64,000 nt of DNA. It comes from Phycisphaeraceae bacterium. GTDB lineage: Bacteria; Planctomycetota; Phycisphaerae; Phycisphaerales; Phycisphaeraceae. Below are positions 1-64,000 of this stretch, in pieces. Location of the stretch: positions 1 through 64,000 of the forward strand of contig JANQFR010000018.1 in the NCBI GenBank assembly GCA_028277745.1, given 5' to 3'. The notes under the pieces are model-generated. The model searched no databases. It saw only the letters and a program-made list of their open reading frames with translations, and had not been told where the DNA came from. Position numbers and translations under genes: made by a program. Positions within the stretch are counted from its first letter, which is position 1; the number at the start of each line of letters is the position of its first letter.

Positions 1-287
1 ACCGCCCGCGGGCCGATCGCGACCACGCCCCGCGCGGTCCCCGTCGTCCGCACGTCCAGCCACGGGAACCGCGGCCGCAGCCGGTACCCGACCACCCGAG
101 CGTCGCCGTGGTCCCGCAACGCCTCGAACACCGCGTCTTCCCGGGGCAGACCGGCCTGCTCGTACGCCTCGACCTTCTCCAGCAAATGACCCTCCAGCTC
201 ACGCCGGATCTCCGACCGCCGATCGGCGGTCCGGGGTTTGGCGTAAAGCAAGACGCGGTCCAGGTACGCTTCGATCGCTCGACTCAT
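1..287 (-). CDS. HAAS/permease-prefix domain protein (partial)
   Basis: The 5' 95 codons of a gene that runs off the left edge; the ATG at 287 follows a GAGGAGCG Shine-Dalgarno sequence. The N-terminus is an amphipathic helical module (RRSEIRRELEGHLLEK near residue 23, then an E-A-L-R-D-H-G-D stretch near residue 60). This is the HAAS-type domain (DUF1700/permease-prefix class) that usually precedes transmembrane helices and is encoded beside PadR regulators. It starts 15 bases after the PadR stop and is almost certainly cotranscribed with it. In known pairs the HAAS protein is the membrane partner of the PadR regulator. The transmembrane part lies outside the window, so the final function cannot be given. 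Confidence 0.72.
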   Translation of the reverse strand, partial: MSRAIEAYLDRVLLYAKPRTADRRSEIRRELEGHLLEKVEAYEQAGLPREDAVFEALRDHGDARVVGYRLRPRFPWLDVRTTGTARGVVAIGPRA

Positions 288-302
288 GTCGCTCCTCGTG
301 CC

Positions 303-662
303 TTAAGATGACGCCGGCTCGGCGGCCGGGAGGGTCCGGTCCAACGCGGACTGCATCAGCTTCGCGAGCCCGCGCCATTGGGTGTGCTGAGCCGACAGCG
401 CCCGGCGGCCCTTGGGCGTCAGCCGGTAATACCGCCGCTGCCGCCCGGTCTCCCCCTCGCGCCAACGCGACGCGATCAGCTCTTTCTCCTCCATCCGGTG
501 GAGGACGGGGTACACCGTGCCTTCCCCCATCTTCAGCAGGCCCTGCCCCATCTCGTTAAGGTCCTGCACGATCCGGTAGCCGTAGCTCGGCCCCTGGGCG
601 AGGACCGAAAGCAGCAGGCCCTCGATGTTCCCGTCCAGTGTTTTTTTGCTGAGCCGCGCCAT
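303..662 (-). CDS. PadR family transcriptional regulator
   Basis: 119 aa, the normal size of a short PadR (subfamily 1) protein. A winged helix-turn-helix covers residues 10-90 with the family signature GEGTVYPVLHRMEEKELIASRW (written here as GEGTVYPVLHRMEEK followed by ELIASRW, residues 46-67) and the wing Y-Y-R-L-T-P-K-G. A C-terminal helix for dimerisation follows. It is first in a two-gene unit with the HAAS-domain gene downstream. The start at 662 lies only 7 bases past a TATAGT box, so the mRNA may be leaderless. An inverted repeat in the promoter (675-689) is the obvious candidate for autoregulation, as is usual for PadR proteins. The inducer is unknown. Confidence 0.9.
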   Translation of the reverse strand: MARLSKKTLDGNIEGLLLSVLAQGPSYGYRIVQDLNEMGQGLLKMGEGTVYPVLHRMEEKELIASRWREGETGRQRRYYRLTPKGRRALSAQHTQWRGLAKLMQSALDRTLPAAEPASS

Positions 663-669
663 GCCTCGA

Positions 670-699
670 ACTATAAGGCTTTATGCCTTGCGCTGTCAA
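670..699 (-). promoter_or_regulatory. Promoter and likely operator of padR
   Basis: On the minus strand a perfect -35 TTGACA (699-694) is separated by 18 bases from a -10 TATAGT (675-670). The inverted repeat AAGGC-N5-GCCTT (675-689) fills the spacer, the classic position for a repressor site. The predicted transcription start is about 662-664, at the start codon itself. Confidence 0.6.
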
Positions 700-733
700 G
701 TCTCAAGCGCCGAACCGTCCCGCGGCGGCCGCT

Positions 734-1312
734 TCACACCGATTCCGCGGTGTAGCGCGAGCACGCCATGCCGGCCGGCCAGCCCCGCGGCGGGAAGCCG
801 GCCTTCTTCTTCAACTGCCTGACGAACTCCGCCCGGTCGGGCAGCGCGTCCCAGACGCTGGGCAGGAACGTCGCCCGGCGGTCGCCCGCCTCCAGGATCA
901 GCCCGTCCACGCCCGGGCGCAGCTGACGCAGCAGGTCCGCCTCATCAACGACCCGCATCGGCTCGGGCGGGGACAGGATCGACAGCGAGATGTCGAGCCG
1001 GTCGTATTCGTGCCGGGTCAGCGGGCTGAACCGCGGGTCGCGGAACGCGGCGCTGTAGGCGTGTTGGGCGGTGTCCTCCACGAGGGTGTAGATCGGCGCG
1101 GTCGCGCCGATGCAGCCGCGGAGCTCGGCGGCGAGGCGGAGGGTGACGAAGACCGCCAGCGGCCGGCGCAGCGGCTCCTCGAAGTCTTCGGGGTCGGGCC
1201 GCAACGGCCCGCCGTTCGCCAGGCCGTGGGAGATCGAGGCGCGGGCGAGGTCGAGCAGCAGCCGGCGTTGGGGGTCAGTCAGTGAAAGCAAAGGCGCCGT
1301 AGCCGACCACAC
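734..1312 (-). CDS. amrA: AMMECR1-domain protein (AmmeMemoRadiSam system protein A)
   Basis: 192 aa, one AMMECR1 domain. The family signature L-R-G-C-I-G is at residues 64-69, followed by the conserved A-F-R-D-P-R-F-x-P-L segment near residue 93. The GTG start at 1312 overlaps the end of amrB by 38 bases (a TTG at 1291 is an alternative), so the two are translationally coupled. In many bacteria and archaea AMMECR1 and MEMO proteins are encoded with a radical SAM enzyme in a system of unsettled biochemistry. The radical SAM gene is not in this window. The identification is firm; the reaction is not known. Confidence 0.88.
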   Translation of the reverse strand: MWSATAPLLSLTDPQRRLLLDLARASISHGLANGGPLRPDPEDFEEPLRRPLAVFVTLRLAAELRGCIGATAPIYTLVEDTAQHAYSAAFRDPRFSPLTRHEYDRLDISLSILSPPEPMRVVDEADLLRQLRPGVDGLILEAGDRRATFLPSVWDALPDRAEFVRQLKKKAGFPPRGWPAGMACSRYTAESV

Positions 1313-2090
1313 GGTCGCGCGGGCCGGCGGTGTCTCCCGAGTTGTGCAGGTCCAGGGTGTGGGCGGTCCAGCCGCGGTCGGCGGCGACGGTGAGCAGCGC
1401 CTGCACCGCGGTGTGGCCGCAGGCGTGGTGCGGCGTGAGCCGGTGCGGCTCGAGACGCTCGACCGCGTCCGCGGTCTCCCGGTCGGTCCGCGTCGCGGCG
1501 TCGTAATCCAGAAAGTGCGAGAGGTCCGAGCTCACCAGCAGCAGCGTCTGCTCATCGAGCAACGCTTCATAAGCGTCGACCACGGCGCAGCGATCGGTGT
1601 CGCAGAACAACAACGGCACAATCGACGGCCCAATGCCGGGGCCGAACGCCCGGGCGATAAACGGCAGATGCGTCTCTAACGCGTGCTCGGGCGCATGGGC
1701 GGCGTCGTGGGGGTGCGTGTCGCGCCGCTGTTCGAGCCGGTCGACCGCGCTTCGGTCGACCGGCGTATCGCCCAACGGCGTGCGGAACGCCGGGGCCGAG
1801 GCCGTCGCCAGGCCGGAAAACGCCACGCGGTGCGCGGGGCCGATCAACAGGATGCGCCGAAACCGGTCCCGTTGCGATTGAAGCACGCGATAGACCGACG
1901 CGGCGACCGGACCGCTGTAGCGATACCCGGCGTGCGGGGCGATCACCGCGCGGACATGGCCAAGAGGCCGTACGGCCGCGCGGTCGAGCAGCGCATCAAC
2001 CGCGCCGCGCAGCACACTTGGATCGTCGGGATAAAAGGCGCCGGCGACAGCGGGGGGACGGACACGCTCTGTCACGGTGCGTGTCGGCAT
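1275..2090 (-). CDS. amrB: MEMO1 family protein (AmmeMemoRadiSam system protein B)
   Basis: 271 aa, a typical full-length MEMO1/class III extradiol dioxygenase-like fold. Recognisable blocks are the N-terminal R-P-P-A-V-A-G-A-F-Y-P, the APHAGYRYSG motif (residues 51-60, putative metal-binding His), G-P-A-H-R near residue 85, and S-S-D-L-S-H-F, which carries another conserved His. It overlaps amrA downstream. MEMO proteins bind a metal; human MEMO1 affects redox and iron/copper handling, but the bacterial role with AmrA is not established. The ATG at 2090 is the only reasonable start. Confidence 0.88.
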   Translation of the reverse strand: MPTRTVTERVRPPAVAGAFYPDDPSVLRGAVDALLDRAAVRPLGHVRAVIAPHAGYRYSGPVAASVYRVLQSQRDRFRRILLIGPAHRVAFSGLATASAPAFRTPLGDTPVDRSAVDRLEQRRDTHPHDAAHAPEHALETHLPFIARAFGPGIGPSIVPLLFCDTDRCAVVDAYEALLDEQTLLLVSSDLSHFLDYDAATRTDRETADAVERLEPHRLTPHHACGHTAVQALLTVAADRGWTAHTLDLHNSGDTAGPRDRVVGYGAFAFTD

Positions 2091-2214
2091 ACCCAGATTC
2101 TACCCGGTCGCGGCGGGTTCGAGCACATCGATGGGCAGACCGTTGGGTAGAACATACCCCCGATAGGCTGACCGCGATCGCCCGGCCCTGTGGGCCGACG
2201 CGAACCGAGGCGCT

Positions 2215-3516
2215 TCACAGATGCGTGGCGTCGGACGTCTCGACAGGCGCCGGGTCGATGTTGAGCAGGCGGATGCGGCGGAGGCGGACGCGGTCGAGGA
2301 TCGGGCCATTGACCGCGGCGTCGAGCTCGATGCGGATGGTGGGCCCGGTGATGGGCAGGTTGATGTCGACCTGGGGCTGGGCGCTGTTGAGCCGGTGGCG
2401 GACCGGGGCGTCGTCGTCGGGGGTGCGGTAGATGATCAACTCGCAGTCGGCCCAGTCGTGCACGCCCGCCGGCGTGCCGGCGAGGTCCAGCTCGGCGGTC
2501 AGGGCGAGGCGCGCCGCCGTGGGCGGGGCCTCGAGGTCAAGGGTGATCGGTGCGTGCAGCAGCAGGTCTTCGCCGACCACGCGGGTTGGGATGACGTAGC
2601 CGAAGACCGCCCCGCCGTCGACCACCCGCCGGGGCAGGTCGGCGAACGGGATCAGGGCCAGGCCGTTGGCGGTGAAGTCGATCCGGGCGACGCGTTCGAA
2701 CGCCAGGTCGATCGGGCGCATCGGCCGGCCAGGCAGCGCGGCGTCAAGCTTGAGCCGCCGGCCCGCCAGGTCGAGCGAACGGCCATGCACGATCGACCCG
2801 TCCTTGAGCGTCACGGTCTGCATCCCCGCCGCGCGGGGCTCGGCGGGGTTGGCGACCCGCACCCCGGCGACCCGCGCCATGGGCAGGCGGATCGTTTCGT
2901 CCGCGCCCGTGGGCATCAACACCACCGCGTCCGGCGCCAGGCCCGTCACAAAGCCCCGCACCTCGTCGCCGTTGACCAGGGTCACCACGTCCTCCCCGTC
3001 CAACTCATCCCCGCCCCGCCCGGCGGCCGCCTCGTCGATGCGGAGGGTCAGCTCCACCACATCCTCCAGCGGCACGCTCAGACGCCCGAAATGCGTGCTG
3101 GTCCACCGCAGCGTCTGGCCCTCATCGTCCACGCCGTCCCACTGCCCCGCCAGGCGCTGGCCGTCGACCAGCACCAGCATCGCGATCGGCTCGTCGAGCA
3201 CGTCCGGGCCGGCGGCGTCCTCATCGACCACGCGCAGCTGCACCAACCGATCGATCGGCGACTGACGCAGCTGGCGCTGCCTGTCGAAATAACTCATCAC
3301 CCCACCGGTCAGGTCGGTGAGCTTGACGGACGACTCGCTCAGCTCGTCGTCCACGAGGATCACGGGGGTGACGGCGGCGGCGAGCGGCGCCAGGCAGGCC
3401 AGCACGACCGCCGCGCCGGCGCCGATGAATCGCGCCCCGCCGGGTCGCCGCGGGGCGGGGCGGGCGGACCGGGAAGACGAACGACAAATGGAGAGCAGGT
3501 CGAGAATGCTTCTCAC
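2215..3516 (-). CDS. Secreted protein with three Sm-like modules and an NPCBM-like C-terminus
   Basis: 433 aa from the GTG at 3516, whose first four bases (GTGA) overlap the stop of the upstream gene; a longer reading frame exists but the overlap fits the operon pattern. Residues 1-50 form a basic n-region and hydrophobic signal peptide ending in L-A-A-A. Three related segments of about 45 residues follow, near 113-160, 177-222 and 234-281. Each has the form T/V-L-x-(D/N)-G-x-x-(L/V)-x-G, a charged strand, then a basic R-(L/V)-x-V/I-D/R turn, like small Sm-type beta barrels. From about residue 290 a beta-rich domain (V-F-G-Y-V-I-P to R-I-R-L-L-N) resembles the NPCBM/discoidin class. Last gene of the MoxR cluster; probably an envelope or periplasmic binding protein. 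Exact function unknown. Confidence 0.7.
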   Translation of the reverse strand: MRSILDLLSICRSSSRSARPAPRRPGGARFIGAGAAVVLACLAPLAAAVTPVILVDDELSESSVKLTDLTGGVMSYFDRQRQLRQSPIDRLVQLRVVDEDAAGPDVLDEPIAMLVLVDGQRLAGQWDGVDDEGQTLRWTSTHFGRLSVPLEDVVELTLRIDEAAAGRGGDELDGEDVVTLVNGDEVRGFVTGLAPDAVVLMPTGADETIRLPMARVAGVRVANPAEPRAAGMQTVTLKDGSIVHGRSLDLAGRRLKLDAALPGRPMRPIDLAFERVARIDFTANGLALIPFADLPRRVVDGGAVFGYVIPTRVVGEDLLLHAPITLDLEAPPTAARLALTAELDLAGTPAGVHDWADCELIIYRTPDDDAPVRHRLNSAQPQVDINLPITGPTIRIELDAAVNGPILDRVRLRRIRLLNIDPAPVETSDATHL

Positions 3517-4580
3517 CTCTGGAATATCGGCAAAAGCCGGTTGGGGATCTGCAGAACCAGCAGGCTCATCGCGGTTCCGTAGGCTTTGCCGTGATTTGAA
3601 TCCCACGAGCCGCTGTCGGACTGTTTATCGACCAGTTCGTCGCGGATCGCGGGATACCAGCGGGCCCAATAATCCCCGCCTGCTAAAAACATAGCCTGTG
3701 CGGCATAGTAATGTCCATAGTAATAATGCCCCCCGCCGCGAAACGTCATGCCCCGGCTGGCGCGCTGGAGGTATTCCAGGCCGCGATCGATGGCTTCGTC
3801 TTCGTAAACCCCTGCGTAATAAAGAGCTGCGATGCCCGCCGCGGAGCGGGGGAACGCCGAGCCCCCGGCGCTGAGCATGTAGCGAAACCCCCCGTCGGCG
3901 GGGTTCTGGCACTGGCGGACGTAGCTGATGGCCCGTTCGATGGTCTCCGGGGGCACACTCAGCCCCGCGTTGCGGGCCGACCGCAGGGCCATGACCTGGC
4001 AGATCGTGACCGAGATGTCGGCGTCAAAGGGCACGGGGTGGTAGCGCCAGCCGCCCTCGTGGTTCTGGGTGTTGACGATCAGGCGGACGGCCTTGAGCAG
4101 GACCTCACGCACGCGGCGGTCGTTGGTCTGGCCGTAGACTTCGCCGAGCATGAGGGTGGCGAACCCGTGGCCATACATCGGGCCGTGGGACGTGTCGGCG
4201 GCGATCAGGCCCGACTCGGTGGCGGAGCGGAGGATGAAATCGAGCCCCCTCTCGACCGCCTGGCCGTAGGGCCCGCGCCCGGGGAGGTTGCCGTCAGCCA
4301 TGAACGCCATGCAGGCGATGGCGGTGATGCCCACATGCTTGCCGTAGCGGTCGGCGCCGTAGCTGCCGTCCTCGGCCTGCTGCTGGGCGAGGTACGCCAG
4401 GCCGCGGTCCACGGCCGCGCGCATGGCGGGGGTGATCTCCACGAAGTTCACCTGCTCGGCGCCGCGGCCGCCGTCGGCCCAGGCCGGGCCCGCGCCAACG
4501 CCAACGCCAACGCCGATCAGCCACACGAAAACGCACCATCCCGCCAGGAGCCGCCCCCGATCCGCTGTCCGGTCCATCAT
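3513..4580 (-). CDS. Prenyltransferase/squalene-oxidase repeat protein (secreted alpha/alpha toroid)
   Basis: 355 aa from the ATG at 4580, which shares ATGA with the stop of the upstream gene; a GAGGAGCAG Shine-Dalgarno is present. A signal peptide (C-V-F-V-W-L-I-G-V-G-V-G) is followed by repeated terpene-cyclase-like helical pairs with Q-x-x-D/E-G-S-Y-G, N-x-E-G-G-W-R-Y and G-S-W-D-S-N-H-G-K-A-Y-G-T-A motifs. The DxDD catalytic motif of squalene-hopene cyclases is not seen, so it is probably not a cyclase. Such toroid proteins regularly accompany MoxR, VWA and DUF4175 genes in planctomycetes and may bind a substrate or partner in the periplasm. That role is inference. Confidence 0.82.
   Translation of the reverse strand: MMDRTADRGRLLAGWCVFVWLIGVGVGVGAGPAWADGGRGAEQVNFVEITPAMRAAVDRGLAYLAQQQAEDGSYGADRYGKHVGITAIACMAFMADGNLPGRGPYGQAVERGLDFILRSATESGLIAADTSHGPMYGHGFATLMLGEVYGQTNDRRVREVLLKAVRLIVNTQNHEGGWRYHPVPFDADISVTICQVMALRSARNAGLSVPPETIERAISYVRQCQNPADGGFRYMLSAGGSAFPRSAAGIAALYYAGVYEDEAIDRGLEYLQRASRGMTFRGGGHYYYGHYYAAQAMFLAGGDYWARWYPAIRDELVDKQSDSGSWDSNHGKAYGTAMSLLVLQIPNRLLPIFQR
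4495..4518. repeat. GCCAAC-type hexamer tandem repeat in a signal peptide
   Basis: Four to five tandem copies of a GCCAAC-like hexamer encode the V-G-V-G-V-G run in the hydrophobic core of the signal peptide of the squalene-cyclase-like protein. A change in copy number would change the core length by two residues. Confidence 0.6.
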
Positions 4581-5416
4581 TCCTGCTCCTCGGCCAACCG
4601 GCGGTAATACCGCTCGGTCAGGGTGCGGTACACCGGGCTGAAACGCTCGTTGAGGCCCTCGGACAGCTCGTCGCGCAGCCGCGGGGGCAGGCTGCCCCAC
4701 TGGTCGCGCAGCTCCTCCATCGAGGGTCCTTCGCCGTTTTCGACGTTGATGTTGTCGACCGAGTCACGGCCTGCGCCGCCGGCGGACGGCGTGCTGCCGC
4801 GGCTGGCCTGGGCGTTGGCGCTGGAGCCGTCCTGATTCTGGCCCTCGACCGACTCGGCCTGGTTGTCCTGGTTGCTGGCGCTGGACGGGCTGCCCGAGGA
4901 GCCGGACCCGCCGGACGAGCTGCTGCTGGACTGCTGCTGCTGTTTGGCGGCCTCGATGACCTGATCGAGCTTGCGGAGGATCGACTCCTGCATCCGCTGC
5001 GTCTCGATCCCTGAGTCGTACCCCCGGCCGAGCCGGATCGATACGCGGTCCATCTCGTTGACCGCCTGCTTGAACGCGTCACCCGCCCGCCGGTTGTTTT
5101 CCAGCCGGTCGCGCACCGACGCCTCGATCTCCACCTGGACGCCCTCGGAGTTGGCCGGGCGATCCGCGTCGCCCGGTTCCGCCGGCTCAGACTCCGCAGG
5201 CCCGGGGGTCAGGTCCAGCAGGTCGTCCAGCGTGGGCTGGTCGTCGGCGTGGACGACCGGCGTGGCGACCAGGATGACGGCGCCGATGAGGAAAAACGGC
5301 GTCCACAACAGCCGAGGCCCGCGAACCCGGCCCTGCGGGCCGGCGCTAAACGGTGCGGGATTGGGTCTTTTCAGCTCCATCTGCCATCTACCATCTGCCA
5401 TCCCCCTTCGTATCAC
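4577..5416 (-). CDS. Secreted low-complexity coiled-coil protein of the MoxR cluster
   Basis: 279 aa. The GTG at 5416 shares GTGA with the DUF4175 stop and has GGAGGA 9 bases upstream. The first 35 codons run through two unrelated dispersed repeats (M-A-D-G-R-W-Q-M and P-F-S-A-G-P-Q-G-R) before a normal signal peptide (L-L-W-T-P-F-F-L-I-G-A-V-I-L-V-A-T-P-V-V-H-A). The mature part has a charged helical stretch (residues 95-155), a Gln/Ser/Gly/Asn-rich linker (about 158-225) and a C-terminal helical segment with R-D-x-W-G-x-L-P-P-R-L-R near residue 240. That segment resembles the end of planctomycete DUF4175-neighbour proteins. Probably works with the adjacent DUF4175 protein. A later start just before the signal peptide cannot be excluded. 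Confidence 0.72.
   Translation of the reverse strand: MIRRGMADGRWQMELKRPNPAPFSAGPQGRVRGPRLLWTPFFLIGAVILVATPVVHADDQPTLDDLLDLTPGPAESEPAEPGDADRPANSEGVQVEIEASVRDRLENNRRAGDAFKQAVNEMDRVSIRLGRGYDSGIETQRMQESILRKLDQVIEAAKQQQQSSSSSSGGSGSSGSPSSASNQDNQAESVEGQNQDGSSANAQASRGSTPSAGGAGRDSVDNINVENGEGPSMEELRDQWGSLPPRLRDELSEGLNERFSPVYRTLTERYYRRLAEEQE
5326..5353 (-). repeat. Palindromic repeat family 3 (coding copy)
   Basis: CGTTTAGCGCCGGCCC/GGGCCGG-type hairpin repeat, also at 41142, 44841 and 58359. Here it lies inside an open reading frame and encodes P-F-S-A-G-P-Q-G-R near the protein N-terminus. Confidence 0.75.
5377..5403. repeat. Family 1 repeat (GGCAGAT units), short copy
   Basis: Three to four units of (A)TGGCAGATGG/TAGATGG, the arm sequence of the large hairpins at 17835 and 18941. 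This copy forms the M-A-D-G-R-W-Q-M codons at the start of the gene at 4577-5416. Confidence 0.7.
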
Positions 5417-8400
5417 TGCGGCGTCTCCTCCTGGGGCAACGCGGCCGGCTGCATCGCTTTCTCCATGTTTTCGACCATCTGGACGCCAAGCTGCGACAAC
5501 TCGCGCTGCTGGGCGGACAGCTCGGACAGCCGGCGGCGGCGGGTCTCGGCCGCGGGGCCCGACTCGTCCAGGCCGCGGGTCGCTTCGTACACGTCCTGCT
5601 GAATACTACGCAGCAACTTCAGCTCGGCCACGGGCGGCACGACCTGCGGCGGCGGGCCGCCCCCGCCGCCCCCGCCCCCGCCCTGCTCGCCAGCGAACTC
5701 CGACGGCTCCGCGTCCTCCTCCAACGCCGCCGCCATCTCCCGCAGCAGACGCGACGCCCGCGCCTGCTCGGCCAGCACCGACTCATCCGCCCGGCCGCGC
5801 CGCAGCTGCGACACCGCCCGCGACAAGCCCTCGTCCAGCCAACGGTGGATCCGCGTGAACACCAGCGTCTGGTTCACCTTCGCCGACAGCTTCATCGCCT
5901 CGGCCCGGACCTCTTCCTCCTCACCCGCGACCGCGATCAGCTGCGCCCGGCCCGGACGCGTCACCACGCCCGCCTCGACCACCGCCGCCGCCCGGTCGCT
6001 CAGGTCGTCCTGGCGCTCGGCCAGCTCCAGGTATTGGCGCTGCAGCTCCTCGCGCTGCTCCTGGGCCTGGTCCCGCTCTTCCTGCTCGGCCTGCTGACGC
6101 ACCAGCTCCAAGGCCTCGGCCAGCGACTCAATCGCCTTGCCCTCCGCCAGGCGCGCCGGCTGCAGGGCGCTGTCGCGCAGGGCGAGCACGGCGTCGGCCT
6201 GATGGTCAACCGCCCGGGCGAGCACCTCGGCGACGGGCTGGGTCTGCTCCGACGCCCGCGCGGTCTGCTCGGCCGCCATCGTGCCCCGGCGGATCGCGGC
6301 CTGCCCGGGCTCCAGCACCGACACGTCGGGCGCCTCCTCCAGCAACGCCGCGTGGGCCCGCTGCCGCTCCAAAAGCTGCGCGATCGCCTGGATCAACTCC
6401 TGAAGCCGGCGGCGGACCATCTGCTGGACCCGCTGCTCCTGCTGGTCGAGCTCGCGCAGCATCTGCTGCATCGTGTCCATCGCGTTGGCCTGCTGCTGGC
6501 CGGCCTGGGAGAGCTGGTTCTGCTGGGCGGATTCGCCGGCCTGGTCCATCTGCTGGCTCAGGCCCTGGCGCTGGGCGATCGCCGCCGCCTCGGCCAGCGC
6601 CTCGGCCGCGGCGCGCTCGCGGTCGCTGCCGCCGGGCTGGTTGAGCGCCTCGGCGGTCGCCTGCATCTGCCGGACCGCCGACTGCGCCTGGTCGCTCAGC
6701 TCCGCCTGCCGCCGGGCCAGCTCGTCGAGGGCGTCCTGCAGCTCCTGGGGCAGGTCGGCGCGGTCCTGCCCGACGGTCTGGGGCAGCAGCTCGCGCGTGT
6801 CCTGGGCCAGCCGGCCCTGCTGGGTCTGGAGCTGGCGCAGTTGAAGCTGGAGGGTCAGCGCATCGCGTCCCTGGTCGAGCAGCTCGGTCAGCTCGCGCAT
6901 CGCGTCGCCGACCTCGGCCTGGCTCTGCCGGGCCTCGGCCGCCTGACGCTTGCGGGCCTCGTCCTCGGCCTGTCGGGCCGCGTCGTCCAGCCGCTCCTGG
7001 GCCCGGTCGCTGGCGTCCTGGGCCTCCTGCACCAGCCGGGCGGCCTCGTTCATAACCTGATCCAGCGCGGGCTCGTCCAGGCGGTTGGACGCGGCGCGCT
7101 GCTGCAGGCGTTCGAGCAGCTGGGCCTGCGATTCCAGGCGGGACGAGAGCTGGGCCTGCTGCCCGGCGGCGGCGGCGGGGTCGAGCTCGGCGAGCTGACG
7201 CTGGGTCTGCTCCAGCCGGATCGCCTGCTGCCGCAGGGCCGCCAGCTCGGCACGCAGCTGCCCGATCAGGGTGGTTTCGTCGATGATCCGAAGCCGGCGC
7301 GGGGGCGAGAGCACCGGGTCGTGGGTCAGGCCGTCGAGCTCGTAAACGTCCCGGGCCGCGGCGACCAGGGTGACCAACTGGCCCGGCTGCAGGTCCAGCG
7401 GGGCGAGGTCGAACGTCGCCGACGCGGTCAGCATCGCCCGCCGCTGGGCGGTCTCGGCCAGGCGGAGCGTGAGCGTGTTCTGGGCCGACCCCGACGGCGC
7501 GGGGTTGGGGACCTCGGCGTCGAGGCTCAGCTCCGCCAGGCCGACGTCGTCCTGACCCAGGGCCTCGACCTCGATGACGGCGGACGCGAGCACCGACTCG
7601 TCGGCCGAGGGCTTGACGATCGACACGGTCGGGGGCTTGTCGGGCGTGGCTTCGATGCGGTAGAGCCGGTCCGACAGGTTCGCCAGCCCGTGCTCGTCGG
7701 TGAGCCGGACCAGGGTGTCGACGGTGTCGCGCAGGCCGAACGAGGCGGTGAGGGTGGTCGGCCCGGTGCGTTCGACGGCGGCGGCGGCCAGCCCGGGCAG
7801 CGCGACGGCGGCGGCCTCGTCGGGGATGGGCTTGTTCAGCTCGACGGTCAGCGTCACCACCGACCCGGGCCAGGCGGCGGCGGTCGCGACCGGGGTGGTC
7901 TGCTCGTGCAGCGCAACCGTCTGTTCGCCGATCAGGTCGGCGGCGTAGCCGGGCGGGCGGATCGCGGCGGTGATGCCGGTGACCGCCGGGCGCGCGACCA
8001 GCTCAAGGTGCTGGGGTGGGGTCTGGGCGTCGCCCGCCTTGAAGTAGAACTCCACGTCGGCGGCGGCGTCGCCCGAGACGGCTCGCGCCACGCCTGGGGG
8101 CAGCTCGATCAGCCGCTCGAAGAGGCCCACGCCCTGGTCGTTCATGAGCGCCTCCCGCCACGGGCCGGGGGCGGCGCCTTGCGGGGTGACGCGGTAATAG
8201 ACCCAGACCCGCATGCCGTGGTGATAGCCCTGAGACACGTTGGCCGCCAGCTTGAGCGGCGCGTCGATCGCCCAGACCGGCTGGGTCATCCGGGAGTGGA
8301 CGGCGGTGCGTTGGGGCCACTGCGCATCGCCCAGGGGCATCAGCCAGCGCGCCGCGGCGGTCCGCGTGGCGGTGGGCGACGCCGCGACCGCGGCGCTGAC

Positions 8401-8880
8401 CAGGATCAGCACCCCCACCATTACCGCGAGCAGGCGCGCGGTGCGCGAGGGGTCGATCAGCCGCATCAGGGACACGCCCGGCAGCCGGTCCTGGACGCGG
8501 CGGATCGTCTCGGTCGCCATCGTCGCGGTCCGCCGGGGGTCGCGGTACTGCTCGGCGTGCTCGCTGAACTCGACCGCCGACGCCAGGGCCCCCGCCAGGT
8601 GCGGGTACATCCGCTCGGCCCGCAGCGCCAGCTCGCCCAGGCTCGGCCAGAACGCCGACGCCCGCCGCAGCCGGGTCCACAGCCACGTCACCGCCGCCGC
8701 CGCCAGCCCCACCCCGATCACCAGGCGCAGCCACCCCGGCAGCCGCAGCGCGTAATCCACCAACGCCAGCGCCAGCGCCGAGGCCAGCACCACCGACCAC
8801 CACTGCATCAGCCGCTGGGCCACGAGCATCCACCGCCCGGTCCGCCGCACGTGGTCGAGTTGTCGGGTCACATCCTGCAC
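5413..8880 (-). CDS. DUF4175-type giant coiled-coil membrane protein
   Basis: 1155 aa. Two N-terminal transmembrane helices (about 28-46 and 51-69) and a third near 145-168 are followed by an extracytoplasmic beta-rich region (170-460, including the R-P-P-G-Y segment typical of these proteins). A very long Gln/Glu/Arg/Ala-rich coiled coil spans about 520-1050. Near residue 1075 a run of nine Gly precedes P-P-P-Q-V-V-P-P, then a final helix. This matches the DUF4175 family found in MoxR/VWA clusters of Planctomycetota. It probably spans the periplasm as a scaffold; no catalytic motif is visible. The start is GTG at 8880. The downstream gene overlaps by 4 bases; upstream neighbours do not belong to the usual cluster. 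Confidence 0.8.
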   Translation of the reverse strand: MQDVTRQLDHVRRTGRWMLVAQRLMQWWSVVLASALALALVDYALRLPGWLRLVIGVGLAAAAVTWLWTRLRRASAFWPSLGELALRAERMYPHLAGALASAVEFSEHAEQYRDPRRTATMATETIRRVQDRLPGVSLMRLIDPSRTARLLAVMVGVLILVSAAVAASPTATRTAAARWLMPLGDAQWPQRTAVHSRMTQPVWAIDAPLKLAANVSQGYHHGMRVWVYYRVTPQGAAPGPWREALMNDQGVGLFERLIELPPGVARAVSGDAAADVEFYFKAGDAQTPPQHLELVARPAVTGITAAIRPPGYAADLIGEQTVALHEQTTPVATAAAWPGSVVTLTVELNKPIPDEAAAVALPGLAAAAVERTGPTTLTASFGLRDTVDTLVRLTDEHGLANLSDRLYRIEATPDKPPTVSIVKPSADESVLASAVIEVEALGQDDVGLAELSLDAEVPNPAPSGSAQNTLTLRLAETAQRRAMLTASATFDLAPLDLQPGQLVTLVAAARDVYELDGLTHDPVLSPPRRLRIIDETTLIGQLRAELAALRQQAIRLEQTQRQLAELDPAAAAGQQAQLSSRLESQAQLLERLQQRAASNRLDEPALDQVMNEAARLVQEAQDASDRAQERLDDAARQAEDEARKRQAAEARQSQAEVGDAMRELTELLDQGRDALTLQLQLRQLQTQQGRLAQDTRELLPQTVGQDRADLPQELQDALDELARRQAELSDQAQSAVRQMQATAEALNQPGGSDRERAAAEALAEAAAIAQRQGLSQQMDQAGESAQQNQLSQAGQQQANAMDTMQQMLRELDQQEQRVQQMVRRRLQELIQAIAQLLERQRAHAALLEEAPDVSVLEPGQAAIRRGTMAAEQTARASEQTQPVAEVLARAVDHQADAVLALRDSALQPARLAEGKAIESLAEALELVRQQAEQEERDQAQEQREELQRQYLELAERQDDLSDRAAAVVEAGVVTRPGRAQLIAVAGEEEEVRAEAMKLSAKVNQTLVFTRIHRWLDEGLSRAVSQLRRGRADESVLAEQARASRLLREMAAALEEDAEPSEFAGEQGGGGGGGGGPPPQVVPPVAELKLLRSIQQDVYEATRGLDESGPAAETRRRRLSELSAQQRELSQLGVQMVENMEKAMQPAALPQEETPQ

Positions 8881-8900
8881 AAAACGTCATCCGTAAGCGT

Positions 8901-8942
8901 AAGCCGGTCCTGAGGACGCCGAAGGCGGCCGAAGGTCCGGAT
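8901..8942. repeat. Family 5 repeat (AAGCCGGTCCTGAG), half copy
   Basis: Single arm of the hairpin element seen complete at 30609-30688 and 53131-53218: AAGCCGGTCCTGAGGACGCC, then a GAAGGTCCGGAT end. It lies in the 76-base gap before the DUF4175 gene. Confidence 0.7.
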
Positions 8943-8956
8943 ACCCGAGTCTCAAT

Positions 8957-9910
8957 TTAACCTTCATGGTCGGATTCGCAGTACGCCTCCATCGCTAAAA
9001 CATGGAAGCCGCCGTTGCGGGTGTTGTTGAGTCCGATGAGCCTCACGTAGCGGGCGGGCCTGGGGCGGAAGGTGATCTCCTGCCATCCGCGGCCGCGGCG
9101 TTCGCCACCGATGGGCGTCCAGGTCTCTCCGTCCGTGGAGGTCTCGATCCGGTAGGTGTAGACCCGCGAGTCGAAATCGTACAGACGCACGCGGATGCGC
9201 TGCAGTTCGTACACCTTGGGCAGCTCCAGCAGCAGCCGGCCGGGGTGCGGGAAGGCGGCGTGGTCGCGCTGAGTGCCTGTGCCATGAACCACAAGCGGCG
9301 TGGTGGCATACGCCACGGCGCCGTTCTTGGCCGCGGCGACGTTGCCCGATTCACGCACCGGGACCGCCACCGGCGCCAACAGGACCGGATGCGCCGGGGT
9401 CGACGACGCTTTCTGTTCCGAGGTTTCCGACACCGCCGCGACCTGCTTGCGGGTCACTTCGGCGTCACGGAGAGACCGCTCGACGAACGCCTGACGCGCC
9501 TCCCGCGCGGCCTGAGCCGCTTCGAGGTCGCCCGCCTGCTCGCCCTTCTCGATCAATTCGTCGAAAGATTCGAGGGCCTGCTTGTTGCCCAGCCGCTGCT
9601 GCGACAGCCACGCCTCCAGGGCCGGTTGGGTGACCCGTTGAAACTTCTGCTCCGCCCGCTGCACCGAGGCCTGGCGCGAGGCCTCGGCCGCCAGGAGGCT
9701 CCTTTGCCGCTCGAGGTTGGCCTGGCTCAGCTGCGTACGCAGTTGATCAGACACCCCACCCATCTGCTGCTCGAACGCCCCCAGGATCCTGGCGACCTCT
9801 TCGTTGGCCGGGCCGGGTTGCGGCTGAGCCTCCTCCGCCCGCAGACCCGACGACATCAGAACACCGGCGAACAAGGCGGGCGCCAGAACGACTTTCGACA
9901 GACATTGCAT
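8957..9910 (-). CDS. Secreted coiled-coil protein with C-terminal discoidin (F5/8 type C)-like domain
   Basis: 317 aa from the ATG at 9910; an upstream ATG at 9961 would only add residues before the signal peptide. Residues 1-26 are a clear signal peptide (L-S-K-V-V-L-A-P-A-L-F-A-G-V-L-M). Residues 30-165 form a charged Gln/Glu-rich helical coil with an A-A-R-E-A-R-Q-A-F segment. The C-terminal 125 residues form a jelly-roll of the F5/8 type C class: R-I-R-V-R-L-Y-D-F-D-S-R, Y-R-I-E-T-S-T-D-G-E-T-W, A-R-Y-V-R-L-I-G. Such domains bind carbohydrate or surfaces. It stands next to the GH116 gene and may act on the same glycan (inference). Confidence 0.78.
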   Translation of the reverse strand: MQCLSKVVLAPALFAGVLMSSGLRAEEAQPQPGPANEEVARILGAFEQQMGGVSDQLRTQLSQANLERQRSLLAAEASRQASVQRAEQKFQRVTQPALEAWLSQQRLGNKQALESFDELIEKGEQAGDLEAAQAAREARQAFVERSLRDAEVTRKQVAAVSETSEQKASSTPAHPVLLAPVAVPVRESGNVAAAKNGAVAYATTPLVVHGTGTQRDHAAFPHPGRLLLELPKVYELQRIRVRLYDFDSRVYTYRIETSTDGETWTPIGGERRGRGWQEITFRPRPARYVRLIGLNNTRNGGFHVLAMEAYCESDHEG

Positions 9911-10052
9911 CAAACGATCCCCATATGGAAGGTGAAAGCACCGATTATAGAGCGCCCCCAATCCACGCGAAATACGTTTGCCGCTTGTTCGGCGTCGGCC
10001 CTGATCGTCATCAATCTCGCTAACGATCCGCTCATAGAGCGGCGGGGCTGGG

Positions 10053-10107
10053 CTTAGCCGGGCCGCTACGCGGCCCCCGACCAGGCGGGCGTAGCCCGCC
10101 GGCTAGG
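10053..10107. repeat. Family 2 two-hairpin repeat, copy a
   Basis: 55 bases starting CTTAGCCGGGCCGC. The outer ends TTAGCCGG/CCGGCTA pair, and two inner hairpins GGGCCGC-TAC-GCGGCCC and GCGGGC-GTA-GCCCGC sit between them. Near-identical copies are at 20224 and 21426, and a diverged one at 26931. It lies in the 237-base gap between the discoidin-like gene and the GH116 stop. Confidence 0.85.
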
Positions 10108-10147
10108 ATGCGATTGCTAAAGGATGAAATCGGCTGCGGCCTGATCG

Positions 10148-12769
10148 TCATGGCCCGGCGGTCAGGTCGATGCGGAGTTGCCGGCTTACCATGGCCGTTT
10201 CGCCGACCCGGTGCTGTTGCCTGCCCCCCTCATCCGCAAACACAAGCTGTTGCACGATCAGTTCGCCGTCGATCATCTCGACAACGAGCCGATGGTCATC
10301 GAGCGATATGACGCCGTAGCCCGAGGCGGCGCAGAAGAAACTGCGCCAGGGCCGGGCCTTGATCCGCGGCCCAAACTCAAGGGTCTGGTTGGTGGCGTTG
10401 TATGCAAAACCCGACAGGGACTGGAGCAACGCGTAGCTCGCCAGGGCCCGGGCGTAGAAACTCCCGCACTCATACTCGTTGAACGGATTACGCGTCAGCC
10501 CGTCGTGCCGGCTCCGCACCCCGCGCACGATGGACAGGCCTTCTTCAACCCGGCCGCGCAGGATCAGGTGGGAAGCCACCTGGTATTCGATGCCGGTCCA
10601 CACCTCATCACTGTAGACAAACGGCAGGGTCGGCCTGCCCCCGCGGGGCCAGGTGCAGAGGATCAAGCCGGCCTCGTGCCCCAACGCGTAGCCGGGCCGC
10701 TGGGTGCAGGCGTGATCCGAGAGGTCTTCCTTGAAGTTGTGCTTGAAAATCGCATCGAGCGTATGGCCCACGTGTTCCGGATTGATCGGGTGCTCCAATC
10801 CGTAAAGGTCGGCCATCCACGCGCCGATCACCCCATCGGACAAGCAGCCGGCGCCGTATTGGTACGCGGGGCCTTCATCGGCAAGGACCTTGGTGCGCGC
10901 CGGGTCGAACCGCTCCTGGTCGGCGGTTTTCATGCGGTCACGATGGGCGTCGTCGCGCAGGTCTTTCCAGCGGACGTGCTGCTGATAGTACTCGCCGTTG
11001 AACAGTTCATGATCAAGGTAGGCCGCGCCGCGTCGGGCGAGTTCGAGATACTCAGCCGCCGCCCGTTTTTCGCCCAGGTGGTCCGCCATGCGGCCCAGCG
11101 CGGCGAGTGCGCCGACGTAAACCGTCGTGCACATGCCGTCGGGCCCCCAGAACTCGATGTCGTACGTGTTGTGGTGCGGCTCGATCACCGCGCCGAGCCG
11201 GTCGGGGTCCCACCGCGCAATGCAGTAGTCGAGGCTGCGTCGGGCTAACGGATACATCTTCCGCAACCAGTCATCGTCGCCAGAGATGACCCATTCGCGG
11301 TACGTCTTCATGATGCCGCCGAGTTGCCCGTCAGCGGCTGGATGATGGTCGTGGGCGACCGGGCCGTCGGGCAACGCCGCCCGAAACCCGACGTGGCCCT
11401 GCTCGTCCATCGAACGTTCAAGCTCCTGCTCGCGGAACGTCCGCTCCAACGCCGGGAACAGGTGGGGGATGGCCTGGGCGTAGTTCCACACGTGCGTGCA
11501 CGAGCCGGGGCAACAGCCCACGTCGCCGAAACAGCCTTCCCAGGCCCAGAGATTCCCATTGGCCTGCCGCAGCAGGGTCGGGCTTTTGATGATGGCAAGA
11601 TTGCTCGCGATCGCATCGATCGCCTCGCCCGGCAGGGTCGAGTTGAAAAGCGCGTCTTTAAATGCAAAGGTTCGACGGCGAAGCTCATCAAAGCGTTCGT
11701 GCATCGTGTCGGCGACCGCCGCGGCGTCTTCCCAGTGCGCCGCGTAGTACGGGCGCCAGACCTCGGCCGACGCGTCCTCCCCGCAGCAACCGTCTCCGTC
11801 GCAGCAGGCGGCCTCCGCCTTCTTTTTGAGCGGCTCCCATCGCTGGTCCACGTTAGGCACATGCCACGTGATGATGATCGGATAGGTCACCTGATCGCAC
11901 GGCGCCAGTGTCCCGGACAGCTGGATCGACCCGCCGTTCACGCCCGTGATGGGCCGGTCCGCGTTGCCTTCGTTGGGCTCAAACGCGTTGTCCGTGAGTT
12001 CCCGCCACAGCGCCGACAGCCAATCGAACCAACCGCCTCGAAGCCACATCCCTTTCACCAGGGGGCTGTGTCCGAAACAGGTCAGGCTGCAACCGCCGAA
12101 GTCCGGGGCCGACCCGGGCTCGACGTTGTTCATCAGGACGCCGCGCCCCGGGATGACATGGTTTCGCGAGTTCTTCCCCGATTCCTTGCCGGCGACCAGG
12201 TGATTCAAGTGGTAGGAAAACGCGTAAGACACCGGCTCGTTGCTGGTGTTCGTAAGTTCGTATTCCAGAACGGCGCAAGGCATGGAGGAGTGATGGTCAT
12301 CAAGCGGGATCATCGGGCTCCAGCCGGTCAGTTTGACGCTGATCGGCAGCACACGATCGGACAACGAGACCACCCCCACGGGAAAGCCGGCTTCAAATGC
12401 CGCGGAATCGAAACGAGGCAGCCCGGCGGAGCCCGGCCGGCGATGCCCCTGAGCCTGCAGCCCCTGGTCGTAGATTTTCTCCGGAGGCAAGGGGCCTTCG
12501 ACCAATCGCGTCATACGGGGAGCCGTCGAAGTCGCCTCGACATGCAAAACGGCGAACCCGCCGGAGGCCCACGATTGATGGTCATCCGGCCACGCGGTCA
12601 GCGACGGGCGGTGATGAATCGCGAGGTCCTGAACGCCTCCATACCCGTTCAGAGATATGGACCCCGCTCCGATCCCGCCCATCGGCATGGCGATCTGAAG
12701 CAGGTTTCGGCCTTCAAACCGGCGTCTTGCATCAAAAGATTCGTTGCGATCGTTGGCCTGACTGGTCAT
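10148..12769 (-). CDS. GH116 family glycoside hydrolase (GBA2-type glucosylceramidase/beta-glucosidase-like)
   Basis: 873 aa, full length for GH116. The N-terminal beta domain begins with the conserved M-P-M-G-G-I-G-A-G-S-I near residues 28-38. The catalytic (alpha/alpha)6 domain from about 370 contains W-A-W-E-G-C-F-G-D and C-P-G-S-C-T-H-V-W-N-Y. It also has H-N-T-Y-D-I-E-F-W-G-P with probable nucleophile Glu539, G-C-L-S-D-G with probable acid/base Asp645, and D-E-V-W-T-G-I-E-Y near 722-729. Retaining GH116 enzymes cleave beta-glucosides, including glucosylceramide, and some beta-xylosides. A Cys-rich insert (A-C-C-D-G-D-G-C-C-G, 320-330) is odd. No signal peptide, so cytoplasmic. The ATG at 12769 has AGGAA 6 bases upstream. 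It interrupts the MoxR cluster. Confidence 0.88.
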   Translation of the reverse strand: MTSQANDRNESFDARRRFEGRNLLQIAMPMGGIGAGSISLNGYGGVQDLAIHHRPSLTAWPDDHQSWASGGFAVLHVEATSTAPRMTRLVEGPLPPEKIYDQGLQAQGHRRPGSAGLPRFDSAAFEAGFPVGVVSLSDRVLPISVKLTGWSPMIPLDDHHSSMPCAVLEYELTNTSNEPVSYAFSYHLNHLVAGKESGKNSRNHVIPGRGVLMNNVEPGSAPDFGGCSLTCFGHSPLVKGMWLRGGWFDWLSALWRELTDNAFEPNEGNADRPITGVNGGSIQLSGTLAPCDQVTYPIIITWHVPNVDQRWEPLKKKAEAACCDGDGCCGEDASAEVWRPYYAAHWEDAAAVADTMHERFDELRRRTFAFKDALFNSTLPGEAIDAIASNLAIIKSPTLLRQANGNLWAWEGCFGDVGCCPGSCTHVWNYAQAIPHLFPALERTFREQELERSMDEQGHVGFRAALPDGPVAHDHHPAADGQLGGIMKTYREWVISGDDDWLRKMYPLARRSLDYCIARWDPDRLGAVIEPHHNTYDIEFWGPDGMCTTVYVGALAALGRMADHLGEKRAAAEYLELARRGAAYLDHELFNGEYYQQHVRWKDLRDDAHRDRMKTADQERFDPARTKVLADEGPAYQYGAGCLSDGVIGAWMADLYGLEHPINPEHVGHTLDAIFKHNFKEDLSDHACTQRPGYALGHEAGLILCTWPRGGRPTLPFVYSDEVWTGIEYQVASHLILRGRVEEGLSIVRGVRSRHDGLTRNPFNEYECGSFYARALASYALLQSLSGFAYNATNQTLEFGPRIKARPWRSFFCAASGYGVISLDDHRLVVEMIDGELIVQQLVFADEGGRQQHRVGETAMVSRQLRIDLTAGP

Positions 12770-13073
12770 CCGTGGTTCCTGTATCCCCTGGGTTGCCCTG
12801 GCGGCATGCCGGCATCGGCGTGAAACCGGGGCGTATCGACGCCACCCCCGCGATCATGAACTCAAACACCGTCTCGGTTGGGTCAAAGCTGACGTTTCCC
12901 GAAAATGAAGCGAAACGATCGGCCAGCGGGCTTGAGAAGTCAAGCGGTTCGTTCAGGTTCTCCAGCGGGAGGCCATGGACTTCGACGCTGAAACGGCCGC
13001 GGTTCGGTGATTTGAGCATGGAAAACCCGACGCGGGCGCGGGGACCCGGAAAACACCGCTTGGCCAGGCCGCC
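12770..13073. other. Intergenic stretch upstream of the GH116 gene
   Basis: 304 bases between the VWA/GATase stop and the GH116 start. A 95-codon minus-strand frame (13019-12732) crosses it and overlaps the GH116 start. It has no Shine-Dalgarno and no recognisable domain, so I do not call it a gene. The stretch probably carries the GH116 promoter; no clear hexamer pair was found. Confidence 0.4.
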
Positions 13074-15503
13074 TCACACCAGGCGGATCACCTTGCGCAC
13101 GATCCATTCGGCGGTCAGCAGCACCAGCAGGATCACCAGCACGGCCGGGGCGTGCCACAGCGGCTCACGCGCGTCGTTAGGGGTCTTGACCGCGCGGTTG
13201 GGCACGATCCGCGGCAGGGTCGCCAGCTCGTCGATCGGCACGACCTGGCCGCCGGTCTGGTTCGCCAAAGCGATCAAGCGTTCGTGATCCGGGCGCGGCT
13301 CGCGCAGCTCGTCGTCGGGGGCCACGACCTCGAACCGGGCGGTGATGTCCAGGTCGTCCAGCGCCGGCTCGGTGACCCGCAGCACCAGGTCGCCGCTCAC
13401 CGCCGGGCGCCAAGTCGCGGCGTAGGTCAGGCGGGTCAGCTCCTCGCCGGCGAGCTCGGCGTCGCGCGCCGGGTCGCCGCCGACCGGGCGCAGCTCGATC
13501 TCATCGACCGCCAGCCGCCGCTCGTCGCCCCGCCGGGTGACGCTGACCGCCACGCTAGGCAGCTGCCGGGCGATGAGGGCCGCGTCCTCGGTGACCAGCT
13601 CGACCACGACCGTCTCATCGAGGCCGATCCGCCGGTGGCTCAGCTGCAGGCGGGCCCGGTCGCCCGACTGGGCCACGCGGTCCCGGCCGAGCATGCGGAC
13701 GAGCTGGATCCAGAACTGTTCGAAGTACAGCTCGCCCCGGCCGTACCGCCAGCGCCAGGTCTCGTCGGTGGCGACGTAGAGGCTCTGGCCCGCGCCGTAG
13801 CGCAGGCGCATGACCATGGGCGCAGTCTCGCCGTCGGGCTCGACCGCGAGCACGTCGGCCGTGGGCTTGAGCGGCCCCACGTCCTGCACCCACCGCAGCC
13901 GGGGCAGGTCCGCGGGCCAGTCGTCCGCACCCACCCCCGGGCCCTGCAGCCGCAGCACGCGCAGCTGCTCCGCCAGCGCGGTGGGCTCCACGTCCGCCCC
14001 GCCGTCCATGCCCGGCAACACCCCCACGCTCGCCGGCCGCCTCATCGGCAGCAGGTCCGCCAGCGGCGTCGCGTCGTACGACAGCGGCGTCGACCGCTCG
14101 CCCCCGATCCACAGCAGCCCCGCCCCGCGCGACGCCACGTGGTCCCGGATCAACGCGATCTGCTTCGCCGTGAAATAGTCCATCGGCACGTCGCCCAGGA
14201 TGATCACGTCGTACTGGTCCATCTCCTGGGTCGTGCGCGGCGGGCGGGTGATCGGCACGTCGCCCTCCTGCACGAAGTTGCGGTCCGCGCTGAGCAGCAG
14301 CGTGCTGCTCGAGATCGACGCCTCGCGCAGCAGCATGTTCTTGAGGTAGCGGTACTCCCACCGCGGGTAGCCCTCGACATACAGCACCCGGATCGGCCGG
14401 TCGATCAGGTCGACGGCGAACCCCCGGCGGTTGTTGACGGTGATCAGCTCGTCCCGGCCGTCGGGCGCGTCGTAGCTCACGCGCGCCTCCCACTGCGCAC
14501 GGCCGACCAGCGACGACCGGCCGGTGAGCGTCACCTCGTCCCCGAACCCCACGCCCGCCTCGACGAGCGTGGTCTGGTCGACCACCTCGCCGGTGACCGT
14601 GTCGACCAACTCGATGCGCACGCGCGACGGGTCCGGGTCGTCATCGGCCCCGCCGACACGCTGCACGGTCACGCTCACGGGCACGATGTCGTTGATGAAC
14701 GCCTGGCGCGGCGCGTCGACCTCGGCGACCGACAGGTCCAGCGGCAGCTGAGCCGAGCCCAGCGGGACCGTGAACACGCTGACCGCCTGCTGCTGGAGCC
14801 GGCGCAGCAGCTGCGGGCCGGTCGCCTGCGGGCTGCGGCCGTCGGTGATGAGCACCACCCCGGCGACCGGCCGGCCCGCGGCGGCGTCGAGCGCCTGCTC
14901 GATCGCGGTGCGCAGCGACGTCGACGGCGCCGACGCCGGCTCCCACGCCTCACGCCCCGGCGGCGCGATCTCGAACGCCTGCGCCCCGAAACCGAACCAC
15001 GCCACCCGACGGTCGGCGCCCATCGCCTCGGGGTCGAACACGTCCGACTGCGACGTCAGCGCCGCGCGCATGGCCTCGTCCCGGCTCACCGGCGACCCGC
15101 CCTCCATCACGTCCTCCACCCCCATCGACGCGCTGCGGTCGACCAGCACCAGCAACAGGTCCGGCTCGACCTGCTCGTCGGGCTTGATCAGCACCGGCCC
15201 GGCGAGCAGCGCGGCGACCAGCAGGATCGTCACCGCACGCACCGCCGCCAACGTCAGCCGCACGCCGCGCGGCCCGATCAGCCCGCTGTAGCTCCACCCC
15301 GCGTACCCCGCCGCCGCCAGCACGATCAGCGCCCACACATACGCCGGCAGCGGGTAACGCCAGCCCAGCGACACCCCCTCATCTCCGAAGCTCAGGTCCC
15401 GCAGCCCGAACGCCCCGTCCAGCCACGACGCCGACGCTGGCGCCGCGGCCGTCAGCACGGTTAACAGGATGCCGCCCAAAAGCATCTTCATCTTCAGCAT
15501 CAC
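13074..15503 (-). CDS. Membrane VWA / glutamine-amidotransferase-like protein of the MoxR cluster
   Basis: 809 aa. A signal-like helix, then two transmembrane helices (about 50-70 and 85-108) precede a von Willebrand A domain with MIDAS motif V-D-R-S-A-S-M near residue 124 and the later V-V-L-I-T-D-G-R-S segment. A central region holds a class-I glutamine-amidotransferase-like fold (V-L-Y-V-E-G-Y-P-R-W-E-Y, Y-D-V-I-I-L-G-D-V, L-W-I-G-G-E-R-S-T) that lacks an obvious catalytic Cys. A C-terminal helix (A-V-L-V-I-L-L-V-L-L-T-A) anchors it again. Start GTG at 15503 overlaps the upstream stop (GTGA); ATG at 15500 is an alternative. Such proteins are thought to be remodelled by the MoxR ATPase. Confidence 0.85.
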   Translation of the reverse strand: MMLKMKMLLGGILLTVLTAAAPASASWLDGAFGLRDLSFGDEGVSLGWRYPLPAYVWALIVLAAAGYAGWSYSGLIGPRGVRLTLAAVRAVTILLVAALLAGPVLIKPDEQVEPDLLLVLVDRSASMGVEDVMEGGSPVSRDEAMRAALTSQSDVFDPEAMGADRRVAWFGFGAQAFEIAPPGREAWEPASAPSTSLRTAIEQALDAAAGRPVAGVVLITDGRSPQATGPQLLRRLQQQAVSVFTVPLGSAQLPLDLSVAEVDAPRQAFINDIVPVSVTVQRVGGADDDPDPSRVRIELVDTVTGEVVDQTTLVEAGVGFGDEVTLTGRSSLVGRAQWEARVSYDAPDGRDELITVNNRRGFAVDLIDRPIRVLYVEGYPRWEYRYLKNMLLREASISSSTLLLSADRNFVQEGDVPITRPPRTTQEMDQYDVIILGDVPMDYFTAKQIALIRDHVASRGAGLLWIGGERSTPLSYDATPLADLLPMRRPASVGVLPGMDGGADVEPTALAEQLRVLRLQGPGVGADDWPADLPRLRWVQDVGPLKPTADVLAVEPDGETAPMVMRLRYGAGQSLYVATDETWRWRYGRGELYFEQFWIQLVRMLGRDRVAQSGDRARLQLSHRRIGLDETVVVELVTEDAALIARQLPSVAVSVTRRGDERRLAVDEIELRPVGGDPARDAELAGEELTRLTYAATWRPAVSGDLVLRVTEPALDDLDITARFEVVAPDDELREPRPDHERLIALANQTGGQVVPIDELATLPRIVPNRAVKTPNDAREPLWHAPAVLVILLVLLTAEWIVRKVIRLV

Positions 15504-17824
15504 GCCGCCCCCTTCCGGTCGGCGTCCGAGTCGCGCAGCGGCTCATCGTGACGCAGGTGACGCACCGTGTTGAGGATCCGCTGGGTCCAGGTGCGGCGTT
15601 CGGCGGCCTTGGCGTGGCTCATGACCCGCGCCAGCCAGGTCTCCAGCAGCAGCAGCGCCATCGCGGCGCACAAGAGCGGCCAGCCCAGGGGCGTGCCCGC
15701 GTCGGCGCGGGACAGGACCGCCGCGGGCTGGTCCGCCTCCAGGACCTCCCACGGGCCCAGCCCGTCCAGCCAGGCCGCGAGCCGGGCCGCGTCGGCGGTC
15801 TGGGTGTCGCCCGCGTCGGCGTCCACGTTCACCGCGAGGCGCAGCCCCGGCGACTCGGCGGCGCCGTACACGCCCGGCTCCTCGATCGGCTCCTGCACGC
15901 CCACGCTCAGCGCCCCGCCCGACCCCCCGTCCGCCCAGCCGGGCGCGAGGACCCGGGTCAACAGCGACACGCCCTCCCACGCCCGGCCCAGCCGCGGCCG
16001 ATGGCCCGCCAGCGACTCGCCCGCCTCCCGGCCCGGGGCCGAGCCGAGCAGGCTCCGCAGCGACTCGTGCAGCAGCGGGACGAACAGCGGCTTGGTCATC
16101 AGGTTCGTCCAGGTCGCGTCCAATGCCGTGCCCAGCAGCAGCGCCGCGCCGTCTTCAACATAGGTGGCCGCCAGCAGCACGCCGCCGTCGGCCACGCCCT
16201 CCAGCCGCAGCCACGCCGCGTCCGGCACGCTCGCGATCGGCAGCCGCCGGACCACGCGCACCGGGCGCAGCAGGTCCGCCCAGTCCGCCGCCAGCACCGC
16301 CAGCGCCTCGGGGGGCGGCGCCTCGGCGTCGAGGGACCACGCCGGCTCGTCGACGCCCGGCTCCAGCACGTCCATCCCCACGCGCCACGACACCCCCAGG
16401 GCGCCGACCATCGCCCGGGTCCAGGTCGCGGTCGTCTCGACCGCCGGGGCGAACACCCACACCAGCCCGCCGGCGCGCACGAACGCGCCCAGGTCGGCCC
16501 ACGCCGTGTCCGGCAGCAGGTCGGGGCGGACGATCATCACCGCGTCCAGCTCCGCCAGGGCCCGGGCGCTCACGTCGGCGGGCAGCATCCGGCTGACGCG
16601 CATGGCACCGTTGGCGCCCGCCTCCGCGCCCGGCTGCAGGGCCAGCCGGAGCCAGCCCCCGGCGTTGAGCCCCCCGCCCGTCGCGGCGCCAGCCGACTCA
16701 TCCACCACCCCGACCCGAAGCCGGCTGCGGACCGAGACCACCGCGGTGCGCTCGTTGTCCGCCGCCAGCGCGTCGTCGCCCTCGAGCCGGGCGCGTAGGA
16801 GCAGGGTCCGCCCCTCTTCGCCGCCGACGACCCCGTCGAACGCGACCGGCACGTCCAGGTTCACGCTGGCGACCGACTGCCCCGCGCCGAGGCGCGGCCG
16901 ACGGGTCGCGGTCGCCAGCGTCTTGCCCGCGGCGTCGAGCACCGCGACCTCGACCGCCGCCGCGCGCTCGTCCGACGCCCCGCCGAACCGCCGCAGCCGC
17001 ACCTGCACGGGGATCGTCGCCGACGCATCGTCCTGCGCAAGCACCATCCGCCGGCGGGGGGCGACCGACTCGATCTGCACGTTGTCGCTCGACGTCGCGG
17101 GCCGCACCGCCAGCACCCGCGCCCGCTCACCCAGGCCGGCGAGGGCGTCGTCCATCGGCTCGTCGAGGTAGGGCGCCGAGCGGGGGAAGTCGCTCAGCAG
17201 AACCACCACGCCGTCGCCGGGCGACACGCGGTCGCGGTCGAGGCTTGCGCGGACCGCCTCGAGGGCCGCGGGCAGCGTGCTGGGGCCGTAGCCGGGCCGC
17301 ATGCGGTCCAGGGCCTGGAGGACCTGATCGCGGTCGAGCCGTGGGCCGGTGAGCGCGGCCGCGTCGGGCCGGGCGCCACGATAGAGGGTCACGGTGTCGC
17401 CCGCGTCCAGGGCCTCGATCACGGATCGGGCGGTGGCCTTGAGCCGGTCGAACCGGCTCTGCCCGTCGGCGTCGTCGGCGCGGCTGGAGAGGCTGTCGTC
17501 CAGCACGAGGTGGACCGACCGGCCGGCGCCCGGGCCGAGCCCGCCGGTGATCGCGCCCCGCACGATCGGCCCGGCCAAGGCCAGGCCCAGCACCGCCACG
17601 AGCAGGCACCGCACCAGCAGCAGCAGCCACTGCTCGAACCGCAGCCGCTGCTTGTGCCGGCGGTACGCCTCGAGCAGGAACCGCATCGCCCCCCACGCCT
17701 CGCGCTTCCGCCGCAGCCGGCTCAGCAGGTGGATCGCGATCGGGATCGACACCGCCGCCGCCCCCGCCGCCGCCAGCCACGGCGCGGTGAACAACGAAGC
17801 GACCTGGGCGAGCAGGAGCGTCAT
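15500..17824 (-). CDS. BatA-like membrane protein with VWA domain
   Basis: 774 aa from the ATG at 17824. The reading frame stays open 31 codons further into the family 1 hairpin, but the BatA N-terminal double-transmembrane motif (L-F-x-x-P-W-L-A-A-A-G-A-A-A-V-S-I-P-I, then L-L-S-R-L-R-R-K-R) starts right after this Met, so 17824 is preferred. A second helix (L-L-L-L-V-R-C-L-L-V-A-V-L-G-L-A-L) precedes a VWA-like domain with D-D-S-L-S-S as degenerate MIDAS. The long remainder is a beta-rich and GATase-like region ending in a TM helix (L-L-C-A-A-M-A-L-L-L-L-E-T-W-L). Belongs to the MoxR/DUF58 operon; overlaps the next gene by 4 bases. Confidence 0.85.
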   Translation of the reverse strand: MTLLLAQVASLFTAPWLAAAGAAAVSIPIAIHLLSRLRRKREAWGAMRFLLEAYRRHKQRLRFEQWLLLLVRCLLVAVLGLALAGPIVRGAITGGLGPGAGRSVHLVLDDSLSSRADDADGQSRFDRLKATARSVIEALDAGDTVTLYRGARPDAAALTGPRLDRDQVLQALDRMRPGYGPSTLPAALEAVRASLDRDRVSPGDGVVVLLSDFPRSAPYLDEPMDDALAGLGERARVLAVRPATSSDNVQIESVAPRRRMVLAQDDASATIPVQVRLRRFGGASDERAAAVEVAVLDAAGKTLATATRRPRLGAGQSVASVNLDVPVAFDGVVGGEEGRTLLLRARLEGDDALAADNERTAVVSVRSRLRVGVVDESAGAATGGGLNAGGWLRLALQPGAEAGANGAMRVSRMLPADVSARALAELDAVMIVRPDLLPDTAWADLGAFVRAGGLVWVFAPAVETTATWTRAMVGALGVSWRVGMDVLEPGVDEPAWSLDAEAPPPEALAVLAADWADLLRPVRVVRRLPIASVPDAAWLRLEGVADGGVLLAATYVEDGAALLLGTALDATWTNLMTKPLFVPLLHESLRSLLGSAPGREAGESLAGHRPRLGRAWEGVSLLTRVLAPGWADGGSGGALSVGVQEPIEEPGVYGAAESPGLRLAVNVDADAGDTQTADAARLAAWLDGLGPWEVLEADQPAAVLSRADAGTPLGWPLLCAAMALLLLETWLARVMSHAKAAERRTWTQRILNTVRHLRHDEPLRDSDADRKGAA

Positions 17825-17834
17825 GGGCGAGGAA

Positions 17835-17932
17835 GATGGCAGATGTGAGATGGCAGATGGCAGATGGAAAAGCAGTGGAGCGTCCCGCTGCCCTTCCTTC
17901 CATCTGCCATCTGCCATCTACCATCTGCCATA
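17835..17932. repeat. Family 1 large hairpin, copy b
   Basis: About 98 bases filling the gap between the DUF58 stop and the BatA-like start. Two arms of tandem GGCAGAT units, about 34 bases each, pair around the core GCAGTGGAGCGTCCCGCTGC. The core is the reverse complement of that in copy c, so the two copies are inverted around the DUF58 gene. Confidence 0.85.
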
Positions 17933-17937
17933 AAAAA

Positions 17938-18906
17938 TCATCCTTTCGCGATACCGGCGGCGCGCTGGGCCATGAAGTGGCTCAGGGGCGGGCCGAGGGG
18001 CTCGGCGGTGTTGACCAGCAGGTAATCAAAACGGTACTTGCGCGTGATCTGTTCGATCGCCCCAAGGTGCTGCTGAAGCGCGGCGAGGTACCCGCTGCGC
18101 AGCGCGGCCGGGTCGAGCTGGAGCCGGCCCTCGGCCTCCATGCCGATGAACTCCGAGGGCGAGCGGAACGGGAAGGTCAGCTCCGCGGGGTCGAGCACCT
18201 GCAGCACGATCAGGTCGTGTCGGCGGAAGTGCAGCCGGGCCAGGCCCCGCTCCAGGGCGGCCGGGTCGTCGAACAGATCGGAGATGAGCACGATCAGCGA
18301 CCGCTGATTGAGCTTGGCGACCACCGCGTCGAACACCGCGGCCAAGTCGGTGCGGTGGGGCACGTTCTCGGCGGAGTGGGCCAAGCCCTGGGCGGCCTGG
18401 CTCGGGTCGCTCAGCTCGGCCGTGCTCAGGGCCTCGACCAAGGTGCGCCAGTGGCCCTGGCGGTTGCTCAGGCGGGTGGCTTGGCGGAGCTGGTCGTCGA
18501 ACAGCGACAGGGAGACGCGGTCCTGCTGCTTGATCGCGAGGTACCCCATCGCCGCGGCGAGGCAGGCGGCGTGGTCGAACTTGCGCCAGCCGTTGCTCGC
18601 GTACGCCATCGAGCCGGACAGGTCGACGAGGACGGCCAGGTCGAGGTTGGTTTCTTTCTGGTACTGCTTGAGGTAGAGCTTGTCGGTCTTGCCGTAGACC
18701 TTCCAGTCAAGGAACCGGGTGTCGTCGCCGGGGGCGTACTGGCGGTGTTGGGCGAACTCGACGCTGACGCCCTGCATGGGCGAGCGGTGCATGCCCTGCA
18801 TGAGCCCCTCGACGATCATGCGGGCGCGCAGGTCGATGCCGGCGAGCGTCGCGAGCGTCTGCGGGTCGAGGTAGTCCGTGGTGGTGGGCGACGTGGGGTG
18901 GGCGAT
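17938..18906 (-). CDS. DUF58 domain protein (probable non-canonical start)
   Basis: DUF58 protein with the family block Y-A-P-G-D-D-T-R-F-L-D-W-K-V-Y-G-K-T-D and a VWA-like V-L-V-D-L-S-G-S-M. The first ordinary start is the ATG at 18819 (293 aa), but the frame continues upstream without ATG, GTG or TTG. The extension encodes D-Y-L-D-P-Q-T-L-A-T-L-A-G-I-D-L-R-A-R, which is the usual DUF58 N-terminus. An AGGAG Shine-Dalgarno (18921-18917) sits 10 bases before ATC at 18906, so I extend to that codon (322 aa). The frame is closed by TGA at 18927. AUC initiation, or loss of the original start when the neighbouring repeat inserted, are both possible. In MoxR operons DUF58 proteins work with the ATPase and membrane VWA proteins. 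Confidence 0.8.
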   Translation of the reverse strand: MAHPTSPTTTDYLDPQTLATLAGIDLRARMIVEGLMQGMHRSPMQGVSVEFAQHRQYAPGDDTRFLDWKVYGKTDKLYLKQYQKETNLDLAVLVDLSGSMAYASNGWRKFDHAACLAAAMGYLAIKQQDRVSLSLFDDQLRQATRLSNRQGHWRTLVEALSTAELSDPSQAAQGLAHSAENVPHRTDLAAVFDAVVAKLNQRSLIVLISDLFDDPAALERGLARLHFRRHDLIVLQVLDPAELTFPFRSPSEFIGMEAEGRLQLDPAALRSGYLAALQQHLGAIEQITRKYRFDYLLVNTAEPLGPPLSHFMAQRAAGIAKG

Positions 18907-18940
18907 AGCCGATAGGCTCCTGATTCAACGAGGGGGGCCT

Positions 18941-19050
18941 GATGGCAGATGGATGATGGCAGATGGCAGATGGAAAGAGGCGCAGCGGGACGCTCCACTG
19001 CTTCTCCATCTGCCATCTGCCATCTCACATCTGCCATTCATCATCTGCCA
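18941..19050. repeat. Family 1 large hairpin, copy c
   Basis: About 110 bases abutting the moxR stop codon. GGCAGAT-unit arms flank the core GCAGCGGGACGCTCCACTGC, the reverse complement of the core in copy b. It lies 20 bases from the Shine-Dalgarno of the DUF58 gene. Confidence 0.85.
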
Positions 19051-20100
19051 TTACCTTAAGACGGCTTCCGCCTGCCGGTCGGCGGCGGCGTCGGGCTGGA
19101 TGGTCTTGAGCAGGTCGTCGATGATGTCGTCGGTGCTCACGCCGTCGGCCTCGGCGCTGAAGTTGGGGATCAGCCGGTGACGCAGCACCGGCGGCGCGAC
19201 CGCGGCGATGTCCTCGGGGGTGACGTGCGTGCGGCGGTTCATCAACGCGCGGGCCTTGGCGGCGAGGATCAGGTTCTGGCTGGCGCGGGGGCCCGCGCCC
19301 CAGTTGAGGTACCGCTGGATGAACTCGGGACGGGCGTCCGCCTCGCCCCGCTCGGGCGGACGCGTCGCCCGCACCAGGCGCAGGGCGTACCGCGTCACGT
19401 GCTCGGCCACGGGCACGTCGCGCACCATGTCCTGGATCTGCATCACCTGCTCAGCGCTGACCACCGGGTCGAGCGTGATCCGCGTACGCGTGGTCGTGCG
19501 GTTGATGATCTCCAGCTCGTCGGCCTCGGTCGGGTAGCCGACGCGGATCATGAACATGAACCGGTCGAGCTGGGCCTCGGGCAGGGGGTAGGTGCCCTCC
19601 TGCTCGATGGGGTTCTGGGTCGCAAGGACGAAGAAGGGCTGGGGCAGCGCGTGCCGCATCCCGCCGGCGGTGACGTGGTGCTCCTGCATGGCCTCGAGCA
19701 GGGCCGCCTGGGTCTTGGGGGGCGTGCGGTTGATCTCGTCGGCGAGCAGGACGTTGGCGAAGACCGGGCCCTTGACGAACCGCAGGGCGCGTTGGCCGGT
19801 GGACTTGTTCTCCTCGATGACCTCGGTGCCGGTGATGTCGGAGGGCATGAGGTCGGGGGTGAACTGGATGCGGTTGAACTGGAGCGACAGGGCCTTCGCG
19901 ACGGAGGAGACCAGCAGGGTCTTGGCCAGGCCCGGCACGCCGATGAGCAGGGCGTGGCCGCGGGTGAAGAGGGCGATGAAGACCTGCTCGATAACCTGTT
20001 CCTGGCCCACCACGGCCTTGCCGACCTGCTCGCGGAGGTCGGCGGTGGCCTGCTGGATGTGTTCGATGAGCTGCTCGGGGTCGTGGCCGGCGTCGGACAT
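19051..20100 (-). CDS. MoxR family AAA+ ATPase
   Basis: 349 aa from the ATG at 20100, preceded by AAGGAG at good spacing; a longer frame upstream is not needed. Walker A G-V-P-G-L-A-K-T at 54-61, Walker B V-L-L-A-D-E-I-N-R at 117-125, sensor 1 V-L-A-T-Q-N-P-I-E-Q-E-G-T, and the arginine-rich P-E-A-Q-L-D-R-F-M-F segment. All AAA+ elements of MoxR are intact. First gene of the operon that continues with DUF58, BatA-like and VWA genes. MoxR ATPases are chaperone-like, inserting metal or activating VWA-containing partners. A TATACT box on the minus strand at 20162-20157 could be its -10, with a poor -35. Confidence 0.93.
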   Translation of the reverse strand: MSDAGHDPEQLIEHIQQATADLREQVGKAVVGQEQVIEQVFIALFTRGHALLIGVPGLAKTLLVSSVAKALSLQFNRIQFTPDLMPSDITGTEVIEENKSTGQRALRFVKGPVFANVLLADEINRTPPKTQAALLEAMQEHHVTAGGMRHALPQPFFVLATQNPIEQEGTYPLPEAQLDRFMFMIRVGYPTEADELEIINRTTTRTRITLDPVVSAEQVMQIQDMVRDVPVAEHVTRYALRLVRATRPPERGEADARPEFIQRYLNWGAGPRASQNLILAAKARALMNRRTHVTPEDIAAVAPPVLRHRLIPNFSAEADGVSTDDIIDDLLKTIQPDAAADRQAEAVLR

Positions 20101-20190
20101 ACAAGCTCCTTCGTGCTGCCGCGGGGGACGAGGGCGAGGGGGGGCGGGCACGGTGAAGTATACCGGTCAGCGGGGGTCGCCCGCAGGGGG

Positions 20191-20222
20191 ATGGCGGATG
20201 TGAGATGGCAGATGGCGGATGG
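20191..20222. repeat. Family 1 repeat, half copy d
   Basis: ATGGCGGATGTGAGATGGCA and GATGGCGGATGG: one arm of the family 1 hairpin, directly joined to a family 2 element. It lies in the moxR/mutM divergent gap. Confidence 0.7.
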
Positions 20223-20223
20223 A

Positions 20224-20278
20224 CTTAGCCGGGCCGCTACGCGGCCCTGGACCAGGCGGGCGTAGCCCGCCGGCTAGG
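20224..20278. repeat. Family 2 two-hairpin repeat, copy b
   Basis: 55 bases with the same two inner hairpins as copies at 10053 and 21426. It sits just upstream of mutM; copy c sits on the far side of mutM and the putative origin, in the same orientation. Confidence 0.85.
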
Positions 20279-20296
20279 GCGGATAAGATGCCTGCT

Positions 20297-21121
20297 ATGC
20301 CCGAGTTGCCCGAGGTGGAGCAGGTGAGGCGGACGCTGAGGTCGGCGGTGGTCGGCCGGCGGGTGGTCCGGGCGTCGGTCAGGCGGGCGGACGTCGTGCA
20401 CGGGGCGGGGCCGGGCGACCTGCTGGACGGGCGGACGGTGGCCGACGTGCAGCGGCGGGGCAAGCAGCTCGCGCTGGTGGGCGACGACGGGCGGTGCGTG
20501 TGCATCCACCTGGGCATGAGCGGCCAGCTGCGGCACGTGACCAACGGGGCGGCCGAGCCCCGGCACACGCATGTGATCTGGACCTTGGGCGGGGGCGGCC
20601 GGGTGTGGTTCACCGATCCGCGCCGGTTCGGCGGGGTGTGGGCGTTTGAGCACACCAACGCCCTCCACCGCGAGCGGTGGGATGTCTTGGGGCCTGATGC
20701 GATGCGGATCACCCCGGCGGTGCTGTGGCGGTCTCTACAGCGGACCCGTCGGGCCCTGAAGGCCGCCCTGCTGGATCAGGGCGTGGTCGCGGGGCTGGGC
20801 AACATCTACGTGGACGAGCTGCTGTTCCGCGCCCGGCTGCACCCGCTGACGGCGGCCTGTGCAGTGGAGCGGGACGCGGTCGGCCGGCTGGTGCCGATGA
20901 TGCGCCGCCTGCTGGCCCGGGCGATCGCGGCGGGCGGGTCGACCCTGCGGGACTACGTGGACGCCACTGGGGAGGCAGGCGGGTTCCAACGCCAGCACCG
21001 GGTCTACGGCCGATCCGGCCAGCCCTGCCGTCGGTGCGGCGAACCCCTCGAAAGCCATGTGGCGGCCGGCCGGACCACGGTCTGTTGCCCGGCCTGTCAG
21101 CCCCTGAAGCTTTCGGGGTAG
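20297..21121 (+). CDS. mutM: Formamidopyrimidine-DNA glycosylase
   Basis: 274 aa, normal Fpg length. The start at 20297 is fixed by the chemistry: the mature enzyme needs Pro2 as nucleophile, and the sequence reads M-P-E-L-P-E-V-E-Q. Glu3 is also present, Lys56 sits in R-R-G-K-Q-L, and a C-terminal zinc finger C-x2-C...C-x2-C (C-R-R-C-G and C-C-P-A-C) is intact. It removes oxidised purines such as 8-oxoguanine and cleaves the backbone by beta,delta-elimination. The in-frame ATG three codons upstream would bury the catalytic Pro and is rejected. Convergent with dnaA. Confidence 0.95.
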   Translation: MPELPEVEQVRRTLRSAVVGRRVVRASVRRADVVHGAGPGDLLDGRTVADVQRRGKQLALVGDDGRCVCIHLGMSGQLRHVTNGAAEPRHTHVIWTLGGGGRVWFTDPRRFGGVWAFEHTNALHRERWDVLGPDAMRITPAVLWRSLQRTRRALKAALLDQGVVAGLGNIYVDELLFRARLHPLTAACAVERDAVGRLVPMMRRLLARAIAAGGSTLRDYVDATGEAGGFQRQHRVYGRSGQPCRRCGEPLESHVAAGRTTVCCPACQPLKLSG

Positions 21122-21164
21122 AGAAAGAGAGATTCTTCTTCCCTCTTCATCGTATTCCTGGCGC

Positions 21165-21390
21165 TTTGTGGGAAACCCTGTACACTGATCTGTAAACAAT
21201 TGTAAATAATGAATTAAGATCTCAAAATCACGGTGTGGAAAACCTGTCAATGAGGCAGGCACCCGGTATCGGGGACGCATCGTTTGCCTGGATGAACCCG
21301 GTTCTGTGGAGTTTTCCGCACCCGCCGATCATCGGTGGGTGAGGCTTTCATCGTTGGAGGTGATAGGAAATTCACGGGTTATGCACAGGG
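21165..21390. other. Candidate replication origin (oriC)
   Basis: An AT-rich stretch (21181-21230, with TGTAAACAATTGTAAATAAT) in an otherwise GC-rich window is surrounded by DnaA-box-like 9-mers. These are TGTGGGAAA (21167), TGTGGAAAA (21234), TGTGGAGTT (21305), TTTTCCGCA (21312) and TTATGCACA (21379); the last fits TTATNCACA exactly. It lies 113 bases from the 3' end of dnaA. All genes left of it run minus and most to the right run plus, as expected at a leading-strand switch. The 381-base gap 21122-21502 holds nothing else except a family 2 repeat. Confidence 0.6.
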
Positions 21391-21425
21391 TGGTAGACAA
21401 GGGGGCATGATGCGTCGCAGGTTGG

Positions 21426-21480
21426 CTTAGCCGGGCCGCTACGCGGCCCTGGTCCAGGCGGGCGTAGCCCGCCGGCTAAA
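21426..21480. repeat. Family 2 two-hairpin repeat, copy c
   Basis: Third near-identical 55-base copy (CTTAGCCGGGCCGC...GCCGGCTAA), between the origin candidate and the dnaA stop. Confidence 0.85.
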
Positions 21481-21502
21481 GCGATCGATCAAAAGGAAAG
21501 GC

Positions 21503-22921
21503 TCATCCGGTCTCGTCGCCGGGGGAAGTCGGGGTGATCTGGCTGTCGAGCTGGTCGAGCTGGCGGGCGAAGGCGGCGTCGACCGCGGCCCGCTCGTCGG
21601 TGGTGCGGATCGAGTGCATGACCGTGGTGTGGTCGCGCCCGCCGAAGTACCCGCCGATCTCCTCCAGGCTGAACCGCGTTCGCTTGCGCGCCAGCCACAT
21701 GCAGACCTGCCGCGGCTCGGTGACCGACTTGTGCCGCCGGCGGGACTGGAGGTCCTGGAGCTTCACGTTGTAGTAGCGGGTCACCACGTCGATGATGTTC
21801 TGCAGCGTGACCTGGTTCACCCGGGGCGGCTCGATGTCCTCGCCCATGGCCTCGTGGGCGAGCTTGAGGTCGATCGGGCGCTGCTGGAGGGCGGCGTAGC
21901 CTTGGACCGTGGTGATCGCGCCCTCCAGCTCGCGGGCGTTGGAATCGACCTTGGAGGCGAGGTAGTCGATCACGTCGGAGCCGGCCTCCACGCCGCGGAG
22001 CTTGGCCTTGGCCTTGAGGATGGCGACGCGGGTCTCGAAGCCGGGTTTCTGGACGGGGGTGACCAGGCCCCACTTGAACCGCGAGACCAGCCGCTCCTCG
22101 AGGTGGGGGATCTCCGTCGGCGCCGCGTCGGAGCTGAGCACGATCTGGCGGTTGGACTGGTAAAGCTCGTTGAACGTGTGGAAGAACTCCTCCTGTGAGC
22201 GGTCCTTGTTGGCCAGGAAGTGGATGTCGTCGATCACGAGGACGTCGACGTGGCGGTAGCGGTGGCGGAACTCGTTCATCTGGCCCCGGCTGACGCACTC
22301 GATGAACTGGTTCATAAACGCGTCGCAGGAGACGTAGAGGATGTTGGTTAAGGGGTTGTCGGAGAGGATCTTCTGGCAGACGGCCTGGAGGAGGTGGGTC
22401 TTGCCCAGGCCCACCCCGCCGTGGATGAACAGCGGGTTGTAGGCCACGCCCGGCTGGTTGGCGACCGCAACGGAGGCGGCGTGGGCCATCTGGTTGTTGG
22501 GGCCGGTGATGAAGTTGTCGAACGAGTAGTCGGGGCTGAGGACCATCTGGTCGGCGTCGAAGTCCAGCGGTTCGTGGCTGGACGCCGGGGCGGGCGCCGC
22601 GGATGGCGCGGGCTCGGCGTGGATGAACGCCGGCTCCTCGGGCGCGGCGGTGTTGACCGCCGCGGGCGCTGCCGCCGGCCGATCGACGAACTTCACCGCG
22701 ACGAGCTGGCCGGTCACCGACTGGGCGGCCTCGACGAACTGATCGAGACACCGCTTCTGAAGATAGTTCTGTTGCACCGCGTTGGCGGTCTTGATCTGCA
22801 GCAGGCCCGAGTCGAGGTCGACCGGCTCGAGCTGCTCGAACCACTGCCGGCAGATCGGGGCGTGGCGTTCACGCAAATAACCCATCATGTCGCGCCATAG
22901 CGCGGTATTCAGCTTCGACAT
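21503..22921 (-). CDS. dnaA: Chromosomal replication initiator protein DnaA
   Basis: 472 aa, full length. Domain I (1-80, W-x-x-M-M-G-Y-L and Y-L-Q-K-R), a Pro/Ala-rich linker (82-116), AAA+ domain III with Walker A G-G-V-G-L-G-K-T-H (168-176) and Walker B V-L-V-I-D-D-I-H-F-L, and domain IV with the DnaA signature G-G-R-D-H-T-T-V-M-H-S near residue 430. It melts the origin after binding DnaA boxes. No dnaN or recF follows; the gene stands alone, as often in planctomycetes. The ATG at 22921 has no strong Shine-Dalgarno. Confidence 0.97.
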   Translation of the reverse strand: MSKLNTALWRDMMGYLRERHAPICRQWFEQLEPVDLDSGLLQIKTANAVQQNYLQKRCLDQFVEAAQSVTGQLVAVKFVDRPAAAPAAVNTAAPEEPAFIHAEPAPSAAPAPASSHEPLDFDADQMVLSPDYSFDNFITGPNNQMAHAASVAVANQPGVAYNPLFIHGGVGLGKTHLLQAVCQKILSDNPLTNILYVSCDAFMNQFIECVSRGQMNEFRHRYRHVDVLVIDDIHFLANKDRSQEEFFHTFNELYQSNRQIVLSSDAAPTEIPHLEERLVSRFKWGLVTPVQKPGFETRVAILKAKAKLRGVEAGSDVIDYLASKVDSNARELEGAITTVQGYAALQQRPIDLKLAHEAMGEDIEPPRVNQVTLQNIIDVVTRYYNVKLQDLQSRRRHKSVTEPRQVCMWLARKRTRFSLEEIGGYFGGRDHTTVMHSIRTTDERAAVDAAFARQLDQLDSQITPTSPGDETG

Positions 22922-23135
22922 CTCGGCCGGCTCTAAAGCAATTCGCGTTACGTGACGGCGGCGTGCGTGACAGGGCCCACCAAGGCGTTTGCTCGACGCG
23001 TGCGGCGTCGCCGTCTGGGTTCAACCACAACCGTACGGTCCGCCGCCTTCACTGTCAACGTCTTTCAAGCAAGGTATTGTGCTTGACAACACACCCCGAT
23101 TGACGATAAGCGATCCTGTATTCACTGGTTGAATC

Positions 23136-24293
23136 ATGAACGATGTGCAGCCCCTGATTTATGACGACGGACGCGGCCGGTTCGGCCCGCTGACCCGTTT
23201 GCGGCCGGTGTTCGAGTTGATCACCGGCGCGATGAGCAATCGTGCGCGCCTCGAAGCCGCGCTGGGCGGGCGGGCGGCGCTGATGGTTCAGCCGCCGCAC
23301 GTTGAGATCATGCGCGAGCGCGAAACCGACGCCTCGGTGAATGCCCCCATCACCGGGCCGGTGCGGTGCTTCAATGGCCGTTGGTCCGGCGCTTCGCCGA
23401 TCCTGATGGCGCGGGCGGCGGCGCTGGCGCTGAACCATGCGCTGGCGCAGCGCGACGGGCAGGTCATCGCCGCCCACCTCAGCGCCGACGACGCCCAACG
23501 GTTCGTTGAGGGCGGGTGCGCCGCGTTGCCCGCGCACATCGAGGCGGATCGGCTCGACGCGGACGTGCTGCTCGACCGGCCGTGGCACATCCACGATCAG
23601 CTCGACGCGGTGTTGCGGCTGGACCTGTCGCGGTTCCCCCAACGCGTGGCGGGCTCGGCCCGGGTGCACGCCGCGGCGGTGATCGATGAGCGCGAGGGGC
23701 CGGTGGTGATCGACGAGGGCGCCGACGTCGGGCCGCTCGCGGTGTTGCAGGGCCCGTGCTACGTCGGTCCGCGCGCGCAGATCAAGCCGCACACGAACCT
23801 GCGGCCGCGCGCTTCGATCGCCCACGACTGCAAGGTGGGGGGCGAGGTGAGCGCCGCGATCCTGCATGAGCACACCAACAAGGCCCACGCGGGCTACCTG
23901 GGCAACGCGATCGTCGGCGCGTGGTGCAACCTCGGCGCCGACACCACGGTCTCGAACCTCAAGAACACCTACGGCGAGGTCCGCGTGCAGCTCGACGCCG
24001 CCGCGCCGCCCGAGCCGACCGGCCGGGTGTTCCTGGGCCCGACGATCGGCGACTTCGTACGCACCGCCATCGGCTCGCGCCTGCTCACCGGCTCGTGCAT
24101 CGGGCTGGGCTGCTGCCTGGCGATGTCGGGCTTTGCGCCCAAGTTCGCGGACGACCTGGGCTTTTACACCGACACGGGCCGCGAGCCGTATGAACTGGAG
24201 CGTTTCCTGGAGTCGGTCAACCGCGCGATGGCGCGGCGGGACCTGTCCCTGCCGCCCGCGGTCGTCGCTCAGATCGCCCGATGCGTCGGGTAA
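23136..24293 (+). CDS. GlmU-like putative sugar nucleotidyltransferase with left-handed beta-helix
   Basis: 385 aa. The N-terminal half has the GlmU-related start I-Y-D-D-G-R-G-R-F-G-P-L-T and R-P-V-F-E-L-I-T-G, a degenerate nucleotidyltransferase of the NTP_transf_4 class. The C-terminal half (about 185-350) is a left-handed beta helix of hexapeptides with the GlmU-type blocks H-E-H-T-N-K-A-H-A-G-Y-L-G and W-C-N-L-G-A-D-T-T-V-S-N-L-K-N. Members are thought to activate or acetylate sugars for envelope glycans; the substrate is not deducible. Divergent from dnaA across a 214-base gap. That gap contains a TTGACA (23083) followed by a poor -10. Confidence 0.85.
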   Translation: MNDVQPLIYDDGRGRFGPLTRLRPVFELITGAMSNRARLEAALGGRAALMVQPPHVEIMRERETDASVNAPITGPVRCFNGRWSGASPILMARAAALALNHALAQRDGQVIAAHLSADDAQRFVEGGCAALPAHIEADRLDADVLLDRPWHIHDQLDAVLRLDLSRFPQRVAGSARVHAAAVIDEREGPVVIDEGADVGPLAVLQGPCYVGPRAQIKPHTNLRPRASIAHDCKVGGEVSAAILHEHTNKAHAGYLGNAIVGAWCNLGADTTVSNLKNTYGEVRVQLDAAAPPEPTGRVFLGPTIGDFVRTAIGSRLLTGSCIGLGCCLAMSGFAPKFADDLGFYTDTGREPYELERFLESVNRAMARRDLSLPPAVVAQIARCVG

Positions 24294-24306
24294 TACGCAT
24301 CACAAG

Positions 24307-24361
24307 AAAACGCAGGCGTCGAGCGCGCCGGAGCCCCGCATGCGTATGCGGGGCTTAGGGG
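24307..24361. repeat. Family 4 palindromic repeat, copy a
   Basis: About 55 bases beginning AAAACGC(A/G)GGCGTCGA and containing the palindrome GCCCCGCATGCGTATGCGGG. An inverted copy is at 40066-40120. It fills the gap between the nucleotidyltransferase and MazG-like genes and could act as a terminator hairpin. Confidence 0.8.
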
Positions 24362-24407
24362 AGGCAACATGCGTCCGTTTCAAACGAGATTCATATAAGC
24401 TGCGGGC

Positions 24408-24752
24408 ATGTCTGACGCGAACACCCTCGTCGCCGAGCTCCGCGACGCCGTGGCTGATTTTGTCGCGGCGCGGGAATGGCAGGCTTACCACACGCCCAAG
24501 CACCTGGCGATGAGCATCGCCATCGAGGCGGCCGAGCTGATGGAGCATTTCCAGTGGCTGACCCCGGAGCAGTCCTCGGCGTACGTCGGGGACGACGGGC
24601 GACGCGCCGAGGTCGCCGACGAGTTGGCCGACGTGTTGATCTACTGCCTGAGCTTCGCGAACACGGCGGGGATCGACGTGAGCGAGGCGATGCGCGCGAA
24701 GCTGGCGCGCAACGAGTCACGGTTCCCCCGGCCGGGCCCGGACGCGGTGTAA
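24408..24752 (+). CDS. MazG-like nucleotide pyrophosphohydrolase
   Basis: 114 aa, the size of a single-domain all-alpha NTP pyrophosphatase (RS21-C6/dCTPase-like). Metal-binding helices carry E-A-A-E-L-M-E-H-F-Q-W (residues 43-53) and the paired D-E-L-A-D-V-L-I-Y (near 70-78), the ExxE...ExxD arrangement of the superfamily. These enzymes hydrolyse non-canonical or surplus nucleoside triphosphates to monophosphate and pyrophosphate. Substrate specificity cannot be read from sequence. The ATG at 24408 begins right after a purine-poor leader without a strong Shine-Dalgarno. Confidence 0.88.
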   Translation: MSDANTLVAELRDAVADFVAAREWQAYHTPKHLAMSIAIEAAELMEHFQWLTPEQSSAYVGDDGRRAEVADELADVLIYCLSFANTAGIDVSEAMRAKLARNESRFPRPGPDAV

Positions 24753-24780
24753 TCGCTAATGACGCGTCGTGACCTCGGCG

Positions 24781-26346
24781 TCAATCGTGCCCGGCCCGTC
24801 GGGCCTCCTCGTCGGCGAGCCGCGCCTTGACCTGCGCTTTCCAGGCGTCGAGCGTGATGTCCTGCGGTTGAGAGTGTGGACCAAAAAACATCCGCTCGGC
24901 TTCCTCGCGCGGGGTTCCGTTGGCGACGGCTTCTTCAATCATCTCCGGGGTGAAGGGCTGGGGCTGAAGCTGCAACCAGGGGGAGCTCCCGCCGGTCGCG
25001 TCGCCCATCACAAGCGTCTGCATATGGACGTCGGCCAGCACGGCGTCGAGGCCTTCGGGCTCGGGGGGGACGTCAAGCGTCAAGACGTCCAGTTCGTTCC
25101 ACAGCCACCACGGCTCGCCCGCGGCCTCTCGGGCGGCCTGCCACTCGTAACGGGTATAGACATTGAACCCCACAGGCAGCCAGCGGCCTTCCTGGAAATG
25201 CGGCTTGACGTCGCGGAGCAACACCCATTGATAGTCGACGCCATGACGCCGCCAGCTCGCCAGGTCGACGGGATTCATGCCGTCGAGCCACGTGTGATCG
25301 GGGAGACGGCGCCCGTTGGTGAACCACCGGAATTCGCCGTAAACCTTGATCTGTGACTCGATCGGCCCGAACCGCTCAATCACCTCCGGCGTCGGCCGGC
25401 TGGTGGACATGACGAACACGGTGTCGTCGTCGACGCGCCGGACCTCATGGATCGCGAGCACGATCCCGAGGCGTTCGGCCGTGGCCAGCGCGTCGTCGAG
25501 TGCGAAGGCGTCGAGGGCCGCGGTGCGGTCGATCATGCGGGCGTCGGCGGGGAAATCGGCGGCGAATCGCTCAGCGGAGATCGGGACGTCGTAGCGCATA
25601 TCGATCCGCTCGTCGAGTGTCCAGACGCCGTCGGCTTCGATCTGCTCCTCGAATCGGGCGAGGCGGCTCTGCTCGTCGAGCCAGAAGACAAAACGCTTCG
25701 GCGGGTCGGCGCCGTCACGGTCCGCGACGAAAGCGCGGGAAGCCGACCCGTTCAGCCTGGCGTCGAGGTCGGGCATGCGCCGTGCGCCGAAATGGTCGAT
25801 CGCTTCGAGCGGGCGGAGCAGCTCTTCGACCTGACCGATCGGGTCGCGGCTGTGGCCTTTGATGACGGTGTTCACGGCGGCGCGGTAGACCCACTCAAAT
25901 TCGCCATCATCCAAGCGCACGCTCATCACGCCGTTAGCGCTTTTTTCTTCGCGAACGCCTCGCTCCGCGTCGTACCAGATCTCGGCGGAATAGGTCTCGA
26001 CGCTGCTGTTGTAGAGGGCGCCCATGGCATGGACCGTGCGTGCGGCACGGACGGCGGCGACGGCCTGCGCATAAACCGAAGGCGGCGCGCTCAGCAACAC
26101 GACCGCCACGATGGCCGCCGTGAGCCCGCCGGTCAGGCCCAGGGTCGCCGCGATCTTCCAGCGGGAAGCGGTCAGCAGCCGTGCAAGCGGGTTGGGCGCA
26201 GACGGAGGTGTTGCAAGCCCCCTCCAATCCCTGCGCATGCGTTCACGGAGCCGTTGTTCGACCTCGTTCCCCGGCAGGTCGTCACGCCACGCGCTGAGGC
26301 GTTCGTCGACCGGGTGGGGCCGGCCGTTGGTCGGAGTCGGGTTCAT
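24781..26346 (-). CDS. Membrane-anchored partner of ECF sigma factor (putative anti-sigma-type protein)
   Basis: 521 aa from the ATG at 26346, which shares ATGA with the sigma-factor stop and has AAAGGAG upstream. The N-terminal 50 residues are cytoplasmic and charged (D-E-R-L-S-A-W-R-D-D-L-P-G-N-E). A single transmembrane helix (about 62-86, I-A-A-T-L-G-L-T-G-G-L-T-A-A-I-V) leads to a large extracytoplasmic domain with LolA/outer-membrane-lipoprotein-like strands (S-A-E-I-W-Y-D-A-E-R-G, F-V-F-W-L-D-E-Q-S-R-L-A-R-F-E). The layout is common behind ECF sigma genes. No zinc-binding anti-sigma motif (HxxxCxxC) is seen, so regulation of the sigma factor is inferred from position only. Confidence 0.7.
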   Translation of the reverse strand: MNPTPTNGRPHPVDERLSAWRDDLPGNEVEQRLRERMRRDWRGLATPPSAPNPLARLLTASRWKIAATLGLTGGLTAAIVAVVLLSAPPSVYAQAVAAVRAARTVHAMGALYNSSVETYSAEIWYDAERGVREEKSANGVMSVRLDDGEFEWVYRAAVNTVIKGHSRDPIGQVEELLRPLEAIDHFGARRMPDLDARLNGSASRAFVADRDGADPPKRFVFWLDEQSRLARFEEQIEADGVWTLDERIDMRYDVPISAERFAADFPADARMIDRTAALDAFALDDALATAERLGIVLAIHEVRRVDDDTVFVMSTSRPTPEVIERFGPIESQIKVYGEFRWFTNGRRLPDHTWLDGMNPVDLASWRRHGVDYQWVLLRDVKPHFQEGRWLPVGFNVYTRYEWQAAREAAGEPWWLWNELDVLTLDVPPEPEGLDAVLADVHMQTLVMGDATGGSSPWLQLQPQPFTPEMIEEAVANGTPREEAERMFFGPHSQPQDITLDAWKAQVKARLADEEARRAGHD

Positions 26347-26858
26347 GGCTGGCTCCTTTGGGGCATCGGCTGCAGGTCGCCGAGGCGGTTGCGCAGGCGT
26401 TGCCGGCCGCGCTGCACATGGACCCGGGCCGTGGCTTCGGTGCAACCCAGCGCCGCGGCGATCGCGTCGTAAGGCATCTCCTCGACGAGCCGAAGCAAGA
26501 CCGCTTGCGCCTGACGCGGGCTCAGACGGGCGATCTCATTCAGCAGACGGCTGCGCGTCTCGCGCTGCGACATCCTGCTCTCAGGTGAGGCGGCCGACGA
26601 CGGGAAGTCCGGCGGGAGGGGCTCATGCTTTCGTCGTCGCCGCAAACGGTCATACGCGGCGTTCAGCACGATTCGGAGCATCCAGGCTGGCGGATTGAGG
26701 TGCGTCTCGAGTTGCTCCCGATGATGCCAGATGCGGGCCAGCGCCTCCTGGAGCGCGTCGCCGGCGTCCTGCTCGTTGCCGAGCACCCGCCACGCGGCGG
26801 CGATCAGCCGGGGCTCCATGGGTCGGATGTGGCGTTCGTAAAGGCTGTCGTCCGCCAT
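26343..26858 (-). CDS. RNA polymerase ECF-type sigma factor
   Basis: 171 aa, sigma-70 family ECF type. Region 2 at about 15-80 (R-V-L-G-N-E-Q-D-A-G-D-A-L-Q-E-A-L, W-M-L-R-I-V-L-N-A-A-Y-D-R-L-R-R) and region 4 at about 110-160 (L-S-P-R-Q-A-Q-A-V-L-L-R-L-V-E, Y-D-A-I-A-A-A-L-G-C-T-E-A-T-A-R-V-H) are complete. The linker carries a Pro/Ser-rich stretch. A GGAG lies 8 bases before the ATG. It forms a two-gene unit with the overlapping membrane protein, the usual layout for a signal-responsive sigma factor with its regulator. Confidence 0.93.
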   Translation of the reverse strand: MADDSLYERHIRPMEPRLIAAAWRVLGNEQDAGDALQEALARIWHHREQLETHLNPPAWMLRIVLNAAYDRLRRRRKHEPLPPDFPSSAASPESRMSQRETRSRLLNEIARLSPRQAQAVLLRLVEEMPYDAIAAALGCTEATARVHVQRGRQRLRNRLGDLQPMPQRSQP

Positions 26859-26930
26859 GAAAGGCTCCGCGCGGTCGGTCTATAGAGGTAGACGTCGGCC
26901 GGGGCCGCGGCGTTTACGCGGTTTGATTTT

Positions 26931-26982
26931 AACCAGCGGGCGACGCCCGCCTGGGCCAGGGCCGCGCCGCGGCCCGGCTCAA
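26931..26982. repeat. Family 2 repeat, diverged inverted copy
   Basis: Reverse complement reads TTGAGCCGGGCCGCGGCGCG and continues with GCGGGC-GTC-GCCCGC. Both stems are kept while loop and end bases differ from the other three copies. Confidence 0.7.
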
Positions 26983-27234
26983 TCGACTTTCTCCGCTATG
27001 AAAATGGGCCCCGCCCCGGGTGGGGTGTACCCGAGACGGGACCGCGTCAGGGTTGCAGGGAAAATGAGGCCGCGGGACAGCATGATCGGCCGGTGACCGA
27101 TCCTCCAAGGCGCGATTCAGAGTCGCTGACGCCGCGGCCCCATGCTCGCTGCGAGCGAACACCGCTCGCGACGCTGGCTGTTACCTGCGCACCGCGGGGG
27201 CGGTTCATGGATAGCGGAAAATTTTTTATAAGTT

Positions 27235-27277
27235 CAGGGATTGCAATCCCTGGGCTTCTAATCGCAATCCCCGGGCT
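27235..27277. repeat. Family 6 palindromes (GGGATTGCAATCCC)
   Basis: CAGGGATTGCAATCCCTGGG followed by CTTC, then a half copy with GCAATCCCCGGGCT. This is the same element that occurs as a perfect 30-bp palindrome inside gcvP. Located just past the glycogen synthase stop (27287); may serve as its terminator. Confidence 0.7.
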
Positions 27278-27286
27278 CGGGCGCGA

Positions 27287-29209
27287 TCACTGGCGGATGC
27301 GGTCGAGGGCGAGCTCGTGGGCCTCGTGGTAGCGGCGGCCGAGGTTGTGCCAGTCGAAGTGTTCGCTGAACGACTCGACGGTGTTGCGCTGGGCGATGCG
27401 TTCGCGCTGGCTGAGCTGGCAGAAGCGGTACATGCGGTCGGTCAGTTCGTCGGCGGCGGCGTGGAAGTCGGTCTTGTCGCGCTTGATGACGCTCACGCCC
27501 TTCTCTTCGTGGTCGGGCATGAGCTGCTTGAGGTAGGAGCCGAACCCCGAGAGGTCGGACGTGATCGCGGGCACGCCCAGGGCGATCGACTCGAGGGGGG
27601 TGTAGCCCCACGGTTCGTAGTAGCTGGGGAACACGCCCAGGTGGCAGCCGCGGACGAACTGGTCGTACTCGATGCCGAAGAGCGGGTTGGTGGAGGAGAT
27701 GAAGTCGGGGTGGTAGACGATCTTGACCGGGTCGTGGCGGTTGTTGAACAGCTGGCAGGCGCGGAGCTGGTTGAGGACGGCGTCGTTGTGGTCGTCGACG
27801 AGGTCGTGGGTGACGATGAGGGGGGGCAGGTCGCGTTTCCAGGCGTGGATGCTCCGCCGCATGCGCAGGCGCCAGTAGTCGTCGATCAGGGCGTTGAGGT
27901 CGGGGATCTCGCCGGCGGCGGCGGCGTGGAACAGCGCGTCGCCGATCTGCTCCTTGATCGCGTTGGCGGCGGTGTGGAACTCCTGGAGCATCGCGCTGGA
28001 CTGCAGCGCGGTGACGTTGATCGACCGCACCGGCGCGCGGGTGATGATGAAGAACACGACCGTCACCGGCGACTCGAGCTCTTTGAGCCGGGCGTTGAGC
28101 CGGGCCAGCGACTCGATGGTCAGGTCCATGCCCTTGTTGCGGTACTCGTACCGGCCGGAGGTGAAGAAGTAGAGCGTGTTGCTCAGGTCGAAGCTGTAGC
28201 TGGGGAAGAAGTGGCCGATGGTGAACTCGTGGATCCGCTCCTTGTACTGCTGGTGCAGGTTCTGGAACTCGTGCAGCGCGGCGAACCGCTGGATGTTGAG
28301 GCCGTTGGGCAGCAGCACGTCGGGCGTGCGGCCCAGCAGGTGGTCGCACTCCTGGGCGGTGACGTCGCTGACGGTGGAGAAGACCTGGGCCCCGTGGGCG
28401 GCGGCGCGTTCGAGCTTGTGCTGCGTCTCGATGTTGAAGTGGATCGCCTCCTTGTCCGCGTCGAAGAACGGCAGGTGGTCGTAGAACACCGGGTTGTGCA
28501 TCGCCAGGTACCGGCCCAGCAGCGTGGCGTGGGTGGTGAACACCATCGCGCCCGGCCACTTCTCATGGCGGAGCATCGGGACCGCGGCGCCGGCCATCCA
28601 CTCGTGGAAGTGCGCAATCAGCTCCCGGCGGTGCGCTTCCTTCTGGCCCAGCAGCGACAGGAACATCCGGCAGACCTCGCCGAACGCCATCACGTCGTTG
28701 ATCAACCCGTCCTCCGCGGGCGAGGGGATCGTGTGGTCGGCGTACATGCGGTACTTGACCTCGTGCAGGTACTTGTACACGTCGCTCGGCTCGAGCAGCA
28801 CCACGTGCGGACGGCCGCTCACCAGCCACCGGCCGTAGTGCGCGGTGAACCCCATCTCCCGCAGCTGCTTGACCGTCTGGCCGATCGGGCCGACCATCGG
28901 CGAGGGTTCGAACTCGACCTGCGCCGACTGGTGGTTGTAGGGCCCGATCAGGCAGTAGCGGTTGCCCCACCGGCTGACCATGCTCGGCACCTTCGAGCGC
29001 AGGACGGTGTAGATCCCGCCCAGCTGGTTGCAGACCTCCCACGACGCCTCCAGCAGCAGCGGCTCGGCGCGGCGGGAGGACGAGCGCGTGGGACGCTCCT
29101 GGGCGTCGGCGCGCACGGGCTTGCGGGTCGCGCCTTTCGGACGGGTGCGGCGTCGGGTCGTCAAACGCCCCGGACCGGCGGTGGTGCTGCTGGGTTTGGA
29201 CTCCGCCAT
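27287..29209 (-). CDS. Glycogen synthase of the eukaryotic GT3 type
   Basis: 640 aa from the ATG at 29209 (AGGAG 9 bases upstream); a frame extending to 29386 is rejected. After a basic, disordered 55-residue N-terminus comes the GT3 start E-A-S-W-E-V-C-N-Q-L-G-G-I-Y-T-V-L-R-S-K. It is followed by T-H-A-T-L-L-G-R-Y-L, L-P-N-G-L-N-I-Q-R-F and the C-terminal nucleotide-binding block Y-Y-E-P-W-G-Y-T-P-L-E-S-I-A-L-G-V-P-A. These are hallmarks of Gys1/Gsy-type synthases, not of the common bacterial GT5 GlgA. It transfers glucose from UDP-glucose to alpha-1,4-glucan. The C-terminal phosphoregulatory tail of animal enzymes is missing. Stands alone. Confidence 0.9.
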   Translation of the reverse strand: MAESKPSSTTAGPGRLTTRRRTRPKGATRKPVRADAQERPTRSSSRRAEPLLLEASWEVCNQLGGIYTVLRSKVPSMVSRWGNRYCLIGPYNHQSAQVEFEPSPMVGPIGQTVKQLREMGFTAHYGRWLVSGRPHVVLLEPSDVYKYLHEVKYRMYADHTIPSPAEDGLINDVMAFGEVCRMFLSLLGQKEAHRRELIAHFHEWMAGAAVPMLRHEKWPGAMVFTTHATLLGRYLAMHNPVFYDHLPFFDADKEAIHFNIETQHKLERAAAHGAQVFSTVSDVTAQECDHLLGRTPDVLLPNGLNIQRFAALHEFQNLHQQYKERIHEFTIGHFFPSYSFDLSNTLYFFTSGRYEYRNKGMDLTIESLARLNARLKELESPVTVVFFIITRAPVRSINVTALQSSAMLQEFHTAANAIKEQIGDALFHAAAAGEIPDLNALIDDYWRLRMRRSIHAWKRDLPPLIVTHDLVDDHNDAVLNQLRACQLFNNRHDPVKIVYHPDFISSTNPLFGIEYDQFVRGCHLGVFPSYYEPWGYTPLESIALGVPAITSDLSGFGSYLKQLMPDHEEKGVSVIKRDKTDFHAAADELTDRMYRFCQLSQRERIAQRNTVESFSEHFDWHNLGRRYHEAHELALDRIRQ

Positions 29210-29287
29210 CGACTCACGCTCCTGCCTCCCCAATGCGCCCCGGATTGTATCAGCGCCGCCCTGGGCCGCGGGGACTACCATCTGGGC

Positions 29288-29761
29288 ATGACCGACCCCG
29301 GCCCCCTCGTCCGATACATCGAACAAGACCAGCGCGGCCCGCTGGAACAACTCATCGGCGATCAGCCCCGGCGGGTCCACGTCCACACGCCATTCTCACG
29401 CCCGTGGGGCGACGAGATGTGGCTGCCGCTGCACCACGCCGCCCGGCTCGGCCGCGTCGAGATCGCGCGGGCCCTGCTCGACGCCGGCGCCGCGCCCGAT
29501 TCCCGCACCCGCTACGCCAGCCCCGACCACGCCCGCGCCACCGCCCTGCACCTCGCCGCCGCCTGCGCCCGCCCCGCCGTGGTCGACCTGCTGCTCAACC
29601 GCGGCGCCGAGGTCGAGGTCCGCGACGCCTACGGCTTCTCGCCCGTGCACCTGTGCGACCACCCTTCCCCCGCCGCCGAGCTGCTGCTCGCCGCCGGCGC
29701 CGACCGCGACGCGCCCCGGCCCGACCAACCGACCCAGCCGTATCTGATGCTGCTGGGCTGA
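29288..29761 (+). CDS. Ankyrin repeat protein
   Basis: 157 aa beginning M-T-D-P-G-P-L-V-R-Y-I-E. Three to four ankyrin units: P-L-H-H-A-A-R-L-G-R-V-E-I-A-R-A-L-L-D-A-G-A (near 46-67), A-L-H-L-A-A-A-C-A-R-P-A-V-V-D-L-L-L-N-R-G-A, and P-V-H-L-C-D-H...L-L-L-A-A-G-A-D. The ATG at 29288 is the first Met after the divergent glycogen synthase start. The same frame is open far upstream, but that is the shadow of the opposite gene. No signal peptide or TM; a protein-binding role is likely, partner unknown. Confidence 0.82.
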   Translation: MTDPGPLVRYIEQDQRGPLEQLIGDQPRRVHVHTPFSRPWGDEMWLPLHHAARLGRVEIARALLDAGAAPDSRTRYASPDHARATALHLAAACARPAVVDLLLNRGAEVEVRDAYGFSPVHLCDHPSPAAELLLAAGADRDAPRPDQPTQPYLMLLG

Positions 29762-29823
29762 GCCGCCGCGGGAGACGCAGGGGGGTGCGGCGAGCTGGTA
29801 AAATGCGGCCGAGGTGAACCGCG

Positions 29824-30621
29824 ATGCTGATTGTCTGGGGTTGGCGAGATCGCAAAAAGCGTCTGGGCCGGGTCGCGGAGTTCTGTCCCAAGTGTGATGA
29901 CGCCCGGCCGTTCGTGGTGCGCGAACATCGCCAGCAATTTCATGTCTACTTCCTGCCGGTGAACCGGGGGACGCACCAGGGCCACTTCGGCACGTGCCAG
30001 AAATGCGGCCACCTGGAGAGCGTCGGCCCCGCGGACTACGCCGGCTACAGCCGTCGCCGCCGCGCCACGATCGAGGAGCTGGTGGACGAGACCCACCCCG
30101 ACCTGCCGGAGAAGATCGCGGCCCACCTCGACGCCCGGGACCGCGCGATCGCGGGCGAGGCCGAGCCGCACGAGCGGCTGGCGATGATCCGCCAAGCCTT
30201 CAAGGCCCCGGCTTCGGAGGTCGAGCGGCGGTGCGAGAAGGCGCATTTCGACCGCTGGTCGGGGTTGGCGTTCCTGGGGCTGTTGCTGGCGCCCGTGGTC
30301 GTGTTCATCGTGCTGGCGTCGATGGGCTGGCGCGACGATGAGGCGGCGATCGGCTGCCTCGCCGCCGCCGGGGTGATGCTCGGGGTCCTGGTCTTCCTGT
30401 TGGCCACCGACAGCGGACGCTACGCACGGCGTCGAGCGAAACGGGCGATCGCCCCCGCGATCGCGCCGTTCGCGCCCAGCGTCGAGGAGTTGCAGGCCGT
30501 GCTCGATAACCTCAAGGGCCAGGGGTTCACGCTCGGGCGCAAGCTCGACGCCCAACGGCTTCATCACCTGATCGAGGACCGATACGGCCGCGGGACAACC
30601 GTGTCGTCAAGCCGGCCCTGA
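29824..30621 (+). CDS. Zinc-ribbon membrane protein
   Basis: 265 aa. An N-terminal split zinc ribbon (C21-P-K-C24 and C58-Q-K-C61) is followed by a charged helical region. Two transmembrane helices (about 145-166 and 172-193) and a basic/helical C-terminus follow. Its last codons (S-S-S-R-P-stop) lie inside the left arm of the family 5 hairpin, so the original C-terminus may have been altered by that element. Function unknown; a regulatory or scaffolding membrane role is possible. Confidence 0.72.
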   Translation: MLIVWGWRDRKKRLGRVAEFCPKCDDARPFVVREHRQQFHVYFLPVNRGTHQGHFGTCQKCGHLESVGPADYAGYSRRRRATIEELVDETHPDLPEKIAAHLDARDRAIAGEAEPHERLAMIRQAFKAPASEVERRCEKAHFDRWSGLAFLGLLLAPVVVFIVLASMGWRDDEAAIGCLAAAGVMLGVLVFLLATDSGRYARRRAKRAIAPAIAPFAPSVEELQAVLDNLKGQGFTLGRKLDAQRLHHLIEDRYGRGTTVSSSRP

Positions 30622-30688
30622 GCGCAGCGAAGGTCCGGATGGGTTTGGCCGACGCGATCCGGACCTTCGCTGCGCTCAGGACCGGCTT
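30609..30688. repeat. Family 5 hairpin, complete copy
   Basis: Two 32-base arms (AAGCCGG(C/T)CCTGAGCGCAG... and its complement) with one mismatch surround a 16-base loop. The stop codon of the zinc-ribbon gene lies in the left arm. It would form an extremely stable terminator-like hairpin but has no following T run. Confidence 0.85.
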
Positions 30689-30712
30689 CTTACCCACGTT
30701 CGAAGACATTGC

Positions 30713-31693
30713 ATGACCCACTCAGTCGGTTACGCTTTGATGATGCGGTTGGCTTTATTCATAGTGCTGGTGGTGCTGATCGCGGCGTGCGAGCGGGCGC
30801 CGTCTTCCGCGCCTAGCGCCGCGCCGGCGCCGCCGAGCCCGGCGTTGATCAAGCAGTTTGAGCGGCTGAGCGAAGAAGCCCAGGCGGCGATGGCGAACAA
30901 GCGCGACCTGACGCCGATGCTTGCGGAGGTCCAGGCGATGATTAACCGGTCGCCCGACTTCTGGCCGGCGCGGCGGCTGCGGGTGCTGCTGTTGATGCAG
31001 CAGCAGCGGTTCGACGAGGCGTATGAGGAAGCGTTGAAGGTGATCGAGCTCGAGCCGGGCGAGGCGGAGATGCTGTCGATCGCGGGCTTCCTCGCGACCG
31101 AAGCGGCCGATCACCCCGCGGCGCAGGGCCACTTCCGCCAGGCCGTGGCGGCGGCGCCCGACAACCCGCGGTTCCGGCTGCAGCTGGCGCAAGCGCTGCT
31201 CGCGACCGATGAGGCCACCGCGGCGCAGCGGCAGGCGGAGACGGCGATCCAGCTCGATTCGTCCCAGCCCCGCGCGTACGCGATGCTGGCGACGATCCAC
31301 ACCCGGCAAGGCCGGCCGGCGGAGGCGGTCGAGCCGGTGCGCCGGGCGATCGACCTGACGCCCGCGGACGCGGAGGACGAGTTGGTGATCTACGTGCGGC
31401 AGTACGCGGCGCTGCTGCGGGAGCTGGGCGAGCCCGACAAGGCGTTGGGGGCGCTGCGGACCCTGCCGTTCGAGCGTCAGTTCGACCCACGGGTGATGGC
31501 GGACCTGGCCGAGTGCTGGAGCCTGCTGGGGCAGCCGGACAAGGCGGCGGTGCACTACGAGCGGGCGTTGACCCTGGCGCCGACGGTCAAGGGCGCGGCG
31601 ATGCTGGCGGCGCAGTGGTACGAGCGGGCCGGGATGCCCGAGGACGCCCGGCGCATGTGGGCGGCGGCCCGGCAGATCGGCGGAGACCGATAA
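30713..31693 (+). CDS. TPR lipoprotein
   Basis: 326 aa. A lipoprotein signal L-V-V-L-I-A-A-C gives a mature N-terminal Cys at residue 26. Then an Ala/Pro/Ser linker and about seven tetratricopeptide repeats (P-D-F-W-P-A-R-R-L-R-V, E-A-L-K-V-I-E-L-E-P-G, A-A-P-D-N-P-R-F-R-L-Q-L-A-Q-A-L, A-L-T-L-A-P) fill the rest. It should be anchored to a periplasm-facing membrane and bind partner proteins. The ATG at 30740 (M-M-R-L-A-L-F) would give a more usual 17-residue signal and is a possible true start; neither has a strong Shine-Dalgarno. Confidence 0.82.
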   Translation: MTHSVGYALMMRLALFIVLVVLIAACERAPSSAPSAAPAPPSPALIKQFERLSEEAQAAMANKRDLTPMLAEVQAMINRSPDFWPARRLRVLLLMQQQRFDEAYEEALKVIELEPGEAEMLSIAGFLATEAADHPAAQGHFRQAVAAAPDNPRFRLQLAQALLATDEATAAQRQAETAIQLDSSQPRAYAMLATIHTRQGRPAEAVEPVRRAIDLTPADAEDELVIYVRQYAALLRELGEPDKALGALRTLPFERQFDPRVMADLAECWSLLGQPDKAAVHYERALTLAPTVKGAAMLAAQWYERAGMPEDARRMWAAARQIGGDR

Positions 31694-31778
31694 TAACGCC
31701 CATTTTCTCGCCATAAACCAGTTGGCGGCCGACATACCGCCCGGTTGTGGGCGGAGCGGGAAAAATAAGGCTTGAGGC

Positions 31779-31822
31779 TTGACATTTATTTATACTAATA
31801 TAAATTACACTACTATATTAGT
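31779..31822 (+). promoter_or_regulatory. AT-rich promoter with inverted-repeat operator
   Basis: TTGACA (31779-31784) is followed by several -10-like hexamers (TATACT 31791, TATAAA 31799, TATATT 31814), none at ideal 17-base spacing. The perfect inverted repeat ACTAATATA-N11-TATATTAGT (31794-31802, 31814-31822) overlaps them. It is the most AT-rich patch of the region and sits upstream of the glycan locus, a likely site for the GntR/LacI-type regulator encoded at 33749. Confidence 0.55.
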
Positions 31823-31889
31823 GTATTGATCGCGAGATGGTTCTTCGCCGTGATCCGCGTCTTCGCCCTCCTCTGATTCTGGAGTGATC

Positions 31890-32789
31890 ATGTCCGCTCA
31901 CCCACCCCTTGCCGATCGATCCCGCCCCGGTTTCACGCTGATCGAATTGTTGGTGGTGATTAGCATCATTGCATTGTTGATCTCGATCCTGCTGCCGGCT
32001 TTGTCGGCGGCGAGGCGGTCCGCCCGGGCGGTGAAGTGCCAATCCAACGTCAGACAGCTCGCGATCGCCGCGTTCACGTATGCCGGCGACTACGACGAGC
32101 TGCTCCCGGTCCACCGCTTCAAGGGCAACGACGGCGTCGCGTTCGGCGGGAACAGCGGCATCTCGATCGATGAGGTGCTTTCAGGCTACGACGGGTTCGG
32201 GCTGATCTCCCGGGCCGACGCCATCGCGACCACCTTCAGCATGGAGCCCCGGCCGGTGTGGGAGTGCCCGTTGGAGGGCCTGGACCGCGACAACCCCGGC
32301 GCGGGCACGGCCCGCCGGTCTTACGCCATGAACGCCGGCCGCAGCCGCGAGGCCCGCGCCGCTCTCGGCCCCGCCGCCGATGAGTGGGTCGGCGTCGTCA
32401 TGAGCGACGCCGACTGGTCCGGCGGGCTCGCGGGGCTGCACCAGGCCCGGCTTTCCGCCATCAAGGACCCGTCCCAGACGGTGGTCCTGTCGGACGCCGC
32501 GACCCAAAGCAGCTACCTCGGCTTCCCCGAGGTCAACGAGTTCAACATGAACATCGCGATGCGCCTCACCGACGGCTATCACCTGGGGACGCAGCCGGGC
32601 TGGCCCACCGGCCCCTCGATGTTCTACGCGCACGAGACGGGGACCGGCGCCGATCCCAAGCCCAACATGGCGTTTGCGGACGGCCACGCCTCGGTGGTGG
32701 ACGTCGCGTCGATTCTCAACGAACGCGGGTTGGCGCCCGCCTACACCTGGGTCCCGATGCGCGACTCCATCTTCGACCCGTATTACTAG
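31890..32789 (+). CDS. Prepilin-type N-terminal cleavage/methylation protein (DUF1559-like pseudopilin)
   Basis: 299 aa from the ATG at 31890, preceded by GGAG. The class III signal [20 protein letters not shown] (residues 14-33) is cleaved after Gly by a prepilin peptidase. The C-terminus holds [12 protein letters not shown], the H-X9-D-G-type end of planctomycete pseudopilins. The [14 protein letters not shown] segment is also typical. Such proteins are numerous in Planctomycetota and may belong to type II/IV-like pili or secretion systems used in polysaccharide uptake. First in a group with the PEP-CTERM, regulator and beta-galactosidase genes. Confidence 0.9.
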
Positions 32790-32822
32790 TTCCCCGTACC
32801 CGATGAATTCAAGGAGAGAGGC

Positions 32823-33608
32823 ATGAATGTGAAAGGAATGCCGTTGGGCGCCGCCCTGTGCGCCCTGACCCTGGCTGGAATGAATCACGCCGACACGTTC
32901 ATTCACCTGGACTTGCAGGACCACGCGACCGCGGACGCGAACAACGCCGCGGGCAGCGACTTTGTCGACCCGGCGGCTGATGGGGCGCCGCCTCTGCAGA
33001 ACCTGGATCACCAATGGAACTACCACTCGACCCTGACCTCCGGCAGCTCCACCGCGCTCAACCACGCGGACGGCAACGCCAGCGGGATCACCTACACGCT
33101 GCTGACCGATGTTTCCGGGAGCTTCAAGAACAACCCGCAGCTCGGCGGGAGCGCCCCGTTCGACGACGTCGGCCGAGACGCCTTCTTCGCGGGCGGTGCG
33201 ACGACGATCGACAGCAAGCTGTCGGGGCTCGACACCAGCGGCAACACCACGTACGACCTTTACATCATCGGGGCCAACCTCTTCGCCAATAATTGGATGG
33301 ACATCGTCGTGACCGATGGCCAGGGAACAAGCACCAGGCAGTTGACCTCGGCCGACGACGGAGTCGACAGCGTGCAGTACACCGGCGGCCCGCTCGTTCA
33401 GGGCGTCCATTACGAGGTGTTTTCCGGCCTGACGCCGGACAGCAACGGCGAGATCGCCTTCGGCGTCGCTGCGTTCAACGGCGGGTCCGGCGACAAGTAT
33501 CTCAGCGGCATCCAGATCGTCGCCCGGCCGATCCCCGAGCCCGGCGCCATGGTTCTATTCGGACTAGGCCCGGCCATCCTGCTGGCCCGCAAGCGGGTTC
33601 GCCGTTGA
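32823..33608 (+). CDS. PEP-CTERM sorting domain protein
   Basis: 261 aa, with AAGGAGAG before the ATG. An N-terminal signal peptide (A-L-C-A-L-T-L-A-G-M-N-H-A) is followed by a Ser/Thr/Asn/Gly-rich beta-strand body with D-L-Y-I-I-G-A-N-L-F. The C-terminal sorting signal P-E-P-G-A-M-V-L-F-G-L-G-P (238-250) leads into A-I-L-L-A-R-K-R-V-R-R. PEP-CTERM proteins are cut and processed by exosortase during export and often accompany exopolysaccharide production; no exosortase gene is in the window. Probably cotranscribed with the pseudopilin gene 33 bases upstream. The substrate bound is unknown. Confidence 0.88.
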   Translation: MNVKGMPLGAALCALTLAGMNHADTFIHLDLQDHATADANNAAGSDFVDPAADGAPPLQNLDHQWNYHSTLTSGSSTALNHADGNASGITYTLLTDVSGSFKNNPQLGGSAPFDDVGRDAFFAGGATTIDSKLSGLDTSGNTTYDLYIIGANLFANNWMDIVVTDGQGTSTRQLTSADDGVDSVQYTGGPLVQGVHYEVFSGLTPDSNGEIAFGVAAFNGGSGDKYLSGIQIVARPIPEPGAMVLFGLGPAILLARKRVRR

Positions 33609-33708
33609 GAGAGGTCTGGTGCTTCCAAAACGCCCGGTTGAATACAATTTAAGTGATGTGCAATATGGATCTTTTTGAAACAGGACGCCTGCGTCGCCGG
33701 AGTCGGGC

Positions 33709-33740
33709 GGCGTTAAGGCGTTAAGGCGTTAAGGCGTTAG
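33709..33740 (+). repeat. (GGCGTTAA)4 tandem repeat
   Basis: Four 8-base units, the last ending in G, 8 bases before the regulator start codon. Copy-number change would alter leader length without touching the frame. It may set translation or be an operator. Confidence 0.75.
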
Positions 33741-33748
33741 CGAAGCGT

Positions 33749-34846
33749 ATGCCCAAGACCACTTCCTCCACCAAGCACTTTCAGATCACCAAGGCGTTGC
33801 GCGCGCGTTTCAGCGGGATGAAGCCCGGGCATCAGCTCCCGACCGTCCGCGAGCTGGCGGACGAGATGCAGGTGGCTCAAGGGACGATCGTCAAGACGCT
33901 GAGCACCCTCCGGGGGGAAGGCGTGGTTGAGCGGCCCGCGGGCAAGATGCGCCTAGTGGTCGCCGAGCGTCACGACCGGCATCTGCACCGCGTCGCGATC
34001 GTCCGGCCCGACTGGCCGTCGACCGATTTTGACGCGGTGGTGCGCAGCGTCGTTCAGGCGGGCAAACGTCGGGGCTGGGGGTTTGACCTCAAGACCTACA
34101 CCAGCCTTCAGAATGTGGACCTCAATCGGCTGACCGACACGACCGACGCGGCGGTGCTCCTGCCCAACTCCGAGCCGTTCCCCGACCATCTCCGCGACGC
34201 GCTGCGTCGTCCGACGAAGCCGGCGGTTGTGGCGTATGAGCCGATCCGGGGCCTGGGCGTGCCGACCGTCAACGTCGATGACCGATGGTGCGGGAAGCTG
34301 GCGGTCGAGTATCTCGCGGAGTTGGGGCATCGCCAGATCCTGGCGGTCATGAGCGAGCCGCCCTCGGCGATGATCCTCGATCGCATCGCGGGCTGGCGCG
34401 AAGCGATGCGGCAAAGCCGGCTGACCGACGACCTCGATGCGTTGTTCGTCAACTGCGGGACCCAGCCCGGCCAACAGAGCATCGAGGTCGCCTACGCGTA
34501 TTTCGCCGCGTGGCTCCAGCGGTCGCGCCAGGCGTTCACCGCCATCCTCTGCGACTGCTGGGCCGCCTTGGCGATCATGCGCGTCCTGCGTGAAAACGGC
34601 CTGCGCGTCCCCGAGGACGTGAGCATCATCGCCTTTGCCGGCGAAGGGTCGGTCGCGTCATTCCTCAACCCGCCGCTCACGGCCCTCGAAACCGACATGG
34701 TCAGGTACGGCGAAGCGGTGATCGAGTGCCTGGATCGGGCGTTTTCCGGCGATCACACGGCCTCCGAAATACACATCCCCGTCGAACTCAAAATCCGACA
34801 GTCGACGGCGCCCGCACGGTCGGACCCCTTACCCCGGCCCGCGTGA
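33749..34846 (+). CDS. GntR-type HTH / LacI-type ligand-binding transcriptional regulator
   Basis: 365 aa. Residues 8-72 form a GntR winged helix (K-P-G-H-Q-L-P-T-V-R-E-L-A-D-E-M-Q-V-A, K-T-L-S-T-L-R-G-E-G-V-V-E-R). From about 80 a periplasmic-binding-protein-like sensor of the LacI/GalR class follows (V-A-I-V-R-P-D-W-P, V-P-T-V-N-V-D-D-R-W-C-G, Y-L-A-E-L-G-H-R-Q-I-L-A-V, V-P-E-D-V-S-I-I-A-F-A-G-E). This AraR-like combination senses sugars. It stands between the PEP-CTERM and GH42-like genes, so it probably controls them and itself. The start is within 8 bases of the tandem repeat. Confidence 0.88.
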   Translation: MPKTTSSTKHFQITKALRARFSGMKPGHQLPTVRELADEMQVAQGTIVKTLSTLRGEGVVERPAGKMRLVVAERHDRHLHRVAIVRPDWPSTDFDAVVRSVVQAGKRRGWGFDLKTYTSLQNVDLNRLTDTTDAAVLLPNSEPFPDHLRDALRRPTKPAVVAYEPIRGLGVPTVNVDDRWCGKLAVEYLAELGHRQILAVMSEPPSAMILDRIAGWREAMRQSRLTDDLDALFVNCGTQPGQQSIEVAYAYFAAWLQRSRQAFTAILCDCWAALAIMRVLRENGLRVPEDVSIIAFAGEGSVASFLNPPLTALETDMVRYGEAVIECLDRAFSGDHTASEIHIPVELKIRQSTAPARSDPLPRPA

Positions 34847-34874
34847 TTCCAACCCTTCGAGATCGAGGTCATCA

Positions 34875-37232
34875 ATGAAGCGGGTGCTGATTCCTTTGTT
34901 TTTCCTGCTCATGCTCAGCGACCGGGCGAATGGCGAGGATTATGAAGCCCTTAGGGAGCGGGTCGAAGCCGCGTGCGTCCAGCTGGCGGATGACATCCAG
35001 GCCCGTCATACGGACGGCTACGACGTGCGTTACGCCAGGGCCGCGCTTTACACCGCCCGCTACTTTCTGGCGTTCGCGGAGCACGACCGCGATCACGGCC
35101 CGATGTCGGAAGAGGATGCTTTCGGTTACCTGAGTGAAGACCAGCGGGAGCAACACCGCGCCTGGTTCGCCAACCTGCCGGAAAACCAGCTGCGTGAAAC
35201 GCTGGGGCTTCTGGAGGAGGCCATCAGGCGGCTCGACGCGTCGGCGTCCCTGCGCGAGGGCGCCGACCTTTACGACCCGGAAGGGTTTGATTTCCGCGAG
35301 CTGGAGCTGCGCGAGGGCTTTCTGATGCGCGGCGGCCAGGTCCGATTCCCCTACGGGATCATCTGGTTCAGACCCCCGGCCGCGGCGGCGGAACAGCTGG
35401 AGCCGGGGGGCCAGAAGTATTTCGATCAGATCGCGGGCAGCGGGATCAGCCCCCAATGGCTGTCCGGCCCCGGGGCGTCGCCGTTGATCGATCTGCGCGA
35501 CCGGCTCGACGAGCCGCTTGATCAGACGCTGGCGCTGGGTCAGCTCGGCTCCGCCTGGATCGGCCATCACCTGCCGCCTTGGGTCAAGGACGAAGCGCCC
35601 GATGTCTTCGACGTCTCCCACCGGTATGTCAACTACGACATCGACCACCCGGCGGCGCGACGCGTGATGGGGGACGTGACGCGGGCCCTGGCCCGGGCGG
35701 TGGCGGAGCACGCTTACTCGCGGGTCGTGCCGCCGTCGATCGGCAACATCTACCAGCTGGTCAACGAGCCGCAGTGGACCGCGGAGCAAGGCGCCTGGGA
35801 CGCCCAGGGCATCGGTCCGCATACGGAAGACGCGTTCCGTCGATGGCTGAGCGCGAAGTACGGCGACGTCGCCGCCCTCAACGACGCGTGGGGAACGGTT
35901 TTCACCGGCTTTGATGAAGCCAGGGTGCAGACGCCGATCGATCCGGCGCTGCGCGGCACGGCGGTCTGGTACGACTTCTGTCGTTTCCATATGGATAACT
36001 GCAATGATTTTTTCCTGCGGATGAGGCGGGACATCCGCTCGCAGGACCCTCTGGCCCGGACCACGATCAAGAACATGCCGTGGACCTGGACCGGTCCTCT
36101 ACGCTCGCACGGCCTGGATCACGAGGCCCTGGCCCGGATGTCGGAATACCTGGGGGCGGACGCCGATGTCAAGCTGCTTCACGAGGAGGGCTGGATCCAC
36201 CCCCACGACGAGCCGGAGCGCCGGGACTTCGCGATGAAATGGTCGACGGTCGGGGCTTTCTATGACTTCCTCAAGTCCGTGGCGCCCGACCGGCCGATCT
36301 TCGATTCGGAGCTGCACGGGCTGCCTTCGGCTCATGCGGCGACCGGGGCGGACGCCTCCGGTTTCATGGAGACCGCGCTTTGGTACGCCCACCTGCAGGG
36401 GGCGGCGATGCACATCGCGTGGGTCTGGATGCGCGACGACGAGGGCGGCATCCTCCCCTACCGCGGGCTTTACCAGAGTTTCAGCTATCAGCCGCGCCTG
36501 CTCTACAGCTACGCCCGGGCCATGATCGATCTCCACGACCACGGCCAATGGATCCCGGCGCTGCACCAACAGCCGCGGCGGCTGAGGATCTTCTATTCCG
36601 AAAACGCCGCGATCCAGGATGAGGCGTACATGCCGCGCCTGATGGGCCTCTATCAGGCGATGTTCTTTATCGGCCAGCGGGTCGGGTTCTATACGCCCCG
36701 GATGCTGGCCGACGGGGAAGTCGATCCCGCGGACATCCTCTTTGTCCCCGACACCCGATACCTGAGCGATGGCGAGCTGGCCCGTCTTGTGGAATGGCGC
36801 GATCAGGGCCGGGCGTTGTACCTGACGGCGGAAGGCGCGTTCCGCTACCGCGAAGACGGCGTGAGACGATTGATCAACCCGTTGGCGGATGCGCCCCGGC
36901 TCGACCTGCCCGATGACCCGGCCGAGGCGGCTCAGGCGATCTATCAAGTCGCCCGACAACATGAGGTGCTGTCCCCCGTGCTCTGCCTGGATGACGATCG
37001 GCAGCCGATCCGGGGCCTGTACAGCCGCGGCGTCCCGTCCGACGGGGGATATTACCTGTTCTGCTCGAACTTTCTGCGGACCCCCGTCCGCTTCCGCGTC
37101 TTTGCTCGGGACGATGACGCGGAGGTTTCGGGGCTGCGCGACGCCCGGACGGGAGCGCCTGTGAGCGCCTCGATCCGGCTGGGTCCCTGCGAGTCTCGCG
37201 TGTTCTTTTGGGACCCCGAAGCTGTGCCTTGA
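34875..37232 (+). CDS. Secreted GH42-like beta-galactosidase
   Basis: 785 aa; GAGGTC precedes the ATG, which is 28 bases after the regulator stop. A signal peptide (V-L-I-P-L-F-F-L-L-M-L) is followed by a TIM-barrel with the GH42 acid/base in V-N-E-P-Q-W (Glu298) and a probable nucleophile in F-D-S-E-L-H-G (Glu479). The C-terminal part from about 540 resembles the beta-galactosidase trimerisation (class-I glutamine-amidotransferase-like) domain, then a small beta domain. The extra N-terminal 150 residues, helical and charged, are unusual for GH42. Predicted to hydrolyse terminal beta-galactosides or related units of extracellular glycans. Family assignment moderate; glycosidase assignment good. 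Confidence 0.78.
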   Translation: MKRVLIPLFFLLMLSDRANGEDYEALRERVEAACVQLADDIQARHTDGYDVRYARAALYTARYFLAFAEHDRDHGPMSEEDAFGYLSEDQREQHRAWFANLPENQLRETLGLLEEAIRRLDASASLREGADLYDPEGFDFRELELREGFLMRGGQVRFPYGIIWFRPPAAAAEQLEPGGQKYFDQIAGSGISPQWLSGPGASPLIDLRDRLDEPLDQTLALGQLGSAWIGHHLPPWVKDEAPDVFDVSHRYVNYDIDHPAARRVMGDVTRALARAVAEHAYSRVVPPSIGNIYQLVNEPQWTAEQGAWDAQGIGPHTEDAFRRWLSAKYGDVAALNDAWGTVFTGFDEARVQTPIDPALRGTAVWYDFCRFHMDNCNDFFLRMRRDIRSQDPLARTTIKNMPWTWTGPLRSHGLDHEALARMSEYLGADADVKLLHEEGWIHPHDEPERRDFAMKWSTVGAFYDFLKSVAPDRPIFDSELHGLPSAHAATGADASGFMETALWYAHLQGAAMHIAWVWMRDDEGGILPYRGLYQSFSYQPRLLYSYARAMIDLHDHGQWIPALHQQPRRLRIFYSENAAIQDEAYMPRLMGLYQAMFFIGQRVGFYTPRMLADGEVDPADILFVPDTRYLSDGELARLVEWRDQGRALYLTAEGAFRYREDGVRRLINPLADAPRLDLPDDPAEAAQAIYQVARQHEVLSPVLCLDDDRQPIRGLYSRGVPSDGGYYLFCSNFLRTPVRFRVFARDDDAEVSGLRDARTGAPVSASIRLGPCESRVFFWDPEAVP

Positions 37233-37412
37233 ATCGCGGGCGCCTGCTGCGTTCGCCGGGCAGCCCGGCCCTGAACGATGGCTTACTGGAGCCTTTCCGG
37301 CCTGTCCGCCGTGCGAAGGAACTTTGTCGTGGAAGTCGGTGATGAGCCGATGTTTAGAGGGCCGTGCTGCGCGCGGGCCGATGAGTATTTTCACCCTCCC
37401 GACTCTAATTCC

Positions 37413-40046
37413 ATGGCCAAATCCAAGAAGAAGACCGAGACGTCGCCGACGACCCCGACCTGGAAACTGCTGGCGTGGCTGCTGATGGCGGCGGTGACGG
37501 CGCTGGTGTTGGTGAGCCTGGTCAGCTACGACCCGGCGGACCCGGTCCAGGCGCCGGGCGCGGCGTTCGGGGTGCCCAACGCAACGTCCCATAACTGGGC
37601 GGGCGCGGTGGGCGCCATGGTCGCGCACCGGGCGTACCTGATGCTCGGGCCGGGGGTGTGGGTGCTGATGGCGGGGCTGGTGACGTACCTGGGCGCCAAG
37701 GCGATGGGCAAGCCGATCACGCAGTGGCCGCTGCGGGCGGCGGGGCTGGCGATCATGGCGGTCGCGGCGTCGTGCCTGATCGGGCTGACCGCGCCGGCGG
37801 TGGTCGCCGGCTATCAGCCCGGGCCGGCGGGCGCAGGGGGGCTGACGGCGATGTTCATCAACGACCAGCTGACCGCGCGGTTCGCCGTGCCGGGGTCGAT
37901 GCTGATCCTGATCGTCGCGTTCTGGATCGGGGCCCTGCTGACCGCGGACCAGCTGGTGCTGGCGCTGCCGCGGGCGTTGACGGGGCTGATGCTCAAGGCG
38001 ACGCATCTGCACGTGCCGCGCCCGCAGCTGGCGGGGCTGGGCCTGCCGTGGCGGAAACGCGAGGCCGAGAAGCCCGCGCGCAAGCCGCCGATCCGCGGCC
38101 GCCGCAAGCGCGAGGAGCTGGAGATCGACGAAGACGCGGGCGGGTTCGGCGGGACCGAGTCCTTCGGCGTGGACGACGACGGCGCCGAGGATGAGGACGA
38201 AGAGGAATGGGAGTACGAGTACGAGGAGGTCGACGAAGCCGACGACGGCGACGAGGATGAAGAGGAATACGACGACGAGGAGGAGGCGGACGAGGAAGCC
38301 GAAGACGCGGACGCCGATGCGCCGGGGGCGTACGTGTCGTCGAAGCGCAAGTTCGACCCGGACGAGTTGCGGGCGAAGATGGCGCAGCTGCCGATCAACT
38401 TCGCGCCCAAGCAGGAGAACGCCGCCACGGAGATGCCCCGGGAGGTCGACCTGTCGGGCTACAAGTTCCCCGAGATCACGCTGCTGGGCGAGCCCGAGGG
38501 CGACTTCACCGAAGAGATGGAAAGTCTGGTCCGCGACCAGGCGGTGCAGCTCGAATCGGCGTTGCGGCAATACAAGATCGAGGGCGAGGTCGTGGGCATC
38601 GACAGCGGGCCGACGATCACATTGTTCGAGGTGCGGCTGAGCCCGGGCACGAAGGTGAGCCGGCTGCACGCGGTCGACTCCGACCTGGCCCGGGCGCTCA
38701 AGGCCCAGAACGTCCGGATCGTCTCCAACATCGCGGGCAAGGACACCGTCGGCGTCGAGGTGCCCAACCTCAAGAAGGAGATGGTCCGCATCCGCGAGCT
38801 GATGCTGGGCAACCCCGACCACGTCAAGAAAATGAAGCTGCCGATGTTCCTGGGCAAGGACGCGTCGGGCAGCCCGCTGGTGCAGGACCTGGCCTCGATG
38901 CCGCACATGCTCATCGCCGGCACGACCGGCAGCGGCAAGTCGGTGTGCATGAACTCGATCATCATGTCGTTCCTCTACACCAAGCGGCCCGACGAGCTGA
39001 AGCTGGTGCTGGTCGACCCGAAGATGGTCGAGATGAGCCTGTTCCGCGACATCCCGCACCTGATGTGCCCGGTGGTCACCGAGATGAGCAAGGCGGCGGC
39101 GATCCTGGAGTGGGCGGTGACCAAGATGGACGAGCGGTACGAGCTGCTCGCCGAGGTCGGCGTGCGCGACATGGCCACCTACAACGGCCTGGGCTGGGAC
39201 GAGATCAAGGAGCGGCTGGAGCTGGAAACCGACGAGGAGGCCGCCCGCGTCCCCAAGAAGCTGCCCTACCTCGTGTTCGTCATCGACGAGCTGGCCGACC
39301 TGATGATGACCAACAAGGAGGTCGAGGGCTCGATCGTCCGTATCGCTCAGAAGGCCCGGGCGGTGGGCATCCACCTCATCCTCGCGACGCAGCGCCCGCA
39401 GGCGAACGTGGTGACCGGCCTGATCAAGTCGAACATGCCCTGCCGGGTCTGCATGAAGGTCGCGTCGGGCATGGACAGCCGGATCGTGCTCGACCAGAAG
39501 GGCGGCGAGCTGTTGCTGGGCCACGGCGACATGCTGTTCCTCTCGCCGCGGTCCTCCAAGCTCACCCGCGCCCAGGGCTGCTTCGTGGATGACCTGGAGA
39601 TCCGCAAGACGGTCAAGTTCCTCAAGACGATCGCGAAGCAGAGCTTCGAGCCGTCGCTGATCCAGCTGCGGGGCGACAACGAGATGGAGGACGACCCGTT
39701 CAACCGCGAGCCGGAGTTTGAAGACGCGGTCGAGGTGGTGCTGGAGCGGCAGAAGGGCAGCGTCTCGATGATCCAGCGGCAGCTGCGGATCGGCTACTCG
39801 AAGGCGTCGCGGATCATGGACCAGATGGCGGCGGCGGGGATCGTCGAGCCGACGGGCAAGGCGGGCCAGGAGCGGAAGGTGCTCATCGGCTACGACGAGT
39901 GGGAGGCGATGAAGGAGCAGGCCGCCCGCGACGCCGCCGGCCAGTCGGGCGAGCCGGACGACGAGGAGGGGTACGAAGAAGAGTACGAGGACGAAGAAGA
40001 CGACGGCAGCGTGCCCGACGAGATGGACGGTGAGTATCGGGAATAG
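37413..40046 (+). CDS. ftsK: DNA translocase FtsK/SpoIIIE
   Basis: 877 aa from the ATG at 37413; an upstream frame to 37278 lacks support. N-terminal transmembrane helices (about 18-38, 65-90, 98-120, 155-178) anchor it at the division site. The linker (about 249-306) is almost entirely Asp/Glu with Tyr/Trp. The motor has Walker A G-T-T-G-S-G-K-S near 504-511 and Walker B V-F-V-I-D-E-L-A-D-L near 621-630, plus L-A-T-Q-R-P-Q-A-N-V. A gamma winged helix (S-V-S-M-I-Q-R-Q-L-R-I-G-Y-S-K-A-S-R) follows. An extra acidic tail (846-877, E-E-E-Y-E-D-E-E-D-D) comes after gamma. It pumps chromosome ends through the septum toward dif. Confidence 0.95.
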   Translation: MAKSKKKTETSPTTPTWKLLAWLLMAAVTALVLVSLVSYDPADPVQAPGAAFGVPNATSHNWAGAVGAMVAHRAYLMLGPGVWVLMAGLVTYLGAKAMGKPITQWPLRAAGLAIMAVAASCLIGLTAPAVVAGYQPGPAGAGGLTAMFINDQLTARFAVPGSMLILIVAFWIGALLTADQLVLALPRALTGLMLKATHLHVPRPQLAGLGLPWRKREAEKPARKPPIRGRRKREELEIDEDAGGFGGTESFGVDDDGAEDEDEEEWEYEYEEVDEADDGDEDEEEYDDEEEADEEAEDADADAPGAYVSSKRKFDPDELRAKMAQLPINFAPKQENAATEMPREVDLSGYKFPEITLLGEPEGDFTEEMESLVRDQAVQLESALRQYKIEGEVVGIDSGPTITLFEVRLSPGTKVSRLHAVDSDLARALKAQNVRIVSNIAGKDTVGVEVPNLKKEMVRIRELMLGNPDHVKKMKLPMFLGKDASGSPLVQDLASMPHMLIAGTTGSGKSVCMNSIIMSFLYTKRPDELKLVLVDPKMVEMSLFRDIPHLMCPVVTEMSKAAAILEWAVTKMDERYELLAEVGVRDMATYNGLGWDEIKERLELETDEEAARVPKKLPYLVFVIDELADLMMTNKEVEGSIVRIAQKARAVGIHLILATQRPQANVVTGLIKSNMPCRVCMKVASGMDSRIVLDQKGGELLLGHGDMLFLSPRSSKLTRAQGCFVDDLEIRKTVKFLKTIAKQSFEPSLIQLRGDNEMEDDPFNREPEFEDAVEVVLERQKGSVSMIQRQLRIGYSKASRIMDQMAAAGIVEPTGKAGQERKVLIGYDEWEAMKEQAARDAAGQSGEPDDEEGYEEEYEDEEDDGSVPDEMDGEYRE

Positions 40047-40065
40047 GGCGCTGAGCGTATCGCTG

Positions 40066-40120
40066 CCCCTAAGCCCCGCATGCGCATGCGGGGCTCCGGC
40101 GGTATCGACGCCCGCGTTTT
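40066..40120. repeat. Family 4 palindromic repeat, copy b (inverted)
   Basis: Inverted relative to copy a at 24307: CCCCTAAGCCCCGCATGCGC, then ATGCGGGGCTCCGG and GGCGTCGA-type end. Lies just past the ftsK stop and may act as terminator. Confidence 0.8.
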
Positions 40121-40161
40121 TCCAGCGACGCGTCTAGCGCCTGTCCCGCTACACTGCCGCC

Positions 40162-41136
40162 ATGTTTTCACACGACCTGCCGTTTGACCCGGCCTACGGC
40201 CACACGCTGGAGACCTTGCTGGCGATCGAGCCGCCCGACGACGAGCCGGCGGACCTCGAGGCGTTCTGGCGGGAGCGGTTCGACGCGGCGGCGGCGGTCC
40301 GGCTGAACCTCGCGACCCGGCCGAGCCCGTTAAGCACCGAAACGGTCGAGGTGTCGGAGGTGGAGTACGACAGCCTCGGCGGGTTCCGCGTGTTCGCGTG
40401 GCTGACCCGGCCCCGGGGCGTCGAGGTTCATCGCGGCGTGGTGAAGGGGCACGGCTACGGCGGGCGCACGGAGCCGGAGGTGCGGGCCGGCGACCCGCCG
40501 GCGGCGACATTGTTCCCCTGTGCGCGCGGGCTGGGCCGGTCGGCGTGCGAGACGATCCCCGGCGACGGGCAGGAGCACGTCGTGCACGGCATCGCCGACC
40601 GCGACGCCTACGTCCACCTGGGCTGCTGCGCCGACCTGGTCTGGTGCGCAGCGTCAGCCCTGATCGAGCTGGCGCCGGAGACGGCGGGGAAGCTGGACTT
40701 TTCCGCCGGCAGCTTCGGCGGCGGGATCGGGGCGCTGGCGCTGCCGTGGGACCCGCGGTACCGCCGGGCCCGGCTGGACGTGCCCAGCTTCGGGCACCAC
40801 CCGCTGCGGATGACCCTGGAGATGACCGGCTCCGGCGCCGGGGTCAACCACTACGCCGCCGATCACCCCGAGGTCGTCGACGTGCTGCGGTACTACGACG
40901 CAGCGGTCAACGCCAGGCGGCTGTCCATCCCGACGCTCGTCGCGAACGCCCTGTTCGACCCCGCCGTGCCCCCGCCCGGCCAGTTCGCGGTCTACAACGC
41001 GATCCCTGCCGGGAAACGCCTGTACGTCGCCAAGGCCGGCCACTTCCCCCACGACGACGAATGGCGGGACGTGCGGAACATCGACGAACTCTCGGCGGTC
41101 TGGTTCGGGACGCCCACGGCGGATGGGCCAGGATGA
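40162..41136 (+). CDS. Acetylxylan esterase / cephalosporin-C deacetylase-like hydrolase
   Basis: 324 aa, AXE1 (carbohydrate esterase 7) size. N-terminal F-W-R-E-R-F-D and the central V-K-G-H-G-Y-G-G-R-T oxyanion loop match the family. The nucleophile elbow is A-G-S184-F-G-G-G (CE7 usually G-x-S-Q-G-G), with likely Asp266 in L-F-D-P-A-V-P-P and His294 in A-G-H-F-P-H-D. It removes acetyl groups from short xylo-oligosaccharides or related esters. No signal peptide, so it should act in the cytoplasm. Single gene. Confidence 0.83.
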   Translation: MFSHDLPFDPAYGHTLETLLAIEPPDDEPADLEAFWRERFDAAAAVRLNLATRPSPLSTETVEVSEVEYDSLGGFRVFAWLTRPRGVEVHRGVVKGHGYGGRTEPEVRAGDPPAATLFPCARGLGRSACETIPGDGQEHVVHGIADRDAYVHLGCCADLVWCAASALIELAPETAGKLDFSAGSFGGGIGALALPWDPRYRRARLDVPSFGHHPLRMTLEMTGSGAGVNHYAADHPEVVDVLRYYDAAVNARRLSIPTLVANALFDPAVPPPGQFAVYNAIPAGKRLYVAKAGHFPHDDEWRDVRNIDELSAVWFGTPTADGPG

Positions 41137-41141
41137 CGCGT

Positions 41142-41169
41142 CGTTTAGCGCCGGCCCGCAGGGCCGGGC
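41142..41169. repeat. Family 3 repeat, copy b
   Basis: CGTTTAGCGCCGGCCCGCAG, then GGCCGGGC; non-coding copy 5 bases past the esterase stop, giving a hairpin CCGGCCC-GCA-GGGCCGG. Confidence 0.8.
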
Positions 41170-41216
41170 TGACGCCCATTTACGCGCAAACCGCATTTTC
41201 CATCAAGAACGATGGC

Positions 41217-41243
41217 TTGAAACCGGCTGGCCCGGCTTATAAT
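41217..41243 (+). promoter_or_regulatory. Candidate promoter of the 41285 gene
   Basis: TTGAAA (41217-41222) and a perfect TATAAT (41238-41243), 15 bases apart. Transcription would start near 41250, about 35 bases before the ATG. The palindrome GGTAAACC lies next to the -10. Confidence 0.5.
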
Positions 41244-41284
41244 CGGTAAACCGAATCTTTTTTCTTTTTCCCGGGAGCGCTGTC

Positions 41285-41911
41285 ATGTTTCGATACGTCT
41301 GGATGTGGGGTGTGGTGTGCTGTCTGGCTTGCCCGGTTGTCGCCGCGGACGCCGACAGCGAGCGGATCGCGGCGTTGGAGGCCCGGGTCGCGGAACTGGA
41401 GGCGCAGCTCGAGGCGCTCAGCGAACGCCTCGGGCCGCTCATCGCCGAGGCCAAGCAGCGCCAGGTGGTCGACCGCTGGCGCGAACGGGCCCGGCAGCGG
41501 ATGCGGGACGATGCCGAGGTTTATAAGGAAGACGAGCTGCGCGAGATCGAGCAGCTCTACCAGGTGAGCAACCGCCAGCGCAATTCGGACGAGGCGCGGG
41601 AGGCGCTGACGCAGCTGATGGACCAGTACCCCGAGTCCAACCGCGCGGGCTGCGGCGCGCTGTACCTGGCGCAGTGGTCGAGCGGGGATGAGAGGATCAG
41701 CCGGCTACGCGAGGTGATCGAGCGCTACCCCAACAGCTTCTACGGCGACGGCGTTCAGGTGGGGACCTATGCGCGTTACCTGCTTGGCTGGACGCTGCAC
41801 CGTGCCGGCGACAAGGAGGGGGCCCGGGAGCAGTTCGAGATCATCGCGGACGAATCGCCCAACGCGATCGGCCACCGCGGGCAGCGCTTGCTCGATGCGT
41901 TGCCCGGGTGA
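41285..41911 (+). CDS. Secreted coiled-coil / tol-pal-like TPR protein
   Basis: 208 aa; GGGAGCG precedes the ATG. A signal peptide (W-G-V-V-C-C-L-A-C-P-V-V-A-A-D) is followed by a heptad coiled coil (residues 24-55, I-A-A-L-E-A-R-V-A-E-L-E-A-Q-L-E-A-L). Then come TPR-like helical repeats with Q-Y-P-E-S-N-R-A-G-C, I-E-R-Y-P-N-S-F-Y-G-D-G and A-R-E-Q-F-E-I-I-A-D. The layout resembles YbgF/CpoB proteins of the Tol-Pal system, but no tol or pal gene is adjacent. A periplasmic interaction role is likely. Confidence 0.72.
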   Translation: MFRYVWMWGVVCCLACPVVAADADSERIAALEARVAELEAQLEALSERLGPLIAEAKQRQVVDRWRERARQRMRDDAEVYKEDELREIEQLYQVSNRQRNSDEAREALTQLMDQYPESNRAGCGALYLAQWSSGDERISRLREVIERYPNSFYGDGVQVGTYARYLLGWTLHRAGDKEGAREQFEIIADESPNAIGHRGQRLLDALPG

Positions 41912-41960
41912 CGGGGCGAGCCGCCGGGATGCGTTGCATCGATGAGCGCGGCCCAGGCGT

Positions 41961-43574
41961 TCACGCCTGATAGCGCGGGAACAGCGGGGCGCCCTTCTCG
42001 ATCGGGGCGCCCGGCTCCAACTGGCCCCACTCCACCCATTCGTCCAGCCGGCCCTTGCCGCCGTTGGCCTTCATCTGCTCGGCGTAGTCGCACCCGATCC
42101 GCTTCCAGAACGCCTCGCACGCGTCCGGGATGAACGGCCACAACAACACCGACGCGATCCGCAAGGCTTCGGCACAGTTGTACAAAATGTCGCCGACTTC
42201 AGGGAGCTTGGCGGGGTCTTTGGCAAGCTTAAAAGGCGAAGTGCCTTCAATGTATGAATCCACTTGGTTGACCACAAACATACCGGCGATACCGCCTGGC
42301 TCTAACGATATCCGAGTCATCGACTTTATCAGAGCGCTTGCGCCGGCTTGAGCGGTGGCTGGGTCCAGTGCCGGCTCGCCTTCGGGCGGTACGTTCGCGC
42401 CATAACGATCACTGGTCTGCGGCAACTTGCCGTCAAAATACTTCCCGATCATTTTCGTCACGCGCGACGCCGAGTTCCCAAATGTGTTGGCCAGGTCGCT
42501 GTTATACACGTCGGCGAACAGGTCGGAACTGAACTGGCTGTCGGTCGTGCCCAGCGGGCCGCGGGTGGCGAGGAAGTAGCGCAGGGCATCGAGGCCGAAC
42601 TCGTTAACGTAGTTGTCGATCGCGGCGGGGTCGAGGAAGTTGCCCAGCGACTTGCTCATCTTCTCCCCCGATGCGCTGACCCAGTAGCTGTGCGAATACA
42701 CCTGCCTCGGCAGGTTGACCCACGCGTAGCCGTCGCACTTGGACAGGGCCAGCAGCATCGCAGGCCAGATCGCGGCGTGGAACCAGAGGATGTCCTTGGC
42801 GATGAAGTGCACGGCGCCGCTCTGCCAGTAGTGGCGGCGGTCGTCGGTGTCGACGTAGGTCAGGTAGTTGAACAGCGCGTCGATCCAGACGTAGATCGTC
42901 TGCTCCTCGTCGCCGGGCACGGGGATGCCCCACCCGCCCGAGCCGGTGCGGCTGATGGGGACGTCCTGGGCCTCCTTGATCCGGTTGACGATCTCGTTGC
43001 GTCGGGCGTCGGGCTGGACGAACGTTGGGTTCGCCTCGAAGTGTTCGAGCAGCGTGTCGCGGTAGGCCGAGAGCTTGAAGAAGTAGTTCTTCTCGCTCTT
43101 GCGGACCAGGGCCTTGCCGTTGACCTCGGATTTGAAGTCGTTGGCCTTGGCCTTGTTCTCGGGGATGTACTCCTCCTGCCCGGCGTCGTACCAGCCCTCG
43201 TAGGTGCCGGGGTAGACGTCTCCGGTGTTCAGCAGGGCGGCGATGTACTGGGTGACGCGCTGCTTGTGGTGTTCTGAGGAGGTGCGCACAAAGTCGTCGT
43301 GGGTCATCTCGAGCTTGTCGAACGTCTCGCGGAAGGCGGTGGCGTTCTGGTCGGCCCACTGTTGAGGGGTGAGGCCGTGCTCGGCGGCCTTGTCGGAGAC
43401 CTTGGCGGCGTGCTCGTCGACGCCGGTGAGGAAGAAGGTGTCGTCGCCCCGCAGCCGGTGGTAGCGCGCGACCACGTCGGCGACCATCGTCGTGTAGACG
43501 TGCCCGAGGTGGGGCTTGTCGTTGACGTAGTAGATCGGCGTGGTGACGTAGAAGGTTTCGCTTGCGTGGGCCAT
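41961..43574 (-). CDS. metG: Methionine--tRNA ligase
   Basis: 537 aa, class I synthetase. HIGH-type motif P-H-L-G-H-V-Y near residue 21, KMSKS-type G-E-K-M-S-K-S-L-G-N near 303, and the Met-site Y-V-W-I-D-A-L-F-N-Y-L. It lacks the Cys4 zinc knuckle of the E. coli type and the C-terminal tRNA-binding domain, so it is the short type. Divergent from waaA over a 44-base gap that consists of palindromes. Confidence 0.95.
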   Translation of the reverse strand: MAHASETFYVTTPIYYVNDKPHLGHVYTTMVADVVARYHRLRGDDTFFLTGVDEHAAKVSDKAAEHGLTPQQWADQNATAFRETFDKLEMTHDDFVRTSSEHHKQRVTQYIAALLNTGDVYPGTYEGWYDAGQEEYIPENKAKANDFKSEVNGKALVRKSEKNYFFKLSAYRDTLLEHFEANPTFVQPDARRNEIVNRIKEAQDVPISRTGSGGWGIPVPGDEEQTIYVWIDALFNYLTYVDTDDRRHYWQSGAVHFIAKDILWFHAAIWPAMLLALSKCDGYAWVNLPRQVYSHSYWVSASGEKMSKSLGNFLDPAAIDNYVNEFGLDALRYFLATRGPLGTTDSQFSSDLFADVYNSDLANTFGNSASRVTKMIGKYFDGKLPQTSDRYGANVPPEGEPALDPATAQAGASALIKSMTRISLEPGGIAGMFVVNQVDSYIEGTSPFKLAKDPAKLPEVGDILYNCAEALRIASVLLWPFIPDACEAFWKRIGCDYAEQMKANGGKGRLDEWVEWGQLEPGAPIEKGAPLFPRYQA

Positions 43575-43579
43575 GGGAC

Positions 43580-43615
43580 GGGGGATTGTAATCCCGGGGC
43601 GATTACAATGCCCGG
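43580..43615. repeat. Family 6-like palindromes between metG and waaA
   Basis: GGGGGATTGTAATCCCGGGG then CGATTACAATGCCCGG: two overlapping palindromes related to the GGGATTGCAATCCC family fill the divergent 44-base gap and must overlap both promoters. Confidence 0.6.
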
Positions 43616-43618
43616 CCG

Positions 43619-44881
43619 ATGGCGATCCTGCGCGACATCGCGTACGGCGCGGCGGCCGTGGCGAGCAGCCCGGTCTGGGGCGTGAGCCTGCTGCGCACCG
43701 GCAAGTGGCGGACCGACTGGGCCGGCCGGTTCGGCCGCGCCGAGCCCGCCGGCGCCCCCGCGGGCCGGCGGGTGCTGATCCACGCGGTCAGCGTGGGCGA
43801 GGCGAACCTGATCCGCGGCCTGGTCGACGAGCTGGCCGGGGCGGGGTGTGAGGTGGTGATCGCGGCGACGACCAACACCGGCTTCGCGCGGGCGACGGCC
43901 CTGTACGCCCCCCGGCACCGGGTGGTGCGGTACCCGCTGGACTTCACCGGCGCGGTGCGACGGTTCCTCGACGCGGTCCGGCCGGACCTCGCGGCCTTGG
44001 TCGAGCTGGAGGTCTGGCCGACGTTCATCGAGGAGTGCGGGCGGCGGGACATCCCGGTCGCGGTGGTCAACGGTCGGCTGAGCCCGCGGAGCTTCAAGAA
44101 CTACATGCGGTTCCGCCCGCTGGTCCGCGGCTCGTTCGAGCGGCTGCGGGCCTGCGGGGTGCAGACCGAGGCGTACGCCCAGCGGTTCCGCGCCCTGGGC
44201 GCGCCGGACGTGCGGGTGCTGGGCACGATGAAGTGGGACACCGCGGTGATCGCGGACCACGTCGACGGGGCCGATCAGCTCGCCGAGGAGATGGGGATCG
44301 ACCGCGCCCGGCCGCTGGTCGTCGCCGGGTCGACGGCGCCGGGGGAGGAGAAGCTGCTGATCGACACCGTGCCGGAGGAGGCGCAGCTCATGATCGTGCC
44401 GCGCAAGCCCGAGTGGTTCGACGCGGTCGCGGCGTACGCCCCGGGCATCGTCCGCCGGACCGCCGGTCGGCCGGGGGCGGGGTCGCGCCTGTTCCTGCTT
44501 GATACGATCGGCGAGCTGCGCAAGGCGTACGCGCTGGCCGACGTCGCCGTCGTCGGCCGCAGCTTCACCGGCAAGCTCTACGGATCGGACATGACCGAGC
44601 CCATCGCCCTGGGCAAGCCCACCCTCATCGGCCCGCACACCAGCGACTTCGATCAGCAGATGGAGGCGTTCACCGCGGGCGACGGCATCGTCGTCACCGA
44701 CCGTCCCGGCGATGCGGTGCGCGCGTTGTTGAACGATCCCGCGCGGCGCCAACAACTGGCGGACAACGGCCGGCGCGTGATCGCCGAGCAGCAGGGGGCG
44801 ACGACGCGCCATCGGGAGACGCTATTGGAGATGATAAGACCGTTTAGCGCCGGCCCGCAGGGCCGGGATGGCGATGGATAG
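43619..44881 (+). CDS. waaA: 3-deoxy-D-manno-octulosonic acid transferase
   Basis: 420 aa, GT30. Hallmarks: H-A-V-S-V-G-E with the catalytic Glu near residue 61, L-V-E-L-E-V-W-P near 126, N-G-R-L-S-P-R-S, a K-P-E-W-F-type segment and the C-terminal E-P-I-A-L-G-K-P sugar-nucleotide site. It adds Kdo from CMP-Kdo to lipid A precursor, implying an LPS-bearing outer membrane. The last nine or so codons (P-F-S-A-G-P-Q-G-R-D-G) come from a family 3 repeat, so the natural C-terminus has been replaced or extended. Confidence 0.92.
   Translation: MAILRDIAYGAAAVASSPVWGVSLLRTGKWRTDWAGRFGRAEPAGAPAGRRVLIHAVSVGEANLIRGLVDELAGAGCEVVIAATTNTGFARATALYAPRHRVVRYPLDFTGAVRRFLDAVRPDLAALVELEVWPTFIEECGRRDIPVAVVNGRLSPRSFKNYMRFRPLVRGSFERLRACGVQTEAYAQRFRALGAPDVRVLGTMKWDTAVIADHVDGADQLAEEMGIDRARPLVVAGSTAPGEEKLLIDTVPEEAQLMIVPRKPEWFDAVAAYAPGIVRRTAGRPGAGSRLFLLDTIGELRKAYALADVAVVGRSFTGKLYGSDMTEPIALGKPTLIGPHTSDFDQQMEAFTAGDGIVVTDRPGDAVRALLNDPARRQQLADNGRRVIAEQQGATTRHRETLLEMIRPFSAGPQGRDGDG
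44841..44867 (+). repeat. Family 3 repeat, copy c (coding)
   Basis: Inside the 3' end of waaA, read in the frame that gives P-F-S-A-G-P-Q-G-R, the same peptide as copy a near 5340. Confidence 0.8.
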
Positions 44882-44890
44882 ACAGAAATC

Positions 44891-44911
44891 GCGGGGCAAG
44901 CCCCGCCGCTA
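44891..44911. repeat. Family 7 repeat (GCGGGGC-AAG-CCCCGC), copy a
   Basis: Short perfect hairpin after the waaA stop; other copies at 56551 and 58300 carry a (T)TTAGC(G/C)GC edge. Confidence 0.7.
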
Positions 44912-44984
44912 CACATCCGTAACGCGCGCCATAAAACCTATATGATCTCCGTGTCCTCTGTGCCCTCCGTGGTGAATTCCCCCC

Positions 44985-46103
44985 ATGCCCTCGACCGAAC
45001 TGCGAAACAACACGCTGACCGCCGCGCGACAGGTCGTGGTCAAGCTCGGCACCCAGCTGCTCACGGCGGCGGGCGGGGGGCTGGACGAGGGGTACATCGC
45101 CGACATCGCCAAGCAGGTCGCGGCGTTGCAGAAGAAGGGGTACACGGTCACGCTGGTGTCGAGCGGGTCGATCGGCGCGGGGTGCGCCGAGCTGGGCCGG
45201 GCCAGGCCGCCGACGGACGTGGCCGATGCGCAGGCGATCGCGGCGATCGGGCAGCGGCGGCTGATGACGGCGTGGCACGACGCGTTCGCGCCCTACGGCC
45301 TGGGCGTCGGGCAGGTCCTGCTCACCCGCAGCGACTTCGACGACCGCGGCCGGTTCCTCAACATCCGCAACTGCGTGGCCCACCTGCACACGCTCAAGTG
45401 CGTGCCCGTGCTCAACGAGAACGACACGGTCGCGGTCGACGAGATCCGCTTCGGCGACAACGACCTGCTGGCGGCGCTGATGTGCAACGCCCTGCGGGCC
45501 GACGCCCTGCTGCTGCTGACGGTGGTCGACGGGCTGCTGGACCGCGACGGCGAGATCGTGGAGAAGGTCGACAGCGTGATCGACCACCTGAGCATGGCGC
45601 GGCAGGGCAAGAGCAAGTGGGGCTCGGGGGGGATGCAGAGCAAGCTGGAGGCGGCCCGGCTGGTGATGGAGGCGGGCGAGGTCGCGGTGATCGCGTCGGG
45701 CCGGGAGCCGGACGTGTTGAGCCGGGTGCTGGGGGGCGAGAAGCTCGGCACGGTGTTCACGCCCGCGGCCAAGAAGCTCGACGCGCGGAGCCGGTGGATC
45801 GGGCTGACCGCCCGGCCCGCGGGGACGGTGACGATCGACGACGGCGCCGCCGCCGCGCTGACCCAGCGGAACAAGAGCCTGCTCGCCACCGGCATCACCG
45901 CCCTCACCGGCCGGTTCGAACGCGGCGACGTCCTGCTCATCCGCGACCCCAACGGCAGGGAGGTCGGCCGCGGCCTGAGCAATTACACCTCCGAAGAGCT
46001 GCGCCTGATCCTCGGCAAAAAAAGCAATCAGTTCGCCAAGATCCTCGGCAAACCCGGCTACGCCGAGGTGATCCATCGCGATAACCTGGTTGTGCTGACA
46101 TAA
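44985..46103 (+). CDS. proB: Glutamate 5-kinase
   Basis: 372 aa, amino-acid kinase domain plus C-terminal PUA. V-V-V-K-L-G-T near residue 17, V-S-S-G-S-I-G-A-G near 58, N-E-N-D-T-V near 143, F-G-D-N-D near 155 and the G-G-M-Q-S-K-L-E-A-A nucleotide loop are all intact. PUA covers about 275-355. It phosphorylates glutamate for proline synthesis. No proA is adjacent. The ATG at 44985 fits the family N-terminus. Confidence 0.95.
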   Translation: MPSTELRNNTLTAARQVVVKLGTQLLTAAGGGLDEGYIADIAKQVAALQKKGYTVTLVSSGSIGAGCAELGRARPPTDVADAQAIAAIGQRRLMTAWHDAFAPYGLGVGQVLLTRSDFDDRGRFLNIRNCVAHLHTLKCVPVLNENDTVAVDEIRFGDNDLLAALMCNALRADALLLLTVVDGLLDRDGEIVEKVDSVIDHLSMARQGKSKWGSGGMQSKLEAARLVMEAGEVAVIASGREPDVLSRVLGGEKLGTVFTPAAKKLDARSRWIGLTARPAGTVTIDDGAAAALTQRNKSLLATGITALTGRFERGDVLLIRDPNGREVGRGLSNYTSEELRLILGKKSNQFAKILGKPGYAEVIHRDNLVVLT

Positions 46104-46241
46104 ATGAAGCAGTGCGGGGGCGACCTGTCCGCCAACGGCCGGTTATCGGTCCCGACCGCCTCAACCGGGCGATCGATACCACCGATACCACCGTTGAGAT
46201 CGGCGCGCCGCGGCGGCGCGATCGCTGAGGAACGTTTCGTC

Positions 46242-47117
46242 ATGGACCCTGCCCAACAAAAACGGCTCCGGGAACTTGCGGCGATGATGCGCGACGGCGC
46301 CCAGGCGGCCGCCGAGCTGGAGTTGGCCGCCTGGACGCGGCAAGCCGACTGCCCGGGCGAGGCGAAGGCCGTCTTCGCCGCGTCGTTGGCGCAGCGTGGG
46401 CGGTGCGACGACGCGCGCCGGGTGCTGGCCGGGGCGTCGGGGATTGACGAGATGAAGCTGCTGATCAGCGTGCTCATCTCGGCCGGGCTGGACGACGCGG
46501 CGCGGCGGCTGGGGCGGAAGCTGCACCAGCGCCGCGGCCACCACCCGTCGGTGACGCGTTGGCTGGTCACGATGAACGTGCCGGGCTCGCGCGACCTGCC
46601 GGCCGCGCCGGACGCGATGGTCGAGAAGCTGGCCGCCGAGCTGGCCGAGCGGCCGGGGCTGATCGAAACGCTGACCACGGCCCAGAAGCACGAGCCGCGG
46701 CCCGAGTCGGTGCTGCTGCTCCGCCGCGCGGGCGCGATGCTGGTCAAGGGGTACCAGGGTGACGAGGTGTTCGTGACGCTGTGCCGGGCGCTGGCGGACC
46801 TGGCGGTGCTGGCTGGCGACCTGGACGACGCGCGGCGTTGGGCGCACCGGGGGCTGAAGGCCGACCCGTATTGCGCGAAGCTGGCGCTGGTGCTCAGCGA
46901 GCTGAGCGACGAGCCGGGCGTGGGCCCCGCCGCGCGGCAGGTGCTGGCGCGGGTGGCCCGCAAGTACCCGCACTACCCCGATGTGCGTGCGGCGATGATC
47001 CGACGGGCGGCCGCGGACGGACGCCCCGCCGCGGCGCGGCGGCGGTTGGCGGCGTGGCTGCGCCGCGACCCGGACTCGCCCACCGCGCTGCGGCTGAAAA
47101 AGGAGCTGGCGGCGTGA
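46242..47117 (+). CDS. TPR-like helical repeat protein A
   Basis: 291 aa from the ATG at 46242 with GAGGA 11 bases upstream; a frame extending to 46104 is rejected. The whole protein is Ala/Arg/Leu-rich helical pairs of TPR type, e.g. A-V-F-A-A-S-L-A-Q-R-G-R-C-D-D-A-R-R-V-L, V-L-A-G-D-L-D-D-A-R-R-W-A-H, A-R-K-Y-P-H-Y-P-D-V. No signal peptide or TM. Its stop overlaps the next start (GTGA), so the two proteins are made together and probably interact. Confidence 0.7.
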   Translation: MDPAQQKRLRELAAMMRDGAQAAAELELAAWTRQADCPGEAKAVFAASLAQRGRCDDARRVLAGASGIDEMKLLISVLISAGLDDAARRLGRKLHQRRGHHPSVTRWLVTMNVPGSRDLPAAPDAMVEKLAAELAERPGLIETLTTAQKHEPRPESVLLLRRAGAMLVKGYQGDEVFVTLCRALADLAVLAGDLDDARRWAHRGLKADPYCAKLALVLSELSDEPGVGPAARQVLARVARKYPHYPDVRAAMIRRAAADGRPAAARRRLAAWLRRDPDSPTALRLKKELAA

Positions 47118-48349
47118 ACCTGATCAAACGCGAGCAAGCCATCGCCGAGCTGGATCACGCGGCGCTGTTCCTCGACGCCCGCCTGCTCGACGCGGCCGGG
47201 CAACGGATCGACGCCGCCCTGCGCCGCGACCCCGACCTGGCCCAGGCGTGGGAAGCCAAGGCGCGGCTGCAGCTGATGCGGGGCGACGGCGCCGGGGCGC
47301 TGACCGCGCTGGACCGTCACGACCTCATCGCGCCTCAACGCCGCGACGCGCCCGGCCCGGCGATGCTGCGCGCGGCCGCGCTGGCGGCGTGCGGGATGAT
47401 CGCGATGGCGACTACGCGGATGGAGCAACTGGCGGCGGCGTTCCCCGGCGACGCGCAGTTCCAGCGATCCCTGGCCGGGCTGCATCTCGGCGCCCAGCAA
47501 AATCACGAAGCGACGGCGCCCCTGCGCGCCGCGGCGCGGCTGTCGCCCGGCGATCACATCGTGGTGCGGGCGATGGCGCAGCACGTTCACGACGAAGAGG
47601 CGATCGACGTGTTGATGAACCGGAAAGACCCGGTCTCGCGCCTGCGTGCCGCCCGGCGTTGCCGCGCCATCGAACGGCTGGCCGATGCGCGGGCGTTGTA
47701 CGACGCTCTTTTGGAAGAGCACCGCGACGATGCGGGGCTGTGGCGCGAAGCCGGGGAAGCGATGATGCAGATGGGTGAGCTGAGCGCAGCGATCGCGCGT
47801 CTGCGGCGGTCTGTCGCCCTGGGCGGACCTGGGGCCCGCGGCGCCTGGTCGGCGCTGGGCGAGGCGCACCTGCGCAAGGGACGGATCGCGGAAGCGGGCG
47901 CGTGCTGGCGTCGGGCTACGCGTCAGGCGCTCCACGCGGCCGAGGCGTGGGCCGGCCTGGTGGTGTGCGCTCAGCTGACGGGGCGGACGCGTCTCCAGAA
48001 GCGGGCCGAGGCGTGGCTCAGCACCCACGCGTCGCGCGCGGAGCGACGGAAGCTGCTGGCGAAGCACTGGCAGGCCGCCGCGGCCGCGGCCGCCACACGC
48101 CCGGACGCGGCGCATTCGCCGCTGCAAGCGTTGCTGACCGAGTCGGCGGCCAAGCTCCAGCACGCCGCGGAGCAGCAGCCGGGCCGGGCCGATGCGCATT
48201 ATCACCTGGGAGTGTGCCGCGAGGCGATGGGCGAGTCCGAACAGGCCCAGGCCGCGGCGGACACGGCGTTGTCGATCAACCGGCAATACGCCGCGGCGCG
48301 ACGGCTGTCGATGCGGCTGAAAGGCGCCGCGCTGCGGCGGGCGGCGTAA
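47114..48349 (+). CDS. TPR-like helical repeat protein B
   Basis: 411 aa from the GTG at 47114 overlapping the previous stop by 4 bases. TPR units throughout (A-A-L-R-R-D-P-D-L-A-Q-A-W-E-A-K-A-R, A-W-S-A-L-G-E-A-H-L-R-K-G-R-I-A-E-A, Q-P-G-R-A-D-A-H-Y-H-L-G-V-C-R-E-A). Cytoplasmic. Likely arose by duplication or splitting of a longer TPR gene with its partner. Function unknown. Confidence 0.75.
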   Translation: MNLIKREQAIAELDHAALFLDARLLDAAGQRIDAALRRDPDLAQAWEAKARLQLMRGDGAGALTALDRHDLIAPQRRDAPGPAMLRAAALAACGMIAMATTRMEQLAAAFPGDAQFQRSLAGLHLGAQQNHEATAPLRAAARLSPGDHIVVRAMAQHVHDEEAIDVLMNRKDPVSRLRAARRCRAIERLADARALYDALLEEHRDDAGLWREAGEAMMQMGELSAAIARLRRSVALGGPGARGAWSALGEAHLRKGRIAEAGACWRRATRQALHAAEAWAGLVVCAQLTGRTRLQKRAEAWLSTHASRAERRKLLAKHWQAAAAAAATRPDAAHSPLQALLTESAAKLQHAAEQQPGRADAHYHLGVCREAMGESEQAQAAADTALSINRQYAAARRLSMRLKGAALRRAA

Positions 48350-48386
48350 ACTCACATCCCCGGGCTTTACACGTCGCCATCAACGC

Positions 48387-50123
48387 TCACGGCCGGGTGG
48401 AGGCGATCCACTTCATCAAGGCTGGGCGGGTCATGCAGTTGACGACGTCGCGGCGGGTGGCGCCGGCGCGTCGGGCGTCGAGTACGCCGTAGTGGAGCTG
48501 GTCGAAATCGGCGGGGCTGTGGGCGTCGGTGTTGATGGCGAGCTTGACGCCGGCGTCGAGCGCGGCGCGGGCGTGGGCGTCGCGCAGGTCGAGGCGATAG
48601 CAGTTGGCGTTGATCTCCATGGCGACGCCGCGGTCGGCGGCGGCCTTGAACAACGCGCCCATGTCCGGGTGCAGCCCCTCGCGCCGCAGCACAAGCCGGC
48701 CGGTCGGGTGGCCGAGGATGGTGACGTAGCGGTTGTCGATCGCCTTGAGCAGTCGCTGGGTCGCTTTCTTGGAGTCCTGCGACAGCGCGGCGTGGGGCGA
48801 CGCGACGACGAGGTCGAGCTGTTTCAACAGGCTGTCGGGATAATCGAGCTTGCCGTCCGCGAGGATGTCGACCTCGGAGCCGGCGAGGATGTTGATGGTG
48901 TCTTTCATCTCCTCGGCGGCCTCGCGCACGGCGAGGATGTGCGCTTCGAGCCGCTGGTTGGACAGGCCGTTGGCCTGGGCCTGGCCCTTGGAGTGGTCGG
49001 TGACCGCGAGGGTGTGGAAGCCGCGTTCGGCGGCGAGGGCGGCGAGTTCACGGATCGACAGCTTGCCGTCGCTGGCGGTGGTGTGGGCGTGGAGCTCGGC
49101 CTTGACGTCGCTCAGCTCGATCAGCTTCGGGAGTTTGTGCTTCTCCGCCAGCGCGATCTCGCCGCGGTCTTCACGCAGCTCGGGCGGGACCCAGTCGAGC
49201 CGCAGGGCCTCGTAGATGTCCCGCTCGGTCTTGGCGGCGACCGCCTTGCCGCTGGCCTTGTCGGCGAGCTGGTATTCGTTCAGGGTCAGGCCCATGGTCT
49301 GGGCGCGTTCGCGCATCTTGACGTTGTGCTCCTTGGAGCCGGTGAAGTAGCACAGCGCGGCGCCGTAAGACGACGGATCGACGATGCGCAGGTCCGCCTG
49401 CAAGTGCTCGCTGGTGCGGATGCTGGTCTTGGTGTCGCCCTGGAGGATAACGTCGGCGACGATCTCGAGGTGGACGAACGCGTCGCTGATCGCACCGGCG
49501 TCTTTGGGTGCGGCGGCGACGAGGATGTCGATGTCGCCGATCGTCTCCTTGCCGCGGCGGAGCGAGCCGGCGTAATCGATCTGCTTCACGGCCTTGAGCG
49601 GTTTGAGTTGGGCGACGATCCACTCGGCCAGCGGCAGAGCGACGCCGATGTTGATGCGCTCCTGCGACGCCTCGCGGAAGGCGAGATTTTTGAGCAGGGA
49701 CTCGGCCTTTTTCTGGCCGAAGCCTTTGAGGCGGTTGAGCTCGCCGGACTCGAGCTTGGCCTTGAGTTCGTCGAGGGTCTCGACGCCGCCCTCTTTCCAG
49801 AGCAGGGCCGCGGTCTTGGCGCCGAGGCCGGGCACGTCGAGCATGGCGATCACGCCCGGCGGGACCTGGCCGACCAGCTCCTGGTGATCGGCGATTTCGC
49901 CGGTGTCGAGGTACTCGGCGATCCGGGCGGCGACGCCCGAGCCGATGCCCTCGATGCCGGTCAGCTCGTCCGGCTCGAGGCCGCTGACGTCGTCGGCCAG
50001 GTCGTCGAGCACGCGGGCGGCCTTCTGGTAGGCGAGGACCTTGAAGCGGTTAACGCCCAGGACCTGCGAGACGTCGGCCATCTGCTCGAAGATCGCGGCG
50101 AGTTGTCGGTTCACGTCGGCCAT
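48387..50123 (-). CDS. polX: DNA polymerase X family protein with PHP exonuclease domain
   Basis: 578 aa, standard bacterial PolX. Helix-hairpin-helix DNA-binding motifs (I-E-G-I-G-S-G-V-A near 57, V-P-G-L-G-A-K-T-A near 94), pol beta-like nucleotidyltransferase with G-S-L-R-R-G-K-E-T-I-G-D-I-D-I-L near 187-202, and a C-terminal PHP domain (L-H-A-H-T-T-A-S-D-G near 347, T-D-H-S-K-G, I-N-T-D-A-H). Gap-filling synthesis plus 3'-5' exonuclease in base-excision repair. The N-terminus and the ATG at 50123 agree with the family. Converges on the TPR pair. Confidence 0.94.
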   Translation of the reverse strand: MADVNRQLAAIFEQMADVSQVLGVNRFKVLAYQKAARVLDDLADDVSGLEPDELTGIEGIGSGVAARIAEYLDTGEIADHQELVGQVPPGVIAMLDVPGLGAKTAALLWKEGGVETLDELKAKLESGELNRLKGFGQKKAESLLKNLAFREASQERINIGVALPLAEWIVAQLKPLKAVKQIDYAGSLRRGKETIGDIDILVAAAPKDAGAISDAFVHLEIVADVILQGDTKTSIRTSEHLQADLRIVDPSSYGAALCYFTGSKEHNVKMRERAQTMGLTLNEYQLADKASGKAVAAKTERDIYEALRLDWVPPELREDRGEIALAEKHKLPKLIELSDVKAELHAHTTASDGKLSIRELAALAAERGFHTLAVTDHSKGQAQANGLSNQRLEAHILAVREAAEEMKDTINILAGSEVDILADGKLDYPDSLLKQLDLVVASPHAALSQDSKKATQRLLKAIDNRYVTILGHPTGRLVLRREGLHPDMGALFKAAADRGVAMEINANCYRLDLRDAHARAALDAGVKLAINTDAHSPADFDQLHYGVLDARRAGATRRDVVNCMTRPALMKWIASTRP

Positions 50124-50236
50124 GGCGACCAGCTTAGCCGCGCCGGCCCGGCCGGGGAAGCGGCGTTGCCCATCACGCGGGCGACCTCTACACTTGATTA
50201 TCCCGCTGCCCCGCCGACCCCCTGCAAGGCCCGCCC

Positions 50237-53125
<2,889 letters not shown>

Positions 53126-53130
53126 CGCGA

Positions 53131-53218
53131 CGAAGCCGGTTCTGAGCCCAGCGCAGCGGGGCGAAGACCCGGAGATCCGGACCTTCGGCCGCCTGCGGCG
53201 TCCTCAGGGCCGGCTTCG
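53131..53218. repeat. Family 5 hairpin after gcvP
   Basis: CGAAGCCGG(T)TCTGAG left arm and CTCAGGGCCGGCTTCG right arm with internal GGTCCGGAT-type sequence. Starts 6 bases after the gcvP stop; probable transcript-end hairpin. Confidence 0.8.
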
Positions 53219-53283
53219 TGATGTGACACCTCCCGCATGCGTCGCGTAACATCCGAGGCGATCGCCCGCCCCGGAGCCTTTGC

Positions 53284-54273
53284 ATGGCCTTTTTCCTCTA
53301 CACCGCCGGCCTCGCCCTCTTGCTGGCGCTGGTTTGTCCGCTGGCGGCCGCCCACGCCCGGACGCCCGACCTGCGATCGCTCAAAACGGCGGACGAGCGG
53401 ATCATCTACAAGACCGTCGACGGCGACGAGTTGTATCTGTACGCTTTTTACCCGGAGGACCTGAAGCCGGGCGACCGCCGGCCGGCGATCGTGATGTTTC
53501 ACGGCGGCGGCTGGCGTCAGGGCTCGCCCGCGTCCATGGCGCCTTTCGCCCGCTACTTCGCCGAACGGGGGCTGGTCTGCTTCAGCGCGAGCTACCGGCT
53601 GATCAGCAAAGACAACGGCCTCGACGTGCGCGACTGCGTGACCGACGCCAAGTCGGCGCTGCGCTGGGTCCGCCGGCACGCGGATCGCTACGGCATCGAC
53701 CCGGACCGCATCATCGCCTCGGGCGGTTCGGCCGGGGGGCACCTCGCCGCCGCTGTCGCGATCGTCCCCGGGTTCGACGACGAGGGGGACGACCTGACCG
53801 TCTCGCCGTCGGCCGATGCGCTGGTGCTGTTCAACCCCGCCCTGGTGCTGACGCCCCTCGACGGGCTGCCCGAGTCGTTCAACCGGGAGCAAGCGGGGGA
53901 TGAACGCGTCAAACGCTACGGCGACCCGGCCGCGGTGTCGCCCTACGAGCACATCGCAGCCGGGCAGCCGCCCATGCTGCTGCTCTACGGCACGGAGGAC
54001 TGGTGGTGCGACTCGGCCCGGCGATTTAAAACCGCCTATATCGCCGCCGGCAACGGCTGCACCCTCGAAACGTGGGAAGGCGCCAAGCACGGCTTCTACC
54101 ACTACCGCCGCAACAACCCGCGTTATTTCATCGCGACCTGTGACGCGGCCCATCGCTTCCTGGCTACGCTCGGCTACCTCGACGGCGAGCCCGACACCCG
54201 CGGCTTCCTCGAAGCCCACCTCGGCCCGGGCTTTGACCGATCCCGACGAACCCCCAGCGTCGAAGCTCGTTGA
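53284..54273 (+). CDS. Secreted alpha/beta hydrolase (esterase/lipase, HSL-like)
   Basis: 329 aa. A signal peptide (A-G-L-A-L-L-L-A-L-V-C-P-L-A-A-A-H-A) leads to an alpha/beta hydrolase with oxyanion motif M-F-H-G-G-G-W near residue 75 and nucleophile S149 in G-G-S-A-G-G-H. Probable acid and base are in G-T-E-D-W-W and K-H-G-F-Y. Similar proteins in planctomycete carbohydrate loci are carbohydrate esterases (e.g. feruloyl or acetyl esterases). Substrate not deducible. Stands alone downstream of gcvP. Confidence 0.85.
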   Translation: MAFFLYTAGLALLLALVCPLAAAHARTPDLRSLKTADERIIYKTVDGDELYLYAFYPEDLKPGDRRPAIVMFHGGGWRQGSPASMAPFARYFAERGLVCFSASYRLISKDNGLDVRDCVTDAKSALRWVRRHADRYGIDPDRIIASGGSAGGHLAAAVAIVPGFDDEGDDLTVSPSADALVLFNPALVLTPLDGLPESFNREQAGDERVKRYGDPAAVSPYEHIAAGQPPMLLLYGTEDWWCDSARRFKTAYIAAGNGCTLETWEGAKHGFYHYRRNNPRYFIATCDAAHRFLATLGYLDGEPDTRGFLEAHLGPGFDRSRRTPSVEAR

Positions 54274-54472
54274 TTTTTCATTGATCGGCGTTGCAAGGGC
54301 TATGCGCGGCGCTTGCCTATGCGCCCACGATCAGCCGGCTGGGAAATCCATTAACATCTGTGCGGCGTATTGGGGCAGGTTTCGCACCTCGGTTGATCAC
54401 CCCATGTCTCACACCGCATCCGCCGGCCGGGGATCGAAGAGAGCTAGCGCGTCAACAACGTGCGTTTAAGCC

Positions 54473-55048
54473 ATGAATATCTTTTACAAGTTCGGGGTCT
54501 ATCTCGGCATGCTGCCGGTCGCCGCGATGATCGCGGGGCTGTACGGCGCGGCGCATGACCAGATCAGCTACACCGTTTCCCCCGAATACTTCACCAGGTT
54601 CAAATTCATCCAGTTCGACCTCCCCTGGGCCTATGACAACCCCCGGCTGGGCGCCGCCTATGTCGGCTTCCTGGCGACGTGGTGGATGGGGGTCTTCGTT
54701 GCCATCCCCCTCGGCCTGTTTGGCTTCATGTTCCGCAAACCCCGTCAGATGGCGGCGAACCTGGCCGGGTCATTGCTGGCCGCGGTCATGGTTGCCTTGC
54801 TCACCGGGCTCATCGGGCTGGCGTACGGCTATCAGCAGGTCACTGAACAAACCATCACGGCTTACCGACAATGGATCCCCTCAACCGTTACCGACCCCGT
54901 CCAATTCATGCGCGTCGGCGTCATGCACGACGCCAGCTACCTGGGCGGGCTGACGGGGCTCATCGCAGGGATCACCTACTTGATTCTTGCCAAATGGCGC
55001 GCCGTCCGGCTCTCGAAACGACGCGATGCGTCATGTGCGATACATTGA
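54473..55048 (+). CDS. Four-helix membrane protein of unknown function
   Basis: 191 aa beginning M-N-I-F-Y-K-F-G-V-Y-L. Four hydrophobic helices (about 6-27, 62-86, 94-122, 152-173), with a periplasmic-looking loop (28-60, Y-T-V-S-P-E-Y-F-T-R-F-K-F) between the first two. The C-terminus is basic. No motif recognised. It lies 52 bases before the MFS exporter gene and may be cotranscribed. The 199-base gap upstream has no clear feature. Confidence 0.65.
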   Translation: MNIFYKFGVYLGMLPVAAMIAGLYGAAHDQISYTVSPEYFTRFKFIQFDLPWAYDNPRLGAAYVGFLATWWMGVFVAIPLGLFGFMFRKPRQMAANLAGSLLAAVMVALLTGLIGLAYGYQQVTEQTITAYRQWIPSTVTDPVQFMRVGVMHDASYLGGLTGLIAGITYLILAKWRAVRLSKRRDASCAIH

Positions 55049-55100
55049 CTGTCATCACTGACGTCAACATGTCCTGAATCACAAGCCCGGGTCTTCCTCG

Positions 55101-56516
55101 ATGCAACATGCAGACCAACAACCGGGCACGGCCGATCCCGCCACGCCTCGAGCCGACCCATTCGGCCCGCGCAAATGGTGGATCGTCGCGGCCATGGGCG
55201 GCGTGCTCGGGCTCGTGCTGCTCGACGAGACGGTCGTGGGCGTCGCGCTGCCGACGATCCGGGAAGAGCTCGGGCTTTCCGAGATCGGCTCGCACTGGGT
55301 GGTGAACGCTTACCTGCTCGTGTTCGCCTGCCTCGCGGCGGCGGCGGGGAAGCTGGGCGACCTCATCGGGCTGCGCGCGCTGTTCTCGATCGGTGTGACC
55401 GTCTTCGGCGGCGCGTCGCTGCTGTGCGGCTTCGCGGAGAACGGCGCGTGGCTGATCGCCGCCCGCAGCCTCCAGGGCGTCGGCGCCGCCGCCATCTTCC
55501 CCTGCTCGATCTCCATGGTCGCCGTCGCCTTCCCCGAACGCCAGCACGGCATGGCCCTCGGGCTCGTCGGCGGCATCGGCACCACCTTCCTCGCCCTGGG
55601 CCCGCTCGTCGGCGGGTTCTTCACCCAGGTGGTCGACTGGCGCTGGATCTTCTGGATCAACCCGGCGCTGGCCCTGATCATCGGCGTGGTCGTGGCCGCC
55701 GCGTGGGCCAACCCGAAGCACGGCGGGCCTCGGCCGCGGATCGACTTGGCCGGGCTCGTGCTGCTGATCGTGGGGCTGGCGCTGCTGGTCTTCGGGCTGA
55801 TGCAGGCGGCGGACTGGGGCTGGGCGACGCCGATGGTGTGGGGGGCGGTGGCGGCGGGCGCCGCGGCGCTGGGCGCGTTCGTGTGGACCGAGCTCGCCGT
55901 CAAGGCCCCGTTGATCGAGGTCGACCTGTTCCGCAACCTCACCTTCACCAGCGGCAACCTGCTCGTGTTTCTCGCCCAGTTCACCAAGATCACGGTCATC
56001 ATCTTCGGCGCGTTGTATTTCCAGAACGTGCTGGGGATGAGCCCGCTGTGGGCCGGCGCCGCCCTGCTGCCGTCGGTGGTCCCCACGCCGTTCTCCGCGG
56101 TGATCGCCGGCCGGGCGGCGGACCGGGCGGGGCTGCGGCGGCCGGCCCTGGGCGGGTTGGCCGCCGCGACCGTCGCCCTCGCCTGGCTGGGCGTCGCGGT
56201 GACGCTGGGCCACTACGCGTGGTTCGTGCCGGCCCTGCTGCTGTGGGGCGGGGCCATGGGGTTCGTGTTCGCCCCCGCCCGACGTGCGGTGATGGCGTCC
56301 GTGCCCCTGGAAAAACGCGGGCAGTCCGGCGGGATCAACATGACCGCCCAGCTCATGGGCGGCACGATCGGCATGGCCGTGTGCAGCACCCTCCTCATCA
56401 TGACCGGCGACTACCGCCTCGTCTTCTTTGTGACCGCGGGCCTGTCGGCCGTGGTGTGGGTGACCGGCTGGTTCAGCTTCCAGCAAACGCCCGACGCGGC
56501 TTCACCGAGTGAATAG
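55101..56516 (+). CDS. MFS transporter, DHA2 (EmrB/QacA) type
   Basis: 471 aa with about 14 transmembrane helices. TM1 carries the DHA2 motif L-D-E-T-V-V-G-V-A-L-P-T-I, then L-G-D-L-I-G-L-R (motif A-like) and G-x-G-A-A-A-I-F-P (motif C-like region). Probable proton-driven exporter of drugs or amphipathic compounds; substrate unknown. The N-terminal 24 residues are cytoplasmic. No membrane-fusion partner gene (EmrA) next to it. Confidence 0.9.
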   Translation: MQHADQQPGTADPATPRADPFGPRKWWIVAAMGGVLGLVLLDETVVGVALPTIREELGLSEIGSHWVVNAYLLVFACLAAAAGKLGDLIGLRALFSIGVTVFGGASLLCGFAENGAWLIAARSLQGVGAAAIFPCSISMVAVAFPERQHGMALGLVGGIGTTFLALGPLVGGFFTQVVDWRWIFWINPALALIIGVVVAAAWANPKHGGPRPRIDLAGLVLLIVGLALLVFGLMQAADWGWATPMVWGAVAAGAAALGAFVWTELAVKAPLIEVDLFRNLTFTSGNLLVFLAQFTKITVIIFGALYFQNVLGMSPLWAGAALLPSVVPTPFSAVIAGRAADRAGLRRPALGGLAAATVALAWLGVAVTLGHYAWFVPALLLWGGAMGFVFAPARRAVMASVPLEKRGQSGGINMTAQLMGGTIGMAVCSTLLIMTGDYRLVFFVTAGLSAVVWVTGWFSFQQTPDAASPSE

Positions 56517-56550
56517 AACATTTCTACTTCATCTGTATCGCTTGATCCTC

Positions 56551-56578
56551 ATTTAGCCGCGGGGCAAGCCCCGCGTTC
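56551..56578. repeat. Family 7 repeat, copy b
   Basis: ATTTAGCCGCGGGGCAAGCC then CCGCGTT; perfect GCGGGGC-AAG-CCCCGC hairpin touching the stop codon of the methyltransferase gene (56577). Between converging genes, so it may terminate both. Confidence 0.75.
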
Positions 56579-57308
56579 ACCCGTCCTTGACCGCCCCGAA
56601 CGCCGCGAAGCAGGAGCTCTTGTGCAGCAGCTCCACGTGCCTGAACCCCACCTTCCGCAGAAGCTCGAGCTGGTACGTGACCGGCCGGGGCGAGTCTTCT
56701 TTGTCGATGTAAGCGAAGACCTGCTCCCGGTACGCTTCGCCGCCGACGGCGGTGAGGTGCTCGCCGTAACGGTCCCACATCATCGTGTGGGCGGCGTCGG
56801 TCTCGTGCGACACGAGGTCGGTGATCCAGACCCCCCCGCCCGGCCGGAGGATGCGGTGGAGCTTCTCGAACGCCGCGGCCCAGTCCGCGTCGTCGCGCAA
56901 GTGGTGCAGCACCGCCGCCGCCAGCACCACGTCGTACGCCTCGGGCTCCAGCTCCGCGTGACGGAAGTCGCTCTCGATCAGATGGACCTCGCCCCCGCTC
57001 ACCTCCGCCAGCCGCTCGGCGGCGCGTAACAGCATCGGCCGGCTCAGGTCCAGCAGGTCGGCCGTGAAGTCGTGGCCCAGCGCCTGCCGGAGCTTGAGCG
57101 TGTTGTTGCCCGCCCCGCAGCCGATGTCCAGCACCCGCGCAATCGGCGCCTTGGCGCCCGCCGCCGCCCGCGTGATGAGTTCCATCGCCAGCGGCGCATC
57201 CACCGCCGCCGCCTGCCCGGTCTCGAGTTGGGCGAACCGCTCCACGTCCTTGTCGAACCGCTCGCGGATCTCGTCGACCGTGGATTTGCGATGCAGCGGC
57301 GTGGGCAT
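56577..57308 (-). CDS. Class I SAM-dependent methyltransferase
   Basis: 243 aa. SAM motif I V-L-D-I-G-C-G-A-G-N-N-T near residues 61-72, the acidic loop D-L-L-D-L-S, motif post-I H-L-I-E-S-D-F-R-H-A and V-V-L-A-A-A-V-L-H-H-L-R-D near 130. A small-molecule methyltransferase; acceptor unknown. First member of a run of minus-strand genes extending to 63.1 kb, but separated from the next by 75 bases. Confidence 0.88.
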   Translation of the reverse strand: MPTPLHRKSTVDEIRERFDKDVERFAQLETGQAAAVDAPLAMELITRAAAGAKAPIARVLDIGCGAGNNTLKLRQALGHDFTADLLDLSRPMLLRAAERLAEVSGGEVHLIESDFRHAELEPEAYDVVLAAAVLHHLRDDADWAAAFEKLHRILRPGGGVWITDLVSHETDAAHTMMWDRYGEHLTAVGGEAYREQVFAYIDKEDSPRPVTYQLELLRKVGFRHVELLHKSSCFAAFGAVKDG

Positions 57309-57383
57309 AACGGCTCCGTGTGTGCCGTTCGTCTGTGCTTAAGACGAACGATCCTCAAAACATTTTATGCATCGTCGCCGCCC

Positions 57384-57734
57384 TCACACCGCCACGCCCG
57401 CCCGCCGCAGGATCAGCATCATGACCCCGTAAAACACAAACATCACCAGCGTCGCCAGCAGCAGGCTCGGCACAAACGCCAGCCGCTTCAACAGCAGTGG
57501 CAAGGCGATGAAAAAACTCAACGACGGCAGCACCAGCCAGAAGATGCTCCACGACAGGTCCGACACCTTCGCCGCGTCGCGCGTGTCGGCGTACAGCCAG
57601 ATCATCGCCAGGTACGACACCAGCGGCAGCGACGCGAGCAACCCGCCGATCAGCGAGTAGCGCTTCGACACCTCCGACACGATCACGATCAACGCCGCCG
57701 AGATCACGAGCTTGATCAGGTAATGATGCCACAT
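57384..57734 (-). CDS. DUF3147 family membrane protein
   Basis: 116 aa from the ATG at 57734 (GGGAG 8 bases before), matching the roughly 110-residue DUF3147 proteins. Four hydrophobic helices with K-L-V-I-S-A-A-L-I-V-I-V-S-E-V-S-K-R, L-L-A-S-L-P-L-V-S-Y-L-A and D-L-S-W-S-I-F-W-L-V-L-P-S-L. Family function unknown. Begins 15 bases after the upstream lipoprotein gene ends, so probably cotranscribed. Confidence 0.8.
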   Translation of the reverse strand: MWHHYLIKLVISAALIVIVSEVSKRYSLIGGLLASLPLVSYLAMIWLYADTRDAAKVSDLSWSIFWLVLPSLSFFIALPLLLKRLAFVPSLLLATLVMFVFYGVMMLILRRAGVAV

Positions 57735-57748
57735 GGCGATCTCCCAGG

Positions 57749-58201
57749 CTACGTCTCGAAACACTTGAGAAGCAGAACATACTCGCCGGTTTTCTCCTGG
57801 CCGATGATAACCCGCAAGTATTTGCCCGGGCCGACCGATGATTCAGCCTCCTCAACATTCGAAAGACCGTCGAGGGTCCACCAGGACTTGTCGAGCGTAA
57901 GGACCGGCCGAGCGCCTTGCATCCTTTGGCCTATGACGCCGCTGTTCATCTTGAGGAAATCATCTAACTCCTGAGATTGAAGCCGAATCTTCAGGTACCA
58001 GACGTCGTCGAGGCCAACGGATCGGACAAAGCCCAGGGGCGTGATCCCCTGGGCCGGGAGTTGGAGCTTCGACTCCGTCTCGAATTCGGCCAGATGCGCC
58101 GGCTTCACGTTCGTGGTCGAAAGGCTCTTGCCGTACTGGTTCGACACCTCAATGCACGAACAAAGAAAGACCAGCGCCGAGATGCAGCAGGTACGCGTCA
58201 T
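57749..58201 (-). CDS. Small lipoprotein of unknown function
   Basis: 150 aa. Signal with lipobox L-V-F-L-C-S-C (Cys16 lipidated). The body is beta-rich (L-Q-L-P-A-Q-G-I-T-P-L-G-F-V, W-Y-L-K-I-R-L-Q-S, Y-L-R-V-I-I-G-Q-E). No family recognised. Base composition is visibly more AT-rich than the window average. A TTGACA on the minus strand at 58279-58274 could be its -35, with a weak -10. Confidence 0.6.
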   Translation of the reverse strand: MTRTCCISALVFLCSCIEVSNQYGKSLSTTNVKPAHLAEFETESKLQLPAQGITPLGFVRSVGLDDVWYLKIRLQSQELDDFLKMNSGVIGQRMQGARPVLTLDKSWWTLDGLSNVEEAESSVGPGKYLRVIIGQEKTGEYVLLLKCFET

Positions 58202-58299
58202 GGTGGAAAACCCACTTTAATCCACTCATCCATGAACGGATAATCCGATTAAATTCTGATCGCAGTCGTCTTTTGTCAACCGCCGCCACGATCTTCATG

Positions 58300-58326
58300 T
58301 TTAGCGGCGGGGCTTGCCCCGCGTTC
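58300..58326. repeat. Family 7 repeat, copy c
   Basis: TTTAGCGGCGGGGCTTGCCC then CGCGTT, the inverted loop version of copies a and b. Confidence 0.75.
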
Positions 58327-58358
58327 CCTGAACTCCGCCCGGCCAACACGTATACGGC

Positions 58359-58386
58359 CGTTTAGCGCCGGCCCCAAGGGCCGGGC
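58359..58386. repeat. Family 3 repeat, copy d
   Basis: CGTTTAGCGCCGGCCCCAAG then GGCCGGGC; loop differs by two bases from the other copies. In the 253-base gap 58202-58454 that otherwise holds only a family 7 copy. Confidence 0.75.
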
Positions 58387-58454
58387 TGTCGCTCAACCGT
58401 ATGAGGCGATACAGGCAATTCAAGTCTAAATACGCTTAAGAGAACAAGACGGCG

Positions 58455-58910
58455 TCAAATGCCAATGACAAAGATCACCAGCGAAGCGGCGGCCAGGTTC
58501 GCCAAGGGCGCCGCCAGACAGGCCAGAACCAGCAACCACCGTCGACGGGGTGAGGCCCGCTGCAAGCGCGCACGCAACCGCACCCAGATTGCGAGACAGA
58601 CCGCCCCTAAAACCACTCCGGCGGCCAAGGCCAGATGGATCCGGTAGACCCCTGGGCCGTTGCCCCATTCCAGGACATAGGCGATGATCATCACCACCCA
58701 AAGAAGCAGCGAAAAGCCCAGCCCGGCGGAAATCACGGACGCCCCGGCGATCGTGGCCAACCCCGCCGATTCCCGCGGCGCCAATTGCAGCCGTAAGCCC
58801 AGCCCGCACTCGGGACACGCCTCGCCGGCCGTGTCGCACAGGTCGTAACCACAGGCGGGGCAGGGCTCGTGACGATTCTTCAGGAATGTGGCGATCGGCG
58901 ATTCGTTCAA
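58455..58910 (-). CDS. Zinc-ribbon transmembrane protein of the planctomycete C-P-x-C-G-Y-D-L type
   Basis: 151 aa from a TTG at 58910; no ATG or GTG is available upstream. Zinc ribbon C17-P-A-C20-G-Y-D-L...C32-P-E-C35-G, then three hydrophobic helices (about 50-78, 88-110, 122-150). This short ribbon-plus-TM arrangement is frequent in Phycisphaerae and other planctomycetes. Role unknown. Confidence 0.7.
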   Translation of the reverse strand: MNESPIATFLKNRHEPCPACGYDLCDTAGEACPECGLGLRLQLAPRESAGLATIAGASVISAGLGFSLLLWVVMIIAYVLEWGNGPGVYRIHLALAAGVVLGAVCLAIWVRLRARLQRASPRRRWLLVLACLAAPLANLAAASLVIFVIGI

Positions 58911-58998
58911 TGTGGTGCCGCCTGACGTTAACCCACCCGGCCGGCGGGATGGCCGTCATCTTTCAGATTGGACGCCGCCGGTCAAGCCCCGCGTTTGG

Positions 58999-59517
58999 TC
59001 AGACGACCTGGGATGATTTGAGCACACGTTGAATCTCGTCCGCTTCCGCCTGTTTCCGCACGACGATCGTCGCCCGGCCAATGGGTTCGAATGCTTCCTC
59101 GGCCAGGAGTGAGACGCCTGTCGCAAACGCCGCCGGGGTCAATGTCCCGTAGCCGGTCGCCAACGCGGCGACCGCGACGCGCGTGCCGCCCGCTTCGGCC
59201 GCGGCGCGCATCGCCTTGCGGAGGACCGAGCCGACCACCTCGGGCGACGACTGGTAGAAGCCGTCGACCGCGACGGCGTGAATAATCGCTCGGTAAGGCG
59301 TGCCGCTGGGCCGTGTGACCACCACCGAGCCCCGGTCAAGGTGACGGCGGCCCACGGACCGCAGATGCCGCTCAAGCTCCCTTTGCAGGCCGTCGCCGTA
59401 ACGCAGAAGCAACGCCCCGCCCACCCCGCCGGACAACGTGAGAAACGGGTTGGCGGAACAGATCAGAACCTCCGCCGGTTCGTCAAGAATGTCACCGTGC
59501 AGGACAAACCATTGCAT
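58999..59517 (-). CDS. Macro domain protein
   Basis: 172 aa from the ATG at 59517, preceded by GAGG; an ATG at 59571 would add 18 residues. A compact macro domain: L-I-C-S-A-N-P-F-L-T-L-S-G-G-V-G-G-A-L near residues 18-36, V-V-V-T-R-P-S-G near 66, and the C-terminal V-A-A-L-A-T-G-Y-G-T-L loop near 118. These bind ADP-ribose and some remove it from protein or nucleic acid. Here it is a single-domain gene among unknown small genes, possibly a reversal factor for a nearby unrecognised modifier. Confidence 0.82.
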   Translation of the reverse strand: MQWFVLHGDILDEPAEVLICSANPFLTLSGGVGGALLLRYGDGLQRELERHLRSVGRRHLDRGSVVVTRPSGTPYRAIIHAVAVDGFYQSSPEVVGSVLRKAMRAAAEAGGTRVAVAALATGYGTLTPAAFATGVSLLAEEAFEPIGRATIVVRKQAEADEIQRVLKSSQVV

Positions 59518-59584
59518 CGTCGCCTCACGCCAACCGGCCAATCGATTATCGTTCGCGGACATCCTAATCAACTACAACGGATAG

Positions 59585-60148
59585 CTATCCGTCGTTCGCC
59601 CTTCCATCCAGGAACCACACGCTCGGAACGCCATGCTCGGTCTGAGCGACGATTTCAGGCGCAATCGACTCGACCGACGGCTGCGGGTCGCCCATCGCAG
59701 ACCTCAGTTGGGCGATGCACGCGTCTTGTGTGGCGTTGGCGAGGAACAAATCAAATACATCGTCTCGCGAACCCGCGCAAAGAGCCAGCTCCGAGGAGTG
59801 CAGCGCCGAAGCGATGGCACGGAACGCGGCGAGGTGCACTTCCCGGAGCGGTTGGATGCTCAAGAAACCCCGCCAGCGCCCACCGGTGGTGATCTTCGCC
59901 GCGGCGGGGGTCACGGTCAGGTAAAGCGAGCCGGGCCCGTTGTATCTGCGCATGTGCGGCAGGCGCGGCACAACCGGCTCAGCCTCCCAACGATCGTCTG
60001 TTTCGGGGCTGTCGGGATCAACACGCCGCCAATAATCGCGGACCGCAAACGCCTCGGGCAACGTGCGATTCAGGCGAGCGATCGTCTCCGCCGCGTCATC
60101 GAAGCGGGCCAGGTCATGACTGAGAAAAACGTCGGTGCGTGTGCCCAT
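59585..60148 (-). CDS. Hypothetical protein in low-GC run
   Basis: 187 aa from the ATG at 60148 (AGGA nearby). M-G-T-R-T-D-V-F-L-S-H-D-L-A-R-F at the N-terminus, a central Y-N-G-P-G-S-L-Y-L-T-V-T-P and C-terminal G-V-P-S-V-W-F-L-D-G. Mixed alpha/beta, no signal or TM, no family recognised. Located between the macro-domain gene and a DUF1877-like gene. Confidence 0.55.
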   Translation of the reverse strand: MGTRTDVFLSHDLARFDDAAETIARLNRTLPEAFAVRDYWRRVDPDSPETDDRWEAEPVVPRLPHMRRYNGPGSLYLTVTPAAAKITTGGRWRGFLSIQPLREVHLAAFRAIASALHSSELALCAGSRDDVFDLFLANATQDACIAQLRSAMGDPQPSVESIAPEIVAQTEHGVPSVWFLDGRANDG

Positions 60149-60248
60149 GGTCCTGACCGATAACAACCCATCTGCTCGCAACCCGTCGGGCGTCCTACCG
60201 ACAACGCCATGATCCCTCGCCGGTATCGTAACTCAACCCTGGCCGCGA

Positions 60249-60707
60249 TCACCCCAGTCCGGCGTCAAAAGGGATTCGAACCTTGGCCGCCCGCTCCTCG
60301 TCCATGGGAGGCTCCAGCACGCTCACCACGGCTTCGCCGCGATCGGCGGCGTGTTGAAAAACGTTTACCAGCGATCTCAGGTCACCGTCGAACGGTGCGA
60401 TTTCCTGAGATGCCCCCGCCGCCACCGCCGTTTCCATGCCTTCCCGGATCACGGCAAGCAATCGCCTGACTTCGTCCGGCGGATGAACAACCGGCGCCCG
60501 CAAAGGGTGCTCCCAATCATCCGTCAGGGGCTGGCCTCCGTCCAGGGCTTCCCCAAGCAACCGCCCGAGCGGTTGCGCTTTGATCCAGTATCCGAGCAGG
60601 TGGGAAACGATCTCGACACGCGTCGGGTGAAGCATCACCTGCGGGTCTCGCCGAAGCTCAGCGATCTCCGTTACAGGAACCGATGCGATGTAGTTGCCGT
60701 AAGCCAT
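60249..60707 (-). CDS. DUF1877-like protein
   Basis: 152 aa from the ATG at 60707. The order of features (N-terminal Y-G-N-Y-I-A-S-V-P, a central L-L-G-Y-W-I-K and G-E-A-L-D-G-G-Q-P-L-T-D-D, then P-P-D-E-V-R-R-L-L-A-V-I) resembles the YfbM/DUF1877 family. Similarity was judged by eye only. No enzyme motif. Function unknown. Confidence 0.5.
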   Translation of the reverse strand: MAYGNYIASVPVTEIAELRRDPQVMLHPTRVEIVSHLLGYWIKAQPLGRLLGEALDGGQPLTDDWEHPLRAPVVHPPDEVRRLLAVIREGMETAVAAGASQEIAPFDGDLRSLVNVFQHAADRGEAVVSVLEPPMDEERAAKVRIPFDAGLG

Positions 60708-60792
60708 GATTTCAAGCTCGACATCAACAGACGCGGCCGGCAACTACGCTTCCTCGCAGGCGCCAACGATCAATCCCCAATATCGGTTTGTT

Positions 60793-61428
60793 TCATTCGC
60801 CAACGTAACGAAGATTGAATACGATCCATTCGGCTGCTTCACGGTCTACCCCATCAAGTTTCAAGAGAAAATCCCGACGATGAACGCGTTTGTGGTCAAA
60901 GACAACGCCCGAAATGATTTCCGACCCCGACCACATGATGACCGTCGACTCAGGACCTTCGACAACTGCGGCACGGTCAAACTTCACAGGACCTCCAAAC
61001 AACAGGGCCCGATTCTCAACCGCTGACACCGCAAGGTCACGTTCCAACTTGGTCGCGGCGGCATTCACTTCATCCTTACCAACCGCGAGCGGCCCAACAG
61101 TCATTGCAAAGTAGGTCGGAGCCGCGATGTCTGGGAAGTTCTCGGAAAAAATTATGCTGAACGAACCGGTGGTGAGGCGGCTTCCGTTAAGCGTGATTGG
61201 ATATGGCGAGGAGACCGCAATGCCTTCGTGAACAAGTTCATATTCAAATCGCTCGGGCCGTGATAGCCGCAGTGTTTCAAGAGGTGGGCCGCCGGTCGCA
61301 GCCAACATATCAAGCAAAGCAGGCTTGGTTTGGAAATGCCATCGCCATGCGGGCCAGGCGTACATGTAGCAAAGCACGCCAATCAACGCCGTCAAGACGA
61401 GCAGGATGAATAAGCGACGGCCGATCAT
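60793..61428 (-). CDS. Membrane-anchored hypothetical protein
   Basis: 211 aa. An N-terminal anchor (R-R-L-F-I-L-L-V-L-T-A-L-I-G-V-L-C-Y) is followed by an extracytoplasmic domain of beta strands (Y-F-A-M-T-V-G-P-L-A, S-G-S-E-I-I-S-G-V-V-F-D-H-K-R-V-H-R-R-D). No family recognised. Codon use is lower in GC than that of the housekeeping genes. Confidence 0.55.
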   Translation of the reverse strand: MIGRRLFILLVLTALIGVLCYMYAWPAWRWHFQTKPALLDMLAATGGPPLETLRLSRPERFEYELVHEGIAVSSPYPITLNGSRLTTGSFSIIFSENFPDIAAPTYFAMTVGPLAVGKDEVNAAATKLERDLAVSAVENRALLFGGPVKFDRAAVVEGPESTVIMWSGSEIISGVVFDHKRVHRRDFLLKLDGVDREAAEWIVFNLRYVGE

Positions 61429-61525
61429 GCGCTATCCAGGTTGAGGCGTCGGTTCGGTCGAGCCATGCCGCGGCTTATGTCAATCGGTCGCGTCACCTCT
61501 GCCACTGGTCAACTGCAATGATAAA

Positions 61526-61882
61526 TTAAGCCTCTGCTGACTGTGACGCAGCATCAACAAGAAACTCGACCGCCGGGCCGTCTTCATCCCAGAACTCTAC
61601 ACGATAACGGCCGAACTCAAGGCAATTCCCTTCTTCCAGGTTCTTATCGATCACACGAATACTCCAGCAATCATCAAACACCTCCATTAACGCGGACAGC
61701 GGGCGGGGATTGATCAGCTGGAGCGATCGCGGTTGGCCGTCGAGATTGAACTCGATGACGGCTTCGCGGGGGTGCTGAGAAACACGAACAACAATTTGAT
61801 CAATAAACCCATCAAACTCGATGAAGCGAGCGTCGCACATCATTTGAGGCCTGATTGTGATGCAACTGAACTCATTCGGCAT
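61526..61882 (-). CDS. Small hypothetical protein, immunity-protein-like size
   Basis: 118 aa from the ATG at 61882. A longer frame to 62005 crosses the palindrome GTCAG-TAT-CTGAC (61899-61911), so the shorter start is preferred. Acidic, beta-rich: F-I-D-Q-I-V-V-R-V-S-Q-H-P-R-E-A-V-I-E-F, R-Y-R-V-E-F-W-D-E-D-G-P-A. Single small acidic domains of this size are typical of immunity proteins, but no toxin is seen. Function unknown. Confidence 0.45.
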   Translation of the reverse strand: MPNEFSCITIRPQMMCDARFIEFDGFIDQIVVRVSQHPREAVIEFNLDGQPRSLQLINPRPLSALMEVFDDCWSIRVIDKNLEEGNCLEFGRYRVEFWDEDGPAVEFLVDAASQSAEA

Positions 61883-62125
61883 TACATCCGCCAAAGATGT
61901 CAGTATCTGACCCCGGGCGCTAAGGGTCAATGAATCCCGCCTCAGTTCCATGGCGCGGCTTAGGGGTATGCGGAGTGAAGCAAACGATCTCTGCTTCCTC
62001 ATCAATTCACAAGGAAAAAGACTTGACAGTATACAATCAAAAACCTAACATATGGCTGCCGCGATACGCGGCGGACGTTTGTTCTTTGACAATCTGGAAA
62101 CCATCAACCCCCGGCGAAGGCTCGA

Positions 62126-62203
62126 CAGAAAGCCGGAAAGGACAGGAAGCCCAAAAAAACCATCCAGTTTGATTTCTGGGTTCCCGTCCTTTCCGGCTTT
62201 CTG
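62126..62203. terminator. Large hairpin downstream of the AraC gene
   Basis: Perfect 18-base arms (CAGAAAGCCGGAAAGGAC and complement) extended inward by near-complementary GGAAGCCCA/TGGGTTCCC. On the minus strand a run of seven T follows inside the loop. Probably ends the AraC transcript; may also be a further repeat family with copies elsewhere in the genome. Confidence 0.6.
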
Positions 62204-62236
62204 CTTTTCCGCTTTCGGTTGTAAGCCCGGCGCCGG

Positions 62237-63091
62237 TCAGCGGAGCACCGCCTGGGCGGCGAGGCGGCGGCGGCGGGGGGTCTGGCCGAAGCGGGCCTTG
62301 AAGAGCTGGTAGAAGTGGCCGAGGTTGGGCAGGCCCGCGTCGATGGCGACGTCGACGATCGGCCGGTCGGTCATGGCCAGCAGCTGGTCGGCCCGCTCGA
62401 GGCGCACGGCGTTGACCAGCTCGGTGGCGGTCCGGTCCTGGCGCTGCCGAACGGTGCGGGCGATGTGCTCGCGCGTCCGGCCGGTGAGGCGGGCGAGGGC
62501 GGGGACGCCGTCGAGCAGGGCCTGGGGGTCGTCGCGCATCGTGCGCAGCCCCGTCGCGAGCCAGTCGGGCAGGCCCTCGGCCAGGGGCATGGCGGGCTCG
62601 GCGACGAGCTCGTCGAGCAGGGTGAGCAAAAAGCGTTCGAGGGCGAGGCGGGTGCGGCGGGCGGCGGCGAGGCGCTGGGCCTCCTGGGTCAGCCGACCCA
62701 GCGTCGCGGCGGCGACCCGCCGGGCGGTGGGCAGCGCGTCGCCGGCCCAGGGCCAGTTGTCGGGACCGAAGCAGCGCTCCCGCAGCGGGTCGAGCAGGCG
62801 GTGGTCGAACGCCACGTTGACGAGCGTCATCCGCTGGGCCCCCGCGCCGCGGAAGCCGTGGCGGTCGTCGGGGCGGACGAGCACGAGGTCGCCCAGGTCC
62901 AGGGGCAGCCGCTCGCCGTTGATCAGGTGCCAGCCCCGGCCGGACTCGATCCAGAACACCTCCGCGAAGTCGTGGGTGTGCAGGCCGCCCCCCGCCGAGC
63001 CGGGGTAGACCCCGCGGGCGATGTGGTACCACGACCCCGGCGGCACGAACTGGCGCAAGCGTAGGCGGTGGATCGGCTCAGGTATCACCAC
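62237..63091 (-). CDS. AraC family transcriptional regulator with cupin sensor
   Basis: 284 aa from the GTG at 63091; an ATG at 63136 gives 299 aa but its first 15 codons coincide with the AT-rich promoter. Cupin-type N-terminal sensor (H-T-H-D-F-A-E-V-F-W-I-E-S-G-R-G near residue 40, V-L-V-R-P-D-D-R-H-G-F). The C-terminus has two helix-turn-helix motifs (L-T-G-R-T-R-E-H-I-A-R-T-V-R-Q, V-D-V-A-I-D-A-G-L-P-N-L-G-H-F-Y-Q-L-F-K). A perfect TATAAT (63103-63098) 6 bases before 63091 suggests a leaderless mRNA. Divergent from the PhyH gene, its likely target. Confidence 0.87.
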   Translation of the reverse strand: MVIPEPIHRLRLRQFVPPGSWYHIARGVYPGSAGGGLHTHDFAEVFWIESGRGWHLINGERLPLDLGDLVLVRPDDRHGFRGAGAQRMTLVNVAFDHRLLDPLRERCFGPDNWPWAGDALPTARRVAAATLGRLTQEAQRLAAARRTRLALERFLLTLLDELVAEPAMPLAEGLPDWLATGLRTMRDDPQALLDGVPALARLTGRTREHIARTVRQRQDRTATELVNAVRLERADQLLAMTDRPIVDVAIDAGLPNLGHFYQLFKARFGQTPRRRRLAAQAVLR

Positions 63092-63140
63092 AGCATAATT
63101 ATATGTCAAAAAATCGCAATAAATATCACCTGACATGATT
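63091..63140. promoter_or_regulatory. AT-rich divergent control region araC-type/phyH
   Basis: Contains minus-strand TATAAT (63103-63098) and the inverted repeat ATGTCA-N22-TGACAT (63103-63108, 63131-63136). A likely binding site for the AraC regulator controlling itself and the dioxygenase gene. Confidence 0.5.
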
Positions 63141-63196
63141 TACGATCGACGGTCCGCAGTGTGTTGCCCACCCGAACCCCGAACGGAGCCCGCCTG

Positions 63197-64000
63197 ATGA
63201 CCACCGCCGCCGCCCCCCACCTCAGCCCGGACCAGATCGAACAGTTCAAGACCGACGGGTACGTGATCGTCGACCAGCCGGTGTTTTCCCAGGCCAGGTT
63301 CGACGCGCTCAAGGCCCACTTCGAGCAGAAGCTTGTGGAGTGGGAGCGGACCTCGGGCAAGAGCCCCGAGCACATGGACACGCCGCACTTCGCGGACCCG
63401 AAGCTGTTCGACTGGCTGCTCGCGGACGAGGTGCTGGACCTGATCGAGCCGCTGACGGGCCCGGACATCGCGCTGTGGTCGAGCCACTTCATCTGCAAGC
63501 CCCCGCGGACCGGTAAGCGGGTGCCGTGGCACGAGGACTCGGCGTACTGGGGCCAGGTGCTCGAGCCGATGGACGTGATCACGGTGTGGCTGGCGATCGA
63601 CCCGTCCACGCCGGCCAACGGGAACATGCGCGTCATCCCCGGCACCCACCACGACGGGTACTCGGCGTACGAAGCGGTCGAGGACCCGAACAAGGAGGTG
63701 TTCAACACGCGCATCCGGCCGGAGCTGATCGACGAGTCGAAAGCCGTGGACATCACCCTCGAGCCCAACCAGTGCTCGCTGCACCACGCCAAGCTGATGC
63801 ACGGCTCAAACCCCAACACGTCCGACATCCGCCGGTGCGGCTACACGATGCGGTACATGCCCGCGTCCTGCGCCTACCGCCCGGAGCGCCGCAGCATCGA
63901 GGGGTTCGATATCTACCTCGCCCGCGGCGCGGACCGGGCGGGCAACCATTACGGCGACCCGACGAAGGTCAACGCGGCCTGGGTCGAAGCCAACGCCGAC
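63197..64000 (+). CDS. Phytanoyl-CoA dioxygenase (PhyH) family protein (partial)
   Basis: 268 codons from the ATG at 63197 (GGAG upstream) with no stop before the window ends. A double-stranded beta helix of the Fe(II)/2-oxoglutarate type: D-G-Y-V-I-V-D near residue 20, iron ligands H-E-D in P-W-H-E-D-S-A-Y-W-G near 110-115, and the distal His in H-A-K-L-M-H-G-S-N near 195. Planctomycete PhyH proteins are numerous and hydroxylate varied small molecules; substrate unknown. Controlled, probably, by the divergent AraC regulator. Confidence 0.88.
   Translation, partial: MTTAAAPHLSPDQIEQFKTDGYVIVDQPVFSQARFDALKAHFEQKLVEWERTSGKSPEHMDTPHFADPKLFDWLLADEVLDLIEPLTGPDIALWSSHFICKPPRTGKRVPWHEDSAYWGQVLEPMDVITVWLAIDPSTPANGNMRVIPGTHHDGYSAYEAVEDPNKEVFNTRIRPELIDESKAVDITLEPNQCSLHHAKLMHGSNPNTSDIRRCGYTMRYMPASCAYRPERRSIEGFDIYLARGADRAGNHYGDPTKVNAAWVEANAD

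Follow-up and report, generated by a model that had tools for sequence, protein, structure and literature searches.

The two inverted hairpins that flank a DUF58 gene between moxR and a BatA-like gene probably belong to a hairpin-cassette family as members without an ORF; their transcribed stem would be cut by RNase III, and the family would have spread through the genome, with local copying at this site. Arms of this family appear to consist of a word of 7 nt, sometimes 8 nt, repeated in inverted arrays, and its full form would carry between them a gene for S23p, the four-helix-bundle protein of 23S rRNA intervening sequences (IVSs). The window, meaning the whole 64,000-nt stretch of DNA analyzed here, belongs to C99, one of the 99 contigs of a 5.1-Mb genome, and from it alone the membership of the arms in a genome-wide family that brackets S23p genes elsewhere is invisible.

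Two inverted copies of one hairpin flank the DUF58 gene

The locus comprises, all on the minus strand, a moxR-type AAA ATPase gene (PF07726, 19051..20100), the DUF58 gene (PF01882, 17938..18819), and a BatA-like gene (PF07584 plus VWA, 15500..17824). Hairpin element A (17836..17931, plus strand) lies in the DUF58-BatA gap, with arms at 17836-17867 and 17900-17931 and a core at 17872-17891, while element B (18942..19037, minus strand) lies in the moxR-DUF58 gap, with arms at 18942-18973 and 19006-19037 and a core at 18982-19001. The original prediction of inverted copies around DUF58 was borne out, the two being 94% complementary and spaced 1010 nt apart, and their size, given as about 100 bases, is corrected to about 96 nt, each arm comprising 4-5 heptads. 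When A is read on the plus strand and B on the minus strand, both open with the same arm detail, ATGGCAGATGTGAGATGG, so the two are genuine, oppositely oriented copies of a single element. The BatA-facing arm of A is the one with the TGTGA interruption, and on the coding (minus) strand the array of A begins 6 nt past the DUF58 stop codon. Beside B, an extra outer heptad (19038..19053, minus strand; TAATGGCAGATG on that strand) reaches into the moxR stop codon.

Both elements were also said to fill their gaps completely. This nearly holds for the DUF58-BatA gap (17825-17937), which A almost fills; for B it requires a DUF58 start ahead of the first ATG. The conserved DUF58 N-terminus, TDYLDPQTLATLAGIDLRARM, precedes the first ATG/GTG/TTG in the same frame (window 18820-18925); the true start is thus probably at about 18900-18925, and DUF58 may use a rare start codon.

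The 20-base core, GCAGTGGAGCGTCCCGCTGC, is exact in A and, as its reverse complement, in B, as predicted. A search of the 5.12-Mb genome returned no other match with fewer than three mismatches, and the three sites with three mismatches equal the level of the reversed control. A mobile core was accordingly rejected, since GCAGTGGAGCGTCCCGCTGC is confined to this pair. The outcome named beforehand as refuting the prediction, a core confined to this place, was thus obtained for the core, but it does not extend to the arms, which occur genome-wide.

Within the window, the arm sequence GATGGCAGATGGCAGATG has 19 matches at up to three mismatches versus 0.05 expected. The half copies announced at 20191 and 5377 were recovered as solitary heptad arrays at 20190..20223 (plus strand), between moxR and mutM and followed by a G+C-rich double palindrome at 20225-20280, and at 5376..5409 (minus strand), 10 nt past the stop codon of the gene at 5413-8880 (minus strand). 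Downstream of the latter lies a REP-like palindrome, TTTAGCGCCGGCCCGCAGGGCCGG (5327..5350, minus strand), one of 72 copies in the genome. Palindromes of this kind and their relatives were observed in the window at 41144, 44843, 58361, 5350 (minus strand), and 20225-20280, one of them beginning 7 nt past a stop codon. In a divergent gap at 33709-33739, the 8-mer GGCGTTAA is present four times.

Predicted RNA folds of A and B on both strands range from -70 to -73 kcal/mol (z from -8 to -13), with stems of about 34 bp that stand, on the sense strand, directly behind stop codons. The predicted fold gives both elements the long stem of complementary ends that characterizes S23p IVSs. A search of Rfam with the elements yielded no match, so a known Rfam RNA was discarded, and no U-run or terminator-like site follows the hairpins, which eliminated intrinsic terminators.

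The arms belong to a genome-wide family

Searching the genome with GATGGCAGATGGCAGATGG at up to two mismatches gave 172 matches and none with the reversed control. We counted 66 array ends at roughly 55 sites and read 46 stretches around them, which show a founder-like left end, AATGGCAGATG(TGA)GATGGCAGATGG, as well as solitary arrays and head-to-head pairs enclosing different cores. Arms measure about 33 nt and are built of heptads, with 3 to 12 units per array. Each of the 12 close pairs is head-to-head, with the GATGG arm first and the CCATC arm second, and a pattern search for full hairpins agrees with this orientation. Among the stretches examined, seven sites of this genome carry an exact match to the 26-nt arm that includes the TGTGA interruption, and those from other genomes carry none. 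Bracketing of DUF58 as such is an ordinary case of a genome-wide element, and the general pattern is the interesting part.

Copies appear to cluster in the genome only weakly above chance. By eye, no target-site duplication was seen in the element flanks, and no transposase matching the elements was found. Long GATGGCA arrays of 10-12 units were also observed at contig ends (L099 at the end of C64, L089 at the end of C39, and L077/L094 at the starts of C20 and C49), one contig-end array lying directly behind sequence that resembles a tRNA 3' end. Contigs C39 and C64 share identical sequence past their terminal array, indicating that a longer repeat begins there.

According to gene calls from a simple home-made gene finder, each of the 24 sense arrays located after a gene begins no more than 20 nt past the stop codon (median, 10 nt), and arrays adjoining gene starts lie farther away (median, 45 nt). 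Like the published tandem heptamers of the GGGAATC/TAACTGA type, GATGGCA arrays are thus genome-wide and intergenic, with convergent pairs and a position near sense stop codons. The same stop-codon preference has been published for the Xanthomonas and Nostoc heptamers, on the sense strand within 50 bp (PMC4692102).

Most S23p genes examined are framed by 7-8-mer arms

On contig C28 (stretch L082), two GATGGCA-family arms about 430 nt apart enclose an ORF whose product matches the profiles TIGR02436 (4e-23) and PF05635 (7e-17), has the solved relative 2rld, and is a four-helix-bundle 23S rRNA intervening-sequence protein. The exact 26-nt arm of element A also serves this cassette; the window copies lack the S23p ORF and hold only the 20-nt core. 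Six S23p genes were found in this genome, and at least one was present in 28 of the 41 genomes of the relatives search, this genome included. At the search sensitivity used, phage records contained no S23p relative.

To score arms, the upstream flank of each gene was locally aligned with the reverse complement of its downstream flank, with a threshold of 12.5, fixed on the first set (own genome and relatives) at the 99th percentile of its mismatched pairs; the unchanged test was then run on a second set, from 19 genomes representing other phyla. When the flanks took in the final 75 nt of each ORF, 68 of 89 S23p genes passed in the first set and 53 of 64 in the second, whose genomes were chosen for having GATGGCA arrays and are no random bacterial sample, the S23p genes themselves not being chosen by their flanks. 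Far fewer mismatched flank pairs (22/821 and 18/602, respectively) and other genes (3/87 and 1/54) did so. Overall, arm pairs were found at 121 of 153 S23p genes versus 3 of 128 other genes flanked on each side by a gap of 50 nt or more (Fisher p 1e-44), these three being the window DUF58 and moxR genes and one GxxExxY nuclease gene. Detectable arms are missing at about 20% of S23p genes.

The arm period in the 121 cassettes is 7 in 93 and 8 in 23, and the upstream arm has more G than C in 98. Arm words differ among cassettes, with both arms matching within any one of them. This is also the case in the present genome, where five of the six S23p genes pass with differing words and only one uses GATGGCA.

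Several S23p cassettes were seen inside essential-gene operons, directly past the stop codon of the upstream gene, including groES-groEL (G034/G038), atpH-atpA (G018/G024/G029), and the loci L281/L304/L312. Several GxxExxY/PDDEXK_3 nuclease genes were likewise observed between inverted repeats of words of about 8 nt, such as CACAGAGG, CGCGAAGG, and CACAGAGA (L245:4067-4402 in G003, L434, L436, L438, and L151). Five of the eight nuclease genes examined score above the arm threshold and the other three score 9.0-11.0, so this element class may have the nuclease as a second cargo.

Orthologous gaps in relatives carry similar elements with other words

In relative G014, the orthologous moxR-DUF58 gap holds a full S23p cassette whose arms read GATGTTA/TAACATC. 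Among the ten relatives whose DUF58-BatA gap is at least 60 nt, six have a 7-8-mer inverted repeat there, with words that include ACGCCAAG, GGAAAAT, and ATTTTGG, and a seventh has a different palindrome. The moxR-DUF58-BatA gaps are thus recurrent element sites, with words differing by genus.

At an isomerase locus shared by G009, G011, G014, and G019, arms score 17.5-30.5 against their own partner and 7-15 in cross comparisons. A single clade is not rejected (p-AU 0.67), and the free tree lacks that grouping; turnover of the word inside orthologous cassettes is thus suggestive only. The fabF locus looks like independent insertions.

A probable hairpin-cassette origin and its alternatives

Because members of the family follow immediately on a stop codon, the transcript of the upstream gene should include them, and their RNA should form a long stem, which RNase III would most likely cut, by analogy with S23p IVSs in 23S rRNA. 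Such a cut would make the insertion tolerable and would split the message into its moxR, DUF58, and BatA parts. The recurrence of one arm sequence at many sites argues that the family has spread within the genome, and ORF-less copies would probably have spread in trans. To our knowledge, S23p is not a known transposase, and we know of no function or spreading route assigned to it since the discovery of 23S rRNA intervening sequences. As the core of A and B has no other occurrence, one of them probably arose as a local inverted copy of the other, an event that palindromic arms would make easy. The arms could also be a by-product of a site preference common to S23p genes and heptamer arrays.

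Polymerase slippage offers an unlikely alternative, in which the hairpins are simple heptanucleotide repeats made palindromic by template switching and S23p is unrelated. Among the 5-11-nt repeats of many bacteria, heptamers are the most frequent, and slippage has been proposed as their source (PMC4679880, PMC4692102); the variable array length seen here would fit. However, dispersed copies keep the non-repetitive detail AATGGCAGATGTGAGATGGCAGATGG, with the TGTGA interruption at the same place, which argues for descent from one founder rather than independent slippage. Neither the uniform head-to-head pairing nor the excess of arm pairs at S23p genes fits this explanation. Telomerase-like addition of heptads at breaks was considered because all pairs are head-to-head, and the genome holds one reverse transcriptase gene; the conserved interruption and the link to S23p fit a founder element better.

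We regard it as improbable that the hairpins are selected regulatory 3'-end structures, acting as mRNA stabilizers or attenuators between moxR, DUF58, and BatA. The stable predicted stems, their position right after stop codons, and the repeats with other words in six of the ten relatives would suit such a role, but the same elements adjoin unrelated genes genome-wide, many relatives lack a gap altogether, and a terminator tail is absent. The tuning of expression along the operon by mRNA folding, as originally suggested, stays plausible given the stems behind sense stop codons, and an effect of the hairpins on the message may be a by-product of the cassettes.

Movement as REP/REPIN-type palindromes by a RAYT (Y1) transposase seems very doubtful. 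The genome does have one Y1_Tnp gene (L227, C40:14763-15026), and the REP-like palindrome often follows an array in a fixed orientation (16 same, 2 opposite). Nevertheless, the sequences bordering the Y1 gene are copies of another palindrome, TAGCGGGCGAGCTTGCTCGCCCG, rather than heptads, and the arms lack a GTAG/CGTC tag and are longer than a REP, so we rejected this origin. Finally, inversion of DUF58, which the original prediction had allowed and which 96-nt inverted repeats 1 kb apart could mediate by recombination, has a negligible likelihood: DUF58 lies on one strand with moxR and BatA, in constant order, in every relative where neighbors were found, no adjoining gene resembles an invertase (Bat-type genes, mutM, and dnaA examined), and the arms are not specific to this locus.

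Beyond the hairpin-cassette origin of A and B, we tentatively propose, at a little under even chances, that S23p genes are the cargo of bacteria-wide heptamer-armed hairpins residing mainly behind stop codons in operons (groES-groEL, atpH-atpA, fatty-acid genes, moxR-DUF58), that the 23S IVS is a special case, and that the orphan heptamers of Xanthomonas, Nostoc, and Beggiatoaceae are ORF-less remnants. Arm words would then turn over fast with the two arms remaining complementary, and either a copying mechanism or strong selection on the RNA stem would be required for this; the GxxExxY (PD-(D/E)XK) nuclease may be a second cargo with similar 8-mer arms. Such a pattern would also caution against taking these hairpins for operon-specific regulators.

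Comparison with known systems

Like MITEs, the elements are short, have terminal inverted repeats and no ORF, and coexist with a fuller relative in the same genome; unlike in MITEs, the fuller relative encodes S23p rather than a recognized transposase, and inspection by eye showed no clear target duplication. GTAG/CGTC-tagged REPs and REPINs with RAYTs are also dispersed, oppositely paired palindromes located mostly downstream of genes (PMC3733652), whereas the elements here are untagged, have heptad arms, and differ from the palindrome at the Y1 gene.

The closest published parallel to the full form is the 23S IVS of Coxiella, which has an S23p ORF between complementary ends, with a 28-bp terminal stem, tandem GACAGAT heptamers at the 5' end whose number varies by strain, and an RNase III cut at the first repeat (PMC4990558). 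Further points in common are a length of about 430 nt and a long stem. In contrast to that IVS, which is excised from rRNA by RNase III, the elements here lie behind stop codons between protein genes (moxR, DUF58, BatA) and outside any rRNA gene, the window copies lack the S23p ORF that their C28 sister with the same arms has, and processing by RNase III would be their presumed fate.

The GGGAATC and GGGGA(C/T)T heptamers of Xanthomonas and Nostoc are genome-wide and intergenic, with 70-75 convergent inverted pairs in Xanthomonas, but use other words, were explained through G-quadruplexes, and were not linked to S23p (PMC4692102). TAACTGA heptamers of Beggiatoaceae, Cyanobacteria, and Bacteroidetes are also genome-wide and intergenic; these form mostly direct arrays before start codons, with one inverted pair only, and were proposed as a translational signal (PMC4679880). 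In our data, an S23p gene of relative G008 lies between arms of the Nostoc GGGGATT word, and one in Scytonema (L398) between arms of the TAACTGA word. Within the open-access literature, the scope of our search, we found no paper joining S23p IVSs with heptamer repeats. Both published orphan heptamers and the Coxiella IVS fit the cassette pattern. If S23p genes are generally framed by heptamer arms and positioned after stop codons, then 23S IVSs, genome-wide heptamers, and dispersed hairpins in gene gaps become one testable question.
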